Positions 1 through 64,000 of a DNA stretch of 64,000 bases are shown in pieces (positions within the stretch are counted from its first letter, which is position 1; each line of letters starts with the position of its first letter). Under the pieces are notes generated by a model that was not told the origin of the DNA, did no database searches, and saw only the letters and a list, made by a program, of their open reading frames with translations. Made by a program: the position numbers and the translations under genes. This stretch comes from Candidatus Jettenia sp. AMX2 (GTDB lineage Bacteria; Planctomycetota; Brocadiia; Brocadiales; Brocadiaceae), in assembly GCA_030583665.1 (NCBI GenBank), contig CP129469.1, positions 1,851,043 to 1,915,042 of the forward strand, in the 5' to 3' direction.

Positions 1-54
1 ATGAAAGGAACACCATTCCTAGCAAGTATTATTTCCAAAGTATGGCATATTTGA
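1..54 (+). CDS. possible 3' end of an upstream gene (partial)
   Basis: The first frame is open from the left edge to a TGA at 52-54, ten bases before the next gene. It could be the C-terminus of a gene lying outside the window, but 17 codons are too few to judge. No family is recognisable. Confidence 0.15.
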   Translation: MKGTPFLASIISKVWHI

Positions 55-64
55 GGAAAGCACA

Positions 65-1291
65 ATGTCTTATAAAAAGAAATTTTTCGAGTTTATTATA
101 AAGTGTATGCAGAGAAAGTACTCACTGTGGTATCTCTTCATTGCAACGTTATTTTGTTTTACAGTGACGGCTTCTCCTGAAGAGATACTCATACCCGGAA
201 ATTCAAAATTAGAAGAGAGCTTCTCTGAATTGAATAAAAAAGGGCAGATAGAAAAAGAATTTCATTTGTATGCTACGGATGGTTATCAGGAAATGGCTGA
301 CGGAGAATTTATCTATTTCTGGGGGTTTACCCATGCAAAGGATTTTGCCGATACCGGGGAAATAAAGACAAAAGAAGAAAGGGACGGGAAATTACTACCA
401 CTCAAAGTGCCCGGTGACGAGATACGTCTCATATCAGGTAAGAATTACGTTGTCGTTCTGCACAATGCCGGATTTTATGAAACGGAGGCACATTCCGGTG
501 TTCATGGCGTTTCGCACACCATCCATTTCCATGGACTGGATCTCATACCAGCCTATGATGGTGTACCAAACCTGCCTTATACTCCTGTATTTCCAGGAGA
601 AAAGTACCGGTATTTGTTAACAATACCGGAAGATATTGAAGGGTCGTACATGGGACACTGCCATGTGGATGCCACCAATCATCTCATGGCGGGGATGTAT
701 TTCCCTTTAATACTGGAAAAAAGGCCAAATGAAATCTACGGATATAAATTTGATAGAGAATATACGCTTCTTATGAGCGAAGTTGATAGTGAATACATGG
801 AGATGCTCAGGACAGAAGGAAACATACGGCGTGGATTGGATTGGAAGTCAAATTATTTTATGCTCAATGGCAGAATATTTACGGATAAATTGACAAATCC
901 CTTGTCCACGATTAATGACCCTAAGACAAGAATCGTTGCATACGAAGGCGAGACTGTTTTGGTTCGATTAATGGCCATAGGGTATAACCACATATTTGCA
1001 TGGCATCCACACGGGTTTCATGGGTTGGTAATCGGGACAGATGGGAGAAAGTTAAGCTATCCATATGAAAAAGATACTTTACTTATTGGATCTGGTGAGC
1101 GATATGACATTTTATATAAAATTCCTGATTCTTCTTCGTTGAGAGGATGCTCGTCATGTAATTATGGACCTGGTATCAGCATAGCCCATGACCACAATAT
1201 GATGGGGATGGTAAGTCAGGGAATGTATCCGCACGGGCCACAAACTATTTTTGATGTGAGATCAAAAAGGATGAAGCCAAATGATAAGTAA
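65..1291 (+). CDS. secreted two-domain multicopper oxidase
   Basis: Probably an exported copper oxidase or copper nitrite-reductase-like enzyme. All the copper-ligand clusters of the family are visible: HTIHFHG (about residues 151-157), GHCHVDATNHLMAGM (about 197-211, type 1 Cys-His-Met), WHPHGFHG in the second cupredoxin domain, and AHDHNMMGM near the C-terminus. About 408 residues fits a two-domain oxidase rather than a three-domain laccase. The SD-like GAGGAAAG supports the ATG at 65. An ATG at 107 would give a more classical signal peptide (basic MQRK, hydrophobic stretch, cleavage near TAS). The substrate cannot be read from sequence. It stands alone, followed by intron debris. Confidence 0.85.
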   Translation: MSYKKKFFEFIIKCMQRKYSLWYLFIATLFCFTVTASPEEILIPGNSKLEESFSELNKKGQIEKEFHLYATDGYQEMADGEFIYFWGFTHAKDFADTGEIKTKEERDGKLLPLKVPGDEIRLISGKNYVVVLHNAGFYETEAHSGVHGVSHTIHFHGLDLIPAYDGVPNLPYTPVFPGEKYRYLLTIPEDIEGSYMGHCHVDATNHLMAGMYFPLILEKRPNEIYGYKFDREYTLLMSEVDSEYMEMLRTEGNIRRGLDWKSNYFMLNGRIFTDKLTNPLSTINDPKTRIVAYEGETVLVRLMAIGYNHIFAWHPHGFHGLVIGTDGRKLSYPYEKDTLLIGSGERYDILYKIPDSSSLRGCSSCNYGPGISIAHDHNMMGMVSQGMYPHGPQTIFDVRSKRMKPNDK

Positions 1292-1351
1292 GCCATATTT
1301 TAGGTGTATCAGGAATTTGTGACAAGGGTGTCATGTTTATATCTAAATATT

Positions 1352-1370
1352 ACTAAGTTTTCAACTTAGT
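1352..1370. terminator. weak hairpin after the oxidase gene
   Basis: An 8-bp perfect inverted repeat (ACTAAGTT / AACTTAGT, 3-base loop) lies 60 bases past the oxidase stop. It has no long T tract, so terminator function is only plausible. Confidence 0.25.
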
Positions 1371-1599
1371 TCCCTTTGATTTACTGGCAAGGGTAATTTT
1401 ATTGAACGGTGAAGAAACGGGGCAAGGTCTTGTTTCTTGATGTTTTGAATACCAGGGACATCATAGTTAATTATTGACTCAGTGTTGAAAAACGGCTACG
1501 ATTCCCCTATTGCTAGGATCGTTCGTGTGGTAAATCACAGGAGTACGCCATGCCGGCAGAAACCTGACCAGAAGGGGTCTTAAAAGAAAAGGGAAGATT

Positions 1600-2189
1600 C
1601 CTAAAATTAAGTATTGGTGTCCGTACGCAGTAACATTTGTTTATTTTTACGGGTTAAAGTCCCGTCCGGGGAATTATCCGTTCACCCCGGTAGTTCAAGG
1701 GAGCGGTGGCTGAGCAATCAGGGCCGTAAGTTCCCAATTGGCAAAACTGCAGGCCACAGCGCAAGCGAATCTATAAGTAGCCTCGTCAATATAAATTGAA
1801 GATGCCGACCTTGTGGACTTGTGGACATACGGGGAAGGTCGAAGATTGCAGACTCAGGCAACGGAAGGAGTCTGCAATATCTTCCGGGGTACCAGGGGTG
1901 ACATGCAGTGGAAGATAAACAGACCAGTGCCGGAGACCCTATGCAGTAATGTTTGAGGGGCATAAACCGCTCTGTATAAGGAAACGAAATCACAGCGGGT
2001 TGTATAGGGAGTCGGAGGGGTTCGTAGTACCGTTTGAGGACAAGGGGCAACAAAACCCTGTTCGAGGAAAGGAACCCTGCTTTGTTCATGCAACCGAAGA
2101 GTAGAGGTAAAGGGAGATTGCAGAAATGCTAACAACCCTGGAAAAGATCAGGATACTACAGAGGAAGTGATACTGAAAGGCCAAGCAAG
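1600..2189 (+). mobile_element. group II intron remnant, 5' RNA part
   Basis: This roughly 600-base stretch has no credible gene but is rich in short complementary segments. It reads into a reverse-transcriptase fragment on the same strand, the layout of a bacterial group II intron (RNA domains I-III, then the intron-encoded protein). The stretch around 2150-2185, just before the protein, resembles the conserved lead-in of LtrA-type introns. I could not fix the 5' boundary, and no domain V/VI hairpin follows because the element is truncated. Identification rests mainly on the downstream protein fragment. Confidence 0.5.
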
Positions 2190-2340
2190 AACCAACCTAC
2201 CGCTTCTATGCCCCCTATGCAAGGTATTCCGGGTAGACATCCTCAGTCATGCCTACACCCTTGTCCGTGCCAACAAAGGAAGCGCCGGAACAGATGGCGT
2301 AACCTTTGAGGCCATCGAGGAGAGAGAAGGGGTCTTCGCC
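2190..2340 (+). pseudogene. group II intron reverse transcriptase/maturase, N-terminal fragment
   Basis: The translated stretch VDILSHAY...RANKGSAGTDGVTFEAIEE matches the N-terminal region of LtrA-type reverse transcriptase/maturases, where the wording R-A-N-K-G-x-x-G-x-D-G-V-T is highly conserved. After about 50 codons the similarity stops and the frame runs into unrelated sequence ending at 2406. The reverse-transcriptase, maturase and endonuclease domains are all missing. The residues just before the match (around 2200-2230) look shifted by one base relative to the usual F-Y-x-L-Y-D-K-V. The element is dead. Confidence 0.7.
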
Positions 2341-2432
2341 TTCTTTACCCTGAATTACCCAACTTATGAATTATGCAATCTATATTTATACTTTTCTAAG
2401 CAATAACGATAGAACTCAGCAACGGCGTTTTA

Positions 2433-2696
2433 CTACGTCCGTTGGAGTGTCTTGTTAGCTGCTATTTTTTCATATAATCGTTCAGGTGCTATATCGGCAC
2501 CATTTGGCCATGCAATCGTTCCACCTTCAATCTTTGCCATACGGAAAAAGTTCAAATCCGATAAAGGCTCAAATATTGGCCCTCTTTTCAGATATTCTGT
2601 AAAATCAACCTCACCTTCTAAATCATCGTCAAAAATTATATGATAAATATAATCCTTTAAATATGTGATTTTTTTAACTTCATTCATATTCCACAT
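2433..2696 (-). CDS. DUF2442 protein (87 aa)
   Basis: Family features are clear: an early [11 protein letters not shown] segment, [10 protein letters not shown] in the middle and [18 protein letters not shown] near the end, all typical of DUF2442. Such proteins are usually encoded beside a DUF4160 protein, and the pair is often discussed as a toxin-antitoxin-like module with no settled biochemistry. The partner lies immediately upstream (2705-2966) and is broken. The start at 2696 is supported by AGGTG four bases before the ATG; a second ATG is at 2687. The gene itself is intact. Confidence 0.8.
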
Positions 2697-2704
2697 AATT
2701 CACC

Positions 2705-2966
2705 TCACTTTAAGGGTTCTATTCTCTTAATTTCCTTCCCGGATAGTGCTAAGTTCCAGTCTTCTACCAGTTCTGCCTCGTATAAATCAATCCATTCTCT
2801 AACAAGCCGAAGGGCTGTCTTTGAGCCTAAGTTGCCTCGTAAAATATTTCCTTGAAAATCTATAAGGGCCTTATTGCCTTAATATTCCACATGAATATGG
2901 GGAGGATTATGATCGTCATAAAACATCCTGACAATTATTCCAAAAAATGTTGCTATAATTGGCATG
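2705..2966 (-). pseudogene. DUF4160 gene with a frameshift and a stop
   Basis: Reading leftward from the ATG at 2966 gives MPIIATFF. An extra G in the G run near 2941-2943 then breaks the frame. The continuing frame reads GIIVRMFYDDHNPPHIHVEY, the hallmark of DUF4160, meets an in-frame TAA at 2881-2879, and continues through GNKALIDFQG to a natural-looking stop at 2707-2705. Two independent lesions make an assembly error less likely. The DUF2442 gene follows 8 bases later, so the pair was once an operon. Confidence 0.75.
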
Positions 2967-2974
2967 TTATATTA

Positions 2975-3070
2975 AACATTTTATGATCAAATTGTATGAG
3001 AAACATCAGTCTCCTGCGATGAAAGAGGAGGCGGCCCAGGCAGCGTCCCTTTATTACGAGTTGAAGCGGC
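2975..3070 (+). pseudogene. tyrosine recombinase N-terminal fragment (copy 1)
   Basis: Thirty-two codons read as the end of an integrase N-terminal SAM-like DNA-binding domain (KHFMIKLYEKHQ ... AQAASLYYELKR). The same fragment, longer, occurs at 7263-7463. No catalytic domain is present. Confidence 0.5.
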
Positions 3071-3082
3071 TGCCGGGCATCA

Positions 3083-3333
3083 TTACTTCTTACCTGCCAA
3101 TGTGAAGTAGCTGGTCATTAAATTCCGGTAGTTTGGAATATGGTTGGAGAAGAGCGTGCCAAGGCATTCAATGTCGTTACGCCAGTCGCGGTGTAGCTCA
3201 CAAGCCATGCCAAACCAGTTCATCAACTGCACGCCAGCAGCCTGCATCCGTAGCCAGGCGCTGGACGGGTGACCTCATTGAAAGTGCCTGAGGCGTCTTT
3301 GAAAAGCCGGATGTACTTGAAGGATTTACTCAT
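3083..3333 (-). pseudogene. frameshifted copy of the 83-residue gene
   Basis: This is the counterpart of the intact gene at 7468-7719, with the same start context (GGAGGGATCAGCC before ATG). A single base is missing near 3262 (GCTGGACGGG here, GCTGTGACGGG in the intact copy), which destroys the frame. It is not expected to make the full product. Confidence 0.75.
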
Positions 3334-3443
3334 GGCTGATCCCTCCTATCCGAAGTGGATTGATTTAATGCCCAATGCTGCTCGTCTGACTACAAGGACC
3401 TTGTTAGGCCTTACAATCTCTTTTCACCTGACAAGTTCTGGTA

Positions 3444-3794
3444 TTAGATTATCCTCTTGTATTCGTCAGAGTGCCAATTTGCCACATGCATGGCATGTGT
3501 CTTCAAATAAGACCCAGGCTTGTAGAACTGGTCATAAAAATCCAGATCCAGATGATGCGCCTGCAGATACATGATAAGGAACATGGAAGGCACCGTACCA
3601 GGAAATTTACCAAAAGTGTCGTATATGTACTGGGCCTGTAAGGAAACGCACTCCCTGAACCGTTCGTCATGGATCTGCGCAGCCGAACGAACCTTACGAC
3701 TGTCCTTCCACGGACCGGTCAGGCCTTGAAAATAGTATAAAATCTGATTTGTATTTTTCATTTGTTCATGTATCCACAAGGCAGCTTTTGTCAC
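3444..3794 (-). pseudogene. C-terminal fragment of the nitroreductase-like gene, fused to foreign sequence
   Basis: Positions 3444-3718 encode about the last 90 residues of the protein encoded at 7855-9144 (GPWKDSRKVRSAAQIHDERF through YLKTHAMHVANWHSD). The first codons of this open frame come from the adjacent repeat (3724-3959), so the 116-codon frame is a chimera at a recombination junction. The whole N-terminal nitroreductase core is missing. It is probably non-functional. Confidence 0.7.
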
Positions 3795-3959
3795 TGCATT
3801 TAAACTTGGGTCTTTTCGAGATGCTCTGAAAATGAGTGATAGTCGTCATCGGCATAAAAAACCACTAACTAAGAACTCCACTGGGTTGTACCATAGTAAT
3901 GAACAAAAATAGGCGACGTAATTAATGGATAATACAACTTTGTCAATCATATGCTATAG
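3724..3959. repeat. direct repeat flanking the toxin-antitoxin cassette, left copy
   Basis: About 236 bases, near-identical to 4828-5074 in the same orientation, starting at the same CCTTGAAAATAGTATAAAATC string. The two copies bracket the PIN toxin/antitoxin pair. Differences are scattered substitutions and a short insertion in the right copy. Confidence 0.85.
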
Positions 3960-3976
3960 ATGACCCCAAAGAACTC

Positions 3977-4012
3977 TTGACATATGTCATTCACTTGTAA
4001 TACAATTGCAAT
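3977..4012 (+). promoter_or_regulatory. promoter and palindromic operator of the toxin-antitoxin pair
   Basis: TTGACA (3977-3982), an 18-base spacer and TACAAT (4001-4006) precede the toxin ATG at 4013 by only 6 bases, predicting a leaderless or nearly leaderless transcript. A perfect 12-bp palindrome TGACATATGTCA (3978-3989) overlaps the -35 box, a typical place for a ribbon-helix-helix antitoxin to repress its own operon. Binding is inferred. Confidence 0.6.
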
Positions 4013-4510
4013 ATGTTAGTCTTTGATTCGTCAACGCTTATTCTTCTTGCAAAAACAGATTTACTGGAATTGTTCGTTCTGGATTTTCGTGGAAAAGTTT
4101 TAATTCCCCAGAAAGTCAAGGCGGAGATATGCAGAGAAAAAAATGAAGAAACCCCTTTAATAGTTAAATTAATTAAGGATAAAAGAATTGAGATCCTGGA
4201 AGCAAAAAACAGCAGCCAGATAAAGAAACTTATGGATGATTTTAATATAGACGCCGGTGAGGCAGAGGCTTTATCCCTTGCTGTCCAGGAGGGTGCCAGC
4301 GTAGTTGCAACAGATGATAGAAATGCCATAAGGGCATGTAAGATTTTAAAATTAGATTTTATTACCGCAATTGCTGTGTTGATAAGGGCATTTGAAAAAA
4401 ATTTTATTGATAGTGACGAGGCTATCGTTAAATTGCAAAAACTGAAATCTATAGGCAGATATAGCAAAACAATAATAGATGACGCAACAAAAAAAATAAA
4501 GGAGGTATAA
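4013..4510 (+). CDS. PIN-domain toxin (VapC/DUF3368 type)
   Basis: A 165-residue PIN-domain protein, a likely RNA-cleaving toxin. Acidic active-site residues are visible: Asp in MLVFDSSTLI at the N-terminus, Glu in the KAEI segment, DAGEAEALSLA in the middle (the classic GE.EA PIN signature) and VATDDRNAIRAC late. It is the first gene of a two-gene unit, separated by 3 bases from the downstream antitoxin, so the order is toxin first, as is common for this PIN subgroup. No SD is evident, in keeping with a leaderless message. The cassette sits between two direct repeats and was probably inserted or lost as a block. Confidence 0.85.
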   Translation: MLVFDSSTLILLAKTDLLELFVLDFRGKVLIPQKVKAEICREKNEETPLIVKLIKDKRIEILEAKNSSQIKKLMDDFNIDAGEAEALSLAVQEGASVVATDDRNAIRACKILKLDFITAIAVLIRAFEKNFIDSDEAIVKLQKLKSIGRYSKTIIDDATKKIKEV

Positions 4511-4513
4511 AAA

Positions 4514-4813
4514 ATGGCTACCAAAACCTTAAGCATACGCATAGATGATGACGACTATAAATTTCTTTCCATTCTGGCGAAAGAAGAAAAGGAAGATGTT
4601 TCAAAGGCTGTAAGAGAACTGGTTGATCTCGGCAGGGTAATGCTTGCCATAGTGAAATATAAAAAATCTGAGGCATCCATTGAGAAGGCTGCTAAGATAG
4701 CCGGGGTCTCTATCTCAAAAATGATGGAAATATTTAAGGAATACAGTGTTGAGGCAAACCTGGAGTACGAAGACTATCTGAAGGGATTAAAGGGTATAAA
4801 AAAGGTCTGGTAG
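4514..4813 (+). CDS. antitoxin with ribbon-helix-helix-like N-terminus
   Basis: A 99-residue protein. The first part (TKTLSIRIDDDDYKFLSILA) looks like a ribbon-helix-helix strand and helix; the middle (EKAAKIAGVSISKMMEIFKE) resembles the helix-turn-helix of UPF0175-type antitoxins. It is expected to bind the PIN toxin and repress the shared promoter. An SD (AAAGGAGG, about 4499-4506) overlaps the end of the toxin gene. It pairs with the upstream PIN gene. Confidence 0.75.
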   Translation: MATKTLSIRIDDDDYKFLSILAKEEKEDVSKAVRELVDLGRVMLAIVKYKKSEASIEKAAKIAGVSISKMMEIFKEYSVEANLEYEDYLKGLKGIKKVW

Positions 4814-4827
4814 AAAGAAATGGCAGA

Positions 4828-5074
4828 CCTTGAAAATAGTATAAAATCTGACCTGTCTTTTTCTTTGTGTTTTTCATTTGTTCATGTATCCACAAGGCAG
4901 CTTTTGTCATTGCACTTAAACCTTGGTCTTTTCGGGATGCTCTAAAAATGAGTAATAGTCGTTATCTGCGTAAAAAACCACTCACTAAGAACTCCACTGG
5001 GTCGAGCCATAGTAATGAATAAAAATAAAAGACGTAATTAATGGATAGCGCAACTTTATCAATCATATTCTATA
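4828..5074. repeat. direct repeat flanking the toxin-antitoxin cassette, right copy
   Basis: Partner of 3724-3959, starting 15 bases after the antitoxin stop. It carries an extra run of about 15 bases near 4853-4870. Both copies contain the same short leftward reading (AMTKAALWIHEQMKN), perhaps the end of a once larger gene; I cannot name it. Confidence 0.85.
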
Positions 5075-5149
5075 ATCAACAGGTTGTCCGAGAATGCAAA
5101 TTCGTGAAAATTTGGATATTGATTTATAAAGACTTATTACTTGAGCAAT

Positions 5150-5250
5150 CACGAAAAAGTGAAGTTCACCTTTTGATGTCAATTCCCAATCAGCTAAAAG
5201 TTCTTCTTTATGAATTTCAGCCCATGCTAAAGCAAGTTTCGATTTCGATA
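5150..5250 (-). pseudogene. second DUF4160 remnant
   Basis: Read leftward, this stretch gives LALAWAEIHKEELLADWELT followed by SKGELHFF, close to the C-terminal end of DUF4160 proteins. The N-terminal half is missing, and the usual F-K-I-x-P-L ending is frameshifted. The rest of 5075-5490 shows no further gene. Confidence 0.5.
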
Positions 5251-5492
5251 GCTATCCCGATTTCGATTTGGATTCTTTTTCTTCCCAACGAAGTCATCAC
5301 GCGCAAAAGGGTTTAGGAACACAAAGTTGCGAATCTAAAATCAACTGCGAGAAGGCACTGAACCTGCTCAAGAATCCGTCGCCCCTTTGTCGCAGGCATG
5401 AATTGTTATGCTTTCCCTTCACTGGAATTGCAAATTCCTCCCAAACTTGAAGCCTTGCGAGATTTACCTCCGTTGGTTCTCACGTTTTCGTG

Positions 5493-5714
5493 TTACTCAG
5501 AATATTGGTAAACTGGTGTTTCAATTACTTTGCTGGGCTTCGACTTCCCCATGATAGTTTCTTGTAGTTTTTCTACAGTAGCAGGGGAGAAAAACTGTTC
5601 TCCAGTTTCTTCATTTACTCGGGCGGGCACATTTTCCACAATATAGAAGCGGCCTTGATACTCCAGTGTATATGTAACCCGACGTTCAACCAACTTTTCT
5701 TTTTTGTAACGCAT
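5493..5714 (-). CDS. MqsA/YgiT-type antitoxin-like protein lacking zinc ligands
   Basis: The stretch RRVTYTLEYQGRFYIVENVP followed by ARVNEETGEQFFSPATVEKL matches the YgiT/MqsA N-terminal domain. The usual Cys-x-x-Cys pairs are absent (NEETGE stands where CxxCGE is expected), so it cannot bind zinc in the standard way. No C-terminal helix-turn-helix is present (73 residues). A GGAG motif precedes the ATG, which overlaps the stop of a truncated upstream gene as TAATG. It probably was the antitoxin of a DUF4258 toxin pair and is now an orphan. Confidence 0.65.
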   Translation of the reverse strand: MRYKKEKLVERRVTYTLEYQGRFYIVENVPARVNEETGEQFFSPATVEKLQETIMGKSKPSKVIETPVYQYSE

Positions 5715-5767
5715 TATGATCTCCGTTTTTTGAATTCAACCCATTCTGTTGGGTCTGCCCTCTGTGT
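5714..5767 (-). pseudogene. 3' tip of a DUF4258-type toxin gene
   Basis: In the frame ending at the TAA of 5716-5714 the last codons read ADPTEWVEFKKRRS, like the conserved end of DUF4258 proteins, which pair with YgiT-type antitoxins. Upstream the frame is closed by a stop and the sequence becomes a dispersed repeat, so only the tip survives. Confidence 0.4.
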
Positions 5768-5799
5768 CTATAATAGTTATAATCTTGATGAGCGAAAGC

Positions 5800-5925
5800 G
5801 ACGAAGCAAACTCGGAGACTGCTTCGCTAACGCTCACAGCAGGCTCGGAACAAGCTCTGCATACTCTTGTTCTATAAAGCCTTAAGATTGCTTCGCTGTC
5901 GCTCGCAATGACAATAACAGAGGAT
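5800..5925. repeat. dispersed GAAGCAATCT / CATTGCGAG-type repeat
   Basis: Contains CTTAAGATTGCTTCGCTGTC followed by GCTCGCAATGAC, one of several window copies of an imperfect palindromic repeat (others near 10325, 12358, 15680, 33700, 34735, 44369 and 57810). It abuts the truncated DUF4258 gene. Confidence 0.6.
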
Positions 5926-5968
5926 GTAGCGCAGAGCTTCCTGCCAGAATGCGACCATTCGCTTGAAA

Positions 5969-6121
5969 TCAAAGCAATGGATTACGATTGATCCAATTCT
6001 CATCGTATGTCCTCTTGTTCTGCCGAACGACCACGATAACCCGCCGGGCCAAGGGTGAGCATTTTTTGCACTGCATGTATTCCCGGTCGGGTTGATCGAA
6101 TTGTTCGGTGGTTCTTTCCAT
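5969..6121 (-). CDS. possible 50-residue ORF after mrr
   Basis: The ATG at 6121 follows the mrr stop after one base, which suggests translational coupling. The product contains one CKKC motif and a basic centre. No family is recognised, and it may be a chance frame. Confidence 0.25.
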   Translation of the reverse strand: MERTTEQFDQPDREYMQCKKCSPLARRVIVVVRQNKRTYDENWINRNPLL

Positions 6122-6122
6122 T

Positions 6123-7001
6123 TCAGTTCGTTTCAAAGAAATTGTCATCAACGGCCTTAACATCATACGTGTTCTGCACTTGGACTCCCACACCATATTG
6201 ATAGAGAAGGTCTACTAATTTCCTTCCATCGATTAGGATTATTGTGTGGTGCGCGTCATGGGCTTTCTTGATCGCTTGCTGGTCAAATTCAGAAGTGGTG
6301 ACAAATACGCCTTTTGTAGTATCGCCGCTCATAGCCCCTATGAAATTCCTAATGTCCTTTTCTCGAACTTTGTTTTCGTTGTACCGTTTTGCCTGAATGT
6401 AGATCTTTTCCAGACCCAGCTTGTCTTGGTTTATTATCCCATCAATCCCGCTGTCGCCGGTTTTCGATGTTTCAATGGATTCGCCATAACCCATTCTACC
6501 CAACAATATGAGGATCACTTTCTCGAAGTAGAATGGATCGGCATTCTTTAGTTTATCAAGCAAATCAGATTTTACTTGGGCTTCAATTGCTGAAAAGCCG
6601 GTATCTATTAAGTCTTGGGGCGATGATCCCTTTATCTCCAAATCCTCGAATTCTTTTGCTCTTTCTTCCTGGTAGAAATTGAATATGCCTGATTCGCTTA
6701 TTATGTCCTTCAAGTTGACTTTATCTTTGCTAACCTCTTTCCCTTTCTGGGTGATTTGCACAGCTCCTCTTTCAGGATAGTGAATGTATCCAGCCTTTTT
6801 CAGATACGACTTCCCCCAAGCTATTCTATTCAGGAGTAGAAGGTCGCCGGTTTTCGTCTTCTTCTCCAGCAACTCCTGTGGCAGTTTTGAATAGTACTTT
6901 TCCACCACTTTATTGAGTAGCTCCCTGTGCTGAACTATCCTGCCATCAGCGAGTGTTTCGAGAATAGGGACGAATGTTTCATGAAATTTTGGTATTTCCA
7001 T
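6123..7001 (-). CDS. mrr: Mrr-family type IV restriction endonuclease
   Basis: Mrr-type nucleases cut modified DNA. The first part (about residues 1-95) resembles the Mrr N-terminal winged-helix domain (LLNRIAWGKSYLKKAGYI, then ITQKGKE). The C-terminal part (about 155-280) is the Mrr catalytic fold: FEKVILILLGRMGYG, then GDSGIDGII with the metal-binding Asp, then IYIQAKRY with the Q-x-K pair. The ATG at 7001 is preceded by GAGGAG; an upstream TTG at 7019 is less likely. About 292 residues is normal for the family. It lies among mobile debris, as expected of a defence gene. No cognate methylase is nearby, none being needed for type IV. Confidence 0.88.
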   Translation of the reverse strand: MEIPKFHETFVPILETLADGRIVQHRELLNKVVEKYYSKLPQELLEKKTKTGDLLLLNRIAWGKSYLKKAGYIHYPERGAVQITQKGKEVSKDKVNLKDIISESGIFNFYQEERAKEFEDLEIKGSSPQDLIDTGFSAIEAQVKSDLLDKLKNADPFYFEKVILILLGRMGYGESIETSKTGDSGIDGIINQDKLGLEKIYIQAKRYNENKVREKDIRNFIGAMSGDTTKGVFVTTSEFDQQAIKKAHDAHHTIILIDGRKLVDLLYQYGVGVQVQNTYDVKAVDDNFFETN

Positions 7002-7262
7002 CGATAACGATCTCCTCAACTCCTGTCTTCAGGTCCAACTCATCACACACCTAACAATAGTATTAACAAGTTTTCTTTAATTTGACAAATCGTATAGCAC
7101 AAATCAAGGGAAAATTGACATATAAAATTTTCACTATTCGGATTCTAACTTGATAACATCACAGATTGAGTGATATCAAGAAAACAGGATAAGTATCCAT
7201 GCTTAATATCCATGCCGTTTTTATTAACTAAATACAGCATACTGCTGAATAAAAAATCGGTG

Positions 7263-7463
7263 ATGGTTTCCGTTCATAATAATTATAAGAAGTGGTTGAG
7301 ATGTTGCCTTGATTTCTGCCATAAATATTGTTATGGATATGCTGACAGTGAATCCCTTAAACATTTTATGATCAAATTGCATGAGAAACATCAGACGCCT
7401 GCGATGCAAGAGGAGGCGGCCCAGGCAGCGTCCCTTTATTACGAGTTGAAGCGGCTGCCGGGC
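7263..7463 (+). pseudogene. tyrosine recombinase/integrase N-terminal fragment (copy 2)
   Basis: About 67 codons match the N-terminal SAM-like domain of phage/integron-type integrases (YKKWLRCCLDFCHKY, then ESLKHFMIKLHEKHQT, then AAQAASLYYELK). The catalytic R-H-R-Y domain is missing and the frame ends in sequence belonging to the convergent gene. It is a relic of an element that may have moved this region. Confidence 0.6.
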
Positions 7464-8114
7464 ATCATTACTTCTTACCTGCCAATGTGAAGTAGCTGGT
7501 CATTAAATTCCGGTAGTTTGGGATATGGTTGGAGAAGAGTGTGCCAAGGCCTTCAATGTCGTTACGCCAGTCGCGGTGTAGCTCACAAGCCATGCCAAAC
7601 CAGTTCACCAACTGCACGCCAGCAGCCTGCATCCGTAGCCAGGCGCTGTGACGGGTGACCTCATTGAAAGTACCTGAGGCGTCTTTGAAAAGCCGGGTGT
7701 ACTTAAAGGATTTACTCATGGCTGATCCCTCCTATCCGAAGTGGATTGATTTAATGCCCAATGCTGCGCGTCTGACTACAAGCGCCTTGTTAGGCCTTTC
7801 TATCTCTTTTCATCTGGCAAGATCTGGTATTAGATTATCCTCTTAAATTCGGGCTTAGTCGTCAGAGTGCCAATTTGCCATATGCATGGCATGCGTCTTC
7901 AAATAAGACCCAGGCTTGTAGAACTGGTCATAAAAATCCAGATCCAGATGATGCGCCTGCAGATACATGATAAGGAACATGGAAGGCACCGTACCGGGAA
8001 ATTTACCAAAAGTGTCGTATATGTACTGGGCCTGTAAGGAAACGCACTCCCTGAACCGTTCGTCATGGATCTGCGCAGCCGAACGAACCTTACGACTGTC
8101 CTTCCACGGACCGG
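7357..8114. repeat. 0.75-kb dispersed duplication, copy 2 (intact context)
   Basis: Same orientation and nearly the same sequence as 2973-3718. Here the 83-residue gene and the nitroreductase-like gene are both complete, so this is presumably the source copy. Confidence 0.9.
7468..7719 (-). CDS. conserved-looking 83-residue protein, unknown
   Basis: I do not recognise a family. The protein is basic at the start (MSKSFKYTRLFKD) and rich in aromatic residues and Trp, with no membrane segment, Cys pairs or obvious motif. A strong SD (GGAGGG) precedes the ATG. It follows the nitroreductase-like gene on the same strand after about 135 bases and may be the last gene of that operon. A frameshifted copy is at 3083-3333. 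Confidence 0.55.
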   Translation of the reverse strand: MSKSFKYTRLFKDASGTFNEVTRHSAWLRMQAAGVQLVNWFGMACELHRDWRNDIEGLGTLFSNHIPNYRNLMTSYFTLAGKK

Positions 8115-9144
8115 GTGTTTCAGGATGGAACGGCCCTCCGGGGCCAAACTTGCGCTCACAAAGCGCATCCACAGCGGCTCGCATATCATGGTGATGGGGT
8201 GGACAGTAACCTTCCATAACACCCTCCAGTCCAGTGGGATTCGGGTAGGGCCACCGATCATTTGTGTCATAACGAAATCCCAGACCCGGCACTTCCGGCT
8301 TACCGCTGGCACCCAGCATGGCAAAAGGGTCGATTCCGTTGAACATCCACCCCCCTAACCCCATGGCCTGGAGCATCAAGACACCGGCATAGCAGCTTGT
8401 CCCCAGTTCGACGGTTAACTCTGATAGCGACCATTGTTCCACAAAGGTAATGGGCCAGACATTGTCAACATTCACAATATCTCCAAACTGCTTGATTCCT
8501 GGAACAGGACATTTATTGATGTCATCGTAAAGTACCAGGCCGTTTTGAAGCATGTAACAAATATTGAGCAAAACATGCTGCGAAAGATCTCCAACAGGGA
8601 TAACGACCAAAGTAGACGGTTTGTTAGCCACCCAGGTGTTATGCGGCTCAGTGTAAGGCACCTCAGAAGGAATTTTAAGGCGTCCATCTTGAATCTTGAG
8701 AACACGTTTTCTGACATCGTCCACAAATGCTTCCAAGCTCAATGACCCGTCATCAGCTCTTTCATCAAAAGCTGGTGCGTCACGCATATCCAGCACATAA
8801 ACACCCTCGTCATCTGTGAAAAAAATTTGGCTTGTGTGAAATCCAGCTGCTGATGGGAATACCCTCCCTCCTGCAGATCCGGCGTAGTTGGAAAGGTGAG
8901 GGGCATAGCGGGCTGCCCGGTAAATCATGTGATGCCAGGAGGTATTGCCACCGCAGGCAGATACCACCAGCATTTTTTCCAGATCGGTCAGGGCCAATGG
9001 CTCCTGACTTGACTTATATGCGAAAACGCCATCTGGAATTTCTGAACCCATAAAAAACCGCCGGGACCGACGGCCCAAAAGAGCCTCCATGAGGGGGAAG
9101 GTTAGCATGTCCTGAAGTCCTTGGGGAGTTTTCATATTTTTCAT
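7855..9144 (-). CDS. nitroreductase-like flavoprotein (about 429 aa)
   Basis: The first 150 residues look like the nitroreductase fold: RRSRRFF near the start (the R-R-S-x-R FMN-phosphate motif), PLALTDLEKMLVVSACGG, then VFPSAAGFHTSQIF (the family P-S-A-G-x segment). The product is about twice the length of a single-domain nitroreductase, and its C-terminal half (from about residue 330) has no domain I can name. The start at 9144 is chosen because AAAGGAG precedes it; an earlier in-frame ATG at 9168 lacks an SD. It lies 114 bases after a hydroxylaminobenzene-mutase-like gene, so nitroarene reduction is a reasonable guess. Cofactor and substrate are inferred. Confidence 0.65.
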   Translation of the reverse strand: MKNMKTPQGLQDMLTFPLMEALLGRRSRRFFMGSEIPDGVFAYKSSQEPLALTDLEKMLVVSACGGNTSWHHMIYRAARYAPHLSNYAGSAGGRVFPSAAGFHTSQIFFTDDEGVYVLDMRDAPAFDERADDGSLSLEAFVDDVRKRVLKIQDGRLKIPSEVPYTEPHNTWVANKPSTLVVIPVGDLSQHVLLNICYMLQNGLVLYDDINKCPVPGIKQFGDIVNVDNVWPITFVEQWSLSELTVELGTSCYAGVLMLQAMGLGGWMFNGIDPFAMLGASGKPEVPGLGFRYDTNDRWPYPNPTGLEGVMEGYCPPHHHDMRAAVDALCERKFGPGGPFHPETPGPWKDSRKVRSAAQIHDERFRECVSLQAQYIYDTFGKFPGTVPSMFLIMYLQAHHLDLDFYDQFYKPGSYLKTHAMHMANWHSDD

Positions 9145-9258
9145 ACGTATCTCCTTTCGTTGCAACATAAACTTATCCTGAGGACTAACATGCGAATTCA
9201 GCGGACGAAAAAATGCGCAACAGTTTGACGGCCCACAGCAATGAACAGCAATGACTTG

Positions 9259-9720
9259 CTAGGCCGAACTTTGATTGTCCCTGTGGGCACTAACCCGCAA
9301 ACCCCATAGGACGAGGACGCAGACGGCCACCATGGCCAACGACAGGGAAAGTAACAGGAGCGTGATGATCATCTCCTGCGTGGGAGTTCCCTGATGCCCG
9401 GACGCCGCAATCGGCATGGACCCTCCGGCCCCCCAGAACGCCGCCAACAGGGTCGCTGTCCAGTTCGCAAACGTACCGTAAACGGCAAGCCAGAAGAGCG
9501 TTGTCAGCGCGGTCCGGGACAAGCCGATCTTCGGCCACAGCAAACCGAGCATGACCATAAAGACGCCGTTCATGATCCCCTCGAGGTGACTCGACAACCC
9601 CATACGGGGGTTCGCGAGCATCGGTACCACGTATCCGGTCAGCAATCCGAGGAAGAACAGAAGGATGCCGAGTTGGATGAGCCGGTGACCAAGTATCGCA
9701 TTCGACGTTCGCGCGTTCAT
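9259..9720 (-). CDS. hydroxylaminobenzene mutase-like membrane protein
   Basis: A 153-residue integral membrane protein with four hydrophobic segments (about residues 13-33, 46-62, 75-95 and 118-142). It resembles (hydroxyamino)benzene mutases of the HabA/HabB type: LANPRMGLSSHLEGIMNG, then YGTFANWTATLLAAFWGAG and a late LSLAMVAVCVLVLWGLR. These enzymes convert N-hydroxylanilines, produced by nitroreductases, into aminophenols. An AAAAGGGG stretch precedes the ATG. The gene is visibly more GC-rich than its neighbours, which suggests horizontal origin. It is probably co-transcribed with the downstream nitroreductase-like gene. Confidence 0.8.
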   Translation of the reverse strand: MNARTSNAILGHRLIQLGILLFFLGLLTGYVVPMLANPRMGLSSHLEGIMNGVFMVMLGLLWPKIGLSRTALTTLFWLAVYGTFANWTATLLAAFWGAGGSMPIAASGHQGTPTQEMIITLLLLSLSLAMVAVCVLVLWGLRVSAHRDNQSSA

Positions 9721-9775
9721 TATCGTACCCCTTTTCTGATTCGGGTAACATGAAATTAGGCGTGTTAACAGCCGT

Positions 9776-9838
9776 CTTATTTTACGGCTATTAGTAGGAC
9801 ATACAATACGTTTACTGATAGCTTATTATACGGCTATT
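9776..9838. promoter_or_regulatory. paired 17-base direct repeats upstream of the mutase-like gene
   Basis: CTTATTTTACGGCTATT (9776-9792) and CTTATTATACGGCTATT (9822-9838) differ at one base and are 46 bases apart, within the AT-rich region before the ATG at 9720. Read leftward the second contains TATAAT. They could be regulator sites or part of a promoter; no regulator gene is adjacent. Nothing else is seen in 9721-9968. Confidence 0.35.
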
Positions 9839-9968
9839 GGGTATATAATAAAGTTCATAAACATTTTACTGGTAATATACTTTAAACCACCAAAACATTT
9901 CAATATCTTTTTTTGGGGGAATGTCCAACTCCGTCTGAAGCAGAACACTTTAACCAATCATTCTTTTA

Positions 9969-10253
9969 TCACTTTTTCTGAACAATCGTCTCCAGGAGGC
10001 CCTTGTTTGAAAAGAAATTCAATGTTTGCAGGATATCTTCTGTTACGTTGTATTCTGCAGCGAGGGAAAAATGATTTCTCATTGCCTGTTCCATGTCCTC
10101 TATAGTATGCTTACCATCGCAAAGTTCCCAAATCAGTCTTGCGGTAGGATTAAGGATGTGAAAATATTTTTCCCGCGTGCAGTAAAGCATCGCCTCGCGG
10201 CCTATATCCTGCAGAAAGACACCATGCCTGCGCAGAGGTTTTATTATATTCAT
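9969..10253 (-). CDS. PqqD-like (RRE-fold) protein
   Basis: A 94-residue PqqD-family protein. Typical features are an N-terminal beta region (MNIIKPLRRHGVFLQDIG), then EKYFHILNPTARLIWELCDG followed by KHTIEDM, and a C-terminal helix ending FFSNKGLLE. PqqD proteins bind the leader of ribosomal peptides and hand it to a modifying enzyme. The start is placed at the ATG preceded by AAAGGGTGAG; earlier in-frame codons fall in a dispersed repeat. No radical-SAM enzyme is adjacent. A 53-codon peptide gene lies 112 bases upstream on the same strand. Confidence 0.8.
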   Translation of the reverse strand: MNIIKPLRRHGVFLQDIGREAMLYCTREKYFHILNPTARLIWELCDGKHTIEDMEQAMRNHFSLAAEYNVTEDILQTLNFFSNKGLLETIVQKK

Positions 10254-10364
10254 TCTCACCCTTTGTATCTTCATAGAAGTAAAATAAATCTGTATGAATT
10301 TCGTTCTTTGAAAAAATGTCAATAAGAGAGATTCTTCGCTTCGCCCAGAATGACACACAAAACC

Positions 10365-10526
10365 TTATAGATACGATAATATCAAAGCTTCCCGGGATAT
10401 TTTCTGTTCTGCTTTCACCCTGTCTTGTTTTGCAGGGCAATGCTGTACCAACCCTTCAAGAATTTCCTCATCTGTATAGGTAACAATGCTTGGTATTTCA
10501 TATACAGGCAGTTTCCTTTTTTCCAT
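10365..10526 (-). CDS. small 53-residue peptide gene next to pqqD-like gene
   Basis: The ATG at 10526 is preceded by AAAGGATGGG and opens a 53-codon frame: MEKRKLPVYEIPSIVTYTDE, then EILEGLVQHCPAKQ, ending at TAA (10365-10367). The Y-x-x-P-x-I-V-x-Y-x-D-E-E-I-L-E pattern looks like the leader part of small peptides found beside stand-alone PqqD proteins. It has one Cys and no clear core. If it is a peptide precursor, the PqqD-like protein downstream would be its recognition element. Both the gene and that role are inference. Confidence 0.45.
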   Translation of the reverse strand: MEKRKLPVYEIPSIVTYTDEEILEGLVQHCPAKQDRVKAEQKISREALILSYL

Positions 10527-10706
10527 ATTACCCATCCTTTCCGGAGAAAATATTTATAATGAGAATGAGACTCACTATCATCATTTTAAGAAAAACAAAC
10601 ATGATTATCAAGCAATTATTTTATCCGGAGGTCACTTTTTTATTTTTCGTTATCTTCGGAATGGCGCGAACAAGCTGTCTTGTCCGTATCTTTCAGGTCT
10701 GCTTTC

Positions 10707-10742
10707 CTGCAACATGCAGGGCGTACACCCTGCATGTTGCAG
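10707..10742 (-). terminator. perfect 15-bp hairpin after the transglutaminase gene
   Basis: CTGCAACATGCAGGG pairs exactly with CCCTGCATGTTGCAG across a 6-base loop, 28 bases past the stop at 10770. There is no T run, so it may be a processing or repeat element rather than a true terminator. Confidence 0.5.
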
Positions 10743-10769
10743 TGTTCTTGAAACACGTCTGTATCCGGA

Positions 10770-12128
10770 TTACATGCTGCGTTTGCTTCTGTTGAAGGAG
10801 AATTCAACAGCCGCTTTTGCTGTTTTTTCACCTATTTCCAGTACGGGATATGCAAGGAAATTGATGGGACCAGAAACCGGACCCGGTGTAACAACAAGAT
10901 CGCGTCCGCTGCTAAATTCGAAACGATTGGCCGGGTGGTGTCCGAAATAATAAGACGCCAGGTTTGTGTGTTTATTCGCCTCACTGAGGTCGACAGGCCA
11001 CCATTTCCCCCCTGCATAGAACTCTGCCCAGCAATGGTAACCGGAAATCCTCCCTTCGTTCCGTTCTGACGGAATAGCAGCGCCGATTGAGAAACGTGCA
11101 GGAATACCGGCAGCCCTTGACAAAGCGATAAAAAAAGAATGAAATTCCGTACAGTTGCCGGTTAGCGTATCACAGGCATATATGGCATTACCCGAACCCC
11201 ATCCTTTTCCGTATTTCATATACCGCATCTGGTCAATGACGTAATTGTAAAGGGCGCGCGCTTTTTCAAGATCGTCTTTTTTATCCCTGGTAACCTTGTC
11301 TGCAATCGTACGGAATTCTTCGCTTATGGGGACTAAGCGGTCCGGTTGCAGATACTTTTCAAGATCAGCCGCCGGTTCCTCATAAGCGGTCTTTTCGATA
11401 CGCTGCACGTGAAAACGTATCTCAACAATCTGGTTGCTATGCTCCGGGGTAAGTTTGAGAAAGAGTATGCGATTCCCATGTACAGGCTCCTCAAGTATGC
11501 TTTGCTCTCCGGGGGCTTTTATTTCGGCCACTTTAACCGTCTGAAATTTATCCGTTACAGGCATAGGCAACCACATGCGTGCAGAATCTGCCATTTCAGG
11601 AAGAAATGTCCGGTAAACAAATTCAAACGTGTCGTACCCTGTGATTACCCCTAAAAGATCTTTCGGTGCATCTTTTACGGGAACTGTATGCCATGTCCCA
11701 TCCCGCTTCTGTTTCCAGGTATAAAGGGGCTTACCATTTATCTTGTGAACAATTGTCTCAGTGACGACCATAGAGCCAGGTTCACCTTCCAGAAAGAAAT
11801 CTACATCATACACATCCTCATTACTATCGACCAGATCAACACAGGCAAAGTGAAGCCGGGGGCCCAGATTCGCCAGATATTCAGTGTGAACACGGATCAG
11901 CTTCAAGAGGAGCTCACTGCCGCCGAAGTCAATCCGGAAGTATCCTTCTCCAATCCGTGTCTGCTCTTCAACGTGATTCTCGATAGCCGCCTGTATATCA
12001 GCAGTTACTACATTCTTCACTGTTGCTGCCCCGGACAACGGGGTAGATGTATCAGGGCTTTTTTGTCCGCAACCTACAGCCAGCGTACAAACCACTCCTG
12101 ATATCAGAATAGCCATTCGCCAATCCAT
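10770..12128 (-). CDS. transglutaminase-like lipoprotein
   Basis: A lipoprotein signal is present: MDWRMAILISG, a hydrophobic run and the lipobox LAVGC with Cys about 20. The C-terminal part holds a transglutaminase-like core: GNCTEFHSFFIALSRAAGIP (nucleophile Cys), GYHCWAEFY (His) and WWPVDLSEA (Asp). About 250 residues in between are beta-rich with no named domain. It is likely a periplasmic cysteine protease or amidase-like enzyme rather than a cross-linker. AAAGGAGGAATATAGC before the ATG makes the start certain. It stands alone upstream of the peptide and PqqD-like genes. Substrate is unknown. Confidence 0.85.
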   Translation of the reverse strand: MDWRMAILISGVVCTLAVGCGQKSPDTSTPLSGAATVKNVVTADIQAAIENHVEEQTRIGEGYFRIDFGGSELLLKLIRVHTEYLANLGPRLHFACVDLVDSNEDVYDVDFFLEGEPGSMVVTETIVHKINGKPLYTWKQKRDGTWHTVPVKDAPKDLLGVITGYDTFEFVYRTFLPEMADSARMWLPMPVTDKFQTVKVAEIKAPGEQSILEEPVHGNRILFLKLTPEHSNQIVEIRFHVQRIEKTAYEEPAADLEKYLQPDRLVPISEEFRTIADKVTRDKKDDLEKARALYNYVIDQMRYMKYGKGWGSGNAIYACDTLTGNCTEFHSFFIALSRAAGIPARFSIGAAIPSERNEGRISGYHCWAEFYAGGKWWPVDLSEANKHTNLASYYFGHHPANRFEFSSGRDLVVTPGPVSGPINFLAYPVLEIGEKTAKAAVEFSFNRSKRSM

Positions 12129-12480
12129 GCTATATTCCTCCTTTTATACAAACCAATATCAAAAGACCAGACATCACCGGCCAATATTGTTCGGTCATTT
12201 ATTTATTATGTTTATTTGGTGGGCACTGCCCACCCGACCTGCTGCATTACCCATCAGGAACTACCTGTTTCTATACTAAACGCATCTTCCCTAAATATCA
12301 AGTTTTTCCTTGTGGGCGATGCCCGCCTTACATAATGCCGATAAAGACTGCTTCACCCGTCATTGCGAGGGTCTTTTCCGAAGCAATCTTTAAGGCAAAG
12401 ATTGCCACGTCGCTTCGCGCCTCGCAATGACATTTTTAACAATCCCGTATGGTAGCTGCGTGCAAAACAACATGTTACTT
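12129..12480. repeat. intergenic region with dispersed repeats
   Basis: No gene is seen. It holds GGTGGGCACTGCCCACC near 12219, GTGGGCGATGCCCGCC near 12313, and a long imperfect inverted repeat at 12358-12433 (GTCATTGCGAGGGTC ... CTCGCAATGACA) containing GAAGCAATCTTTAAGGC. The same repeats recur elsewhere in the window. Confidence 0.6.
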
Positions 12481-14256
12481 TTATTCTGATAGTGCTGTTT
12501 CGGATACTGCTGGGGAGGAAATACTAGCGGCATACATATTCCAAAGCTTTTTTATTGCAACCGTGATAATTGCAGAGGCAAGCCCCAGAAGGATAACGTC
12601 TGCAATAATAAGGGTGATGCTGGCTTGCGGAATAAAGCGGTTAACAAGCAGAACGATTAACATGGTTATCGTCGTAACAAGCATGAATACTGCCGGAATA
12701 GCTGTAAACCAGACATTTTTCTTCCTTACAAGGAGCCAGAAGGACACAATAAGTAAGGTTACCGCAGCAAGGAGCTGGTTTGCCGTTCCAAATATCGACC
12801 AGATATTATTTACCGTATTGTTATAGGCAAGTCCAAACATCAGGCCTGCCGCCAAACCGGAATTGACCCAGTAATGGGTCAGAATTTTCGGAGGATGCCT
12901 GAAGATAACCCTCCAGAGTTCCTCGAACAGGTAACGATTCAGTCTCACAGCCGTGTCAAGCGTGGTAATGATAAATCCTTCCAGGAGCAGCATGCCGAAT
13001 AATATCCCAAAGGACAAGGGTAAACCAAATCCCGAAGAAAGCGTACGTCCCATAGCAAGGGCAAAAACCAATATGGGGTTACTCCGGAATCCTGATCCCT
13101 CCGCCGGTATAACCAATTCTTTATATTGATGCACATCAATATGCATAACAACAGCACATACCACGCAGAGGGCAAGGAACGATTCCAGTATCATGCCATA
13201 GTAGCCAACCTTGTGGATTGATCGTTCGGATTTAATCTGTTTGGAGGTTGTCCCGCTTGCACAAAGTGCATGAAAACCTGAAATTGCACCACAGGCAATT
13301 GTTATGAAAAGCCCTGGCCATAAAAAACCAACGTGGGATATCCCTTCCTGTATATTGTTGACAGGAAACCGGATACCACCCCCTTTGATACCTGACATAA
13401 AAATGCCTGCAAAAAGCAAACCCAGACCAATGTAAAGTAAATGGACATTAATAAAATCCCTTGACTGGAGAAATACCCAAACCGGAATCCCTGCAGCAAC
13501 CACAGTATAAAAAGAGATAAGTATCATCCACAGAAACGGGTTTAAAGAAACCGGTACAAAGATGCCTGCAACAACTGATGCACTACAGATCAGGATTGCA
13601 AAAAGGGAGCATTTTATAACGGAGACGTGTCTTTTTATGTAAAGATAACCAATAAGCGGGGCAAAGGCAGTAATAACGATAATAGACATAGAAGCGATTC
13701 CGCCTACGATAACCTGATTTCCTGCCTCATCTGCCCGGCGAAAAAGGATCTGATCTTTATTCAGACCAATTTGGGCAACGTCTATAACTGATGTCAGGGC
13801 TGTTGCAGATGCATTGAGGAAGGTGGCATTAACCAGGATCAGCATTACGATGGTAAATGAAACAACCAGGATAAAACCGGCGGTACCCAGGGATTTTCTG
13901 GCAACCTCTGCAATCGATTTCCCTCCCTCACGCACGCTCACAAACAGGGCAGAAAAATCATGCACGGCCCCGAAGAATATACCGCCAATTACGATCCACA
14001 ACCAGGCGGGTCCCCATCCATAAATTATTGCCATAATAGGACCGATAATCGGTCCCGCACCTGCTATCGTTGCAAAATGATGGGCGAAAACAACAGGGGT
14101 TGCGGTAGGAATATAATCCCGTTTATCATCAATTTTCACCGCAGGGGTAGTGCGCTCCGGATCAATTCCGATTGACCCCGATATATACCGGGCATAAAAG
14201 CGCCCTGCCAAAATAAAACAGGCAATCGAAATGAACAAGATTATAACAGGATTCAT
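12481..14256 (-). CDS. cstA: carbon starvation protein A (CstA-type transporter)
   Basis: A roughly 591-residue multi-spanning membrane protein. The CstA signature is clear: RDYIPTATPVVFAHHFATIA followed by GAGPIIGPIMAIIYGWGPAW, then GAVHDFSALFVSVREGGKSI. CstA proteins import peptides, pyruvate or related small metabolites. The ATG at 14256 is 5 bases after the stop of the upstream M20 gene, so translation is probably coupled; an in-frame TTG at 14274 is less likely. Pairing with an amidohydrolase suggests uptake and hydrolysis of an acylated or peptide substrate. Confidence 0.93.
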   Translation of the reverse strand: MNPVIILFISIACFILAGRFYARYISGSIGIDPERTTPAVKIDDKRDYIPTATPVVFAHHFATIAGAGPIIGPIMAIIYGWGPAWLWIVIGGIFFGAVHDFSALFVSVREGGKSIAEVARKSLGTAGFILVVSFTIVMLILVNATFLNASATALTSVIDVAQIGLNKDQILFRRADEAGNQVIVGGIASMSIIVITAFAPLIGYLYIKRHVSVIKCSLFAILICSASVVAGIFVPVSLNPFLWMILISFYTVVAAGIPVWVFLQSRDFINVHLLYIGLGLLFAGIFMSGIKGGGIRFPVNNIQEGISHVGFLWPGLFITIACGAISGFHALCASGTTSKQIKSERSIHKVGYYGMILESFLALCVVCAVVMHIDVHQYKELVIPAEGSGFRSNPILVFALAMGRTLSSGFGLPLSFGILFGMLLLEGFIITTLDTAVRLNRYLFEELWRVIFRHPPKILTHYWVNSGLAAGLMFGLAYNNTVNNIWSIFGTANQLLAAVTLLIVSFWLLVRKKNVWFTAIPAVFMLVTTITMLIVLLVNRFIPQASITLIIADVILLGLASAIITVAIKKLWNMYAASISSPAVSETALSE

Positions 14257-14261
14257 AATTT

Positions 14262-15443
14262 TTATGAACAGCAAGCAATATAAGTAAACAAGGCAGGTCC
14301 CATGTAAAGTATATCCTCATCAAGTAAAAACCGGGGGCTATGCAAAGGCTGGTTCGTACCCTTTTCAGGGCTACCTGAACCTAAAAAAATATAAGCACCC
14401 TTAATTTTCTCCAGATAATATGAGAAATCCTCCCCCCCCATCTTAGGCTCTATCTCTTCCACTGATTTACCACCAAATAACTCAACAATTTTATCTTGTA
14501 TGAATTCCAATTGGGGCCGTGGGTTATGAAGTGCAGGATGACCCTTCAGGTACTCAAACTGATATGATGCATTGTTCAGTGTGGCAATACCCTTAATTGT
14601 GTCCTCTATTAACAGGGGCATCTTGTACCTCAATTCCTTAGAGAGTGTTCTCACCGTTCCTGTAATATTTACCTTATCAGGAATGACATTAAAGGTTGTG
14701 CCACCCGTTATCTGACACAAGGATATTACGCAGGGTGATAAAGGATTTGTCCTTCTTGAGACAATCGTTTGGAGAGCCAGGATTACCTCGGCGGCAATGA
14801 CGACCGGATCTATACATAAATGCGGGGTTGATGCATGACCACCTCTCCCTGAAATCGTAATAACAATACGGTCTGTAGCCGCCATGGTAGCGCCGGAACG
14901 CACGCCGAAAACACCGGACGGAATATTCGGTTCAATATGTACTCCGTAAATCTCATCCACATCCTGGAGCACACCATGCTCTATCATGAGTTTTGCCCCG
15001 CCGGGATGCTGCTCCTCGCATGGCTGAAAGATAAATTTTATATGCCGTTTCAGTTTATCCCGTAGTTGCGCCGCAAGTCTTGCAGTGCCAAGGAGCATTG
15101 CCATATTGGCATCATGACCGCATGCATGCGATATTCCTTCATTCCTTGATTTAAATCCGAGATCATTTTCCTCGGTTACGGGCAGTGCATCCATATCGGC
15201 CCGGAAGGCTACCGTACGTGATGCACCATCAACCTGTAAAGTGGCAACGATCCCTGTTTTAGCCACATCTGTCTGTACGGAAAGTCCTAACTGTCTTAGT
15301 TCTTCGGCTATAACGCCGGAAGTGCGAAACTCATTGAATCCCGTCTCGGGGTATTCATGAAAATTCCTGCGCATCCGGACGATATAGTCATGTATCCTCC
15401 TGGCATTGGTAAGAATTTCTTCTGTCATTGTTCTGTTTTGCAT
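14262..15443 (-). CDS. M20-family amidohydrolase (N-acyl amino acid / hippurate type)
   Basis: A 393-residue zinc amidohydrolase. Visible metal-site motifs: AFRADMDALPVTEE (Asp), HACGHDANMAMLLGTA (His/Asp), FQPCEEQHPGGAKLMIEHGV (Glu pair), YGVHIEP and GGEDFSYYLEKI near the end. The lid domain begins near VRSGATMAATD. Such enzymes remove acetyl, benzoyl or other acyl groups from amino acids. It is followed closely by cstA. Given the upstream DgcN/DgcA-like genes, an N-acetylglutamate deacetylase role is possible but unproven. Two in-frame starts, ATG 15443 and ATG 15428, are possible. Confidence 0.88.
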   Translation of the reverse strand: MQNRTMTEEILTNARRIHDYIVRMRRNFHEYPETGFNEFRTSGVIAEELRQLGLSVQTDVAKTGIVATLQVDGASRTVAFRADMDALPVTEENDLGFKSRNEGISHACGHDANMAMLLGTARLAAQLRDKLKRHIKFIFQPCEEQHPGGAKLMIEHGVLQDVDEIYGVHIEPNIPSGVFGVRSGATMAATDRIVITISGRGGHASTPHLCIDPVVIAAEVILALQTIVSRRTNPLSPCVISLCQITGGTTFNVIPDKVNITGTVRTLSKELRYKMPLLIEDTIKGIATLNNASYQFEYLKGHPALHNPRPQLEFIQDKIVELFGGKSVEEIEPKMGGEDFSYYLEKIKGAYIFLGSGSPEKGTNQPLHSPRFLLDEDILYMGPALFTYIACCS

Positions 15444-15931
15444 GAATTAGGCCTTCGGCGACTAAAAAACACATTTTCCCTCCCTTGACGGGAGGGATTA
15501 AGGGAGGGTGATCACAGATTGTTCCTTTCACCCCCACCTAACCTCCCCCATCGAGCCTGCCTGTGCGTCGCCGCACGCAGACAGGGGGGAGGAACTAACA
15601 GCTTGAAATTCCTATACATTAAACTATTTTCAGATGTCTATCCTGACCCTGTCTCACTGCTCACCAAATAAGACTGTTTCTGTTATTGCGAGAAGCGAAG
15701 AAGCAATCTCTGTCTTTGGGATTGCTTCGGAAAAGACCCTCGCAATGACCGGTAAAAACATATAAGGGTGGGCACTTCCCACCAAAAAAACAATCGCCGT
15801 AAACGAACGAACAGGCAATTGGCAGGCAGTGCCTGCCCTACATAAAAAACATGTTTTAACACCACGAAGAACTTAGCGCAGTCAAAGGCCGCGCCAGGTG
15901 CATCGTGGTAGAAATTGTGTTCCTTTCATTT
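15444..15931. repeat. intergenic region with three dispersed repeat types
   Basis: No gene is seen. Present are a CCCTCCC...GGGAGGG-rich repeat (15478-15595, related to 62098-62172), a GAAGCAATCTC...CTCGCAATGACC repeat (15683-15748) and a GGGTGGGCACTTCCCACC plus GGCAGGCAGTGCCTGCCC pair (15768-15841). Confidence 0.6.
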
Positions 15932-16960
15932 TTATTTACCGGAACCTTTTTCCACAACCCCAAGTCCGTTACCTTCCGGCAGTATCAACCTTCCCTTGTC
16001 AACGATGACACCTCTGTATGGGTCATTTGTAATGAGTAAATGTCCGTCAAGATCAACATAGTCGGCAAGGGACGCCAGATGAGCGGCGGCTGTGATAGAG
16101 AGTGAGCTTTCAATATTACAGCCAATCATTACTTTAAGGCCGTGAGCTCTGGCTGTATGAATGGTCCGGAGCGCTTCGCGAATACCGCCACACTTCATGA
16201 GTTTTATATTAATTCCCTCCACTACCTCTGACAATGCCGGTATATCGGATGAAGTTCTGATATCTTCATCTGCGAAAACAGGAATCTTTACCTGTCCTCT
16301 TATCCTTCTCAGGGCATCAATATTGCCAACCGGAAACGGTTGTTCCACGAGCTCCACATCAAGCTTTTCCATTTTATGCAACTTTCTTATTGCCTCATCT
16401 GCTGTCCAGCCGGTATTGGCATCGACGCGAAAGACTGCCTTCGTAATCTTTCGCAATTCGCCAAGCATCTCTATGTCGTTTCCCTTACCAACCTTTATCT
16501 TAAGAACAGGAAAATCCTTAGCCTCCTCAACCTTCTCACACATCTTTTCAATGGTATCAAGCCCTATCGTAAATGATGTTAACCTTGTTCCTGGTTGATT
16601 AAGCCCCAAAAGCTTGTAGAGAGGCACTTTCAGCTTCTTACCAACCATATCATATAGCGCTATATCAATCGCCGCCCGGGCTGCAGCGTCCACGGGAAAT
16701 CTGTTTGCAAGAGAACTGGTTATATCTTCTATGGAAAAGGGATCGGCATTTCCCAGCAAGTCTGCCGCTTTGATAAGCATTCCGGTAACGTTGTGTAATT
16801 CTTCTCCGAAAAAACCGGTTGGTGCGGCTTCTCCGATCCCGCAGGTTTCTTCACTGTCTTTTAATTGAACTGCAACGTTATTTTGAATACTACGGGTTTC
16901 CCTGGCGATCTGAAAGGTGTGCTTTAGTTTTAAGGTAAGCGGATAAAAGGATAATTTCAT
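15932..16960 (-). CDS. dgcA: enolase-superfamily epimerase (DgcA-like / dipeptide epimerase)
   Basis: A 342-residue muconate-lactonising subgroup enzyme: LKIKVG (Lys pair, about 158-163), RVDANTGW, ELVEQPF, VFADED and INIKLMKCGGI supply the two catalytic lysines and the Mg ligands. Relatives are L-Ala-D/L-Glu epimerases; a subset acts as N-acetyl-D-glutamate racemase (DgcA) with the DUF1611 N-acetyltransferase DgcN. Its start overlaps the upstream DUF1611 gene by ATGA, so the two are tightly coupled, which favours DgcA. The alternative is a dipeptide epimerase of peptidoglycan recycling. Confidence 0.75.
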   Translation of the reverse strand: MKLSFYPLTLKLKHTFQIARETRSIQNNVAVQLKDSEETCGIGEAAPTGFFGEELHNVTGMLIKAADLLGNADPFSIEDITSSLANRFPVDAAARAAIDIALYDMVGKKLKVPLYKLLGLNQPGTRLTSFTIGLDTIEKMCEKVEEAKDFPVLKIKVGKGNDIEMLGELRKITKAVFRVDANTGWTADEAIRKLHKMEKLDVELVEQPFPVGNIDALRRIRGQVKIPVFADEDIRTSSDIPALSEVVEGINIKLMKCGGIREALRTIHTARAHGLKVMIGCNIESSLSITAAAHLASLADYVDLDGHLLITNDPYRGVIVDKGRLILPEGNGLGVVEKGSGK

Positions 16961-17991
16961 GGCAAAAGAGGGCGAATAACATCAAGAAATTTTGCTACGC
17001 CAAATCTGACAGGATCGGTAGCAGGAAGTTTTGTCTCTTTTTCCGTATTCCGTATCTCCTGCAGTGCATCATGCTCGGACATACCATAAGAATTAAGGGA
17101 AATTCCCAGTACTTTACAGGGATAGAAAGGCTGTGCCAGCTTTTCGTAAAGTTCAATCAGATCGTGAAGTGGTAACATGGGAAACTTTGTATGTCTCAGT
17201 ATTTTCCTTGCCGGCTGATGACAGAGGATAAGGCCTTGCGGAGCCGTACCATGCAGTAGACCGAGGGTAACACCGGAATATGCCGGATGGATAACGGATC
17301 CCTGTCCCTCAATGCTTAATAACCGAAAATGAGCCCGGTCTAATACAAGTTTTTCTGCTGCACCGGAAATAAAATCGGAAAGAACATGGTCTACGGCGAT
17401 CCCACTCCCTTCAATCATAATACCGGTCTGTCCGGTTGCTACAAAACAGGCATTAATCCCCTCCTTCTTTGCTGCATGAGTAACCTCAAGGGAAGTCAGC
17501 ATTTTACCTACATTACAATCCGAGCCTACCGTAAGAATCCGCAACGTCCGTGTCTCTTTCGCCCTCCCTGTCCCGATACCAATATCCTTGGGCGATTTAC
17601 GGACATCACGAATATTCACCTCGTGGTCGCGTGCCAATTGCAAAAATTGAGGGTCTTCGCCTAAATAACAATGAAGACCACTCACAATATTCAGTTTATT
17701 CCTGATTGCATCTGTAATATGATTGCGCCATTCAACCGGAAGTGTCCCCCCGGGAGGGGCAATACCGATAAGAAGATCCGTAGGTTGTAACGGCATTGCC
17801 TCCGCAACATTGCTGACAACAGGAATGTTTTTACCAATGCCGATAAGGGAAGCAGCATCTTTTCCTGTGTTAAAGCGGTCTATAATACCAACGACCTCCT
17901 CTTTGCGATACCGGATAACACCTACTGCTGTTTTGGCATTGAAAATATCGAATTTTCCTTCAGCCAGTATAAGAATCCTTTGCTTTGTCAT
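16957..17991 (-). CDS. dgcN: DUF1611 protein, DgcN-like (D-glutamate N-acetyltransferase)
   Basis: A 344-residue DUF1611 protein. The P-loop-like segment is TVGSDCNVGKMLTSLEVTHA (about residues 174-193), after an N-terminal Rossmann-like domain (VGVIRYRKEEVVGIID, then LIGIAPPGGTLP). Described members N-acetylate D-glutamate, and the product is racemised by DgcA. Adjacency to an enolase-type epimerase, with a 4-base overlap, is the usual arrangement. It follows a GcvH-like gene by 14 bases. Function is inferred from family and context. Confidence 0.75.
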   Translation of the reverse strand: MTKQRILILAEGKFDIFNAKTAVGVIRYRKEEVVGIIDRFNTGKDAASLIGIGKNIPVVSNVAEAMPLQPTDLLIGIAPPGGTLPVEWRNHITDAIRNKLNIVSGLHCYLGEDPQFLQLARDHEVNIRDVRKSPKDIGIGTGRAKETRTLRILTVGSDCNVGKMLTSLEVTHAAKKEGINACFVATGQTGIMIEGSGIAVDHVLSDFISGAAEKLVLDRAHFRLLSIEGQGSVIHPAYSGVTLGLLHGTAPQGLILCHQPARKILRHTKFPMLPLHDLIELYEKLAQPFYPCKVLGISLNSYGMSEHDALQEIRNTEKETKLPATDPVRFGVAKFLDVIRPLLP

Positions 17992-18005
17992 TGGATTTAA
18001 AAAAT

Positions 18006-18434
18006 TTATTTTCGTCTTTTCCCTTTGGTGTGATGTTTTTCTGTGGTGGAAGATTCTAATTTGCGGATATGCATCTCATATTCCGTTGCACTTAACAATT
18101 GATCAAAAACGTGTACTTCGTTTGTTGCCAATTTTATAAGCCAGCCTTGTTTGTATGGATCCCGGTTGAGAACATCTAAATTCTCATATAACCGCTCATT
18201 TACCGCGATAACTTCGCCGTTCATCACAGAGGTAATGTTCATAAGCATCTCCAATGACTCAACTTCTCCAAAAGATATGCCTGAAAGTATCTCCTCTCCA
18301 ACTTTCGGAAGATCAAGAAACAATAATCTGCCAAGTTTATTCAGAATAAACCCGGACAGACCAATGGTAACAAATTTTTCATGATAAGAAAACCATTCAT
18401 GGGTATCTGCATACTTTAAGTGTCCCGGGAACAT
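18006..18434 (-). CDS. GcvH-like protein without the lipoyl lysine
   Basis: A 142-residue protein with the glycine-cleavage H-protein fold: KYADTHEWFSYHEKFVTIGL at the start, LPKVGEEILSG, then GEVIAVNERL and DPYKQGWLIKL. In ordinary H proteins the lipoylated Lys sits in E-S-V-K-A. Here the matching text is ESLEML, so Glu replaces Lys and lipoylation there is impossible. The C-terminal 15 residues are very basic (HHTKGKRRK). It is the first gene of the probable gcvH-like/dgcN/dgcA operon. A role as a scaffold or regulator is a guess. Confidence 0.8.
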   Translation of the reverse strand: MFPGHLKYADTHEWFSYHEKFVTIGLSGFILNKLGRLLFLDLPKVGEEILSGISFGEVESLEMLMNITSVMNGEVIAVNERLYENLDVLNRDPYKQGWLIKLATNEVHVFDQLLSATEYEMHIRKLESSTTEKHHTKGKRRK

Positions 18435-18480
18435 AACACATGCCTCATAAAATAATAGACTAGTTTGATGTATTGTTCGT

Positions 18481-18510
18481 ATATTAACACAAATATGTCA
18501 AAACTGTCAA
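18481..18510 (-). promoter_or_regulatory. promoter of the gcvH-like/dgcN/dgcA operon
   Basis: Read leftward: TTGACA (18510-18505), 18-base spacer, TAATAT (18486-18481), about 46 bases before the ATG at 18434. A second TTGACA lies inside the spacer. Confidence 0.45.
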
Positions 18511-18700
18511 GATTAACGGTTAATGGTAAAAACTTCAATCCAAAAGTTATTAAAATATAACCTTCCCATTTAAAAAAAAATTTTTTATACTACTGGCATA
18601 GTAAGGATATTATTGACCAGGGCAGTACAAGTTTGCAACTTGCTTGATTGTATAGGAATTTCATTTTATTTAAATAGAAGCTATAAAAATATCAAAGCAT

Positions 18701-19120
18701 ATGAGAAATATAGATAAATTACTCTGTCTGGATAATGGTATCTATAATCTAATTATTAAAATATCTCAAAAATGTATTATAAAAATCGGACATCTCGGAA
18801 CTTATGGTTTTTCAGGGGGTTTTTATGTTTATACAGGAAGTGCGCAAAAAAACCTCAGGCAAAGGATCAAAAGGCACCTGAAGCAAGAAAAGCGGCTTCA
18901 CTGGCATATCGATTATCTTCTGCAATACGGGGAAATTGTCAACATTTATGAACGTGCGGGTAAAAAAGAGGGAGAATGTGTATTAAGCCGCAAAATCGGT
19001 ACTATAAAAAATGCAGCAGTACCGGTAAAAGGTTTTGGTTCTTCCGATTGTTCCTGCATTACCCATCTTTATTATTTTCGCCATAATCCTGAGGCTGATA
19101 TAAAAAAGATCGTCTCGTAG
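18701..19120 (+). CDS. GIY-YIG-like DUF123 protein
   Basis: A 139-residue protein of the DUF123 group, relatives of GIY-YIG nucleases: GIYNLIIKI near the start, [20 protein letters not shown] (the Y-V-Y-T-G-S-A signature), then [14 protein letters not shown] and [10 protein letters not shown] with conserved Cys/His. The function of this group is not established; DNA or nucleic-acid hydrolysis is suspected. It is followed directly by mutS on the same strand (about 55 bases). No strong SD is seen. Confidence 0.8.
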
Positions 19121-19175
19121 TATAAAAGTATCAGGTAAAATCTTTCATGTTCAACAATCGCAGGTGTACACTAAA

Positions 19176-21791
19176 ATGAATGAAACACCTATGATGCGTC
19201 AGTATAATGAAATAAAAAGGCAGCATAAAGACGCACTGCTTTTTTTCCGCATGGGGGATTTTTATGAATTGTTTTTTGAGGATGCCAAGCTTGCTTCCAG
19301 GCTATTGGGAATTACCCTTACCTCCCGTTCCAAAGGTGAAGGGTCAATACCGATGGCAGGCGTACCGCATCACGCCGTTGAATCCTATATCCGGAAAATT
19401 ATCAGGGCCGGTCATAAAGTTGCCATTTGTGATCAGTTACAGGAACCTGAAGAGGCCAGAGGAATTGTTGACCGCGGTGTTACAAGGATTATAACCCCTG
19501 GCACAGTAACCGAGGATACCCTGCTTGAAGATACATGTAACAATTATTTAATGGCCCTCTCAGAAACGGATACCATGTTTGGGTTATCCTGGATCGATTT
19601 ATCCACTGGCAAGTTTGAAATCGGGGATATCGGAAAAGAGAGGCTTTTTGATGAATTTGCCAGGCTAAACCCTTCTGAATTATTATTGCCCGAGGAGATA
19701 TCAAGGAGTAATGTTTCTTTCCCGGAAAGAATCCGGGCAGAATATAACGTAATGATAACACCAAGACCCGATTGGGAGTTTTCAAGAGACACCGCTTACA
19801 GAATCCTGACGGAACACTTCGGGACGGTATCCCTGGACGGGTTTGGCTGTGAAGATGCAGGGCCTGCCCTGGGCGCTGCCGGCGCCGTCATCAACTATCT
19901 GAAAGAAACCCAGAAAACCTCGCTGAAACACATTATTAAAATCCAAAAATACCGGACGGATAACAGGGTACTTATCGACAAGGCCACACAGCAATGCCTT
20001 GAACTCACCCAAACCATGCGAACCCGTGAGCGCGAAGGTTCACTCCTGTCAGTAATTGATCAGACCAAAACCCCAATGGGCGCCAGGCTGCTCAGAGAAT
20101 GGATTATCAGTCCGCTTCAGATATCTGCTGAAATCAGATACCGCCAGATTGGCATACTGGAACTATTTGAGAAACCTGAATTAAGGCGAGAACTGCGTGC
20201 CATCCTGAACACTATTTATGATATTGAACGAATATCCACCAAGGTAAGCTGCGGGCGTGCGAATGCACGGGACCTTGTTGCTTTAAAGCAATCTCTTTCA
20301 AAATTACCTGCCCTTAAGGAACAACTGGGATTTTGTATTTCAGATATCCTGATAGCTGCGGAACAACAATTAGATACCCTTGAGGAAATACGAACACTTA
20401 TCGATACCGCCATTGTACCCGACCCCCCTCCGGCTATTACCGATGGAGGTCTTATCAGGGAAGGCTATGACCCGGTACTTGATGAGCTAAGGTACGTCAG
20501 CAAAAACGGTAAGACGTGGATTGCCAATTTTGAAACAGAAGAGATTGCGCGCACCGGAATCAATTCCCTTAAGGTCGGTTACAACAAGGTATTCGGCTAC
20601 TATATAGAAATCACAAACACCCATAAAGATTCCGTACCAAAGACGTATATCCGGAAACAGACCCTGAAGAATGCAGAACGTTTTATTACCCCCGAACTGA
20701 AAGAGTATGAGACAAAAGTACTCACGGCTGATGAGCGTGCAAAAGGTTTGGAATACGACCTCTTTCTTAAAGTGCGTGAACAGGTAAGTACCTTTATACC
20801 ACGATTACAGAGAACCTCGCAAGCAATTGCGCTGGTTGATGTGGTATCTGCCCTGGCAAACCTTGCAGCAGAAAACCGGTATGTCATGCCTGAGATTACC
20901 GATGACACCGTGCTGAAAATACTAGACGGACGTCATCCTGTGCTGGGCACAAAGCTTACGGGTGAGAGGTTTGTCCCTAATGATATTTATCTGAATGAAA
21001 CTCACAATAGAATCATGATCATTACCGGACCAAATATGGCAGGGAAAAGTACCTATATCCGCCAGGTAGCGCTTCTCGTTCTTTTAGCACAAACAGGAAG
21101 CTTTATCCCTGCAAAAGAAGCAGTTATCGGAACAGTAGACCGTATCTTTACCCGGGTAGGCGCATCGGATGAACTCTCAAGAGGTCAAAGCACCTTCATG
21201 GTGGAAATGAACGAAACGGCAAATATTCTTAACAATGCCACTGAACGCAGCTTAATTATTCTGGATGAAGTAGGGCGCGGCACAAGTACCTTTGACGGCA
21301 TCAGCATCGCATGGGCTGTTACAGAATATATTTACCAGCATATCCGCGCCAGAACCCTCTTTGCTACCCATTACCATGAATTAACCGAACTAGCCCTCCT
21401 CTTTCCGGGCATTGTGAATTTTAATGTCGCCGTAAAGGAATGGGGTGATGAAATTATCTTTTTGCGAAAAATCATCGAAGGTGGAACAGACAAAAGTTAC
21501 GGCATTCATGTTGCACGCCTTGCGGGAATACCGAAAGAAATTATCCAAAGGGCCCGTATTATTCTGAATAACCTTGAGGCTGCGACACTTGATGCAAATG
21601 GCAAACCAAAATTTGCCCCAATGAAGGCGGTTCAGGACGCAAGGCTTACCCAATTAAAACTTTTTTTATCAAAGCAAGACATGGTGATAGAAGAGATCAA
21701 AAAACTCGACATCTCCGCAATATCACCAATTGAAGCCATGAACAAGCTTGATGAATTTAAAAAGAAACTGAACAATGATGAAGCCGTATAA
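19176..21791 (+). CDS. mutS: DNA mismatch repair protein MutS
   Basis: An 871-residue mismatch recognition ATPase. Order of domains: mismatch-binding N-terminal part with LLFFRMGDFYELFFEDA (about 23-39, containing the F-x-E motif), connector, lever/clamp, then the ATPase with GPNMAGKSTYIRQVALLVLL (Walker A), SRGQSTFMVEMNE, ILDEVGRGTSTFDG (Walker B) and TLFATHYHEL. The ATG at 19176 is preferred because CAGGTG lies 9 bases upstream; an in-frame GTG at 19164 is part of that SD. Length is normal. Confidence 0.97.
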   Translation: MNETPMMRQYNEIKRQHKDALLFFRMGDFYELFFEDAKLASRLLGITLTSRSKGEGSIPMAGVPHHAVESYIRKIIRAGHKVAICDQLQEPEEARGIVDRGVTRIITPGTVTEDTLLEDTCNNYLMALSETDTMFGLSWIDLSTGKFEIGDIGKERLFDEFARLNPSELLLPEEISRSNVSFPERIRAEYNVMITPRPDWEFSRDTAYRILTEHFGTVSLDGFGCEDAGPALGAAGAVINYLKETQKTSLKHIIKIQKYRTDNRVLIDKATQQCLELTQTMRTREREGSLLSVIDQTKTPMGARLLREWIISPLQISAEIRYRQIGILELFEKPELRRELRAILNTIYDIERISTKVSCGRANARDLVALKQSLSKLPALKEQLGFCISDILIAAEQQLDTLEEIRTLIDTAIVPDPPPAITDGGLIREGYDPVLDELRYVSKNGKTWIANFETEEIARTGINSLKVGYNKVFGYYIEITNTHKDSVPKTYIRKQTLKNAERFITPELKEYETKVLTADERAKGLEYDLFLKVREQVSTFIPRLQRTSQAIALVDVVSALANLAAENRYVMPEITDDTVLKILDGRHPVLGTKLTGERFVPNDIYLNETHNRIMIITGPNMAGKSTYIRQVALLVLLAQTGSFIPAKEAVIGTVDRIFTRVGASDELSRGQSTFMVEMNETANILNNATERSLIILDEVGRGTSTFDGISIAWAVTEYIYQHIRARTLFATHYHELTELALLFPGIVNFNVAVKEWGDEIIFLRKIIEGGTDKSYGIHVARLAGIPKEIIQRARIILNNLEAATLDANGKPKFAPMKAVQDARLTQLKLFLSKQDMVIEEIKKLDISAISPIEAMNKLDEFKKKLNNDEAV

Positions 21792-22242
21792 GAAGAGGAA
21801 CCACAGATTGCACAGATTACACAGATTAAAAAATTCGTCACAAGCCTACAAATGAGATAGCTATAAATAACGTTACATCCTTGATGAGCTCGCTTGGTTT
21901 TTTTTAATCTGTGGAATCTGTACTACTATCCATCAACTTCTTGTTTTTTATGCTTGTTTTTCGAAATACATAACCGTAAGGCAATGACCAGATAAGGCTT
22001 ACGTAAAGTTTTGGGCATTGAGTGGGTTTCCTATGTCACCCCTTCGGGGTTAGAAATCTTTTGTATGACTCTTGCTATAATCATGACATCCCTTCGGGAT
22101 TAGAAAACAAAAAATAAATCGTAATAGTTCACCGCAAAGGCGCAAAGAACGCATTTGAAATTGTTTCGTATTTCAAATTTGGTTGCGGCCACAGGCCGCG
22201 CTAAGAAATCTGTGGTTTCAATAATTTCATACAGGAGGACAT
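21792..22242. repeat. intergenic region of short repeats before floA
   Basis: No gene is seen. It holds CACAGATT-type tandem words (21804-21830) and their complement near 21905-21920 (AATCTGTGGAATCTGT), which could pair into a long stem. Two CCCTTCGGG(G/A)TTAGAAA units lie near 22040 and 22090. Confidence 0.5.
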
Positions 22243-23271
22243 ATGCAATACCTACCACTTCTCATAACATTTACAAATACAAGGTCTTATATAATAATTG
22301 CAGCTTTGTTATTTCTTATGGTATCGGTATTTCTGGTCTTTAAATTCGGAAGGCTGTATATCAAATCAATTACCTCCGGCGCTCATGTATCCCTCCTGCA
22401 GATGATCGGCATGACACTCCGGCGTTCCAATGCCCGTTCAATTGTAGAATATCGTGTCATGGCAAAAAAAGCTGGAATTGATATTGCGGCTGCTTCACTG
22501 GAATCCCATTATCTGGCAGGCGGAAATATCAGGAATGTTGTGCATGCCCTTATTACAGCACTCAAAGCTAATATTGAATTAAGTTTTGATTATGCCTGCG
22601 CCCTCGACCTTGCCGGAAGAGATGTATTTGATGCAGTCAAAACCAGCATCAATCCCAAGATAATCGACAGTACTGATCCTGACAAGGGACAACCAACATT
22701 GGATGCCATAACAAAGGATGGTATAAAACTAAAGGTCAAAGCACGTATAACAATCCGTACAAGAATTGACAAACTGATAGGAGGAGCAACAGAGGATACC
22801 ATTATTGCACGTGTTAGTGAAGGAATTATTACGGCAATCAGTTCAGCTGATACCTATAAGAAGGTACTGGAAAACCCTGATGCAATATCAAAACTGGTTG
22901 CAGAAAAAACACCTGACAGCGATACCGCCTTCCAAATCCTTTCAATAAACATTGTCGATATTACGGTAGCAGAAAACGTGGGGGCAAGATTGCTGGCAGA
23001 ACAGGCAGAGGCGGACAGGCGTATAGCTCAGGTAGAAGCAGAAAGACGTCAGGGACTGGCTATTGCACGCAAAGAGGAAATGAAGGCACTTGCCGAAGAA
23101 AACATCGCCAGGATGCTTGCGGCCGAGGCTGAGGTGCCAAAGGCGATTGCCCAGGCATTCCGTGAGGGAAATCTGGGTATTATGGATTATTATCACCTGA
23201 AAAATATCAAGGCGGATACAGACATGCGGATAGCGATCTCGAAGTCCGGCACAACGCCTGCCATAAAATAA
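22243..23271 (+). CDS. floA: flotillin-like protein FloA (UPF0365)
   Basis: A 342-residue membrane-microdomain scaffold. One membrane segment at about residues 16-33 (SYIIIAALLFLMVSVFLVF), then the FloA-specific region (SLLQMIGMTLRRSNARSIVE, GRDVFDAVKTSINPKIID), a PHB-like domain and a late Glu/Ala-rich coiled coil (ARLLAEQAEADRRIAQVEAE). An AGGAGG SD sits 5 bases before the ATG. It stands alone. FloA in other bacteria organises membrane protein complexes. Confidence 0.93.
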   Translation: MQYLPLLITFTNTRSYIIIAALLFLMVSVFLVFKFGRLYIKSITSGAHVSLLQMIGMTLRRSNARSIVEYRVMAKKAGIDIAAASLESHYLAGGNIRNVVHALITALKANIELSFDYACALDLAGRDVFDAVKTSINPKIIDSTDPDKGQPTLDAITKDGIKLKVKARITIRTRIDKLIGGATEDTIIARVSEGIITAISSADTYKKVLENPDAISKLVAEKTPDSDTAFQILSINIVDITVAENVGARLLAEQAEADRRIAQVEAERRQGLAIARKEEMKALAEENIARMLAAEAEVPKAIAQAFREGNLGIMDYYHLKNIKADTDMRIAISKSGTTPAIK

Positions 23272-23331
23272 CGGTTTTTTTCTTTGATTATTTTTAATTT
23301 CCTATTATACTGTGATTATTTCATACTCTAT

Positions 23332-23415
23332 GCCAGAGTGGTGGAATTGGCAGACACGCCAGACTCAAAATCTGGTCCCCGCAAGGGGGTAAGGGTTCGA
23401 CTCCCTTCTCTGGCA
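23332..23415 (+). tRNA. tRNA-Leu (anticodon CAA)
   Basis: The acceptor arms GCCAGAG and CTCTGGC pair fully, followed by discriminator A. The anticodon stem CCAGA/TCTGG holds loop CTCAAAA, giving anticodon CAA (Leu UUG). The variable arm (TCCCCGCAAGGGGG) is long, as in class II tRNAs, and the T loop GGGTTCGACTCCC is normal. CCA is not encoded. Length 84 bases. Confidence 0.96.
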
Positions 23416-23640
23416 TTTTTCTCAACAAAAGGGCCCGGCAATCCTTTTTTCCACGGCATCATGAACCAGATACCCGTCCCTGCATCTCCGATAAGACATA
23501 GACTACGAATAAAAACAAGCCATCCCCCGCATCCGGGAAGAGAATAAAACCAGGCGGAGACACAGAAGAAACGGTAGGTACCTCCATTACACCCGGAATA
23601 ACAAACTGTGATAAACGTAGGCCATTATAAACATTTCCGT

Positions 23641-24678
23641 TTAATCTAACGGAAATATTTCCTCCGGCAAAAGCGTCTTCAGTTCCGAAAGACGGTCCCC
23701 TTCTGATTCCCATCCTGGCAATGCCGCCATCTCATCACCCTCAGGCTGAAAGGTCTTTAAATACTTAAAATAATCCCCGTCAGTAGTAAGGATAACATGT
23801 GCCTGTTTATCAAAGGTTGATTCGTAGGTTTCCAGCGTTTTTATGAAGGAATAAAATTCAGGTGCTTTTGTGTATGCCTCGGCATAGATCTTTATCGCCT
23901 CTGCATTCGCCTGCCCTCTGATTTCTTCTGCTGTACGGTACCCTTCGGATTCAATGCGGTCCAGTTCCCTTTTCATTGACCCAAGGATTTCTGCTTCCTC
24001 TTTTCTTCCCTCCGATTCATACCGGTTTGCAATACGTATACGCTCCGAACGCATCCGGTCATATATTTTCGGAATGACCGCTTCAACATAATTAATATAC
24101 CAGATACGTATATCCACCAGTTCGATTCCGTAGCGTCCCTCCATGTCCTGCATGGCCATTGACCTGATCTCTTCAATAATCCTGTTGCGACCCATGGTAA
24201 TCGTTACCCTTTTTATATCTGCCTCCTCCAGTTCCTTAGTTGTATACTCCAGTCTGCGATTTGTATTTCTCAAGACCTCCCGTAGGGTATATGCACTAAT
24301 CACGTTCTTGACCGAAGACTCAATTACCTCGTCCAATACACTTTGACCGCGCGACTCCGTACCGAGAGACGTATAAAACCTGAGAGGATCCGTGATTTTC
24401 CATCGTGCCCATGCACCCACACCAATGTTCTCCTTGTCTCTGGTCAAAAGGTCACTCGATTCACCCTTCCATTCAAGCAGCCTCTTATCAAAAAAAATAA
24501 CCTCCTGAATAAAAGGAATTTTTGCATGAAGCCCTGACTCTGTTACCGTTCGGACAGGCTTTCCAAATTGGGTAACCACGGCCTGTAACCGTATATCCAC
24601 AACATAAAGCGCCGACCGTAAACATACCAATATGCCAGCCGCAGCGATGAGTATCATAACCATACCATTCTTTTTCAT
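23641..24678 (-). CDS. hflC: HflC, membrane protease regulator (SPFH family)
   Basis: A roughly 345-residue SPFH/band-7 protein with an N-terminal membrane anchor (MVMILIAAAGILVCLRSALY), then VTQFGKPVRTVTESGLHAKI followed by PFIQEVIFFDKRLLEW, typical of HflC. A long charged helix follows (about 220-270). HflC forms a complex with HflK that controls the FtsH protease. AAGGTG supports the ATG at 24678; a GTG 9 bases earlier is less likely. The hflK gene lies upstream with a 21- to 30-base gap. Confidence 0.93.
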   Translation of the reverse strand: MKKNGMVMILIAAAGILVCLRSALYVVDIRLQAVVTQFGKPVRTVTESGLHAKIPFIQEVIFFDKRLLEWKGESSDLLTRDKENIGVGAWARWKITDPLRFYTSLGTESRGQSVLDEVIESSVKNVISAYTLREVLRNTNRRLEYTTKELEEADIKRVTITMGRNRIIEEIRSMAMQDMEGRYGIELVDIRIWYINYVEAVIPKIYDRMRSERIRIANRYESEGRKEEAEILGSMKRELDRIESEGYRTAEEIRGQANAEAIKIYAEAYTKAPEFYSFIKTLETYESTFDKQAHVILTTDGDYFKYLKTFQPEGDEMAALPGWESEGDRLSELKTLLPEEIFPLD

Positions 24679-24708
24679 TATTTTCACCTTTACCTATAAC
24701 GTTTGATA

Positions 24709-25695
24709 TTACTCATTAATCCTCAGCATAGGCAGCATGCCTTCCAGGTCCTTATCGATAATATATAATTTATCGCATTTAGGCATGATCCTCGACATGG
24801 TTTCCAGATAAAGCCTTCTCCGGGTAACATCCTCAGCGTTCTTATATTCTTCATATACTGCCATAAATGCCTTAACGTCTCCCGTGGCCTGATTTACCCT
24901 GCGCATCCGGTACCCTTCCGCCTCCCTGATGACCTGTTCCTTCTTTCCTTCTGCCGCAGGCAGTATCTTGTTTTTCTGTCCCTCTGCCTCATTGATAATC
25001 CGGTCCCTGATCTGAATCGCCTGGTTTACTGCATTAAAAGCGTCCTTTACCTGCGGGGGAGGATCAACCCCGCGAAGCAGTACTGTCTGTATATCAATAC
25101 CACACTTGTACCCGTCGAGAATCCGTTGAATATCTTCTTTTGCTTTTTGTTCAATTTCTGTTCTGCCGATCGTCAGTACTTCGTCAATAGAGCGGTCACC
25201 GACCAGGGTACGCATAACAGCCTGTGATACACCCCGGATGGTATCCCGGACATTTCTCACATTAAAAAAATAATCTTCCAGCACCTTGATTTTATAACGA
25301 ATTACCCATTGCATTTCAGCGCAGTTCAGGTCTCCGGTAAGCACGGTCTTTTCTTCTTTCGTATTGGTAAATTCATATCCGGGTATGTTTGTGAAGCCAC
25401 GCTGTTCGCTTCTGAATCCAAACTCTTCATTGTAAATCCGCTTAACTTCTCCCTTGAGCGCTTTATCTATCCCGTAAGGCACCTTGGTATGGAGTCCCGA
25501 CCCGACGGTTTTCGCATATCTGCCAAACCTTAAGATTACCGCCTCTTCATTTGCCTTCACCGTATAAAAAGCTGTATATCCTGTCACAACAATAAATATG
25601 ACACTTACGAAAGGCGGCAGAAATCTTTTTACTGACTTCCATGGGATATTGAACTCTACTTCGTCTGGTCTTCTGTATGGCCCGTAGTCAGGCAT
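24709..25695 (-). CDS. hflK: HflK, membrane protease regulator (SPFH family)
   Basis: A 328-residue SPFH protein. N-terminal cytoplasmic stretch, one membrane segment (FLPPFVSVIFIVVTGYTAFY, about residues 25-45), VILRFGRYAKTVGSGLHTKV, then HflK-type LLRGVDPPPQVKDAFNAVNQ and a charged helix with EGQKNKILPAAEGKKEQVI. Partner of the adjacent hflC. The N-terminus lacks the Gly-rich tail seen in enterobacterial HflK. Confidence 0.93.
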   Translation of the reverse strand: MPDYGPYRRPDEVEFNIPWKSVKRFLPPFVSVIFIVVTGYTAFYTVKANEEAVILRFGRYAKTVGSGLHTKVPYGIDKALKGEVKRIYNEEFGFRSEQRGFTNIPGYEFTNTKEEKTVLTGDLNCAEMQWVIRYKIKVLEDYFFNVRNVRDTIRGVSQAVMRTLVGDRSIDEVLTIGRTEIEQKAKEDIQRILDGYKCGIDIQTVLLRGVDPPPQVKDAFNAVNQAIQIRDRIINEAEGQKNKILPAAEGKKEQVIREAEGYRMRRVNQATGDVKAFMAVYEEYKNAEDVTRRRLYLETMSRIMPKCDKLYIIDKDLEGMLPMLRINE

Positions 25696-25706
25696 GTCGT
25701 TGCTCC

Positions 25707-26714
25707 TTATAAAACCTTTGTTATTTCATCTACCTTAAATGTTGGCATCTTCGTAAGCCTTCCTTTTTGCAGGAGTTTTAACCCGGCGTCTTTTTTCGTT
25801 AACTTTCCTATATGAGTACATACTATACCATGCCTGGCAAGGATAGCAACAACTTCTTTTGTTTTTCCCGAATCAACTGCAATAAGTAATGCTCCCGATG
25901 CTATAAGTCCCAGTGGTTTGATTTGAAAAAACTTACATATCTGTTCTGTCTCTGGATAACAGAGAATCTTTTCTTCGTCAATAACAGCCCCTGTTCCGGA
26001 TGCCTTTGTTAATTCCAGGATGCCGGTTGCCAGCCCTCCTTCCGTCGGGTCGTGCATGGCATGGATTTTGGCTGCTTTATTGGCCAGTAATGCATCCTTG
26101 ACAACGCTTAACCCGGGATTTCTGAGAAAAGACTGTGCCTTCCGGACAAACCGGTTGCCAAATCTCTTTTTCAGCTCAGTTTCCTTTTCACGCGCAATAA
26201 TAGCCGTCCCTTCTATGGCAATTCCCTTCGTTAATAAAAGATCGTCACCCGGACATGCACGGGAATTTATCACCAGCTTGTCCTTTTCTACCTCACCCAG
26301 CATGTGTCCGATAATAATTGGCCGGTCAAGCCTGCAGGAAATTTCAGTGTGACCGCCGCATAACGTAATATTCAGTGCCCGGGTTGCTTCAAGGACGTCA
26401 CGAAAGATTTGCTTTACCATTTTCTTGTTCGTTTTTCTTTCCGGCAAGAGTATGGTTATCAGAAACCACTTTGGGGTGGCCCCCATGGCAGCAATATCAT
26501 TTGCATTAACATTGACGGCATACCACCCGATATGGCTTGCGGTAAAGGTGACAGGATCCGTCTTGGCAATAAGATACTTTTCTCCAAAATCAATGACAGC
26601 AGCATCTTCACCAATTTGTGGTCCAACGATCACCCTTGGATCCTTGATGGTATTCAGGCTCAGCAGTTTTTCGAGCAGACGGTAATCAATCTTTCCAACG
26701 GGAAAATAGTTCAT
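25707..26714 (-). CDS. AIR synthase-related (PurM/HypE-like) protein
   Basis: A 335-residue ATP-dependent PurM-superfamily protein. IGEDAAVIDFG (about residues 34-44) and KTDPVTF are the usual N-terminal motifs; VNANDIAAMGATPKWFLITI and LCGGHTEIS follow; the C-terminal domain contains MHDPTEGGLATGILELTKAS. It resembles HypE and AIR synthase but lacks the HypE C-terminal Cys tail, so HypE function is unlikely. Substrate unknown. It lies just upstream of hflK on the same strand, 11 bases apart, possibly in one transcript. Confidence 0.8.
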   Translation of the reverse strand: MNYFPVGKIDYRLLEKLLSLNTIKDPRVIVGPQIGEDAAVIDFGEKYLIAKTDPVTFTASHIGWYAVNVNANDIAAMGATPKWFLITILLPERKTNKKMVKQIFRDVLEATRALNITLCGGHTEISCRLDRPIIIGHMLGEVEKDKLVINSRACPGDDLLLTKGIAIEGTAIIAREKETELKKRFGNRFVRKAQSFLRNPGLSVVKDALLANKAAKIHAMHDPTEGGLATGILELTKASGTGAVIDEEKILCYPETEQICKFFQIKPLGLIASGALLIAVDSGKTKEVVAILARHGIVCTHIGKLTKKDAGLKLLQKGRLTKMPTFKVDEITKVL

Positions 26715-26851
26715 AGCGGGTAATGGTGTTTCTCTTCCATCAAAACAGATAAGGATGATAACAGGTTTTCCTTTGTATTCTTTGTATTCTTCGTTTCCAC
26801 AAAAATAAGGTTAACACCTTTCCGGTTGCAGCCTTGCTTTGCCAGCGATAA

Positions 26852-27538
26852 TCACAGGAGATCCCGTATGTCTTTTAAACCGACTAGTTCACGGCTCATA
26901 AAAGGTTCTCCGTAATCGGCCCGTATGAGATTGCCGTAATACCGGTTCTTTGCCGTAATTGCTCCGCTGATATGTTCCCAACGGGCATCGTCATAGGCAA
27001 ACTGAGATTGATAAACACCGGCAATGGCGAGTTTCTTCTCAAACTCCCTGCTAATATCCAGGACGAAAGAAGGCATTACATGCAAGCGGAAATGTGAACA
27101 GAGATAATAGAAAATCTGCGCTGGGTAGCAGGGGTCTCCGGGTATATCGGATTTTGTGAATTTCGCGTAAAAACGGGCAGCCTCACCAATCAGGGTGGTC
27201 TGGGTATGATCCGGGTGCGCATCTATCCAGTAGGGCAGGAATATCACTTCCGGCCGCACCTGCCTTATTACGGCAGCAACTTTTTTACGGGCTTCGATAC
27301 CGTCCATAAGGTAGCGATTGGGGAGGTCAAGCACCGTCCTGCTTTTTACTCCTAATAAGGCAGAAGCCTGTTTCCACTCCTTCTCACGGATTTCAGGACT
27401 ACCGAATGGTGTAGGTTCGCCATTTGTCATATCAAGGAGATGAACGTCATATCCCAGGGTAACGAACTTTATAATACTGCCTCCCATACCGGCTTCAATG
27501 TCATCAGGGTGAGGGCCTACAGCAAGGATCGTTGTCAT
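26852..27538 (-). CDS. PIG-L/LmbE-family deacetylase (BshB1-like)
   Basis: A roughly 228-residue zinc deacetylase. AVGPHPDDIEAGMGG near the start and DAHPDHTQ (about residues 105-112) give the metal and catalytic residues. PTPFGSPEIREKEWKQASAL and LPNRYLMDG resemble the bacillithiol-pathway deacetylase BshB1. No other bacillithiol gene is visible, so the substrate is open. The chosen ATG (MTTILAVGPHPDD) fits family N-termini; in-frame codons before it (to 27607) have no SD. Confidence 0.82.
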   Translation of the reverse strand: MTTILAVGPHPDDIEAGMGGSIIKFVTLGYDVHLLDMTNGEPTPFGSPEIREKEWKQASALLGVKSRTVLDLPNRYLMDGIEARKKVAAVIRQVRPEVIFLPYWIDAHPDHTQTTLIGEAARFYAKFTKSDIPGDPCYPAQIFYYLCSHFRLHVMPSFVLDISREFEKKLAIAGVYQSQFAYDDARWEHISGAITAKNRYYGNLIRADYGEPFMSRELVGLKDIRDLL

Positions 27539-27613
27539 AGAAAATCTACCGTTTGAGAAGTAACCATAGAAAATACCGTAATAATCATAAGAATTCAAAA
27601 ATACCAACTTCCT

Positions 27614-28141
27614 TCAGGATTTTCTATTGTTTTCTATCATTTCAAGAATTTCCCCCGGTAGCGTATCCCTGTTTTCATGGTTCACGGTTACGATGGTAAC
27701 ATCGTTACGCTTTTTTATCCAGTCGGTAAAAGGATCTCCGTCCTCCTTTATCACAGCAACAAGAAGCCTTTTACTGTCAAGGATAGTACTTACCAATTCC
27801 CTGAATTTCATTGATAAAAGCTCCATCTTCCCAATTTCATCAATAACAATAACCGGCTTATCCCTCACAGCATTTTCCAACACTGGAATGACGAGTTTCT
27901 CAAAGGCATCCGGATCGACACGATACCTGCCTACCTGGTACGTACTGTTTAAATCTACATGGGCAAGCACCCCATCCTCTCCATCCAAAGTCACCACACG
28001 GAAGCCCATACGTTTGCCCATGGCGCTCATTTCTTCTGTAAAAAATCCGCCGGCATCATCCCCCAGGAAAGGCAGCATCTTTTTTATTACCGTTGTCTTG
28101 CCTACGCCGGGTTTACCCGTTAAAAGGATGTGTTTTTTCAT
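27614..28141 (-). CDS. THEP1-like nucleoside-triphosphatase
   Basis: A 175-residue P-loop NTPase. Walker A GKPGVGKTTVIKKM at residues 9-22, DDAGGFFTEEM, RVDPDAFEKLVIPVLENA and Walker B VIVIDEIGKMELLS are family-typical (NTPase of the THEP1/NTPCR group). It hydrolyses nucleoside triphosphates in vitro; cellular role unknown. It follows the thiamine-binding-like gene by 2 bases. Confidence 0.88.
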   Translation of the reverse strand: MKKHILLTGKPGVGKTTVIKKMLPFLGDDAGGFFTEEMSAMGKRMGFRVVTLDGEDGVLAHVDLNSTYQVGRYRVDPDAFEKLVIPVLENAVRDKPVIVIDEIGKMELLSMKFRELVSTILDSKRLLVAVIKEDGDPFTDWIKKRNDVTIVTVNHENRDTLPGEILEMIENNRKS

Positions 28142-28143
28142 CG

Positions 28144-28452
28144 TTATTTTTTCAGTATTTTTTCCAATTCCTTCTCTGCTGCCTGTACTTTTTGTTCCAT
28201 AAGCTTCCCCTTTTTATCCGTTCTGTCATCAATCTTTATAATTGTATATACCCTTTGTGCCGTTTCGAGCATTTTATTGTGGCATTTTTTTATCAGGTCA
28301 AATACTTGATCGCCGTCACCTTCAACTACTGTACTCATTGCATTAAGCCGGTAATCCAACCCACTTTCATGAATAACCCTTATCACTTTGGCAATTTCGC
28401 CGGCCAGATCAATATCCTTCCCGATGGGAACTACACTAATTTCTGCAATCAT
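28144..28452 (-). CDS. MTH1187-family thiamine-binding protein (DUF77)
   Basis: A 102-residue DUF77 protein: MIAEISVVPIGKDIDLAGEI at the start, IHESGLDYRLNAMSTVVEGD in the middle (the ligand-site stretch), then charged helices. Relatives bind thiamine or related pyrimidines. It has an AGGTGAAG-like SD and is the first gene of a short leftward run with the NTPase. Confidence 0.88.
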   Translation of the reverse strand: MIAEISVVPIGKDIDLAGEIAKVIRVIHESGLDYRLNAMSTVVEGDGDQVFDLIKKCHNKMLETAQRVYTIIKIDDRTDKKGKLMEQKVQAAEKELEKILKK

Positions 28453-28602
28453 ACTTCACCTCCTTAATGTTAATAAAACCAAAATACATTCCAGTCAATC
28501 ATAATCAAATAATTGATAGTATCTTCCAAAATTATTTTGTCACTTTTCGTAAGGCAATTGTTCTCTTCTTTCATCATTGCAAAAATCAGGTGCATGACGT
28601 TT

Positions 28603-31600
28603 TTACTTTTTTACAGTCTTTGCTGTCTTTATTATCTTTACCATATCACTTCCCTCGAATTTTGTACCGTCTTCTAATTCACCGGTTACGGTAAGTTCTC
28701 CACCAGAATATAAATCAACCTCTTTTCTTTTAAAAGTTGCGATAAATTGCTCACTGCAAACCCACCCGTCAACGGCTTCCGCCCCTTCACATTTGACGGT
28801 ATTTGTTACGATCTTGTTAACATCATAAGGCGAAGGAAGCTTTATCATTGCTTTCAAAATCCCCTTTTTTTTAAAGATGATAATTTTGGGCCTTATCTTT
28901 ACATCAGCAGGAATAACGTTAGGTGAAGCGGAAAGATTGCTGTCAAATTTTGACAAGGAAATATCAAATCTGCCATAATTAGAAATATCAAATGCATCAG
29001 GAGTTATTGGAAAGTCTGATGAGCTGGTCATGCCAGAAATATATATATTTCCTTTTTTGTTTATTGCAATAGAATAAGCATTTTCCTGTCCTGATCCTCC
29101 CAGGTATGTGGATGCCAAAAGAATGGTTAGGTCTCTATTGAATTTTGATATAAACGCATCTAAAGCACCATTAAAAGAAGTATCATAAGCATTAATGGTG
29201 GTTGGAAAGTCTTCCGACAAAGTAGAACCCGCTACATATACATTCCCATCGGAGTCTATCGCTATGGACATACCATATTCTGAGCCAGACCCTCCCAAAT
29301 ATGAGGAGGAAAGAAGGCTTGTCAAATCCCCATTAAGCCTCGATATAAATACGTCTTCATAACGACCATAAGTAATATCATATGCACCATCTGTTGTGGG
29401 AAAATCAGATGAATTTGTCCAACCAGTCACATATAAATTTTCATTTGCGTCAATGGCTATAGAAGTAACAAAATCGCCAGAGGTCCCTCCTAAATAGGTA
29501 GACGCAAGGAGATTTGTTAAATCCCCATTGAACTTCGATATGAACCCATCAGTCATACCATTATATAAAGTATTGTAGGCATTCGGGGTGGTTGGAAAAT
29601 CTTGTGAATATGTATAGCCAGCAACATAAATATTTCCCCCTGAGCCAATAACTATAGTATTACCAACAGCACCTTCTCCCAAGAATGTGGATGCAAGGAG
29701 GTCTGTTAAATCCTCATTTAGCTTAGATACAAAGGCATTATCTGCATCATAAGAAGTATCATAGGCACCCGGGGTTGTTGGGAAATCTTGTGACCAGGCA
29801 AAACCTGTAACATATATATTCCCATCTGAGTCTATGGTTATAGACCAAATGCAATCGGGTCCAGACGATCCGCCTAAATAGGTCGACGCAAGAAGGCTAG
29901 TTAAATCTCCACTGAATTTAGATATAAACCCATCACTGGTATAACGATGATTAACAATATCATAAGCATCTGGGGTGGTTGGAAAGTCTTCAGATGAAGT
30001 AGAACCAGCCACATATACATTCCCAACAGAGTCTATGGCTATAGCTGAGGAAAAATCACTGTCAGATCCTCCTAAATATGTGGATACTAAAAGACTTGTT
30101 AAATCTGCTGTTAGCTTTGATACAAAGACATCCCAACCACCATTATGTGAATTATCATAAGCACCAGGGGTTGTTGGAAAGTCTAACGATATAGTCACAC
30201 CAGTCACATATATATTCTCATCCTGATCGATATCTATACTTGTATGACCGAATTGATCATTTGATGAACCTCCTAAATAGGTAGATGCAATAATGTCTGT
30301 TAAATCCCCATTGAGCCTTGATACAAAGGCATCGACATTACCATTATAAGAAGTGTCAAAGGCGCCATCGGTTGTTGGGAAATCTGATGACAAGGTGGAA
30401 CCAGTAACATATACATTTCCATCCGGACCTATAACTAAAGAATAACCGTAGTTTGAAACAAGTTCATCGGTAGACCCTCCTAAATAAATAGATGCAATGA
30501 GACTTGTTAACGTTCCATCTAGTTTTCTGACAAAGACGTTGTTATAAACACGATACCTATCGTAGGAATAATAATAACCAACTGCATATATATTCCCAGT
30601 TTTGTCTATGGCTATAGAATAACAATAATTATGGCCACTCACTCCCAAATAGGTGGATGCAAGGAGGTCTGTCAAATTTGCATTTAGTTTGGAAACAAAG
30701 GCATCATAAACAGGTCCTCCATAGTAATCATAATTATGAGAAGTATCATAAGCGCCATTTGTTGTTGGAAAGTCTTCAGATGAAGTAGAACCAGCCACAT
30801 ATACATCCCCATTTGAGTCTATAACGATAGAATTAATAAAGTCGCCAAAATGTCCTCCTAGATATGTGGATGCAAGAAGTTCCGTTAAATTTCCATCGAA
30901 CTTGGATACAAATCCATCACCAAAATTATCGCCAGAATTATCGCCATTATAAGAAGTATCATAAGAATTCTCTGTCGTTTGAAAATCTGGTGATTGAGTC
31001 CTGCCTGCTACATATATATTTCCACAAGAATCAACGGCTATAGAATTGGCAAAATCGTTAGAAGTTCCTCCTAAATATGTGGAAGCAAATAAATTAGTTA
31101 AATTTCCATTGAATTTTGATATAAAGACATCCGCTTTGCCGTTATATGTAGCATCCCATGTGCCATTTGTTGTTGGAAAATTTTCTGATTCTGTATTACC
31201 CGTAACATATATGCATCCATCTGAACTTATTACCAAAGAATATGCTGAATCCTTACCTGATCCACCAAGTAGAGTAGATGCAAGAAGTACCGTTAAATCA
31301 TCACTGAACTTTGATACAAAGGCATCCTCTCTGCCATTATAAGAAGTATCCCATGCGCCATTTGTTGTTGGAAAATTTTCTGATTCTGTATTACCCGTAA
31401 CATATATGCATCCATCTGAACTTATTGCCAAAGAATATGCTGAATCCTTGCCTGATCCACCAAGTAGAGTAGATGCAAGAAGTACCGTTAAATCATCACT
31501 GAACTTTGATACAAAGGCATCACCACTACCATTATAAGAGACATCCCATGCATCTTCTGATGTTGGAAAGCCCGACAAGGTATGACCGGCAACATAAATA

Positions 31601-32670
31601 CTTCCACTTGCATTTGCAGCTATAGAATAGCCATAATCTTCTCCGGATTCTCCGGACCCTCCCAAAAATGTGGATGCAAGGAGCGGGTCTATGACAATCC
31701 CCTGTGTCCTGTCGTAGTCTCCCAGTTTAAAGCCATATTCATTGTCTGTAACAACATAATCAGCTTCGATGTCCTGTGTGTCCCCAAGCGCCTCGTCATC
31801 CATATCATGCTTCGTAAAAGGGGCGGGAGAAAGTTTTTCTTTTTTCGCAGGTGAGGGAACTTTGGATTCCTGATAGACCCTGGGTTTTGTGAATCTGACC
31901 GTTCCCAACGCCGTCTCTGCCTCAAGCTGGCCTTCTTCATTTACCCGCAATGCTCTTGCCCCGCTGAGCCTCAGCCTTATAACCCCGGGGTCCGTGCCAG
32001 GCTTCACATAGAAAAGTTTCTCAACATTGTTTCCATACGCCTTCAGTTTGAGTTCTACCCCGTCGTATACCTCTCCAAGGGTTACCACCTCATACGTAGG
32101 AATACGGGTCTTCCACTTCAGAGGGTCGTTTCCCCTGAAGTCGTTCACGGTTGTTATGGCCTTCCCTTCCCCTTTTATCTTTATCTTGTCGATCCTTCCG
32201 CCTACAATTATTTCTTTCAGCACAACACCCCTTGCCCTTTTTTCATAGTTATCTTCCGAATTGCTTTGCCTTTTGTTGCGCTGAGTGCCTGGCGCAGGTG
32301 ATGAATGCTTCAAGAATCCCCCTGCGCCTCCTTTTGGCGAAGAAGGAGTAATTCCACCCTTTTTCCCTCTGTTACTGTCTCCGGAACGGGCATTGCTCCC
32401 TGTATATATTCGTTGGGGCAAGGAATAAACAATCTCACCTTCCTTCGTGACAAAAACCGTGCCTCCGAAGGTGTTTGCATAAAACGCCACTCTTTCATCG
32501 GTTTGCCCTTCATTAACAATAAAAGGCATCTGTAGCTTCTTCGTCCTTTGCATAACATCTGCCTTTGACGGTTTACCCGTACCTACCTGCGCAGCCCAAA
32601 GAGCGCTTACTGAAAAGACAATCAATACAAAGACCTGGAATACCACAAAAAACTTAACCCGCCCGTTCAT
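28603..32670 (-). CDS. secreted SBBP-repeat beta-propeller protein (1355 aa)
   Basis: A large exported protein. It has a signal-peptide start (MNGRVKFFVVFQVFVLIVFS, Ala-rich cleavage region), an N-terminal domain of the type that precedes SBBP repeats (about residues 45-330, with MQMPF-like IVNEGQTDERVAFYA), then 14 SBBP repeats of about 65 residues, each opening with L-A-S-T-Y-L-G-G-S and containing IYVAGxTxSxDFPTT. A short C-terminal beta domain follows. AGGAGGG before the ATG fixes the start. Function unknown; such proteins are thought to be surface structures. Repeats 2 and 3 are almost identical in DNA. Confidence 0.9.
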   Translation of the reverse strand: MNGRVKFFVVFQVFVLIVFSVSALWAAQVGTGKPSKADVMQRTKKLQMPFIVNEGQTDERVAFYANTFGGTVFVTKEGEIVYSLPQRIYTGSNARSGDSNRGKKGGITPSSPKGGAGGFLKHSSPAPGTQRNKRQSNSEDNYEKRARGVVLKEIIVGGRIDKIKIKGEGKAITTVNDFRGNDPLKWKTRIPTYEVVTLGEVYDGVELKLKAYGNNVEKLFYVKPGTDPGVIRLRLSGARALRVNEEGQLEAETALGTVRFTKPRVYQESKVPSPAKKEKLSPAPFTKHDMDDEALGDTQDIEADYVVTDNEYGFKLGDYDRTQGIVIDPLLASTFLGGSGESGEDYGYSIAANASGSIYVAGHTLSGFPTSEDAWDVSYNGSGDAFVSKFSDDLTVLLASTLLGGSGKDSAYSLAISSDGCIYVTGNTESENFPTTNGAWDTSYNGREDAFVSKFSDDLTVLLASTLLGGSGKDSAYSLVISSDGCIYVTGNTESENFPTTNGTWDATYNGKADVFISKFNGNLTNLFASTYLGGTSNDFANSIAVDSCGNIYVAGRTQSPDFQTTENSYDTSYNGDNSGDNFGDGFVSKFDGNLTELLASTYLGGHFGDFINSIVIDSNGDVYVAGSTSSEDFPTTNGAYDTSHNYDYYGGPVYDAFVSKLNANLTDLLASTYLGVSGHNYCYSIAIDKTGNIYAVGYYYSYDRYRVYNNVFVRKLDGTLTSLIASIYLGGSTDELVSNYGYSLVIGPDGNVYVTGSTLSSDFPTTDGAFDTSYNGNVDAFVSRLNGDLTDIIASTYLGGSSNDQFGHTSIDIDQDENIYVTGVTISLDFPTTPGAYDNSHNGGWDVFVSKLTADLTSLLVSTYLGGSDSDFSSAIAIDSVGNVYVAGSTSSEDFPTTPDAYDIVNHRYTSDGFISKFSGDLTSLLASTYLGGSSGPDCIWSITIDSDGNIYVTGFAWSQDFPTTPGAYDTSYDADNAFVSKLNEDLTDLLASTFLGEGAVGNTIVIGSGGNIYVAGYTYSQDFPTTPNAYNTLYNGMTDGFISKFNGDLTNLLASTYLGGTSGDFVTSIAIDANENLYVTGWTNSSDFPTTDGAYDITYGRYEDVFISRLNGDLTSLLSSSYLGGSGSEYGMSIAIDSDGNVYVAGSTLSEDFPTTINAYDTSFNGALDAFISKFNRDLTILLASTYLGGSGQENAYSIAINKKGNIYISGMTSSSDFPITPDAFDISNYGRFDISLSKFDSNLSASPNVIPADVKIRPKIIIFKKKGILKAMIKLPSPYDVNKIVTNTVKCEGAEAVDGWVCSEQFIATFKRKEVDLYSGGELTVTGELEDGTKFEGSDMVKIIKTAKTVKK
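31163..31521. repeat. recent tandem duplication inside the SBBP gene
   Basis: The 164-base stretch at 31163-31326 recurs at 31358-31521, with only two visible differences, at a period of 195 bases (65 codons). Other repeats of the gene differ far more, so this pair arose recently. Confidence 0.85.
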
Positions 32671-32707
32671 TTTCCTGCCCTCCTTTTCTCCAATTGAGAG
32701 TGTCTAG

Positions 32708-32749
32708 CAAGGCTTAAAAGCCTTGAAAATAGCTGTATTTCAGCTATTT
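32708..32749 (-). promoter_or_regulatory. two tandem hairpins in the SBBP-gene leader
   Basis: CAAGGCTTAAAAGCCTTG (32708-32725) is a perfect 8-bp stem with a 2-base loop; AAATAGCTG / CAGCTATTT (32727-32749) is a 9-bp stem with a 5-base loop. Both lie 38-80 bases upstream of the ATG at 32670. They could shape mRNA stability or end an upstream transcript. Nothing else is seen in 32750-32949. Confidence 0.45.
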
Positions 32750-32949
32750 GTTATTGATCCTCTTTCTATGCTGGTATATTTTCACTCTTTTAGCGCATTT
32801 GGCGTATTTATTCTGTTTAAACTAAAGCAACTCTAATACCAGAAAGGGTTATTAAATATATTTGCTTTGTTTCATCAATAAATAAAGAGGTTTTTCCTTG
32901 TTTTGTATTTTTGTTTTTCTAAAAAAGTAGACAAGTGTCCTACCAATTT

Positions 32950-33076
32950 TACAAAATGTATCGGGAATTCAGCCACTATAGCCAAAAGCTCCCCGGATAA
33001 AGTGCCGCTTTTTCTCAAAACTCCGTGCAGCTTCTTTTAATTTTGGATTATACGGTAAAATGACTTTTCGTTTCAT
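32950..33076 (-). pseudogene. DUF559-type protein, N-terminal fragment
   Basis: From the ATG at 33076 the frame reads MKRKVILPYNPKLKEAARS, the usual start of DUF559 proteins (small Vsr-like putative nucleases). One base further the text continues in another frame as LRKSGTLSGELLA, so a single frameshift interrupts the match. The nuclease core is missing. It overlaps the end of the methyltransferase fragment by 4 bases. Confidence 0.5.
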
Positions 33077-33372
33077 TTGAATAGTTTTCTCTGTTTATTA
33101 TGACTTTTGGAGTTGTTGTCTTTTCCAGACTTTTTTCTTTTGTCTTGATATACCCGCCCCTGCATTTCCTCCGGTATTACCCACCCTTTAATCCCCTCCC
33201 AAACTGCCGCGGTAGTACCGGAACCGAGGAATGAGTCAAAAACAAGGTCTCCTTCATTGGTGGCTAGAGTGAGAATGCGTTGGATTAAACGTTCAGGTTT
33301 GAGAGTAGTAAAAACAGCTTCACTGCAACTGTTTCGTAAATTGCCACTTACGTATCTTTTCGTTTTTATCAT
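33073..33372 (-). pseudogene. DNA methyltransferase fragment
   Basis: KPERLIQRILTLATNEGDLV followed by FDSFLGSGTTAAV is the AdoMet-binding motif region of N6/N4 DNA methyltransferases (type III Mod-like order, near the C-terminus). Everything upstream, including the catalytic D/N-P-P-Y, is gone, and after this block the protein degenerates into a Lys/Asn-rich tail. A relic of a restriction-modification system. Confidence 0.65.
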
Positions 33373-33912
33373 GCCGTCTGATGCGGATTAACATAAATAT
33401 CGCATTTACTTCATCTTATTGTGTATATCATATTTAATATGAATAATCTATGGTATGTCAACGTCAAAAATCTAAATTCCCGGACAATCTATAAAGACCT
33501 GCCCCCCTTCTCCTTTCTATTTGCAATTTAATTGATAATTTATATACTTATACAGGCATACCGTAAAGAAGGTAATGCCTGAGTTCTTCCGGCAGATATC
33601 AGTTGAAAGAACGTATCTCTACCAAAAAATTAATTACTATGCGTAAACGGAACGGTAATTGATAGGCAGTACCTGCCCTACCTGTTATGAAATGGAACAA
33701 TGACATTGCGTGGAGCGAAGCGACGAAACAATCTCCTCCTGGTGGGTTCAGGTGTAATCGGTAAACGGGTTGTACTCTTAGTTAGTTCCTGAAAATCCCC
33801 CTTAAAAAGGTGGTTTTAACGGTTGTTGTAAAACTGCTTCAATAACATGAAAACTGCTAATTTTGCTGAAACATTCTACCAGTTCAAAGAAAATTGAAAG
33901 GATATAAGCTCT
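33373..33912. other. gene-free region upstream of gpmA
   Basis: No coding frame is credible in these 540 bases. It contains a GGCAGTACCTGCCC repeat (33665-33678), a degraded GACATTGCGTGGAGCGAAGC repeat (33702-33735) and CCCCCTTAAAAAGG near 33797. The gpmA promoter presumably lies within the last 60 bases; I do not see a good consensus. Confidence 0.4.
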
Positions 33913-34665
33913 ATGGTTAAAAAATTAGTATTGTTGAGACATGGGGAAAGCATATGGAATAAGGAAAACCGCTTCACCGGGTGGACTGATGTGGATATCT
34001 CAGAACAGGGTAGGATCGAAGCCCAACAAGCCGGTAAAGTCCTTAAAGAAAATGCACACATTTTCGACATTGCTTACACTTCTGTTCTGAAACGTGCCAT
34101 ACGAACACTCTGGATTGTGCTGGATGAACTCGATCAAATGTGGATTCCTGTGGAGCGTTCATGGCGTCTCAACGAACGCCACTATGGCGCGCTGCAAGGC
34201 CTGAACAAGGCAGAAACGGCAAAGCAATTTGGTGATGACAAGGTACTCCTCTGGCGCAGAAGCTATGATATCCGTCCTCCGGCTCTGGAAAAAACAGACG
34301 AACGGTATCCGGGCCGTGACCCGCGCTACCGTGAACTAAAAGACAGCGAATTGCCCTTAACGGAGTGTCTCAGAGATACGGTTAACCGTTTTTTGCCCTA
34401 TTGGGAAAGTACTATCGCCCCAGCTATCAAAGCTGGAAAGAATGTAATCATAGTCGCTCATGGCAACAGCCTGAGGGCCCTGGTGAAACACCTGGACAGG
34501 ATCAGCGACAAGGATATTATATCTCTCAACATACCCACCGGGATCCCCCTGGTTTATGAACTGGACGGCCAGCTGCAGCCAATACGAAGTTACTATCTCA
34601 CCGATGCTGAAACCAAACCACAGGCAGCACAAACCATATCTGCAGAGGACAAAGCCGATGAGTAA
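33913..34665 (+). CDS. gpmA: 2,3-bisphosphoglycerate-dependent phosphoglycerate mutase
   Basis: A 250-residue glycolytic/gluconeogenic enzyme interconverting 3- and 2-phosphoglycerate. [20 protein letters not shown] at the start contains the phospho-His; [27 protein letters not shown] and [13 protein letters not shown] complete the site. The last 20 residues are an extra polar tail. It is separate from any operon. Confidence 0.96.
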
Positions 34666-34899
34666 ACAATACGCCCAAACAATATATTCTTTCATCCTGC
34701 AATAAGATGCCCTGTTCCGGATAGTATTGAGATTGTTTCGTCGCGGAGTTTACACTGAGTAAAAACGAATGTATTCCCCGCAATGACATTTTTTCCATAG
34801 TTATTTTACTGAAACGCAACAATTTATTTCCCTGTATATATAGTTGATCATGGCACCGTCAATCCCGGAGAGACAGATTTGCAACTGGTTACTGACTGC

Positions 34900-35370
34900 C
34901 TATTTATTTATCAACACATACAGGAGTGAGGCTAACCATAAGAGAGAAAAAAGCAGAGGTGCACCCAAAAGGTAATATTTTGACGGAAAGCTGCCCAGCG
35001 CCTTCAACCATGATGGGGCACCCTTTTCCGCCTTTGTGGTATGTAAAATATCAAATCGCTGATCACTGGGATATTTGTCAGAAATCATTTTTGCCTTTAT
35101 CTGCCACACCTTCTGAAAAAGACTGGTTCTCCCGATAGAAAGTACCCAAATACATGAAAATACTACCCCAGCCAGAAACAGGAACCAGTTTTTTTTCTCA
35201 AATCCGCCAGCTATCTGAATTGCCGAAACCAAAATTCCATTTACGATCAGGAGTACCTGCAATTTGTGCGTCTTTATCGGGTTCTCATCCTTCCAGAGTT
35301 GTATATAGGTTTTATATGCCTCGTAGTCTTTCTCTTTCTCTCTATCTCTATCTTTATCTTCCCCATTCAT
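34900..35370 (-). CDS. three-helix membrane protein, unknown
   Basis: A 156-residue protein, not recognised. Very charged N-terminus (DKDRDREKEKDYEAYKTY), two adjacent hydrophobic segments (about residues 40-58 and 63-81), a cytoplasmic-looking stretch with KYPSDQRFDILHTT, and a C-terminal hydrophobic segment (about 132-152). No catalytic motif. Flanked by gpmA and the methyltransferase, on the opposite strand. Confidence 0.7.
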   Translation of the reverse strand: MNGEDKDRDREKEKDYEAYKTYIQLWKDENPIKTHKLQVLLIVNGILVSAIQIAGGFEKKNWFLFLAGVVFSCIWVLSIGRTSLFQKVWQIKAKMISDKYPSDQRFDILHTTKAEKGAPSWLKALGSFPSKYYLLGAPLLFSLLWLASLLYVLINK

Positions 35371-35654
35371 AAACCATACTCTCCAACAGTATGTATCTGT
35401 ATTTGTTCATATAAGTTCAGTAAAATTGTTTTTATAAAGTTTTATATGGTCTGAGACCGATTGTATGATACTCGCTTCCAAAAATATAGTCAATGGTAGT
35501 TTTTTATAATTACGAAAGCCTTATCGTATGGTTTTGCAAAGCATTAAGTTTGAAGAACAATTCAGACAGACGTTTTATTATTCATTTGCGAAATCAACAT
35601 TTTCTGTAAAATCCTTTGAGTAAGAACAGAATTCTTATATTATATATGTTGTGT

Positions 35655-36782
35655 ATGCAAATACTGAAAGATTGTATGATGGAAAGGATCGTGAAAGAAG
35701 GAAAGATAACCTTTGCCAGGTTTATGGAAATGGCATTGTATCATCCCCAATATGGATACTATAATTCAGAGAAGGAACGCATAGGAAAATCTGGCGATTA
35801 TTATACAAGCCCCACTGTTCATAAGATGTTTGGAGAACTTATTGCAAAACAATTGAAAGAAATGTGGAGGACTATGGGAAGAGGGCAATTTACCGTTGCC
35901 GAAATAGGTGCGAACAGCGGCTGGTTGTGCCATGATATTATTCACTCTGTCAGAAAAAAATATCCGGATTTTTATGACCACCTTCACTATTGTATTATCG
36001 AAACGAATCCTTATGCAGGGGATAAACAAAGACTGCTCTTGAACTCTTCCGGACCGGCAGATAAAAAGGTCTCCTGGCACAGCTATACTAAGGATGGATT
36101 CTCTTTTGACAAGATTGAAGGCTGCTTTTTATCAAATGAGTTTGTTGATGCGTTGCCTGTACACCGGTTGCGGGTAAAAAATAAGGTTTTAAAGGAAATA
36201 TATGTTGGTTATAATGGCGTAAATTTTTTTGAAACAGAAGGCGAAGTCTCCACACATCTTATAAAGGAATATCTTGAAAGACTTCCGCTATCCCTGCAGG
36301 AAGGACAGGAATGCGAGGTAAATTTATGTGCTGTTGACTGGCTCAAACACATCTCGGAAAAACTGCAAAAGGGATTTGTAATAACCATCGATTATGGTGA
36401 TACAATCGATAGGATATACCGGGAGGGTAGTTTAAGCGGAACTGTGCGATGCTTTTATAAACATACCGTAAACCGTGATTACTATCACCGGCCGGGTGAG
36501 CAGGATATTACGGCACATGTTGATTTTACCACCCTGATGGATATGGGGAAAGTTTTTGGGCTAGAGGTTACCGGTTTCACAAAACAATCGCATTATTTCA
36601 TTGCATTGGGTATCCTGGAAAGGTTAAATACTATGAAGAATGACCTCGATACCATTTTGAAGGTAAAAAATCTTTTTCACCCGGAGGGGATGGGAGAGGT
36701 TTTTAAAGTATTAATCCAGCACAAGAATATCGAAGATCCTCATCTGGAGAGTTTACGACCTTTACATTTAATAACTCTGTAA
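35655..36782 (+). CDS. MidA/NDUFAF7-type class I methyltransferase (DUF185)
   Basis: A roughly 375-residue SAM-dependent methyltransferase-fold protein. MEMALYHPQYGYYNSEKERI followed by GKSGDYYTSPTVHKMFGELI is the family start; VAEIGANSG is the SAM loop; FLSNEFVDALPVHRLRV and ITIDYGDT are further conserved blocks. The mitochondrial member methylates an Arg in complex I, so an Arg-methylating role is possible. Candidate starts: ATG at 35655, or ATG 35676/35679; a longer frame to 35616 seems unlikely. It ends 15 bases before the mini-ferritin gene. Confidence 0.88.
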   Translation: MQILKDCMMERIVKEGKITFARFMEMALYHPQYGYYNSEKERIGKSGDYYTSPTVHKMFGELIAKQLKEMWRTMGRGQFTVAEIGANSGWLCHDIIHSVRKKYPDFYDHLHYCIIETNPYAGDKQRLLLNSSGPADKKVSWHSYTKDGFSFDKIEGCFLSNEFVDALPVHRLRVKNKVLKEIYVGYNGVNFFETEGEVSTHLIKEYLERLPLSLQEGQECEVNLCAVDWLKHISEKLQKGFVITIDYGDTIDRIYREGSLSGTVRCFYKHTVNRDYYHRPGEQDITAHVDFTTLMDMGKVFGLEVTGFTKQSHYFIALGILERLNTMKNDLDTILKVKNLFHPEGMGEVFKVLIQHKNIEDPHLESLRPLHLITL

Positions 36783-36797
36783 GAAAGGAGATTGTTT

Positions 36798-37043
36798 ATG
36801 AAAATAGGTCCCGTTTCAGAACCCGCCACGATAATGGAAATCCTCATGGAGGCAATAAAAAGAGAACAGGAATCGTACGATTACTATTACCGTGCTGCAT
36901 TACAGGCGACGAAACCTGCCACACGCAAGATGTTGCTCAAACTTGCAGAATGGGAAAAAGAACATGTCAGCGAGCTGAGTAACCACATTATGGAGATCAA
37001 GGCACAAATGGAGATTGACCGTGCCATGACCGGCGGCATGTAA
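36798..37043 (+). CDS. small ferritin-like (rubrerythrin-type) protein
   Basis: An 81-residue two-helix protein: EAIKREQESYDYYYRAA and LLKLAEWEKEHVSELSNHIM carry the Glu...Glu-x-x-His metal ligands of half a four-helix bundle, so it must dimerise to build a di-iron site. AAAGGAG precedes the ATG at 36798. It resembles rubrerythrin N-domains and encapsulin-loaded ferritins; a short cargo tail is not obvious. It lies 53 bases before the E1-alpha gene. Confidence 0.75.
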   Translation: MKIGPVSEPATIMEILMEAIKREQESYDYYYRAALQATKPATRKMLLKLAEWEKEHVSELSNHIMEIKAQMEIDRAMTGGM

Positions 37044-37095
37044 ATCAGTTCGTAAAATTCACAATAATTTTCGGAAGATACCAAAAAAAGGAAAA

Positions 37096-38073
37096 ATGAT
37101 GGATATTCAACGAGATGATTTACTGCAAATGTATTATTATCTCAAATTAACCCGCAAGTTTGAAGAAAGGATCACCTCGCTGTATCATCAGGGAAGAATA
37201 TTGGGAGGAGCATGGACAAGTAACGGTACAGAGGCGGTTTCCGTGGGGTATGCCTTTGCGCTTGAAAAAAATGACATTGCGGCTTCGTATTTCAGAGATA
37301 TGGGAGCGTTCATTATCCGGGGCATTTCCGTAAAACGCATTATGGCCCAATATTTGGGTAAAAAAACAGGCGTGTCAGGAGGAAAGGAAGGTAATGTTCA
37401 TATAGGAGATTTGAATTATGGCGTTTTTGGTTTTCCCAGTCATCTTGCAGATAACTATCCTGTCGGAGCAGGCGCAGCCCTTGCCTTTAAAATCCGGGGG
37501 GAAAAAAGGGTAGTTGCTGCTTGTACCGGAGACGGCGGAACAAGCCGTGGTGATTTCCACGAAGCAATGAACTTTGCCTCTGTAAGAAAATTACCTATTG
37601 TGTTTTTTTGTAATAATAACCAGTATGCCTATTCAACACCGCTCCATTTGCAAATGGCCGTTAAAAACATTGCAGATCGCGCCCTCGCTTATGGCATGCC
37701 CAATAAGATTGTAGACGGAAATAATGTTGTGGACGTCTATACCGCCGCAAAGGAGGCATACGAATTTGCACGGAATGGCGGCGGACCTACCTTTATTGAG
37801 TGCAAGACCATGAGGATGCATGGCCATTCTGAACACGACAGCGCCAAGTATGTACCGCGCGAATTATTGGAGGAATGGAGGAAGAAAGACCCTATTACAA
37901 ATATGGAAACATATTTACGGGAAAACAATATTGTAAAAAAAGAAGAACTGGATAGTATTGATACTCGGATTAAGAATGAAATTGACGAGGCTGAAGAGTT
38001 TGCAGAAACTAGCCCCTACCCGTCTCCGGAAGATGCACTTGAAGACGTGTATGCAACTCCGGTAGAAGAATAA
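37096..38073 (+). CDS. pdhA: pyruvate dehydrogenase-type E1 alpha subunit
   Basis: A 325-residue thiamine-diphosphate enzyme subunit. Substrate-side motif GGKEGNVHIGDLNYGVFGFP, then the cofactor motif CTGDGGTSRGDFHEAMNFAS followed by VRKLPIVFFCNNNQYAYSTP (G-D-G...N-N), and HSEHDSAKY late. It pairs with E1 beta (38236) and E2 (39226) and probably oxidises pyruvate (acetoin or branched-chain acids are alternatives). A 162-base gap with a degraded repeat separates it from E1 beta. Two adjacent ATG codons (37096, 37099) are possible. Confidence 0.92.
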   Translation: MMDIQRDDLLQMYYYLKLTRKFEERITSLYHQGRILGGAWTSNGTEAVSVGYAFALEKNDIAASYFRDMGAFIIRGISVKRIMAQYLGKKTGVSGGKEGNVHIGDLNYGVFGFPSHLADNYPVGAGAALAFKIRGEKRVVAACTGDGGTSRGDFHEAMNFASVRKLPIVFFCNNNQYAYSTPLHLQMAVKNIADRALAYGMPNKIVDGNNVVDVYTAAKEAYEFARNGGGPTFIECKTMRMHGHSEHDSAKYVPRELLEEWRKKDPITNMETYLRENNIVKKEELDSIDTRIKNEIDEAEEFAETSPYPSPEDALEDVYATPVEE

Positions 38074-38235
38074 ATGAGTGCTGATCAGAAGAGCTGGAGA
38101 ATGAATACAGGACAAGGCTTACATCTGACATTCCTACAAGAGGCTGCTTCATCGCTACGCTCCTCTCTATGACATGACCTGCAAACATTTTACTGAAACA
38201 TAAGAAACAGCGTTATAAAAAGGATATATGGAGTT

Positions 38236-39210
38236 ATGAAAGAGATCAACTACCTGGAAGCAATTAAAGAGGCATTATATGAAGAAATGGTGAGGGATCA
38301 GAGTGTACTCATATTGGGTGAAGATGTCGGAGTATATGGCGGAGCATTTCGTGTAACAGAAGGGTTTTATGAAAAATTCGGGGAATGGCGCGTTCTTGAT
38401 ACCCCGTTATCGGAATCCGGATTTACCGGTGCTGCAATTGGTGCATCATTAGTGGGCATGAGACCTGTGGTGGAGATGCAATTTGCCGATTTTATCTCCT
38501 GTGCATTTGATCAGTTGGTAAATGTTGCAGCAAAGAACCATTACCGCTGGGGAGCAGCCACTCCCATTGTCGTACGTGCACCCTATGGCGGAAATATCCA
38601 CGGTGGCGCATTCCACTCACAGTGTATTGAAGGGTTTTTTTTCAATGTACCGGGACTGAAAATCGTTGCCCCTTCAACTGCATACGACGCAAAAGGTTTA
38701 CTCAAGGCATCTATTCGCGATAATGACCCTGTTATTTACTGTGAACACAAATATCTCTACCGGCGCATTAAAGACCCGGTTCCGGAGGAAGATTACGTAG
38801 TGCCTATTGGGAAAGCACGTGTTGCCATGGAAGGCCGGGATGTATCGGTTATCACTTACGGAGCAATGGTACATACTGCCATTGAAGCTGCACAAATGCT
38901 GAAAGACAAGAAAATCTCCTGTGAAATTATTGATTTAAGAACCATTTTACCTTTGGATAAAAAGTCAATCTTTACTACCGTGCAGAAAACAAATAAGGTT
39001 GTTGTCGTACATGAACAGACAAAAACAGGCGGTGTCGGGGCCGAGATATCTGCGCTCATCAATGAATATTGCTTTGAATATCTGGATGGACCCGTTATCC
39101 GAGTTGCAGCCCCTGATACTCCTGTACCGTTCAGCGCACCGATGGAAGAAGCCTTTATACCAAAAGCAAGCGACATTGTCTCTGCAGTAGAAAAACTTGT
39201 CCGTTATTAA
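38236..39210 (+). CDS. pdhB: pyruvate dehydrogenase-type E1 beta subunit
   Basis: A 324-residue partner of E1 alpha. LILGEDVGVYGGAFRVTEGF near the start, DTPLSESGFTGAAIGASLVG, PIVVRAPYGGNIHGGAFHSQ and IDLRTILPLDKKSI are typical. It follows E1 alpha and precedes E2 by 15 bases, so E1 beta and E2 share a transcript. AAAAGGATATATGG precedes the ATG. Confidence 0.94.
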   Translation: MKEINYLEAIKEALYEEMVRDQSVLILGEDVGVYGGAFRVTEGFYEKFGEWRVLDTPLSESGFTGAAIGASLVGMRPVVEMQFADFISCAFDQLVNVAAKNHYRWGAATPIVVRAPYGGNIHGGAFHSQCIEGFFFNVPGLKIVAPSTAYDAKGLLKASIRDNDPVIYCEHKYLYRRIKDPVPEEDYVVPIGKARVAMEGRDVSVITYGAMVHTAIEAAQMLKDKKISCEIIDLRTILPLDKKSIFTTVQKTNKVVVVHEQTKTGGVGAEISALINEYCFEYLDGPVIRVAAPDTPVPFSAPMEEAFIPKASDIVSAVEKLVRY

Positions 39211-39225
39211 GAGGAGATACGGGAT

Positions 39226-40488
39226 ATGCCTATTGATGTAATTATGCCGCAAATGGGTGAAAGTGTAGCAGAGGGAACCATCAGTAAATGGCTCGTACAT
39301 GAAGGAGACACCGTTGAAAAGGATCAGCCTGTCGTTGAAATAAGTACAGATAAAATTGATACGGAAGTGCCCTCTCCCGTTAAAGGTATTTTAAAAAAAA
39401 TCCTGTATCCGGAAGGAAAGACCGTGCCGGTACAAACAGTAATTGCTCAAATCGAGTCGGCTGAACAAAAAGGCGGTATGGAGATACCCGAAAAAAGACC
39501 TGAATTTGCCAAAAAAGCCGAAGAGGTAAAAGAACCCGAAAGAACTGAGGAGAAAGAAAAAAGATACTCACCGTTAGTCCGGAGATTGGCCAGAGAATAC
39601 CATGTTAATTTAGAAGAGATAAAAGGTACCGGTGAAGGTGGACGTATAACAAAAAAGGATATTATGGACTATGTGTCTTTAAAACCAGTTATTTCCGCCC
39701 CTCCTCCGGAGGAGGCCGAAAAGAGGGTTGTTGAAAGAGAGGTGCTTGTCCCGCTCAATCCGAAAAGAAGGCTTACCGCCGAAAGAATGATACAGAGTAA
39801 ACGGGCAGCCGCTCATGTAACAACGGTATTTGAAATTGACATGACCAATATTGAACGATATCGGGAAATACACAATGTTATATTAAAAAAAGAAGGAATA
39901 CATTTTACTTATCTGCCATTCATAACCCTTGCTGCAGCACGCGCACTTAGAGAATACCCTATCATGAATTCATCCTGGACAGATGATGGCATATTGCAAA
40001 AGAACTATATCAATATAGGAATGGCGGTATCTCTTGAAGACGGACTCATTGTCCCTGTTATCAGGGATGCAGACAAGAAGGATCTTCTGCAATTATCACG
40101 GGAAATACAGGATCTCGCTAAACGTTCACGTGAAAAAAAATTAACTCCGGAAGATGTTCAGGGAGGAACTTTTACCATTACCAACTATGGTATTAATGGA
40201 AGCCTCTTGGGAACGCCCGTTATCTTATTGCCGCAAGTTGCTATTTTAGGTGCAGGGGCTGTCGTGAAAAAACCTGTTGTTATCGCCGGTGATGCAATTG
40301 CAATTCGTTCCATGATGTATCTCAGCCTTTCATTCGACCACCGTGTTATGGACGGAGCAAATGCAGATACGTTCCTTCGTAAAATAAAAGATATTTTAGA
40401 AAAGTGGGAGGTTTTTTCTCATAAAAAGGATACATCATATGAAAAGGAACACACTGCTCCTCCAACCGGGTATGGTGGAGTATGGTGA
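39226..40488 (+). CDS. dihydrolipoamide acyltransferase E2
   Basis: A 420-residue E2 component. N-terminal lipoyl domain with VEISTDKIDTEVPSP (lipoyl Lys about 43), a Glu/Lys-rich linker, a peripheral-subunit-binding domain (YSPLVRRLAREYHVNLEEIK then GTGEGGRITKKDI, about 118-150), then the CAT acyltransferase domain ending SLSFDHRVMDGANADTF (catalytic His). A 50-base overlap with the following lipB gene gives it an unusual 20-residue tail after the normal domain end. The E3 gene is not in the window. Confidence 0.93.
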   Translation: MPIDVIMPQMGESVAEGTISKWLVHEGDTVEKDQPVVEISTDKIDTEVPSPVKGILKKILYPEGKTVPVQTVIAQIESAEQKGGMEIPEKRPEFAKKAEEVKEPERTEEKEKRYSPLVRRLAREYHVNLEEIKGTGEGGRITKKDIMDYVSLKPVISAPPPEEAEKRVVEREVLVPLNPKRRLTAERMIQSKRAAAHVTTVFEIDMTNIERYREIHNVILKKEGIHFTYLPFITLAAARALREYPIMNSSWTDDGILQKNYINIGMAVSLEDGLIVPVIRDADKKDLLQLSREIQDLAKRSREKKLTPEDVQGGTFTITNYGINGSLLGTPVILLPQVAILGAGAVVKKPVVIAGDAIAIRSMMYLSLSFDHRVMDGANADTFLRKIKDILEKWEVFSHKKDTSYEKEHTAPPTGYGGVW

Positions 40489-41173
40489 AGCATGGGAACT
40501 TCAAAAGGCTCTGTTAGAGGCAAGGGCTTCGGATTCAATACCTGACTGCCTTATCCTGCTCCAGCATCCCCCGACTTTTACCTTTGGGCGCAGGTACAAA
40601 GAGGCAAACTTATTCTCAAACAGGGCATATTACGAGGATCATGGATTTGCTGTTTACAAAACGGACCGTGGTGGACTGGCGACCTACCATGGACCGGGTC
40701 AGGCAGTTGGTTATCCTATCATAAAAATGAACACCTATACAAAGGATTTTCATTATTATCTCCGGATGCTGGAAAATGTAATGATCGGAACGCTTTCTGA
40801 TATGGGAATTCCTGCACAACGAAAAGATGGATACACAGGTGTATGGATTCGTGACGCAAAAATCGGTTTCATCGGCATCAGGGTGGCGTTTGGATACACC
40901 ATGCATGGTTTTTCCCTCAATATAAACAATGACCTGAAACCATTTGATTACATAACGCCTTGCGGCATTGAAGGAATAACAATCACTTCCGTCAGGAATA
41001 TAACCAATTCAAAGATAGACATGCAGGAGGTTTATGATATACTTAGATATAATTATTCAAATGTATTTAATGTAAGTTTGATACCAACTAAAATAGAGAT
41101 GGTAATGCAGGAAATATACCTCATGGAAAACCACAGAACAAACAGGTATCAGCATCAAACAGATGAAACCTAA
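40439..41173 (+). CDS. lipB: octanoyltransferase LipB
   Basis: A 244-residue octanoyl transferase that loads the lipoyl domain. HPPTFTFGRRYKEANLF, RGGLATYHGPGQAVGYPII, KIGFIGIRVAFGYTMHGFSL (catalytic Lys) and ITPCGIEG (catalytic Cys) are all present. It overlaps E2 by 50 bases, so it is co-translated with its own substrate protein. lipA lies 1.07 kb downstream. Confidence 0.95.
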   Translation: MKRNTLLLQPGMVEYGEAWELQKALLEARASDSIPDCLILLQHPPTFTFGRRYKEANLFSNRAYYEDHGFAVYKTDRGGLATYHGPGQAVGYPIIKMNTYTKDFHYYLRMLENVMIGTLSDMGIPAQRKDGYTGVWIRDAKIGFIGIRVAFGYTMHGFSLNINNDLKPFDYITPCGIEGITITSVRNITNSKIDMQEVYDILRYNYSNVFNVSLIPTKIEMVMQEIYLMENHRTNRYQHQTDET

Positions 41174-41399
41174 CAGAAAATGTAGGCACTTGACCTGTAA
41201 ACATTGACATTTTTGTCGATAAGTAAATTCATCATGTCAACCGGGACATAACTTACCCTGAATACATTTGCTGGCAGACAAGCGGGGACGCTTGTCACAA
41301 TAATAATTCCTTACATGCAGGAAGGTAAACCTAAAGGTTTGCCCCTGCGTTTCTCACGTTCGTACGTAGAAAAATCTTAATCTTTTTCGGGTGGAATTA

Positions 41400-42236
41400 A
41401 TGACATTTACAAATATTTATCATAACGGAATTTTGGCGGAGGGGAGAAAAAAGGGGATATTTGGCAGCATAAAAGATAAAAAGATACAGGATATAAAACG
41501 TGACCGATGGATGGGCGGACCACGAGGCCCCGAAAAGTTAACGTTTACGGATGGCAGTGCCGTAATATTTAAATGTGATATCCGGCGTTACTGGTCATCT
41601 ATTAATCCGGATACCCCTATCCGTGAGGCAATTGTATATCAAATTGATAAGATAGTAGGTCTCGGACTGGTACCCAAAACCATGGTAATTGATGATACCA
41701 TTGGTAGCGTGCAATATGACGGGGCAGTTCAGGAATGGATCCCCGATGCGGTAGACGGATATCAGATTGATAAGTTTACAGCAAATCAAAAGAAAGATTT
41801 TGAACGCCTCAAGGTTTTTGATTTTATTATTGGGAACGATGACAGGCATTTGGGAAATTTACTGTTTGATAAAAATGGTAAGATGTATGCTATAGATAAT
41901 TCGGCCTGCCTTGTTATCGATAAAGATGAAGACATTCTGGGTTTTTCAGATTCAATACTCTATTTCTTCAGCACACATGTTATTCATGACATGCCGCATG
42001 TAGTTGAAATCATTGAAAAATTCTATACGAATAAAGATCAGATATTGTCACTAATAGATACCTACATCCGTGACAATACAGAGCTTGCCAAATTAATAGT
42101 GGAGTCGAGGATTAATTTTCTGTATAAGATGATAAAAATAGACAGGCCTTTCCCAAGAAAGTACCTGCAATGGCGAAATAAATTAAAAGAAGAAATAAAT
42201 AGTATCTTAAACAGGAAAAATATACCTCTTATGTAA
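41400..42236 (+). CDS. PI3/4-kinase-like protein
   Basis: A 278-residue protein with a C-terminal lipid/protein-kinase-like catalytic loop: FDFIIGNDDRHLGNLLF (D-x-x-x-x-N) followed by MYAIDNSAC, where the Asp of the DFG-like motif would be. Upstream, KLTFTDGSAVIFKCDIRRYW could be the ATP-side strand with the Lys. No signal peptide is seen. The start at 41400 follows GGTGG; an earlier in-frame GTG at 41391 is possible. Situated between lipB and lipA, 11 bases before lipA. Substrate unknown. Confidence 0.65.
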   Translation: MTFTNIYHNGILAEGRKKGIFGSIKDKKIQDIKRDRWMGGPRGPEKLTFTDGSAVIFKCDIRRYWSSINPDTPIREAIVYQIDKIVGLGLVPKTMVIDDTIGSVQYDGAVQEWIPDAVDGYQIDKFTANQKKDFERLKVFDFIIGNDDRHLGNLLFDKNGKMYAIDNSACLVIDKDEDILGFSDSILYFFSTHVIHDMPHVVEIIEKFYTNKDQILSLIDTYIRDNTELAKLIVESRINFLYKMIKIDRPFPRKYLQWRNKLKEEINSILNRKNIPLM

Positions 42237-42247
42237 ATACAAAACTC

Positions 42248-43129
42248 ATGCATCCGGATTGGTTAAAAACACGACTGCCTTCAGGAGAAAATTTCAACGA
42301 AATAAAGGGTATTTTACATAAGGAAAAACTTCACACCGTATGTGAAGAGGCATTATGCCCGAATATTGGAGAATGTTTTGAACAACGGACGGCAACGTTT
42401 TTAATACTTGGTGACATATGTACCAGACGCTGCGGATTTTGCGCTGTCAAAAAAGGAAACCCGTCCGGAATCTATGAGGATGAACCGTACCGGATTGCCG
42501 GTGCGGTAAAGGAAATTGGCTTACAATATGTTGTAATCACCTCCGTCACAAGGGACGACCTTACCGATGGCGGCGCCTCAATTTACTCGAGGACACTACA
42601 CGCGATCCGAAGGGCTGTGAAAAATTGCAGGATAGAAGTTTTAATCCCTGATTTTCGTGGCAATACAGAAGCACTGGAAATATTGCTAGAAGCAAAGCCG
42701 GACGTCCTGAATCACAACCTAGAAACAATACCCCGGCTCTATTCACTCGTCAGGCCTCAGGCTGATTATTTCCGCTCACTGAAATTGTTGAGACATGCAC
42801 ATGAAAAAATGCCGGCCTTAATTATAAAATCAGGGATGATGCTGGGTATCGGCGAAGAATGGAACGAGATCCTTGATACGATGCTGATGATAAGAAGTAC
42901 CGGCTGTGGTATCCTTACGCTGGGACAATATCTGAAACCAACAAAAAATGCCCTGCCAATTCAACGCTATTATACCCCGGATGAGTTTGAGTTATTACGG
43001 GCGGAAGGGAAACGAATGGGTTTTCAACACGTCGAATCGGGACCACTCGTACGCAGTTCTTATCATGCAAAGACGCAATCTGACATACTGTTTCTGCAGG
43101 AAGGCGAAACAATTCGTTGTTACGAATGA
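42248..43129 (+). CDS. lipA: lipoyl synthase LipA
   Basis: A 293-residue radical-SAM enzyme that inserts two sulfurs into octanoyl-lysine. Auxiliary-cluster motif CEEALCPNIGEC, radical-SAM cluster motif CTRRCGFC, and the C-terminal RSSYHA typical of LipA are all visible. Downstream of the kinase-like gene by 11 bases. With lipB it completes lipoylation of E2. Confidence 0.96.
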   Translation: MHPDWLKTRLPSGENFNEIKGILHKEKLHTVCEEALCPNIGECFEQRTATFLILGDICTRRCGFCAVKKGNPSGIYEDEPYRIAGAVKEIGLQYVVITSVTRDDLTDGGASIYSRTLHAIRRAVKNCRIEVLIPDFRGNTEALEILLEAKPDVLNHNLETIPRLYSLVRPQADYFRSLKLLRHAHEKMPALIIKSGMMLGIGEEWNEILDTMLMIRSTGCGILTLGQYLKPTKNALPIQRYYTPDEFELLRAEGKRMGFQHVESGPLVRSSYHAKTQSDILFLQEGETIRCYE

Positions 43130-43345
43130 ACATTAGATTGCTTCACCATGCGTAATGACAATACCATAAGCAAACGTTTCAGAAATTATCGTCAACATGC
43201 CGTCATGATGCCAACCAGGAATGGATAGCCTGCAACAAACACACTTTCCGGTAAGACAGTCTCCCGGCTGTCAGCACGGAAGTATGCAGTTTGATATTGA
43301 TACTTATGACCTGTCCATGTTATGCGTAATTGCCTGACCTTGCAA

Positions 43346-44131
43346 CTATTCCGATATTTCGTTTACCAAAAATGTTCCCTCCGGCGGGTTAACAAGAATT
43401 GTCTTTACACGTTCCTGCCACAAATTACTGAATTCCAATGATTCTTCCACAGATGCTTTACCTGAAATAACAAGGGGCATAAGCTTATCAATACGCACAT
43501 TTGATGGTACCGGTTCAATCGAATAGGTTATTTCCACTTTTCTCCCGTTATCCTCTCTTTGGAATAGTATGGAACAAATTGCCCCTGGGTCCGGCAACTG
43601 ACCACCATCAAATACCATGAGATTCTGCCTTCTGTATTTTCCTGCGGGGCCAAACCCTTTAAACCCATTTTCCCCGGAAGCTCCTGTTATGAATGTTACT
43701 ACCTGCGATATCGGCCCATTTACCTGGTAATCAACATCACCCTTAAAAGTAACTTTTATATTTCCCCTTACAGGGATCTCATTACCGTACAAATACTTTA
43801 ATGCTGTCTGTGTGGACTTATAAGCACCTGCAACTGCCGGGCAGGAGTGTCCTGCAAGTTTCACAGCATCCGCATAGGTAAACACCAGAACTGCTTCTTT
43901 ATCCACAGCTCCAAGTACTATGGCTAACGGGTCTTTCAACCTGACCGGCTCCACACTGTCAAAAAAATCCCAGCTATACCTTGTTTGCCCTTCTGCATAA
44001 CAATATCCCTGCAGAACAGGAAAATACAAAGATAATACTATCAACATTTGAAGAAAGGACCTTTTCAACAGATAAGTTTTGCAGAACACCGCCAGCGTTC
44101 CTTTCCCGAACTCCTCCAAATTTATTTTCAT
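43346..44131 (-). CDS. secreted FmdE-like domain protein
   Basis: A 261-residue protein with a signal-peptide-like N-terminus (FLQMLIVLSLYFPVLQGYCY after a basic start) and a domain resembling FmdE: KLAGHSCPAVAGAYKSTQTA with the G-H-S-C-P metal-binding motif. Later, GFKGFGPAGKYRRQN is a second conserved stretch. FmdE-type proteins bind zinc and are often of unknown role. It stands alone, opposite to lipA. The domain assignment is moderate. Confidence 0.55.
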   Translation of the reverse strand: MKINLEEFGKGTLAVFCKTYLLKRSFLQMLIVLSLYFPVLQGYCYAEGQTRYSWDFFDSVEPVRLKDPLAIVLGAVDKEAVLVFTYADAVKLAGHSCPAVAGAYKSTQTALKYLYGNEIPVRGNIKVTFKGDVDYQVNGPISQVVTFITGASGENGFKGFGPAGKYRRQNLMVFDGGQLPDPGAICSILFQREDNGRKVEITYSIEPVPSNVRIDKLMPLVISGKASVEESLEFSNLWQERVKTILVNPPEGTFLVNEISE

Positions 44132-44528
44132 ATCAGCAATTCCTTATTGAAGATTTCATAAAAGTTCTATACAATAAAAAATTTGTTAAACAACTTCTCT
44201 CTCTCTACTGTTTTTAGTAACCCGTATTGTATAGGGAATTTTCATTTTATTTAAACGGTTTTACGACACCCCCCCCTAAATTCCCCTTTTTTAAGGGGGA
44301 CTTTGAGGGGCTAACCTAACGAAACGTTTCTAGTGTATCGTTCTGTAAATATGTTTACATATGTTATTGTCATTGCGAGCGGCAGCGAAGCAATCTTAAG
44401 GCTTCATAGAGCAAGAGTTTGCTTCGTCGTTCCACTCCTCGCAATGACATTCGTTTTTGTATAGGTTTTTATGAAACGTTGTATTAGTCTATAGCAAATA
44501 TTTTGCAAAGGCAAGGGTATAATAGAGA
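44132..44528. repeat. intergenic region with dispersed repeats and mqnA promoter
   Basis: No gene is seen. It holds CCCCCCTAAATTCCCCTTTT ... AAGGGGGAC (44266-44305) and a long inverted repeat TGTCATTGCGAGCGG ... CTCGCAATGACA (44371-44451) containing GAAGCAATCTTAAGGC. TATAAT at 44518-44523 lies 5 bases before the mqnA ATG, predicting a leaderless message; no good -35 is visible. Confidence 0.5.
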
Positions 44529-45320
44529 ATGAAAAAACTCCGGATTGGTGTTGTCCCCTATATGAATGCCAAACCATTAATCCATAGTCTCACTCAGGAA
44601 TCAGACTCATTTGAATTGTTTTTTGAAGTGCCATCCCTTTTACCAGGTATGTTGAATAACAACAGGGTAGATATTGCAATTATTCCATCCATTGAATATT
44701 TCAGAAATCCTGCCTATATAATGATTCCCGGCATCTCTATTTCTTCGCAAAGAACAGTGGAAAGCGTTAAGATATTTTCAAAAGTACCTATTCAGGATAT
44801 CCGATCCGTCGCATTGGACAAAAGTTCCTTAACCTCATGCGCTCTTACGAAAATTATTTTAGAAATGCAATACCAGCTTTCCCCCCAATACATCTTATGG
44901 AATAAACAATACGATATCTCCGGCACTAAAACCGATGCGGTTCTCCTTATCGGAGACAATGCCATGAAAATCACAGACAGCAGATACTTCACTATGGACT
45001 TGGGTGAAGCGTGGTTCGGATGCACACGCTTACCCTTCGTTTACGCTGTATGGGTTATTAAAAAAGATCACCCAATACCAGGGATAAACAATTTATTAAG
45101 AAGTGCAAAAGAAGAGGGTATGAAATCAATGAAGACCATAGCAATGGCAGAATCCCTGCGGCTCCAGCTTCCTTATGAAAGGTGTTTAAACTACCTTACC
45201 AATTCGATTTCATATAATCTTGGCAGCGATGAAATAGAAGGACTCAAGATGTTTTATTCTTATGCAGTATCTTCCGGACTTGCTTCCAAAGGAGTGGATA
45301 TAGTCTTCAATGATGCCTGA
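44529..45320 (+). CDS. mqnA: chorismate dehydratase MqnA
   Basis: A 263-residue enzyme dehydrating chorismate in the futalosine menaquinone pathway. VPYMNAKPLI at the start, DIAIIPSIEYFRN, and LIGDNAMKI are the family landmarks. Its end overlaps mqnC by 11 bases, so the two are co-translated. Confidence 0.93.
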   Translation: MKKLRIGVVPYMNAKPLIHSLTQESDSFELFFEVPSLLPGMLNNNRVDIAIIPSIEYFRNPAYIMIPGISISSQRTVESVKIFSKVPIQDIRSVALDKSSLTSCALTKIILEMQYQLSPQYILWNKQYDISGTKTDAVLLIGDNAMKITDSRYFTMDLGEAWFGCTRLPFVYAVWVIKKDHPIPGINNLLRSAKEEGMKSMKTIAMAESLRLQLPYERCLNYLTNSISYNLGSDEIEGLKMFYSYAVSSGLASKGVDIVFNDA

Positions 45321-46443
45321 TCTGCCCTGTTCGCCACATGAAATCGAACGTATCCTTGAAAAATCCCTGGATAATAAAAGATTATCCCCGCAGGAATGCT
45401 CTCAACTGTTTTCAATACAAGACCTGAGCCTGCTCGGGATGGTGGCAGATGAGATTTGCAAAAGAAAACATCCGGAGAACTACCGGACATATATTATTGA
45501 CAGAAATATCAACTATACAAACACCTGCATTTCCGGATGTACATTCTGTGCCTTCTACAAGGATGCCGGCCATAACGACGGGTATGTTATTACACCAAAA
45601 TCTCTATTTCAAAAAATAGAAGAAACATTGGCTCTGGGAGGAAGGCAAATCCTTTTGCAGGGCGGCCTGCATCCATCCTTAAAACTGGACTTCTATATAA
45701 ACTTACTAAAGTCTGTCAAAACGAACTATCCTGTTCACATACATGCATTCTCCCCGCCGGAAATTATTCATTTTTCAAAAATAAACACCATTCCTGCTAA
45801 GGACATTTTACAAAAACTTCAGGAAGCCGGCCTTGATTCGATGCCGGGTGGCGGTGCTGAAATTCTGGTTGACCGGTGCCGCAATCTTTTAAGTCCCCAA
45901 AAATGTGCTGCAAGCGAATGGCTCAACGTTATGCGTGAGGCCCATAAACTTGGCATGAAAACCACAGCGACAATGATGTTTGGCCATATTGAAACGTTGG
46001 AAGAGCGTGTAGAACATCTTGAAAACATCAGAAGACTTCAGGATGAGACGGGCGGGTTTACGGCATTTATTGCCTGGACATTTCAGCCAAAAAACACCCG
46101 GTTAAACCTTGCCACTTTACGAAAACACGCAGAAATAGGACTAATTGGAAGTTATGATTATCTCAGGACGATTGCAATATCCCGTCTTTACCTGGACAAT
46201 TTTTCTAATATACAAGCATCATGGGTTACTCAAGGTTCAAAGATTGCGCAACTTTCACTGAAATTCGGGGCTAACGACATGGGGAGTACCATGATTGAAG
46301 AAAATGTAGTCAGGGCCGCAGGTGTTACCTATCAGATGGATAAAAAAGAAATAGAATCACTTATTACCGATATGGGTTATTATGCATTACAGAGAAATTT
46401 CTATTACGAGGTAACAGGACTTCCTGTTTTTCATTCGTCATAA
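45310..46443 (+). CDS. mqnC: cyclic dehypoxanthinylfutalosine synthase MqnC
   Basis: A 377-residue radical-SAM enzyme. NYTNTCISGCTFCAFYK supplies the CX3CX2C cluster site; ILLQGGLHPSLKLDFYINLL and GLDSMPGGGAEIL are typical of MqnC rather than MqnE. A second ATG at 45313 is equally possible. It cyclises dehypoxanthine futalosine two steps after MqnA; mqnB, mqnD and mqnE are outside the window. Confidence 0.93.
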   Translation: MMPDLPCSPHEIERILEKSLDNKRLSPQECSQLFSIQDLSLLGMVADEICKRKHPENYRTYIIDRNINYTNTCISGCTFCAFYKDAGHNDGYVITPKSLFQKIEETLALGGRQILLQGGLHPSLKLDFYINLLKSVKTNYPVHIHAFSPPEIIHFSKINTIPAKDILQKLQEAGLDSMPGGGAEILVDRCRNLLSPQKCAASEWLNVMREAHKLGMKTTATMMFGHIETLEERVEHLENIRRLQDETGGFTAFIAWTFQPKNTRLNLATLRKHAEIGLIGSYDYLRTIAISRLYLDNFSNIQASWVTQGSKIAQLSLKFGANDMGSTMIEENVVRAAGVTYQMDKKEIESLITDMGYYALQRNFYYEVTGLPVFHSS

Positions 46444-46652
46444 AGAAATTTACCTGAAGATGATTCATCGCATGATAAAGCCTCAAGGTAAAACAGAACA
46501 GCAAATAATTTTTGTATATTATATTTCTTCCCTTGACAATGCCATTTTTATTGATTAAATTACAGCATTCTGTTTTTGAAAAGTGCACAATGAGGCGTTT
46601 CGCTTTCAACTAGGTCCTCGGCAACGAAACATAACAGAGGCATGTTATCTGA

Positions 46653-47435
46653 ATGATTTTTATACTTATTCCATTTAAAATAATTGGAAGCTATACCATT
46701 ACCTTTATCAGGGAACTGGGAAGGATGGCGTGTTTCCTGGCGAAAACAGTCTTTTGGATGGTATTTCCACCCTATTTACTACTGAGAATTGTCAAAAGAA
46801 TCCATTTTATCGGTGTAAAGACTACTTCAGTTGTTCTTTTGACAGGTGCGTTTACCGGAATGGTTCTGGCATTGCAAACGTATTATGCTTTGGCAAAGTT
46901 CGGTGCCGAATCCAGCCTTGGTCCTGTAGTAGCCTTGTCTTTAATAAGAGAACTAGGGCCGGTTATCTCTGCCCTCATGGTTACCGGCTGTGCAGGTTCT
47001 GCATTAACGGCGGAAATTGGCATCATGAGAATCACAGAGCAGATAGATGCCCTGGATGCCATGGCATTAAATCCATACAAATATCTGGTTGTTCCCAGTC
47101 TTCTGGCAGGCATAATATCACTTCCCCTCCTTAATGCCATTTTTGTTACTGTCGGGGTTTTCGGTGGCTATGCTGTGGGTGTGGGCTTAATGGATATTTC
47201 AAAAGGCACCTATTTTGGAGGAATCACGGATTTTGTCGGAGCGCGGGATATCCTTGAAGGTTTTTACAAATCTTTAAGCTTTGGTGTCGTAATAACCTGG
47301 ATTAGTTGTTATAAAGGATATACTACAAGTTATGGTGCAGAAGGCGTAAGCAGGGCAACCACCCATGCCGTTGTACTCTCATCTGTTGTTATCCTGGTAT
47401 GGGATTATTTCATGACGTCAATCCAAGTAACGTAG
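46653..47435 (+). CDS. mlaE: MlaE-type ABC transporter permease
   Basis: A 260-residue inner-membrane permease of phospholipid transport. TGAFTGMVLALQTYYALAKF, LSLIRELGPVISALMVTGCA and EQIDALDAMALNPYKYLVVP are MlaE landmarks; about five membrane segments. First gene of mlaE-F-D-C-A. No MlaB (STAS) gene follows. Confidence 0.94.
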   Translation: MIFILIPFKIIGSYTITFIRELGRMACFLAKTVFWMVFPPYLLLRIVKRIHFIGVKTTSVVLLTGAFTGMVLALQTYYALAKFGAESSLGPVVALSLIRELGPVISALMVTGCAGSALTAEIGIMRITEQIDALDAMALNPYKYLVVPSLLAGIISLPLLNAIFVTVGVFGGYAVGVGLMDISKGTYFGGITDFVGARDILEGFYKSLSFGVVITWISCYKGYTTSYGAEGVSRATTHAVVLSSVVILVWDYFMTSIQVT

Positions 47436-47445
47436 TTGAATTCAT

Positions 47446-48192
47446 ATGATAGAAGTTGTCGGTGTATACAAGAGCTTTAACAGTTATGAAGTATTACGGG
47501 GAATAAATTTACGGGTAGAAAAAGGGCAAATACTGGCTTTAATCGGGGGTAGTGGGAAAGGAAAATCCGTATTATTAAAACTCATTATTGGCCTGATAAA
47601 ACCTGACCATGGTACGATACTAATCGATAATCAGGATATCAGCAAGCTGAAAAGGAAACAACTAAAACAGCTAAAAGAGCGTCTTGGGATTGTCTTCCAG
47701 GGAGGAGCGCTCTTTGATTCTCTTACTGTTTTTGAAAATGTTGCATTTCCTCTAAGGGAAAAGACCAGGATGAAAGCGGCTCAGATCCGTGATGCCGTCC
47801 TTGCAGAATTAGCCAGGGTAGGCCTGACGGGATCAGAGAATAAATATCCTGCTGAAATAAGTGGCGGCATGAAAAAGAGGGTGGCGCTTGCCCGGTGCCT
47901 GGTTATGAACCCGGAAATTGTTCTGTTTGATGAACCAACAACGGGTCTGGATCCTTTAATAGGAAAAGCGATACATAAATTAATCAGGGATTGTCAAAAA
48001 AACCTCAATTTTACTGCAATCGTGGTTACCCATGAAGTGCCTGCAATATTTTCCATGGTAGACCGGGTAGCAATGCTTTACGACGGAAAGATCATTGTCA
48101 CTGATACCCCTGAAAAAATAGAAAATTCAAAGGATCCTGTAATTCACCAGTTTATCCACGGAGAATTGGAAGGACCAATTCCTGTAACGTAA
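47446..48192 (+). CDS. mlaF: MlaF-type ABC transporter ATPase
   Basis: A 248-residue ATPase for the Mla permease. Walker A GGSGKGKSVLLKLIIG, Q-loop VFQGGALFDSLTVFENVAFP, signature EISGGMKKRVALARC, Walker B IVLFDEPTTGLDP and switch VVTHE. The Walker A has Lys where Ser is usual before G-K-S. Ten bases after mlaE. Confidence 0.95.
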   Translation: MIEVVGVYKSFNSYEVLRGINLRVEKGQILALIGGSGKGKSVLLKLIIGLIKPDHGTILIDNQDISKLKRKQLKQLKERLGIVFQGGALFDSLTVFENVAFPLREKTRMKAAQIRDAVLAELARVGLTGSENKYPAEISGGMKKRVALARCLVMNPEIVLFDEPTTGLDPLIGKAIHKLIRDCQKNLNFTAIVVTHEVPAIFSMVDRVAMLYDGKIIVTDTPEKIENSKDPVIHQFIHGELEGPIPVT

Positions 48193-48297
48193 ACAGGTAC
48201 AGAATGCCCCGATGTTCGTGAAAATTTACTTTTTCAACAGATTAATTCATATTTTTAATAAATTTATTCAACTAATTGGGAGAAGAGCCGATACTAT

Positions 48298-48744
48298 ATG
48301 AAGAAATTCGACGTTGAAATAGCGGTTGGTATATTCGTTTTTTTGGGGCTGCTCTGCCTTGCATACATTTCGATAAGCCTCGGAAAAATTAATCTTATCG
48401 GAAGACATTATTACCCGGTAAAGGCGGTATTTACTGATGTCAAGGGGCTAAGAAAAGACACGGTTGTAGAAATAGCCGGTGTTGAGGTGGGAAAGGTTAG
48501 TGATATAAAACTCGAAAATTATTCGGCCGTAGTTACCCTGAGGATTCGAAATAATATAGAACTCCAGGAAGATGCCATTGCCTCTATACGTACAAAAGGA
48601 CTTATGGGAGAAAGGTATGTAGAAATCACACCGGGAGGATCTGATGTGCTTATAGAACCGGGGGGGTTACTTACGGATACAGAACCTCCGATTGATTTGG
48701 AAAGATTAATAGGAAATTTTGTATTTGGGAAAGTAGGAAATTAA
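48298..48744 (+). CDS. mlaD: MlaD-type MCE-domain protein
   Basis: A 148-residue periplasmic lipid carrier component. N-terminal membrane anchor (VGIFVFLGLLCLAYISISLG), then the MCE domain with YPVKAVFTDVKGLRKDTVVE followed by IAGVEVGKVSDIKL and GLMGERYVEI. It is shorter than the enterobacterial form (about 183 residues), lacking most of the C-terminal helix. A 105-base gap separates it from mlaF. Confidence 0.93.
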   Translation: MKKFDVEIAVGIFVFLGLLCLAYISISLGKINLIGRHYYPVKAVFTDVKGLRKDTVVEIAGVEVGKVSDIKLENYSAVVTLRIRNNIELQEDAIASIRTKGLMGERYVEITPGGSDVLIEPGGLLTDTEPPIDLERLIGNFVFGKVGN

Positions 48745-48746
48745 GA

Positions 48747-49352
48747 ATGAAATACAGGAATATACAAATCCTTGCAGTAATACATATATTTTTTTTTATA
48801 TTCATGCCAGCGTTCCTTTGTGCCCAGGAGCACAGAGAGCCCGGGAAGCTTATTATGAACACGGTTGATAAGAGTTTATCCGTTCTGAGAGATCCTTTAC
48901 TTCAGGACGAAATACATCAGGAGGAACGCAGGTTAAGGCTATGGGAAGCGATTTCTCCTGTTTTCAATTTTGAAGAAATGGCAAAAAGGTCGCTTGGCAT
49001 ACACTGGAGATCGCGTACTCCGGAAGAAAGAGCATTATTTGTAGAACTATTTACGAAAATACTGAAAGATACCTATGCCGGGAAAATTGATATCTATAGC
49101 GGTGAAGAAGTAATTTATCTGTCTGAACGGCAGGAAGACAGTATTGCCACTGTCAGGACAAGGTTTATCGTAAGAAATGAACAAATATCTGTGGATTACC
49201 GGTTGCTTCGACATCATGGAGAATGGAAGATTTACGACGTTATTATTGAAGGGGTAAGCCTGGTCAATAACTACCGCAGCCAGTTTAACAGCATCTTATT
49301 GAGATCTTCCTTTGATGACCTGGTTCAAAGGCTCAGAGAAAGAATCGGATAA
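48747..49352 (+). CDS. mlaC: MlaC-type periplasmic lipid-binding protein
   Basis: A 201-residue exported protein: signal peptide (MKYRNIQILAVIHIFFFIFM, cleavage near LCA-Q), then FNFEEMAKRSLGIHWRS, LFVELFTKILKDTYAGKID and a late YDVIIEGVSLVNNYRSQFNS, as in MlaC. It ferries phospholipid between MlaA and MlaFED. Two bases after mlaD. Confidence 0.93.
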   Translation: MKYRNIQILAVIHIFFFIFMPAFLCAQEHREPGKLIMNTVDKSLSVLRDPLLQDEIHQEERRLRLWEAISPVFNFEEMAKRSLGIHWRSRTPEERALFVELFTKILKDTYAGKIDIYSGEEVIYLSERQEDSIATVRTRFIVRNEQISVDYRLLRHHGEWKIYDVIIEGVSLVNNYRSQFNSILLRSSFDDLVQRLRERIG

Positions 49353-49440
49353 CTTGAAGTAAAGGGATTTTAAACAAAGACGCTGATATCAATAATAGCC
49401 ACACTGAGCGGAGCGAACAGTCTATTTGCGTAACGGAAAC

Positions 49441-50463
49441 ATGAAAAAGATATTGCAGGAGAAACACGTGAAAATAGTAACTACAGTTATATTCCTGTAT
49501 CTGTTAACGATATGTTTTCATGGCACAACTACAGGAAATACCGACTATGTGCCTGGGTCAGAAGTAGAATCTGAAAATAATAAAGACGATGCGAGCAATC
49601 TTGCTGAAGAAAAACCAGTCGATATCAACAAGGAAATAAAACCAGTAGAGGTGGAATTAGAAGCAACCATCAATAAAGAAATCCTTTTGTTAGAAACATC
49701 ATTGGATGAAACGATACATGATGAATATGATTATGAAGATGATTATGAAGATGATGAATACCTTGATACAGATGCAGAAATTTTTCTCGTTAAAGATCCC
49801 CTTCAGCCATATAACCGGGCTATTTTTACTTTTAATGATAAGGTATATTATCACGTGATAAAGCCGGTAACTACCGGATATAAGAAAGTACTGCCGGAAC
49901 CGGCACGATTAAGTTTCAGAAGGTTTTTCATTAATGTTAAGATGCCCGTCCGCTTTGTCAATTGTTTATTGCAAGGCAAATTCAAAGGGGCAGGTACAGA
50001 AGGGTTACGTTTTCTTATTAATTCAACAATAGGGGTTGGAGGATTTTTTGATCCGGCAACAACAAAATTTCAGTTAGAAAGACAGGATGTGGATTTTGGC
50101 CAGACTCTTGCAAAATATAACATTGGAGATGGTTTTTATATAAAGTGGCCTTTTATTGGTCCATCAACCGCACGTGATACGGTAGGGTATGCCGGAGATG
50201 TTGCCCTGAACCCAATAGGCCTTCTTTCCTTTTTTATCGCACCATGGGTAAGTATTGCAACCAACTCCTATGACACAATCAACGAAACATCCCTGGATAA
50301 AGGGACGACATATGAAACCATAACAAAAACTGCGATAGACCCGTATATTGCACTTCAGGATGCCTATATGCAAAACCGGCTTAAGAAAATAAGAGGAGAA
50401 TCCCTGTATCCTGGCTTCAGGGAAGAAAGTAAAACGGTCAAGATTAAAAACAATACACAGTGA
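49441..50463 (+). CDS. mlaA: MlaA (VacJ)-type protein with acidic spacer
   Basis: A roughly 340-residue protein. After the signal-like segment (VTTVIFLYLLTICFHG) comes a long acidic spacer (about residues 40-115, including DEYDYEDDYEDDEYLDTD), then the VacJ domain: DPLQPYNRAIFTFNDKVYYH, RRFFINVKMPVRFVNCLLQG and DFGQTLAKYNIGDGFYIKWP. The segment contains one Cys but not a good lipobox. An in-frame start at 49426 is also possible. It extracts phospholipid from the outer membrane. The spacer is unusual. Confidence 0.9.
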   Translation: MKKILQEKHVKIVTTVIFLYLLTICFHGTTTGNTDYVPGSEVESENNKDDASNLAEEKPVDINKEIKPVEVELEATINKEILLLETSLDETIHDEYDYEDDYEDDEYLDTDAEIFLVKDPLQPYNRAIFTFNDKVYYHVIKPVTTGYKKVLPEPARLSFRRFFINVKMPVRFVNCLLQGKFKGAGTEGLRFLINSTIGVGGFFDPATTKFQLERQDVDFGQTLAKYNIGDGFYIKWPFIGPSTARDTVGYAGDVALNPIGLLSFFIAPWVSIATNSYDTINETSLDKGTTYETITKTAIDPYIALQDAYMQNRLKKIRGESLYPGFREESKTVKIKNNTQ

Positions 50464-50580
50464 AATAAGCGCTTATGTTGTTACAATCATTGTATTGTTC
50501 ATTTTTACAATAATGAATTATCCTCTGTCAGGGTGATGCATAAGTAATTAAAGATGTTCTGTATAGCATTGTATTATCTG

Positions 50581-51240
50581 TTAGTTAACAGACTTCAGTG
50601 CCGCAGTTATTTCATTTTCAGAAGTAATAACCTCAATATACCACCCGTTCCTAAACATGCCCGCATTTAATACAAGAGTTCCATTAACCTTATCCTTACC
50701 TCTTGACTCGTGAATATGTCCGGATATACATAAATCAGGCTTATGCTTTATAATAAAATCCCTCACTATACTGCTTCCAACATGCGCACCGCTCCTGATA
50801 ATATCTACTGCGGTATCCTTTGGTGGCGTATGGCAGACCATAATCTTCCATCTCGCCTCTTTTACCGTATTATAGCCTCTTGATAAATACCTTTCAATCT
50901 CAGCATCACTGATTTCCGAGGGTGTTTGAAACGGGGTTGGACTTGAACCACCACAGCCGAATATGCCAACATCCCCAAATACATACCCGCTCCCATGCAG
51001 GTTTATACCTTCCTTTGTCAGATAGCTATCTACTTCAGGTAAATCCATATTGCCGAACTGGGCCACAATATGATTATTATATTTTCTTACGGCCTCCAGA
51101 ACTTTTTCTGTTTCGGCTTGTCCATGGCAATTTGTTAAATCACCGGAAATAACAATCAAATCTGCCGTTTTAATAACCGATTTCATCTTTACAAGATTAT
51201 GCACATCTGCATGAATATCACCAAAAGAAATAATCTTCAT
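50581..51240 (-). CDS. metallophosphoesterase
   Basis: A 219-residue calcineurin-like phosphoesterase. The metal ligands are visible in order: FGDIHADVH, VISGDLTNCHG, AQFGNMDLP (G-N-x-D), VCHTPPKDTA and ISGHIHES. CAGGAG precedes the ATG. Substrate unknown; family members act on nucleotides, phospholipids or RNA. Confidence 0.9.
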   Translation of the reverse strand: MKIISFGDIHADVHNLVKMKSVIKTADLIVISGDLTNCHGQAETEKVLEAVRKYNNHIVAQFGNMDLPEVDSYLTKEGINLHGSGYVFGDVGIFGCGGSSPTPFQTPSEISDAEIERYLSRGYNTVKEARWKIMVCHTPPKDTAVDIIRSGAHVGSSIVRDFIIKHKPDLCISGHIHESRGKDKVNGTLVLNAGMFRNGWYIEVITSENEITAALKSVN

Positions 51241-51298
51241 CCCGTCACTCCTGGTAAACGCACGTTATAATATTACGGAATTATTTTACCTAAAAAAT

Positions 51299-52066
51299 TC
51301 ATAACATTTCCGGATTTCTTACCCTGGCAACTATTTCATCAATAGAGGAATATACTGCAGGAAAATCCATCCGGGGTCTCTCAATAACTATCGTTTCAAT
51401 TCCTTCACGAAGCGCAGCAGAAATCTTTTCAGATATACCACCGGCATCTCCACTATTTTTTGTTACGATGGTAGTAATTTGGTATTGTCTGAAAATCACC
51501 CGGTTTAAGTCTTCTGAGAACGGACCATGCATGGCAATAATATTCATCGGTGGAATGCCTGCATCTATACAGGAAGCAATATGTTCCGGCACCGGCAGAA
51601 TACGAACATATAATTCTTTCTCATTTTTCAAACAAATAAATTTTTTAACACCAGAAACCCCTATAGTCAGAAATATTTTCGTCCCGATCACCCTTGCCTT
51701 GCTGACAGCTTCGTCGACAGACATCACTTTGTGAATCAACGGGCTATCCGGAATCCCTGTCCCTGGTCTTTCATAACGCAGATAAGGAATATTCATTTTT
51801 TTACAGGCATTTAGTGCATTCATGGATACCTGAACTGCATAGGGATGGGTAGCATCAACCACAAGATCTATCCCTTTCTCCTGTATGAGTTGTGAAAATC
51901 CATCCGTATCCAAACGTCCCTGCAAACAGAAAGACTCCAAATCCATTTGTTCAAAAATTTTTCTGCCATATTCTGTTGCAACCGTTGTCAGGATGCTTCG
52001 TCCCTCTGCATGAAGTCTCCTGACAATAGTTTTCCCTTCTTCAGTACCGGATATTACGAGAATCAT
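51299..52066 (-). CDS. cobK: precorrin-6A / cobalt-precorrin-6A reductase
   Basis: A roughly 255-residue cobalamin-pathway reductase: MILVISGTEEGKTIVRRL (NAD(P)H-binding start), DLVVDATHPYAVQVSMNALN, PYLRYERPG, FLTIGVSG and VTKNSGDAGG are typical of CobK/CbiJ. In-frame codons to 52237 add a leader with no family similarity, so the ATG at 52066 is chosen. A TATTAT -10-like box lies 11 bases before it. cobU and cobS lie 8 kb away. Divergent from the DUF362 gene. Confidence 0.9.
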   Translation of the reverse strand: MILVISGTEEGKTIVRRLHAEGRSILTTVATEYGRKIFEQMDLESFCLQGRLDTDGFSQLIQEKGIDLVVDATHPYAVQVSMNALNACKKMNIPYLRYERPGTGIPDSPLIHKVMSVDEAVSKARVIGTKIFLTIGVSGVKKFICLKNEKELYVRILPVPEHIASCIDAGIPPMNIIAMHGPFSEDLNRVIFRQYQITTIVTKNSGDAGGISEKISAALREGIETIVIERPRMDFPAVYSSIDEIVARVRNPEML

Positions 52067-52153
52067 AACTCTATTCCATAATACTTTGCAAAACTTTTTT
52101 CTGAAAGTTTTTCTTTCAGTACCTTCTATTATAAATCGATATAACCTTAACCG

Positions 52154-52182
52154 TTGAATCTCACCTGACACTGTGTTATAGT
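52154..52182 (+). promoter_or_regulatory. promoter of the DUF362 gene
   Basis: TTGAAT (52154-52159), 17-base spacer, TATAGT (52177-52182), 53 bases before the ATG at 52236. Five of six bases match consensus in the -10. Confidence 0.5.
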
Positions 52183-52235
52183 ACAGAAAATACCAGAAAG
52201 GGTCAATCTCAAAAAACAACAGGATTCCTATTTCC

Positions 52236-53294
52236 ATGAGAGTTATAAAATATCCGCTTTTTTATGTCATCGGTATGTCTCTCTTCCTTATGTTAAATTT
52301 CCGGTGGCGGTATGTATTCAGGCTTCTTTTCTTCAGGCCAAAGGTAGTAAAGGTTTGCCCCAACCCTGTTCCGGATGTTTTTAAGGAAGGGAAAACGGTT
52401 CCTGTTTCTATTGTACAGGGTTATGATATTTATGCCATACTCTGCGAAAGTATTGCCATGCTGGGCGGACTTGAAAAATTGAATGTAAAAGGTAAATCCA
52501 TCCTGATAAAACCCAACATTGTGAATCGCTATCCAAGTCCATCCAATACAAATCCTCTCGTAATCAAGTATCTGATTAAAATCCTCCTGGAATCCGGGGT
52601 TTCTAAAGTATTCGTGGGTGATATGTCTGCTATTTTTTCACTCCCGACAAAAAAGAATGCTTTCAAATCAGGGATATGGGATACGCTTAGTAATGAAGAT
52701 CATGAATTTGTACCCTTTGAGGATTACCGGTGGGTGGAGGTAAGTATACCTCGGGGAAGATTCCTGAAAAAGGCCCTTGTTTCGGAATTCATTTATACTG
52801 TTGACAGGGTCATAAATGTTCCTGTTATTAAAACCCATAGTTATGCGCACTACTCAATTTCACTCAAAAACTTCATGGGGGCAGTTCATCCCCGGCAACG
52901 TCCGTTCTTCATTGAACCAGCCTTCTGGGATGAGATTGTGGCTGAATTAAACCTTGCCTATACACCTCATCTTAATATTCTGGACGGAACAAGGATTTTT
53001 ACAAAAGGCGGGCCAACAAAGGGCACGGTAGCAGTCCCGAACCTTATTATTGCCACAAGCGACAGGATTGCCGCTGATGTTACAGGATTAAGTGTTATCA
53101 AATCGTTCGGTGGCCTGCAGAATAATGGCAATCAAGGGGTATGGGAACAAAGGCAGGTCAAAAGGGCTATAGAATTAAAGCTTGGAATTGAGAAACCATC
53201 GGAATTAAAAATTATGTCGAAATGCCTGGGAACCAACGAATCTCTTTTTAATGAACTCATACAAAAAATTCATTATCATTTGAACGTAACTTAG
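52236..53294 (+). CDS. DUF362-family protein
   Basis: A 352-residue protein with an N-terminal hydrophobic segment (LFYVIGMSLFLMLNFRW), then ILIKPNIVNRYPSPSNTNPL (the DUF362 opening motif), VINVPVIKTHSYAHYSISLK followed by NFMGAVHP, and LNILDGTRIFTKGGPTKG. No ferredoxin-type Cys cluster is present, unlike some DUF362 proteins. Function unknown. Confidence 0.85.
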   Translation: MRVIKYPLFYVIGMSLFLMLNFRWRYVFRLLFFRPKVVKVCPNPVPDVFKEGKTVPVSIVQGYDIYAILCESIAMLGGLEKLNVKGKSILIKPNIVNRYPSPSNTNPLVIKYLIKILLESGVSKVFVGDMSAIFSLPTKKNAFKSGIWDTLSNEDHEFVPFEDYRWVEVSIPRGRFLKKALVSEFIYTVDRVINVPVIKTHSYAHYSISLKNFMGAVHPRQRPFFIEPAFWDEIVAELNLAYTPHLNILDGTRIFTKGGPTKGTVAVPNLIIATSDRIAADVTGLSVIKSFGGLQNNGNQGVWEQRQVKRAIELKLGIEKPSELKIMSKCLGTNESLFNELIQKIHYHLNVT

Positions 53295-53345
53295 CCTTCA
53301 GATACATTCCCGTAAACATACTTCTGAAACAATCGCATTAAATAG

Positions 53346-54578
53346 ATGATAACAACCGATGTAGTAATCGTTGGAGGCGGAATAATAGGTCTCTCCATTG
53401 CAAAGGAATTCATCAGCCGATATCCAGACTTGCAACTAACGGTACTTGAAAAAGAGGCGACCTTGGCATCACACGCAAGCGGTAGGAACAGCGGAGTGCT
53501 CCATGCCGGCTTCTATTATACCCCGGATACACTAAAAGCACGGTTTACTGCTGAAGGGAATAAACTTTTAACAGAGTATTGTTTAAAAAATAATCTTTCA
53601 ATCAAACGATGCGGGAAAGTTGTCGTTGCAAAAGATGAAAAAGAAACAGAAAGTATTTATGAACTAAAAAAAAGAGGTGATAAAAATGGTGTAGAGCTGG
53701 AAGTTATTGATGAAAAGAAACTAGCTGAACTTGAACCTAACGCAAAGACTCATCACATAGCTTTACATTCACCCACAACTTCTGTAATAAACCCTAAAGA
53801 AGTAACCGAACATATTGCTTATTGCTTAAGAAAGGAAAAGGTAAATATTTTATTGAACCAAAAGTTAATGAGAAGGGACGATACATTCACGATTAAAAGT
53901 AATACACAAACAATAAAATTTAAGTATTTAATGAATTCGGCAGGTTCATATGCGGATAAGATAGCTCATCAGTTTGGAGCAGGACTTGATTATACCCTTA
54001 TTCCATTTAAAGGACTCTATTTGGAATATAAGGATTCCTGTTTCATCCAAAAACATATCTATCCTGTACCAAATTTAAATAATCCCTTTCTCGGGGTACA
54101 TTTTACCAGAACGGTAAATGGAAAGATAAAAATAGGCCCAACGGCAATACCCGCTTTCTGGAGAGAAAATTATTCCAGGTTTTCCAATTTTAATTTACGT
54201 GAGTTCATAGAGGTCTTCTTCAACGAGGCAAAGCTCTTCTACACAAATGCATTTGATTTCAGAAGTTTAACCTTTGAGGAGATAAAAAAAAATAGGAGAA
54301 ATTATTTTATACAACAAGCGGCCTCTCTGGTTAAGAAACTCGACGCTGCAAAATTTGGTGATTATCTTAATCCCGGAATCAGGGCACAATTATTCAATAA
54401 AGTAAGTATGAAACTGGTAATGGATTTTGTCATTGAGCACGGAGAAAACTCTCTTCACATATTAAATGCAGTATCACCTGCATTCACTTCAGCCTTTTCG
54501 TTTAGTAAATATATTATTGATGAAGCAGAAAAGGCGATAGGACTCAAGACCAGTGCAAAAGCACTCAATAACATATAA
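53346..54578 (+). CDS. lhgO: L-2-hydroxyglutarate oxidase-like FAD enzyme
   Basis: A 410-residue DAO-family flavoenzyme. The FAD-binding start VVIVGGGIIGLSIAKEFISR is clear; ATLASHASGRNSGVLHAGFY followed by YTPDTLKARF is the L-2-hydroxyglutarate oxidase/dehydrogenase signature; FKGLYLEYKD and IGPTAIPAFWRENYSRF also fit. Probably returns 2-hydroxyglutarate to 2-oxoglutarate. The C-terminal end (NAVSPAFTSAFSFSKYIIDE) is complete. Confidence 0.88.
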   Translation: MITTDVVIVGGGIIGLSIAKEFISRYPDLQLTVLEKEATLASHASGRNSGVLHAGFYYTPDTLKARFTAEGNKLLTEYCLKNNLSIKRCGKVVVAKDEKETESIYELKKRGDKNGVELEVIDEKKLAELEPNAKTHHIALHSPTTSVINPKEVTEHIAYCLRKEKVNILLNQKLMRRDDTFTIKSNTQTIKFKYLMNSAGSYADKIAHQFGAGLDYTLIPFKGLYLEYKDSCFIQKHIYPVPNLNNPFLGVHFTRTVNGKIKIGPTAIPAFWRENYSRFSNFNLREFIEVFFNEAKLFYTNAFDFRSLTFEEIKKNRRNYFIQQAASLVKKLDAAKFGDYLNPGIRAQLFNKVSMKLVMDFVIEHGENSLHILNAVSPAFTSAFSFSKYIIDEAEKAIGLKTSAKALNNI

Positions 54579-54621
54579 TGGAAAACTTTTGGACCAAGAA
54601 CTCGATAGTTAACTAAGTTAT

Positions 54622-56104
54622 TTAAAAATATTGTTTAATACCCCAGAAAGCAGAACTCTTACGAAATGCTTCGTCAAGATCAATTTCGACAATAATACCC
54701 CATTGATATTCTGGAATCCAATACCATGTACCCAAGACTGGTATACCACGATAATCCGGATAACCCGAAGCATCATAACCTTCGCTTCCAAACAGACATT
54801 CCGCGATCCCCTTTGTTAATCTTCCCGATTTAGGATCAATCCCCTTCAGTTCAAGAGCAGTCCTGTTTTTTATCATCCCATCCCTTTTCAGATCAATAAG
54901 AAATCTCGACTCAGTAATAAAAAATCCTTCTGAATTGACAAGATACGATTCTCCGCTCTCACCAATCTCTACATTTTGCATGAGTTTGTTAAGTTCTGCC
55001 ACATCAATTCTCAAAACGACTACCCCTGCAAACACACCATCGTTTTGTATCATGGCAGACATAAACAATGTTGGTACATTACGTTCTGTCTTACCAAATT
55101 CATTTACGATCGGTGTTGTTGATGGTTTAACATCCCCGGCAAAAATACCGTGTTTTTTCGCTTCTCTAAAATAATCTTCTCCGGAAACATTCATTCCTAC
55201 CAGATTTTTTTCTGTAGACAACCTTATTATTCCGTCAGCATCACAAATAAACACGCCTTTATATCCGTATTCATCCCGAAAATATTCCAAATAATTCAGC
55301 GCATTAATAAATTCATTGACAGATGTCACTCCTTTTGTATACTGAATCGTTTGAGGTTTAGCAGCAATTGCCTTAGCATTATTCTTATGCCCTCCCATGT
55401 GCATTTTTAGCAAATTAACCTGATGGTGCATAAATCCCCGTAAATTTTTAATGGTAGTCTCCTGGAAAAACTTCCGGATCTCATCGCATGCCTCATCCAC
55501 ATTAATTTCTGCAATCAGACCCCAGTTATAATCCGGCATCCATTTCCAGTAACCAATTACACTAATCCCCCGATAATCGAGATATCCTGTATCGTTGTAT
55601 CCTTCCCCCTCTTTCAGGCATTGCCTGGTCGCCAAGGTCAGATTCCCTGTCCTGGGATTTACCATTTTCAATTCTAAAGTTGCCCTTTTCTTTATAAGGC
55701 CTCTTTTTTTAAGATCGTCAGTAAACCGGGAATCTGTTATCAGAAAGCCGTCTCTGTTAATTAAATAAATCTCTCCTGTATCCGTTGCTTTCATTATAAT
55801 GATAAATATTTTTCAGATACGTAAGATATTCAAGCGGCTTTGAAAAATCAGGTTCTTTGTTTTTCTGGATTGTTGTACCACAATAAGTATGAAGATTATG
55901 GGCAGTAACCTTTATATCCCTCTTCTTCGCATCTATCCAATCCTTAACGACATCCGCTTGTTTTCGTGTAATTCCTCTTAAATCCCTGATAATGCCTTCT
56001 CTTATTATCGAGAAGGTATCAGGGAATGATATTTTCACTGAAAATGCTGAAAACAGGAAAAATGTGCCGAATACTACTGCGAGAGATTTAGTTGGCTTGA
56101 ACAT
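54622..56104 (-). pseudogene. broken double-Cache sensor protein
   Basis: Two reading frames join here. The first (56104-55757, signal start MFKPTKSLAVVFGTFFLFSA, then a helix like the one opening the second unit) runs out of frame at NESNGYRRDLFN. The second starts in the overlap at about 55794 and holds the end of one Cache-like unit and all of a second. Comparing the two units, about 90 residues from the middle of unit 1 are missing, so a deletion of roughly 270 bases fused the halves out of frame. The C-terminal signalling part is absent too (ends KSSAFWGIKQYF). It once sensed a small molecule outside the cytoplasm. Confidence 0.65.
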
Positions 56105-56376
56105 TGCAGGTCCTCCTTATGATGAGAGATAAGGTACTTAGGGCCTCTATTCGCATAAGATTTACCTACTACACCAATCTGTAAAGCTTAAGAGTAAAGA
56201 GGTATACCTGGCATTATGTAATTTATGTGATTTACATTGAAAAACACGCCTAGTACTATTTATCTGTGGTTATTATACCCTATTTTTTGGATATTTCAAA
56301 ATATCGTTCCATTTTTAAATGAATGCAAAGAACCAACAGATGCTCATCATTGTCAACATAGTCACCTTTGTAGAAA

Positions 56377-57729
56377 TTAAGAGCAATCCTTCCCTGTTCC
56401 CTTTCTTCTATACAACTCAAGATGTTTTCTTATGGTTTTATCATAACCGTTATCCGTAGGCCTGTAATATTCTCTGTTCAGAAGTTCTTCCGGCATATAC
56501 TGTTGTTTTACATATCCGCCGTAATTATGCGGATATTGATACCCCTTACCGTATCCAAGGCCTTTCATCAGTTGTGTAGGTGCGTTACGGATATGAAGCG
56601 GTACTGCCAGGGCACCTTTTTCCCTGGCATCTTTCAATGCCTCTAAATATGCCAGGTAAGAGGCATTACTTTTGGGTGCACACGCAAGATACGTAACACA
56701 GTGAGCCAAGGGTATCCATCCTTCCGGTAATCCTACAAAATCAAACGCATCTTTAGCTGCAACCGCCAGCTGGAGTGCAAAGGGGTCTGCATTCCCTATA
56801 TCTTCTGAAGCAAAAATAATCATACGCCTTGCAATGAAAAGAGGGTCTTCGCCTGCTTCCAGCATGCGTGCCAACCAATAGAGGGCTGCATCAGGATCAC
56901 TCCCTCGCATTGATTTAATAAAGGCTGAAATAACATTGTAATGTTCTTCACCACCTTTATCATACAGAAGTGTCTTCCGCTGCATAGCCTCCTGAGCAGC
57001 TTCCAGGGATACTATCAGTTTCCCCTCTTTATCGGGTTTAATAAGCATTACTATGGTTTCCAGGGTATTTAAGGCGATTCTGGCATCCCCTTGGGAAAAG
57101 TGTGCAATAAAATCAAGGACACCGGGTTGGATTTCTATTCTCAGATGGCCGAATCCCCTTTCCTTATCCGACAAGGCATTCAGTATAATAGTTTTAAGAT
57201 GATCACTGGTAAGATGTTCCAGCACCAGCACTTTACAGCGGGATAAGAGAGGGGCGTTAATTTCAAAAGAAGGGTTTTCTGTCGTTGCACCAATAAGAGT
57301 AATCGTGCCGTCTTCCACATGATGTAAAAATGCATCCTGCTGGGCCTTGTTAAATCTGTGGATCTCATCCACAAAGAGAATCGTTTTCTTCCCGGAGTCA
57401 TTAAGGTAGTACTTGGCTTCCTCAATAACCTCACGAATATCTTTAACACCGGATAATACCGCAGAAAACGAAATGAAATGGGCATCCATTGCCCTCGCAA
57501 TAATAAAAGCAAGTGTCGTTTTCCCTACACCCGGTGGTCCCCAGAAGATCAGGGATATTGGCTCCCTGACCTCTACAAGCCTTTGCAGTATTTTACCAGG
57601 TCCAACAAGATGTTCCTGTCCTACAAACTCTTTCAGATTTCCGGGTCTCATCCGGTCAGAGAGGGGATGTTTTCCCTGAGTATCTTTATTTACAGAAAAT
57701 AAATCTTTTTCAGGTCTTTTACCAGCCAA
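56377..57729 (-). CDS. rarA: RarA/MgsA-type replication-associated recombination ATPase
   Basis: A 450-residue AAA+ protein: PLSDRMRPGNLKEFVGQEHL at the start, Walker A FWGPPGVGKTTLAFIIARAM, Walker B ILFVDEIHRFNKAQQDAFLH, sensor GATTENPSFEINAPLLSRC, then the C-terminal tetramerisation part with YWLARMLEAGEDPLFIARRM. It acts at stalled forks. Length is normal. Confidence 0.96.
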   Translation of the reverse strand: MAGKRPEKDLFSVNKDTQGKHPLSDRMRPGNLKEFVGQEHLVGPGKILQRLVEVREPISLIFWGPPGVGKTTLAFIIARAMDAHFISFSAVLSGVKDIREVIEEAKYYLNDSGKKTILFVDEIHRFNKAQQDAFLHHVEDGTITLIGATTENPSFEINAPLLSRCKVLVLEHLTSDHLKTIILNALSDKERGFGHLRIEIQPGVLDFIAHFSQGDARIALNTLETIVMLIKPDKEGKLIVSLEAAQEAMQRKTLLYDKGGEEHYNVISAFIKSMRGSDPDAALYWLARMLEAGEDPLFIARRMIIFASEDIGNADPFALQLAVAAKDAFDFVGLPEGWIPLAHCVTYLACAPKSNASYLAYLEALKDAREKGALAVPLHIRNAPTQLMKGLGYGKGYQYPHNYGGYVKQQYMPEELLNREYYRPTDNGYDKTIRKHLELYRRKGTGKDCS

Positions 57730-57911
57730 ACGATATTCCCTTATAATTACCTCAATCCGGCGCTAAAGGAAGAAATTGCTTTACTTGCCATCCGTAATAA
57801 CATTTCTCAACGGTTATTGCGAGGAACAAGGCGAAGAAACAAGCTTAATATTCTCCGGAACGGGATGGAAACGATTATTTCCTCTTGTTGTTTTTGTCTT
57901 TCCGGTGCATA

Positions 57912-58559
57912 TTACTTTTTCGGCACCTTTTCCCAATCAGCCAGGAACTTCCTGATCCCATCATCTGTAAGGGGGTGCTGAACAAGCAGATCAAAAACAT
58001 GAAATGGTATTGTAGCAACATCTGCACCCATAAGTGCTGCATCGCGTACATGAATGGGGTTGCGGATGCTGGCTACAATAATCTTTGTTTTAAAACCATA
58101 GTTATCATACATTGCGCGAATTTCCTGAATAAGATCCATTCCCTCCTGTCCCCTGTCATCGAGCCTGCCAACAAACGGACTCACATAAGTACCACCGGCT
58201 TTTGCAACCAGGAGGGCCTGATTGGCAGAAAAGCAAAGGGTCACATTTGTTTTAATCCCTTCATCAGACAATAATTTCACTGCCTTCAATCCTGCTTTCG
58301 TTAAAGGGATTTTCACAACAATGTTTTCAGCTATTTTGGCCAATTCATGCGCTTCCTTGACCATTTCTTCTGTATCAAGACTCACGACCTCGGCACTAAC
58401 AGGACCTTTCACAATGGAACAGATTTCCTCTATTGTTTCACGAAAAGGCCGGCCTGTCCTGGCTATCAATGAAGGGTTGGTCGTCACTCCGTCCAATATG
58501 CCAAGACTATGCGCTTCACGAATCTCTTTCACATCCGCAGTATCAATAAAAAATTTCAT
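57912..58559 (-). CDS. tal: transaldolase (small, TalC-type)
   Basis: A 215-residue class I aldolase: [40 protein letters not shown] (Schiff-base Lys) and [13 protein letters not shown]. The residues at the two positions that separate fructose-6-phosphate aldolase from transaldolase are Glu (VSAEVVS) and Phe (SPFVG), which fits transaldolase of the pentose-phosphate pathway. It follows holA by 49 bases on the same strand. Confidence 0.9.
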
Positions 58560-58608
58560 CCTCTTTTATTTCCTTTCTTCATGTTGTTCTTTGTTTTTCA
58601 GATAACCT

Positions 58609-59586
58609 TTACACACACAGCTTGTACACCAGTATTTCCAGCAGCAAATGTGCGTTGAAAGAACTCGTTTTACTCTTTACATCCATCTCCAGTAACAGTG
58701 CATATTTTTTCATAAGATCATCCGGTGTAAAAAGTTTAACCTGTTCAAAAAAACGCTTTGCAAAAAAAGGAATTACCTGCAGTTCCCGCGCAATTTCTGA
58801 TGCTTCTCTGCCCTGTAATAACATTTGCTTCGCTCTCCAGAGCCGTTTTATCTGCCAGGCCAACAAACTGATAATCTTTACCGAATCTTCACCGTGCACC
58901 AGCATTTGGTTGAGAATCTTTAGCGCGGATGCCGTATCTCTTTGTGCAACTGAGTCAGTTAATTCAAACACCGTACGGTTTCTGTCTATGCCTACAAGGG
59001 CCTCTACATCCTTTTCATCAATAGTTGTCCTTTCGCCGAGGTAAATGGATAATTTTTCGAGGTGTTTATCAAGTATCGCTAAACTGTTGCCCACATTTTC
59101 AGCGATTATTTGAGCAGCCTTCACGGTAATGGTTTTCTTATAATATTTTGCACGGGTGCTTATCCAGCCTGGCAACTGTTGATCCTTTATTTTTTTACAT
59201 TCAACCAGTACGCCAACCTTATCAACAATGGTTGCCAATTTTGTTCTTTTATCAAATTTATTACAGATAAGAATAAGATTGGAATGGCTTGCGGGGGTAA
59301 GTAAATAGTTTTCTATAATTTGTCTGTTTTTTTCAACAAAGACATCAGCCTTTTCCACCAGCACCACCTTGTTCCTGCCGGCAAAAAATGGCACGGTTCT
59401 TAATTCGTCAAATATTGCTCCCCCTGAAGTTTCATTCCCTTCAAATTCAATTAAGGATATGCCGGGAACGGCATCTTTAAGTAAAGAAGCCTTTAAGGCC
59501 GAAAGGGATTCATGGATAAAAAATTCCTCGTCCCCAAAGAATATATAGATTGGATATATCTTATCTTTTAGCTTTTGAATATCCAT
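58609..59586 (-). CDS. holA: DNA polymerase III delta subunit
   Basis: A 325-residue clamp-loader subunit: IYIFFGDEEFFIHESLSALK at the start, TVPFFAGRNKVVLVEKADVF, and the C-terminal helical part with RDTASALKILNQMLVHGEDS and ISLLAWQIKRLWRAKQMLLQ. It opens the beta clamp. Length is usual. Confidence 0.92.
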   Translation of the reverse strand: MDIQKLKDKIYPIYIFFGDEEFFIHESLSALKASLLKDAVPGISLIEFEGNETSGGAIFDELRTVPFFAGRNKVVLVEKADVFVEKNRQIIENYLLTPASHSNLILICNKFDKRTKLATIVDKVGVLVECKKIKDQQLPGWISTRAKYYKKTITVKAAQIIAENVGNSLAILDKHLEKLSIYLGERTTIDEKDVEALVGIDRNRTVFELTDSVAQRDTASALKILNQMLVHGEDSVKIISLLAWQIKRLWRAKQMLLQGREASEIARELQVIPFFAKRFFEQVKLFTPDDLMKKYALLLEMDVKSKTSSFNAHLLLEILVYKLCV

Positions 59587-59604
59587 ATGTTTTCATACAT
59601 TTGG

Positions 59605-60150
59605 CTATTTAATTTTCTGTGCGATCCCTGCTACCAGAAAGTAAACTTCATCTGCCTCTTCTGCAAGAATTTGATTTGTACGGCCAGCAATATCACGAAA
59701 CAGACGTGAAAGAATATTCTCCGGTACAATGCCAAGCCCTATTTCATTGGACACCATAACAACATCTGCCCTCGATTTACGGCATGCCTTCGCAAGTATT
59801 GTAATTTCATCACAAATCTGTTTCTGCTTTAGTTTCAGATCATTCGTGTTGGTAATTATTTCATCCTGTAAAAGCATATTTGTTATATACAACGTTATGC
59901 AATCAATGCAGATTAAATCTATATTTCCGGGCATATCCAGTACCACCTTATCTGCATGGTAAGGAGACTCTATAGTCTTCCAGTTGGAAGGCCGCCTGCT
60001 TTGGTGCATCCTGATCCGGTCAAGCATCTCATCATCTTTCGCTTCTGCAGTTGCTATATAGGCTATATTTTTATATCTCATGGCGAGTCCCTCTGCAAAA
60101 GCAGATTTGCCGCTGCGTGCTCCGCCAAGGATAAAGGTAATTTTAGCCAT
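59605..60150 (-). CDS. cobU: adenosylcobinamide kinase/guanylyltransferase
   Basis: A 181-residue bifunctional enzyme: Walker A FILGGARSGKSAFAEGLA, YIATAEAKDDEMLDRIRMHQ followed by SRRPSNWKTIE, and VMVSNEIGLGIVPENILSRL are CobU landmarks. It activates cobinamide for CobS. Last of the cobS-cobU pair, 33 bases after cobS. Confidence 0.95.
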   Translation of the reverse strand: MAKITFILGGARSGKSAFAEGLAMRYKNIAYIATAEAKDDEMLDRIRMHQSRRPSNWKTIESPYHADKVVLDMPGNIDLICIDCITLYITNMLLQDEIITNTNDLKLKQKQICDEITILAKACRKSRADVVMVSNEIGLGIVPENILSRLFRDIAGRTNQILAEEADEVYFLVAGIAQKIK

Positions 60151-60183
60151 AGGAGTTCAGGTTAACAATAAAATAGAAAGAAA

Positions 60184-60999
60184 TTATCTATTGACCAGTA
60201 AAAGACATAACAGGAACAAGAGTTCAAGGATTTCATTGGTAGCGCCTAATGTATCACCTGTCATGCCGTTAATCTTCTTTTTCATATACCAAATCCAGAG
60301 AAGGGTAAAAGCGCTGATTATTGCAAAGATCATCAGCCCGCTCACATGGTAAAACATAAACAAAAAGCATAACAGAAATAGTGATGCACAAATCACCTGT
60401 TTTACCGTTGCTGCTTTTACAATAACCCCCCCTGTTCCTGATTCATTTCTGGCATACATGGATAACCCGGCGGCATAGATTTGTCCCCATCTGCCGACAA
60501 CAGGCATTATCAATAATGCAATACAGGTATTCACCAATTCAGACGGGACAAGCGAAGGTGTATGCTGTGCAACAATCGGAAACAATACTCCGTTACCAAT
60601 AGTACAGGTTTTACCAATGCTGAGTAAACTGACATATCTTAGCCCAAGCAGGCAAATGAGCCCGGTAGCTCCGAAACTGCCAATCCGGCTATCCCTCATT
60701 ATTTCCAATCGTTTTTCTCTGTTATAGCCCCCCCAAATACCATCACAGGTATCAGCATATCCATCAAGATGAAGTGCTCCGGTTATGATAATATAGATAA
60801 TGATAACCAGGGCATATACTATAAGAGCAGGAAACAGAAAATAAAACAGTACACAGGCCGCAGATAAAAAAACCCCTATACATAAACCTGCAACCGGAAA
60901 CCAAAAAACTATAGGACCGGTTTCATCCGGTTTTATCTTATCTTCTTTATCAATGGGGATAACGGTTAAGAATTTGAGCACCCAGAGAAAATTATTCAT
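60184..60999 (-). CDS. cobS: adenosylcobinamide-GDP ribazoletransferase (cobalamin synthase)
   Basis: A roughly 272-residue membrane enzyme joining adenosylcobinamide-GDP and ribazole. FLTVIPI near the start, GALHLDGYADTCDGIWGGYN followed by REKRLEIMRDSRIGSFG (the conserved D-G-x-A-D-x-x-D-G and R-D-S-x-x-G motifs), and five or more hydrophobic segments. The ATG at 60999 is chosen because a strong promoter lies just upstream; open codons continue to 61137 but would cover that promoter. Confidence 0.93.
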   Translation of the reverse strand: MNNFLWVLKFLTVIPIDKEDKIKPDETGPIVFWFPVAGLCIGVFLSAACVLFYFLFPALIVYALVIIIYIIITGALHLDGYADTCDGIWGGYNREKRLEIMRDSRIGSFGATGLICLLGLRYVSLLSIGKTCTIGNGVLFPIVAQHTPSLVPSELVNTCIALLIMPVVGRWGQIYAAGLSMYARNESGTGGVIVKAATVKQVICASLFLLCFLFMFYHVSGLMIFAIISAFTLLWIWYMKKKINGMTGDTLGATNEILELLFLLCLLLVNR

Positions 61000-61009
61000 T
61001 GTATGAATG

Positions 61010-61038
61010 AGATTATTACTTTTGAGAAAAACTGTCAA
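61010..61038 (-). promoter_or_regulatory. cobS promoter, leaderless
   Basis: Read leftward: TTGACA (61038-61033), 17-base spacer, TAATCT (61015-61010). Only 10 bases separate the -10 from the ATG at 60999, so the transcript should begin within a few bases of the start codon. No B12 riboswitch is seen between it and the gene. Confidence 0.6.
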
Positions 61039-61538
61039 TAAGAATCCTTTTTTTAGTTTGTTTTCTTTGGTATACTCTATACAAAAATGAGGATATTTAA
61101 TAACTCCCGATTGAATGCCTGTCCGGAGAGGCTCCATTGGATATTGGTTAAAAACAAAGCGAGATGAAACCTGAAAATAGCAAGTCAGGGAATGAAAACT
61201 AATCGGGGAGAAGGTATTTCATAAACTCGTTCTTATACTATGGACATAACAATAGCAGGCAAGCAGGAAGGTGGCCTGGGATAAACACTCTTGCAATCTG
61301 TTTTTAGTGACAGCGACAGTTTTGTGTATTCCTGTTTCAAGAAGAGTTCTGCCGGGGTGAGTGCGTACGATATAACCGGATATCTTCTCTGCCTTGTCCG
61401 GGTTTTAAGGAATTCGCATGCCCCCAATACGGGCGCAGTATCTGCAGGTAATTTGGGACACAATAGTAGCAAAATCCTCATGAAGATTTCTGTACACTTA
61501 AATTAAAATTCTGGAAATACTGTCTGACAACAGCCATT
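61039..61538. other. gene-free region before the Cys-rich anchored protein
   Basis: Short frames exist on both strands but none has family similarity, an SD or a sensible composition. I see no riboswitch consensus. A promoter for the rightward gene at 61539 should lie in 61480-61538, without a good consensus. Confidence 0.35.
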
Positions 61539-61955
61539 ATGACAAAAAAATTCTGGATTGGAATACTTATTGTTACAACACTTGCGCTGATAGGAGTTTT
61601 ATACCAAAAATTCCTGAAAAACCCCCAGTGTGCTTATGATGGTTCCCCCATCACACCCATTTATGAAGTTGATATTATCCAGAAAGATAACACAATAAAA
61701 AAATTCTGTTCCATTTACTGCGCAAATCACTGGTTCAGTCAGAATGTGCAACTCGTTGACCATGTATTGGTCACCGATGAGATCAGGGGGAATAAGATTA
61801 ATTCGTACATGGCATATTTTGTAGAAAGCGAACTGATAACAAACAAGACGAACAATAACCGGATACATGTCTTTCAGCAGCGGCAGGATGCGCTAACCCA
61901 TGCAGAAAAATTCCACGGAACGATGACAGACGATCCGTTTACTGTTGATGAATGA
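61539..61955 (+). CDS. membrane-anchored NosL/TRASH-like metal-binding protein
   Basis: A 138-residue protein with an N-terminal membrane anchor (FWIGILIVTTLALIGVLY) and a soluble domain with three Cys: NPQCAYDGSPITPIYEVDII and KKFCSIYCANHWF. The C-x-x-x-C-A-x-x-W-F pattern recalls NosL and TRASH-type metal (copper) chaperones. C-terminal half with HVFQQRQDALTHAEKFHG is conserved-looking. Stands alone. Role inferred only from the Cys pattern. Confidence 0.6.
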   Translation: MTKKFWIGILIVTTLALIGVLYQKFLKNPQCAYDGSPITPIYEVDIIQKDNTIKKFCSIYCANHWFSQNVQLVDHVLVTDEIRGNKINSYMAYFVESELITNKTNNNRIHVFQQRQDALTHAEKFHGTMTDDPFTVDE

Positions 61956-62247
61956 AAAACCCTTTAATCATGCCACCCCTTCGGGATAATATCACCTTTT
62001 TTTTTCTGGCATTAGTAAGAATTTGATTGCGGTTCGCTGCGTTAGGATTTATTTTTGGTGGGCAGGGCCCACCCTTATATGTTATGGCCAGATATCCCCC
62101 TCCCTTGATGGAAGGTGTTAGGAGAGGGTGATCAGCCTTTTTCCCTCCCACCTGACCTCCCTCATCATGAGATAGGAACACCGGGTTTAGAATTCTTATA
62201 CATTAAATTAAGTAATTGAGGAGGATAAACACTCTATCCATACCTGT
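61956..62247. repeat. intergenic region with dispersed repeats
   Basis: No gene is seen. It contains CACCCCTTCGGGATAATATC near 61975, GGTGGGCAGGGCCCACCC near 62055 and a CCCTCCCTTGATGG ... GGAGAGGGTGATCA ... CCCTCCCACCTGACCTCC element (62098-62172) related to 15478-15595. Confidence 0.55.
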
Positions 62248-63816
62248 TTAACATTGGCTCCCCCGCTCTTTTAGCAATTTATATTCAATGCTATCCACAA
62301 GGGCATGCCAGCTCGCATCAATCAGGTTTTCTGATACCCCGACGGTATTCCAGATATCTTTCTCATCCTGCGATTCAATGTTTACCCTTACTTTAGCCGC
62401 TGTCCCCTTCCGTGGATTAATTACCCGCACCTTATAGTCAACAAGCTTCATGCCCTTTAATGAAGGATAAAACCTGTCCAGCGCCTTGCGCAGGGCAGAG
62501 TCAAGGGCATTCACAGGGCCTTCGCCTTCACTTGCACAAAGTTCCTGGATGCCGTCTACCTTTATCTTAACCGTTGCCTCGGTTACCGGCAATCCTTTCT
62601 CCCTTTTTTCAACAATCACCCGAAACCCCTGTAAGTCAAAGAAAGGCTTGTACTGACCGGCTTTCTTTTTCACCAGCAATTCAAAAGATGCCTCTGCTGA
62701 TTCGAACTGATACCCTTCATTCTCAAGGTTTTGAACTTCGTTAAGGATAGACCGCATAAATTCCGTGTCATGGGTTAGATTAAACTTCTCTACCTTTGCA
62801 AGAATCGTAGAACTGCCGGAGAGTTCTGAAATCAGTATCTTTCTTTCATTACCAACAGATTCCGGCGGGATATGTTCATAGGTACATCTGTTCTTCTGAA
62901 CAGCATTGACATGCAATCCGCCTTTATGAGCAAAGGCACTTGTCCCTACAAAAGGCTGGTTAGGACGAAGAAGCAGATTGGCCGTCTCATAAACATACCT
63001 GGATACCTCGGTAAGTTTTCTGAGCTTGTTTTCGCCTAAACAATGATACCCCTTTTTCAGAACGAGATTGGGAATAACGGTACATAAATCTGCATTTCCG
63101 CAGCGTTCTCCAAACCCGTTAATTGTCCCCTGTACCTGTTTGACACCCTGGTCCACAGCTGCGAGGGTATTTGCCACCGCCAGATCTCCGTCGTTATGGA
63201 CGTGAATACCCAGCGTCACGTTTATTTTCTGCCTGACATCTACAACGACCCCGCCAATTTCTGCAGGTAAACTCCCCCCATTGGTATCACATAACACAAT
63301 AACATCAGCGCCGGACGACTGTGCTGTCTCTAATACTTTCAGGGCATATTCACGGTTCCTCTTGTATGCATCAAAGAAATGTTCAGCATCAAACATAACC
63401 TCCCGGTTTTTGGATTTAAGATATGAAATGGTATCGGCAACCATCCTGAGGTTCTCATCAAGTGTAACCTTTAATACATCTGTTACATGAAAATCACAAC
63501 TCTTACCGACAATGGTAACTACAGGCGTATCTGCAAGCAGTAGTGCCAGTACGCCCTTGTCATCCCCGATACGCTTATGTGCCCTCCGGGTACTGCCGAA
63601 TGATGCAATCTTGGCATGTTGTAATTTTAATGATTTAACCTCAATGAAGTATGATTCATCCTTGGGATTGGCCAGAGGATACCCGCCTTCGATATAATCC
63701 ACCCCTAAATCATCTAACTTCGAGGTAATGAGTAACTTGTCCTGCAGTGAAAAGGAAATCCCTTCGGACTGGCTGCCATCACGAAGGGTAGTATCGTAAA
63801 TGAAGATTTTATTCAT
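62248..63816 (-). CDS. cimA: (R)-citramalate synthase (CimA-type)
   Basis: A 522-residue DRE-TIM metallolyase: YDTTLRDGSQSEGISFSLQD at the start, GGYPLANPKD, HVHNDGDLAVANTLAAVDQG followed by VKQVQGTINGFGERCGNADL, and FAHKGGLHVNAVQKN, then the C-terminal LeuA-type regulatory domain. This long form makes citramalate from pyruvate and acetyl-CoA in isoleucine synthesis; homocitrate/isopropylmalate synthase relatives are less similar. A promoter sits immediately upstream. Confidence 0.93.
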   Translation of the reverse strand: MNKIFIYDTTLRDGSQSEGISFSLQDKLLITSKLDDLGVDYIEGGYPLANPKDESYFIEVKSLKLQHAKIASFGSTRRAHKRIGDDKGVLALLLADTPVVTIVGKSCDFHVTDVLKVTLDENLRMVADTISYLKSKNREVMFDAEHFFDAYKRNREYALKVLETAQSSGADVIVLCDTNGGSLPAEIGGVVVDVRQKINVTLGIHVHNDGDLAVANTLAAVDQGVKQVQGTINGFGERCGNADLCTVIPNLVLKKGYHCLGENKLRKLTEVSRYVYETANLLLRPNQPFVGTSAFAHKGGLHVNAVQKNRCTYEHIPPESVGNERKILISELSGSSTILAKVEKFNLTHDTEFMRSILNEVQNLENEGYQFESAEASFELLVKKKAGQYKPFFDLQGFRVIVEKREKGLPVTEATVKIKVDGIQELCASEGEGPVNALDSALRKALDRFYPSLKGMKLVDYKVRVINPRKGTAAKVRVNIESQDEKDIWNTVGVSENLIDASWHALVDSIEYKLLKERGSQC

Positions 63817-63825
63817 AATTTCAAA

Positions 63826-63854
63826 ATGGTATCAATGGTCTTACAGCTTGTCAA
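63826..63854 (-). promoter_or_regulatory. cimA promoter, leaderless
   Basis: Read leftward: TTGACA (63854-63849), 17-base spacer, TACCAT (63831-63826); the ATG at 63816 is 9 bases further. The predicted transcript has almost no 5' leader and no SD is visible. Confidence 0.6.
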
Positions 63855-64000
63855 GATGAAAAGAGGGAGACCCTTATCTCATTATATCTCATTAAAACAG
63901 GGGCGAAATAGTTACCGGAATTAAATTACCTTGAAAGACTTGCAATTGCTGATAGAATAAATAGACTTTAAAAATTTCAGAAACCATAAACACAAAACAT

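Follow-up and report, generated by a model that had tools for sequence, protein, structure and literature searches.

A carrier domain is defined by the lysine that bears its cofactor. The lipoate-binding protein LbpA, a paralogue of the glycine cleavage H protein (GcvH) that belongs to the sulfur-oxidizing Hdr-like systems, is lipoylated on its lysine and encoded in hdr clusters (PMC6067878), and it shows that an H paralogue can serve elsewhere than in glycine cleavage while keeping its lysine (PMC6067878, PMC10332631). The BADC proteins of plants lack the biotinylation motif of BCCP and act as assembly glue; an inhibitory role in acetyl-CoA carboxylase was also, and first, proposed for them (PMC11926652).

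The window analyzed here, a stretch of 64,000 nucleotides from the complete 3.46 Mb genome of Candidatus Jettenia sp. AMX2, contains a gcvH-like gene that differs from all of these. Its product resembles GcvH (PF01597, TIGR00527) in fold, core length, and the signature residues HEW...DPYxxGW, with 28-46% identity in the comparisons made, but it lacks the lipoyl lysine, carries a basic tail, and is not encoded beside gcvT or gcvP. Unlike LbpA, it has no lysine at the attachment site, and its gene lies near dgcN, dgcA, and genes for a GIY-YIG protein and MutS rather than in an sHdr cluster. As in BADC, the attachment residue has been lost clade-wide from a retained fold; however, BADC belongs to the biotinyl (BCCP) family of plants, and the likeness is one of logic only and not of homologous function. 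By this analogy, BADC may be considered the closest precedent in logic for an adaptor mode. The protein scored 56.2 bits against TIGR03077 ('not_gcvH'; cut-off 144.05), and showed weak sequence and fold similarity to GcvH-L of Streptococcus (5a35; 18% identity), two types that likewise stand apart from classical GcvH; it also differs in that no sirtuin or macrodomain gene was recognized next to the gcvH-like gene. The likeness to the DgcN-DgcA D-glutamate pathway consists of homologues of both enzymes encoded directly downstream; an H-like protein is not mentioned in the passages on dgcN consulted in PMC12363236. A search of open papers on anammox and GcvH or on lysine-less H proteins found nothing on this family.

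The residue at the lipoyl-attachment site

The gene and the codon of interest were mapped as follows:

18006..18434, minus strand: gcvH-like gene, 142 amino acids, H-protein fold without a lipoyl lysine (open reading frame, Pfam, and AlphaFold)
18249-18251, minus strand: GAG codon of Glu62 at the lipoyl-lysine position (alignments with GcvH Lys64 of the same genome and with PDB H proteins)

The encoded protein matched Pfam GCV_H (PF01597) with 99.7 bits (E=1.4e-28, cut-off 22.2) over 119 of the 122 model positions, and scored 102.2 bits against the GcvH equivalog TIGR00527, under the cut-off of 115.85. The AlphaFold model has a pLDDT of 90.9, with residues 133-142 below 50. Nearly all top Foldseek matches were H proteins, at about 0.9-1.7 A and E about 1e-13, some of them from structures that also contain T protein, LplA, or LIAS; the bovine H protein (3klr) was matched with a TMt of 0.94 at 1.0 A. 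The well-kept H fold that had been claimed in an earlier, sequence-only reading of this DNA was thus confirmed.

The same reading had placed a glutamate where lipoate is attached in H proteins. Glu62 was found to pair with Lys64 of the same genome's GcvH under all nine scoring schemes (three matrices combined with three gap costs), to stand opposite the lipoyl lysine of the pea (1dxm) and mouse H proteins in ungapped alignments, and to lie within the 61-63 hairpin of the AlphaFold model, with strands 54-60 and 64-68 on either side. The nine alignments, the PDB H-protein matches, and the model rule out a misaligned site, and the placement of the glutamate stands. Judged from its sequence, the protein is unable to carry a lipoyl group at site 62.

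The source genome belongs to family f1, which was taken as Brocadiaceae (records of Candidatus Brocadia, Jettenia, and Anammoxibacter occur among the relatives' loci), and contains two matches to HZS_alpha (hydrazine synthase), which identify the source as an anammox bacterium. A check for a second, true gcvH, proposed with the earlier reading, revealed a lysine-bearing gene with the motif VESVKA at G000:C1:2402033-2402404, adjoining gcvT; the genome also encodes a two-part GcvP. The gcvH-like gene is linked to neither gcvT nor gcvP, and the copy by gcvT is the lysine-bearing one. True, lysine-bearing GcvH was also read from genomes of f1, f2, f4, and f5. Automatic annotation is expected, and likely, to label the gcvH-like protein 'glycine cleavage system protein H'; metabolic reconstructions should not count the lysine-less protein as GcvH.

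A separate group of lipoyl-related genes was observed about 20 kb from the gcvH-like gene:

37096-43129, plus strand: pyruvate dehydrogenase cluster (E1 alpha and beta, E2, LipB-like, and LipA-like genes; named by sequence reading rather than by profile search)

The E2 of this cluster has a normal, lysine-bearing lipoyl motif.

Distribution and descent of the lysine-less family

The search of class Brocadiia covered 75 genomes (62 Brocadiales and 13 others), and samples were taken elsewhere in the bacteria. A lysine-less protein was found in 59 of the 62 Brocadiales genomes (30 in f1, nine in f2, seventeen in f4, two in f5, and one in f3), with one copy broken; it was not found in the remaining Brocadiales genomes searched, G002, G406, and G407. 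The broken copy, at locus L165 of G037 (f4), is interrupted by in-frame stops. Outside Brocadiales, 10 of the 13 Brocadiia genomes were found to encode a lysine-less relative. All loci from outside the order among the best 80 matches of a species-wide scan had the lysine. Restriction of the family to Brocadiales was nevertheless overturned by the lysine-less relatives from the rest of the class and by such proteins in two further families, f19 and f56.

Among the 44 distinct Brocadiales sequences, the residue at the site was E in 17, D in 15, N in nine, S in two, and H in one, and all 82 other rows of the same alignment had K; each of the 30 f1 genomes with the gene has E, D, N, S, or H. The ten relatives from the rest of the class have E (four), D (three), Q, R, or A. 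Lysine was found at the site in none of the relatives of this family read in Brocadiales. The conservation of the glutamate itself, which the sequence-only reading had put forward for checking, was therefore not borne out, and the variety of residues excludes Glu as a specific functional residue; on the aligned sequences, the conserved feature of site 62 is the absence of lysine. A lysine anywhere at positions 58-67 was present in nine of the 44 Brocadiales sequences, always at position 63, where it belongs to the f1 motif (E/D/N)KL. Since lysine occurs near the hairpin only at this position and in this minority, no substitute acceptor is conserved there, and this candidate was rejected.

A tree of the 44 lysine-less and 82 lysine-bearing rows, built with the site column omitted, separated the two sets by one branch (SH-aLRT 95), and the Brocadiales group was also recovered in a larger tree (support 89/82). 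In the class-wide Brocadiia tree, from which positions 50, 53, and 62 were omitted, a moderately supported branch (66/88) placed all lysine-less rows of the class on the same side. A single loss of the lysine, at the base of class Brocadiia or close to it, is probable. The three lysine-less proteins from f19 and f56 (L184, L185, and L189) formed a clade of their own (100/99), nested in a set that includes lysine-bearing rows (100/97); they have D or N at the site and strongly acidic tails. These sequence relationships indicate that these two other planctomycete families lost the lysine independently of Brocadiia.

The dN/dS ratios (NG86) were 0.03-0.19 in close pairs of lysine-less genes, with one outlier pair (L023/L026, 0.39), and by this measure the proteins are under purifying selection. 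The single lysine-less clade, the low dN/dS, and the presence of a true GcvH in the same genome agree with the earlier proposal that the gene has been retained for another task.

Two side observations concern other GcvH-like genes. Loci L233-L238 (f2, f3, and f4) encode a third GcvH-like type, with the motif SFGSLEAGKYIGPLKA and a lysine at the aligned site. In one f1 genome (G244:C1:1943249-1945240), GcvH-like sequence was matched four times; one match is partial, and two lie near each other.

Gene neighborhood in Brocadiaceae and in other families

The surroundings of the gene in the window comprise the following features:

18481..18510, minus strand: promoter-like TTGACA-18-TAATAT, 5' of the gcvH-like gene (consensus match only)
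16957..17991, minus strand: DgcN-like gene (DUF1611_N and DUF1611_C; Pfam, 239 bits)
15932..16960, minus strand: DgcA-like gene of the enolase superfamily, racemase/epimerase (NCBIfam DgcA)
14262..15443, minus strand: M20 amidohydrolase gene, also downstream in relatives (profile matches)

A gap of 14 bases separates the gcvH-like gene from the DgcN-like gene on the same strand, and the DgcN- and DgcA-like genes overlap by 4 bases, which upholds the earlier suggestion that the gene heads an operon with them. The best NCBIfam matches of the two downstream proteins were DgcN (278.5 bits, cut-off 480) and DgcA (243.5 bits, cut-off 400); as both scores are under the equivalog cut-offs, the D-glutamate assignment is hypothetical. 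The M20 gene is separated from dgcA by about 490 bases with terminator-like hairpins. Within this gap, a MITE-like inverted repeat was noted at 15640-15760 (attgcgagaagcgaagaagcaatctc ... gattgcttcgg ... ctcgcaatgac). The M20 gene is followed by one further gene:

12481-14274, minus strand: CstA-like transporter gene

No CstA match was present in the relatives' loci read.

The order gcvH-like, dgcN, dgcA on one strand was found in 30 of the 30 Brocadiaceae (f1) genomes that have the gene, including G404 and G405 (loci L041 and L042). DUF1611 was detected in 28 of the 29 f1 genomes searched and adjoins the gcvH-like gene in all 28; G002 lacks both. The M20 gene comes next after dgcA in several f1 loci, and on the other side of the gcvH-like gene, most f1 loci have a GIY-YIG gene and mutS, which diverge from it. 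The three genes stand in the same order in f3. The neighbors are miaA and an HD/OB gene in f2, and thpR, a CPBP protease gene, and tyrS in f4, and those in f5 differ too (names from sequence reading). DUF1611 was found in none of the 14 f2 and f4 genomes searched that carry the gcvH-like gene (seven of each family, one copy broken), and in both f5 genomes the gene lies on another contig than DUF1611. Conservation of the operon order thus stood for Brocadiaceae and f3 and failed for f2, f4, and f5; apart from dgcN-dgcA in the former two, no neighborhood was conserved across the order.

The different neighborhoods and the lack of DUF1611 in f2 and f4 indicate that the gene does not depend on its place in the operon. 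Because it is kept in 14 genomes without DUF1611, its general purpose does not lie in D-glutamate metabolism, and the task beside a D-glutamate pathway that the sequence-only reading had considered did not hold as a general one. The operon is a lineage-specific clue and not an explanation.

Altered residues, basic tail, and proposed function

The strongest differences between the lysine-less and the lysine-bearing proteins were found at sites 62, 50, and 53, and also at 30, 64, 65, 83, 86, and 109. Two of these are the end residues of a short segment that precedes the former lipoyl hairpin closely in the sequence:

18276..18287, minus strand: codons Leu50 to Ile53, whose end residues are hydrophobic in the lysine-less clade (column counts)

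Position 53 is hydrophobic in 37 of 37 lysine-less proteins versus 2 of 97 lysine-bearing ones, and position 50 in 35 of 37 versus 7 of 97. In true H proteins, both positions are charged or polar and variable, which suggests that they are exposed there. On this sequence pattern, the edge that formerly bore the lipoyl group would have become a hydrophobic contact surface; the hydrophobic residues may also stem from shared descent rather than from function.

The family is real, old, and selected; as to mechanism, we infer that its members are pseudo-H proteins, GcvH paralogues freed of lipoate that act as adaptors or scaffolds, with a probability of about 0.5. The task must be one other than lipoate carriage, probably protein docking. 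With no lipoyl lysine and no conserved replacement nearby, an adaptor or scaffold is the most economical reading. The paralogue would have lost the lysine and then worked without lipoate, as a non-catalytic protein that binds a partner through the edge that once presented the lipoyl arm. In Brocadiaceae, where the gene is first in the dgcN-dgcA transcription unit and its product would be made together with DgcN and DgcA, it might act on those enzymes, as a secondary link. The wider account, to which we would give roughly even odds, is that, at the base of class Brocadiia, the H fold was released from lipoate for good to become a docking or tethering protein, kept by nearly all members of the anammox order Brocadiales, with lineage-specific basic tails, and that a second, independent loss with acidic tails occurred in two planctomycete families. 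A selected, class-wide H-fold family without the cofactor lysine would mean that the fold has come to serve as an interaction module alone, and it adds a conserved protein to those of the anammox bacteria.

The retained fold, which superimposes at about 1.0-1.7 A on solved H proteins, including the complexed ones noted above, would also suit a decoy that regulates glycine cleavage or lipoylation: by occupying the place of the H protein, it would reduce the activity of T, P, or L protein or of the enzymes of lipoyl assembly. Three lipoylation determinants of the bovine H protein (Glu at -3, Gly at -16, and Gly at +11 relative to the attachment site) are mostly kept, and possible targets are encoded in the genome (GcvT, GcvP, and true GcvH) and in the window (E2 and the LipB-like and LipA-like proteins). 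However, the conserved residues are largely those of the whole H family, the positions near the hairpin that turned hydrophobic would be expected to change the H-protein interface instead of mimicking it, and the gene is linked with neither gcv nor lip genes at the loci read, so that this role appears unlikely. It is likewise doubtful that the protein is dedicated to a DgcN-DgcA(-M20) module for acetyl-glutamate racemization, as its subunit or scaffold: the fixed order in all 30 Brocadiaceae genomes and in f3, the M20 gene that follows in several, and the joint absence of both genes from G002 argue for it, but the 14 f2 and f4 genomes that have the gene without DUF1611, and the separate contigs in both f5 genomes, argue against it.

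The narrow choice of E, D, or N in 41 of the 44 Brocadiales sequences might point to a carrier that attaches its group through another residue, or that binds a cofactor non-covalently in what was once the lipoyl groove. However, E, D, and N are common turn residues, other relatives have S, H, Q, R, or A, and no other lysine is conserved near the hairpin, which makes such a carrier very improbable. Finally, the broken copy in G037 is what would be expected of a decaying duplicate without function, an explanation that is hardly credible for a gene retained across the order and the class, with the above dN/dS of 0.03-0.2 in most pairs and an intact predicted fold.

In the preferred adaptor reading, a basic tail would tether the protein to a polyanion or an acidic surface:

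18009..18062, minus strand: basic C-terminal tail, residues 125-142, ending in KGKRRK (net charge and pLDDT)

The net charge of the tail, counted after residue 119, is +5 in the Jettenia protein and ranges from +5 to +26 in f1 (median +12) and from +4 to +38 in f4; it is +6 and +15 in f5, +2 to +6 in f2, where the tail is short, and 0 in f3, where it is absent. The C-terminal charge of the true GcvH proteins of the same genomes is -2 to +1. On these sequences, the tail is a lineage-specific addition in most Brocadiales families, and since it is short in f2 and absent in f3, it is not essential to the basic function. The tail was rejected as a marker of hydrazine synthase: HZS_alpha occurs in f2 genomes, where the tail is almost lacking, and G003 and G007 (f1) encode tailed proteins without an HZS_alpha match. 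Long, histone-H1-like, lysine-rich tails of up to +38 were observed at the f4 loci L034, L161, L208, and L211, and the f4 tails contain the repeats KKAVKK and KKKPERKKK.
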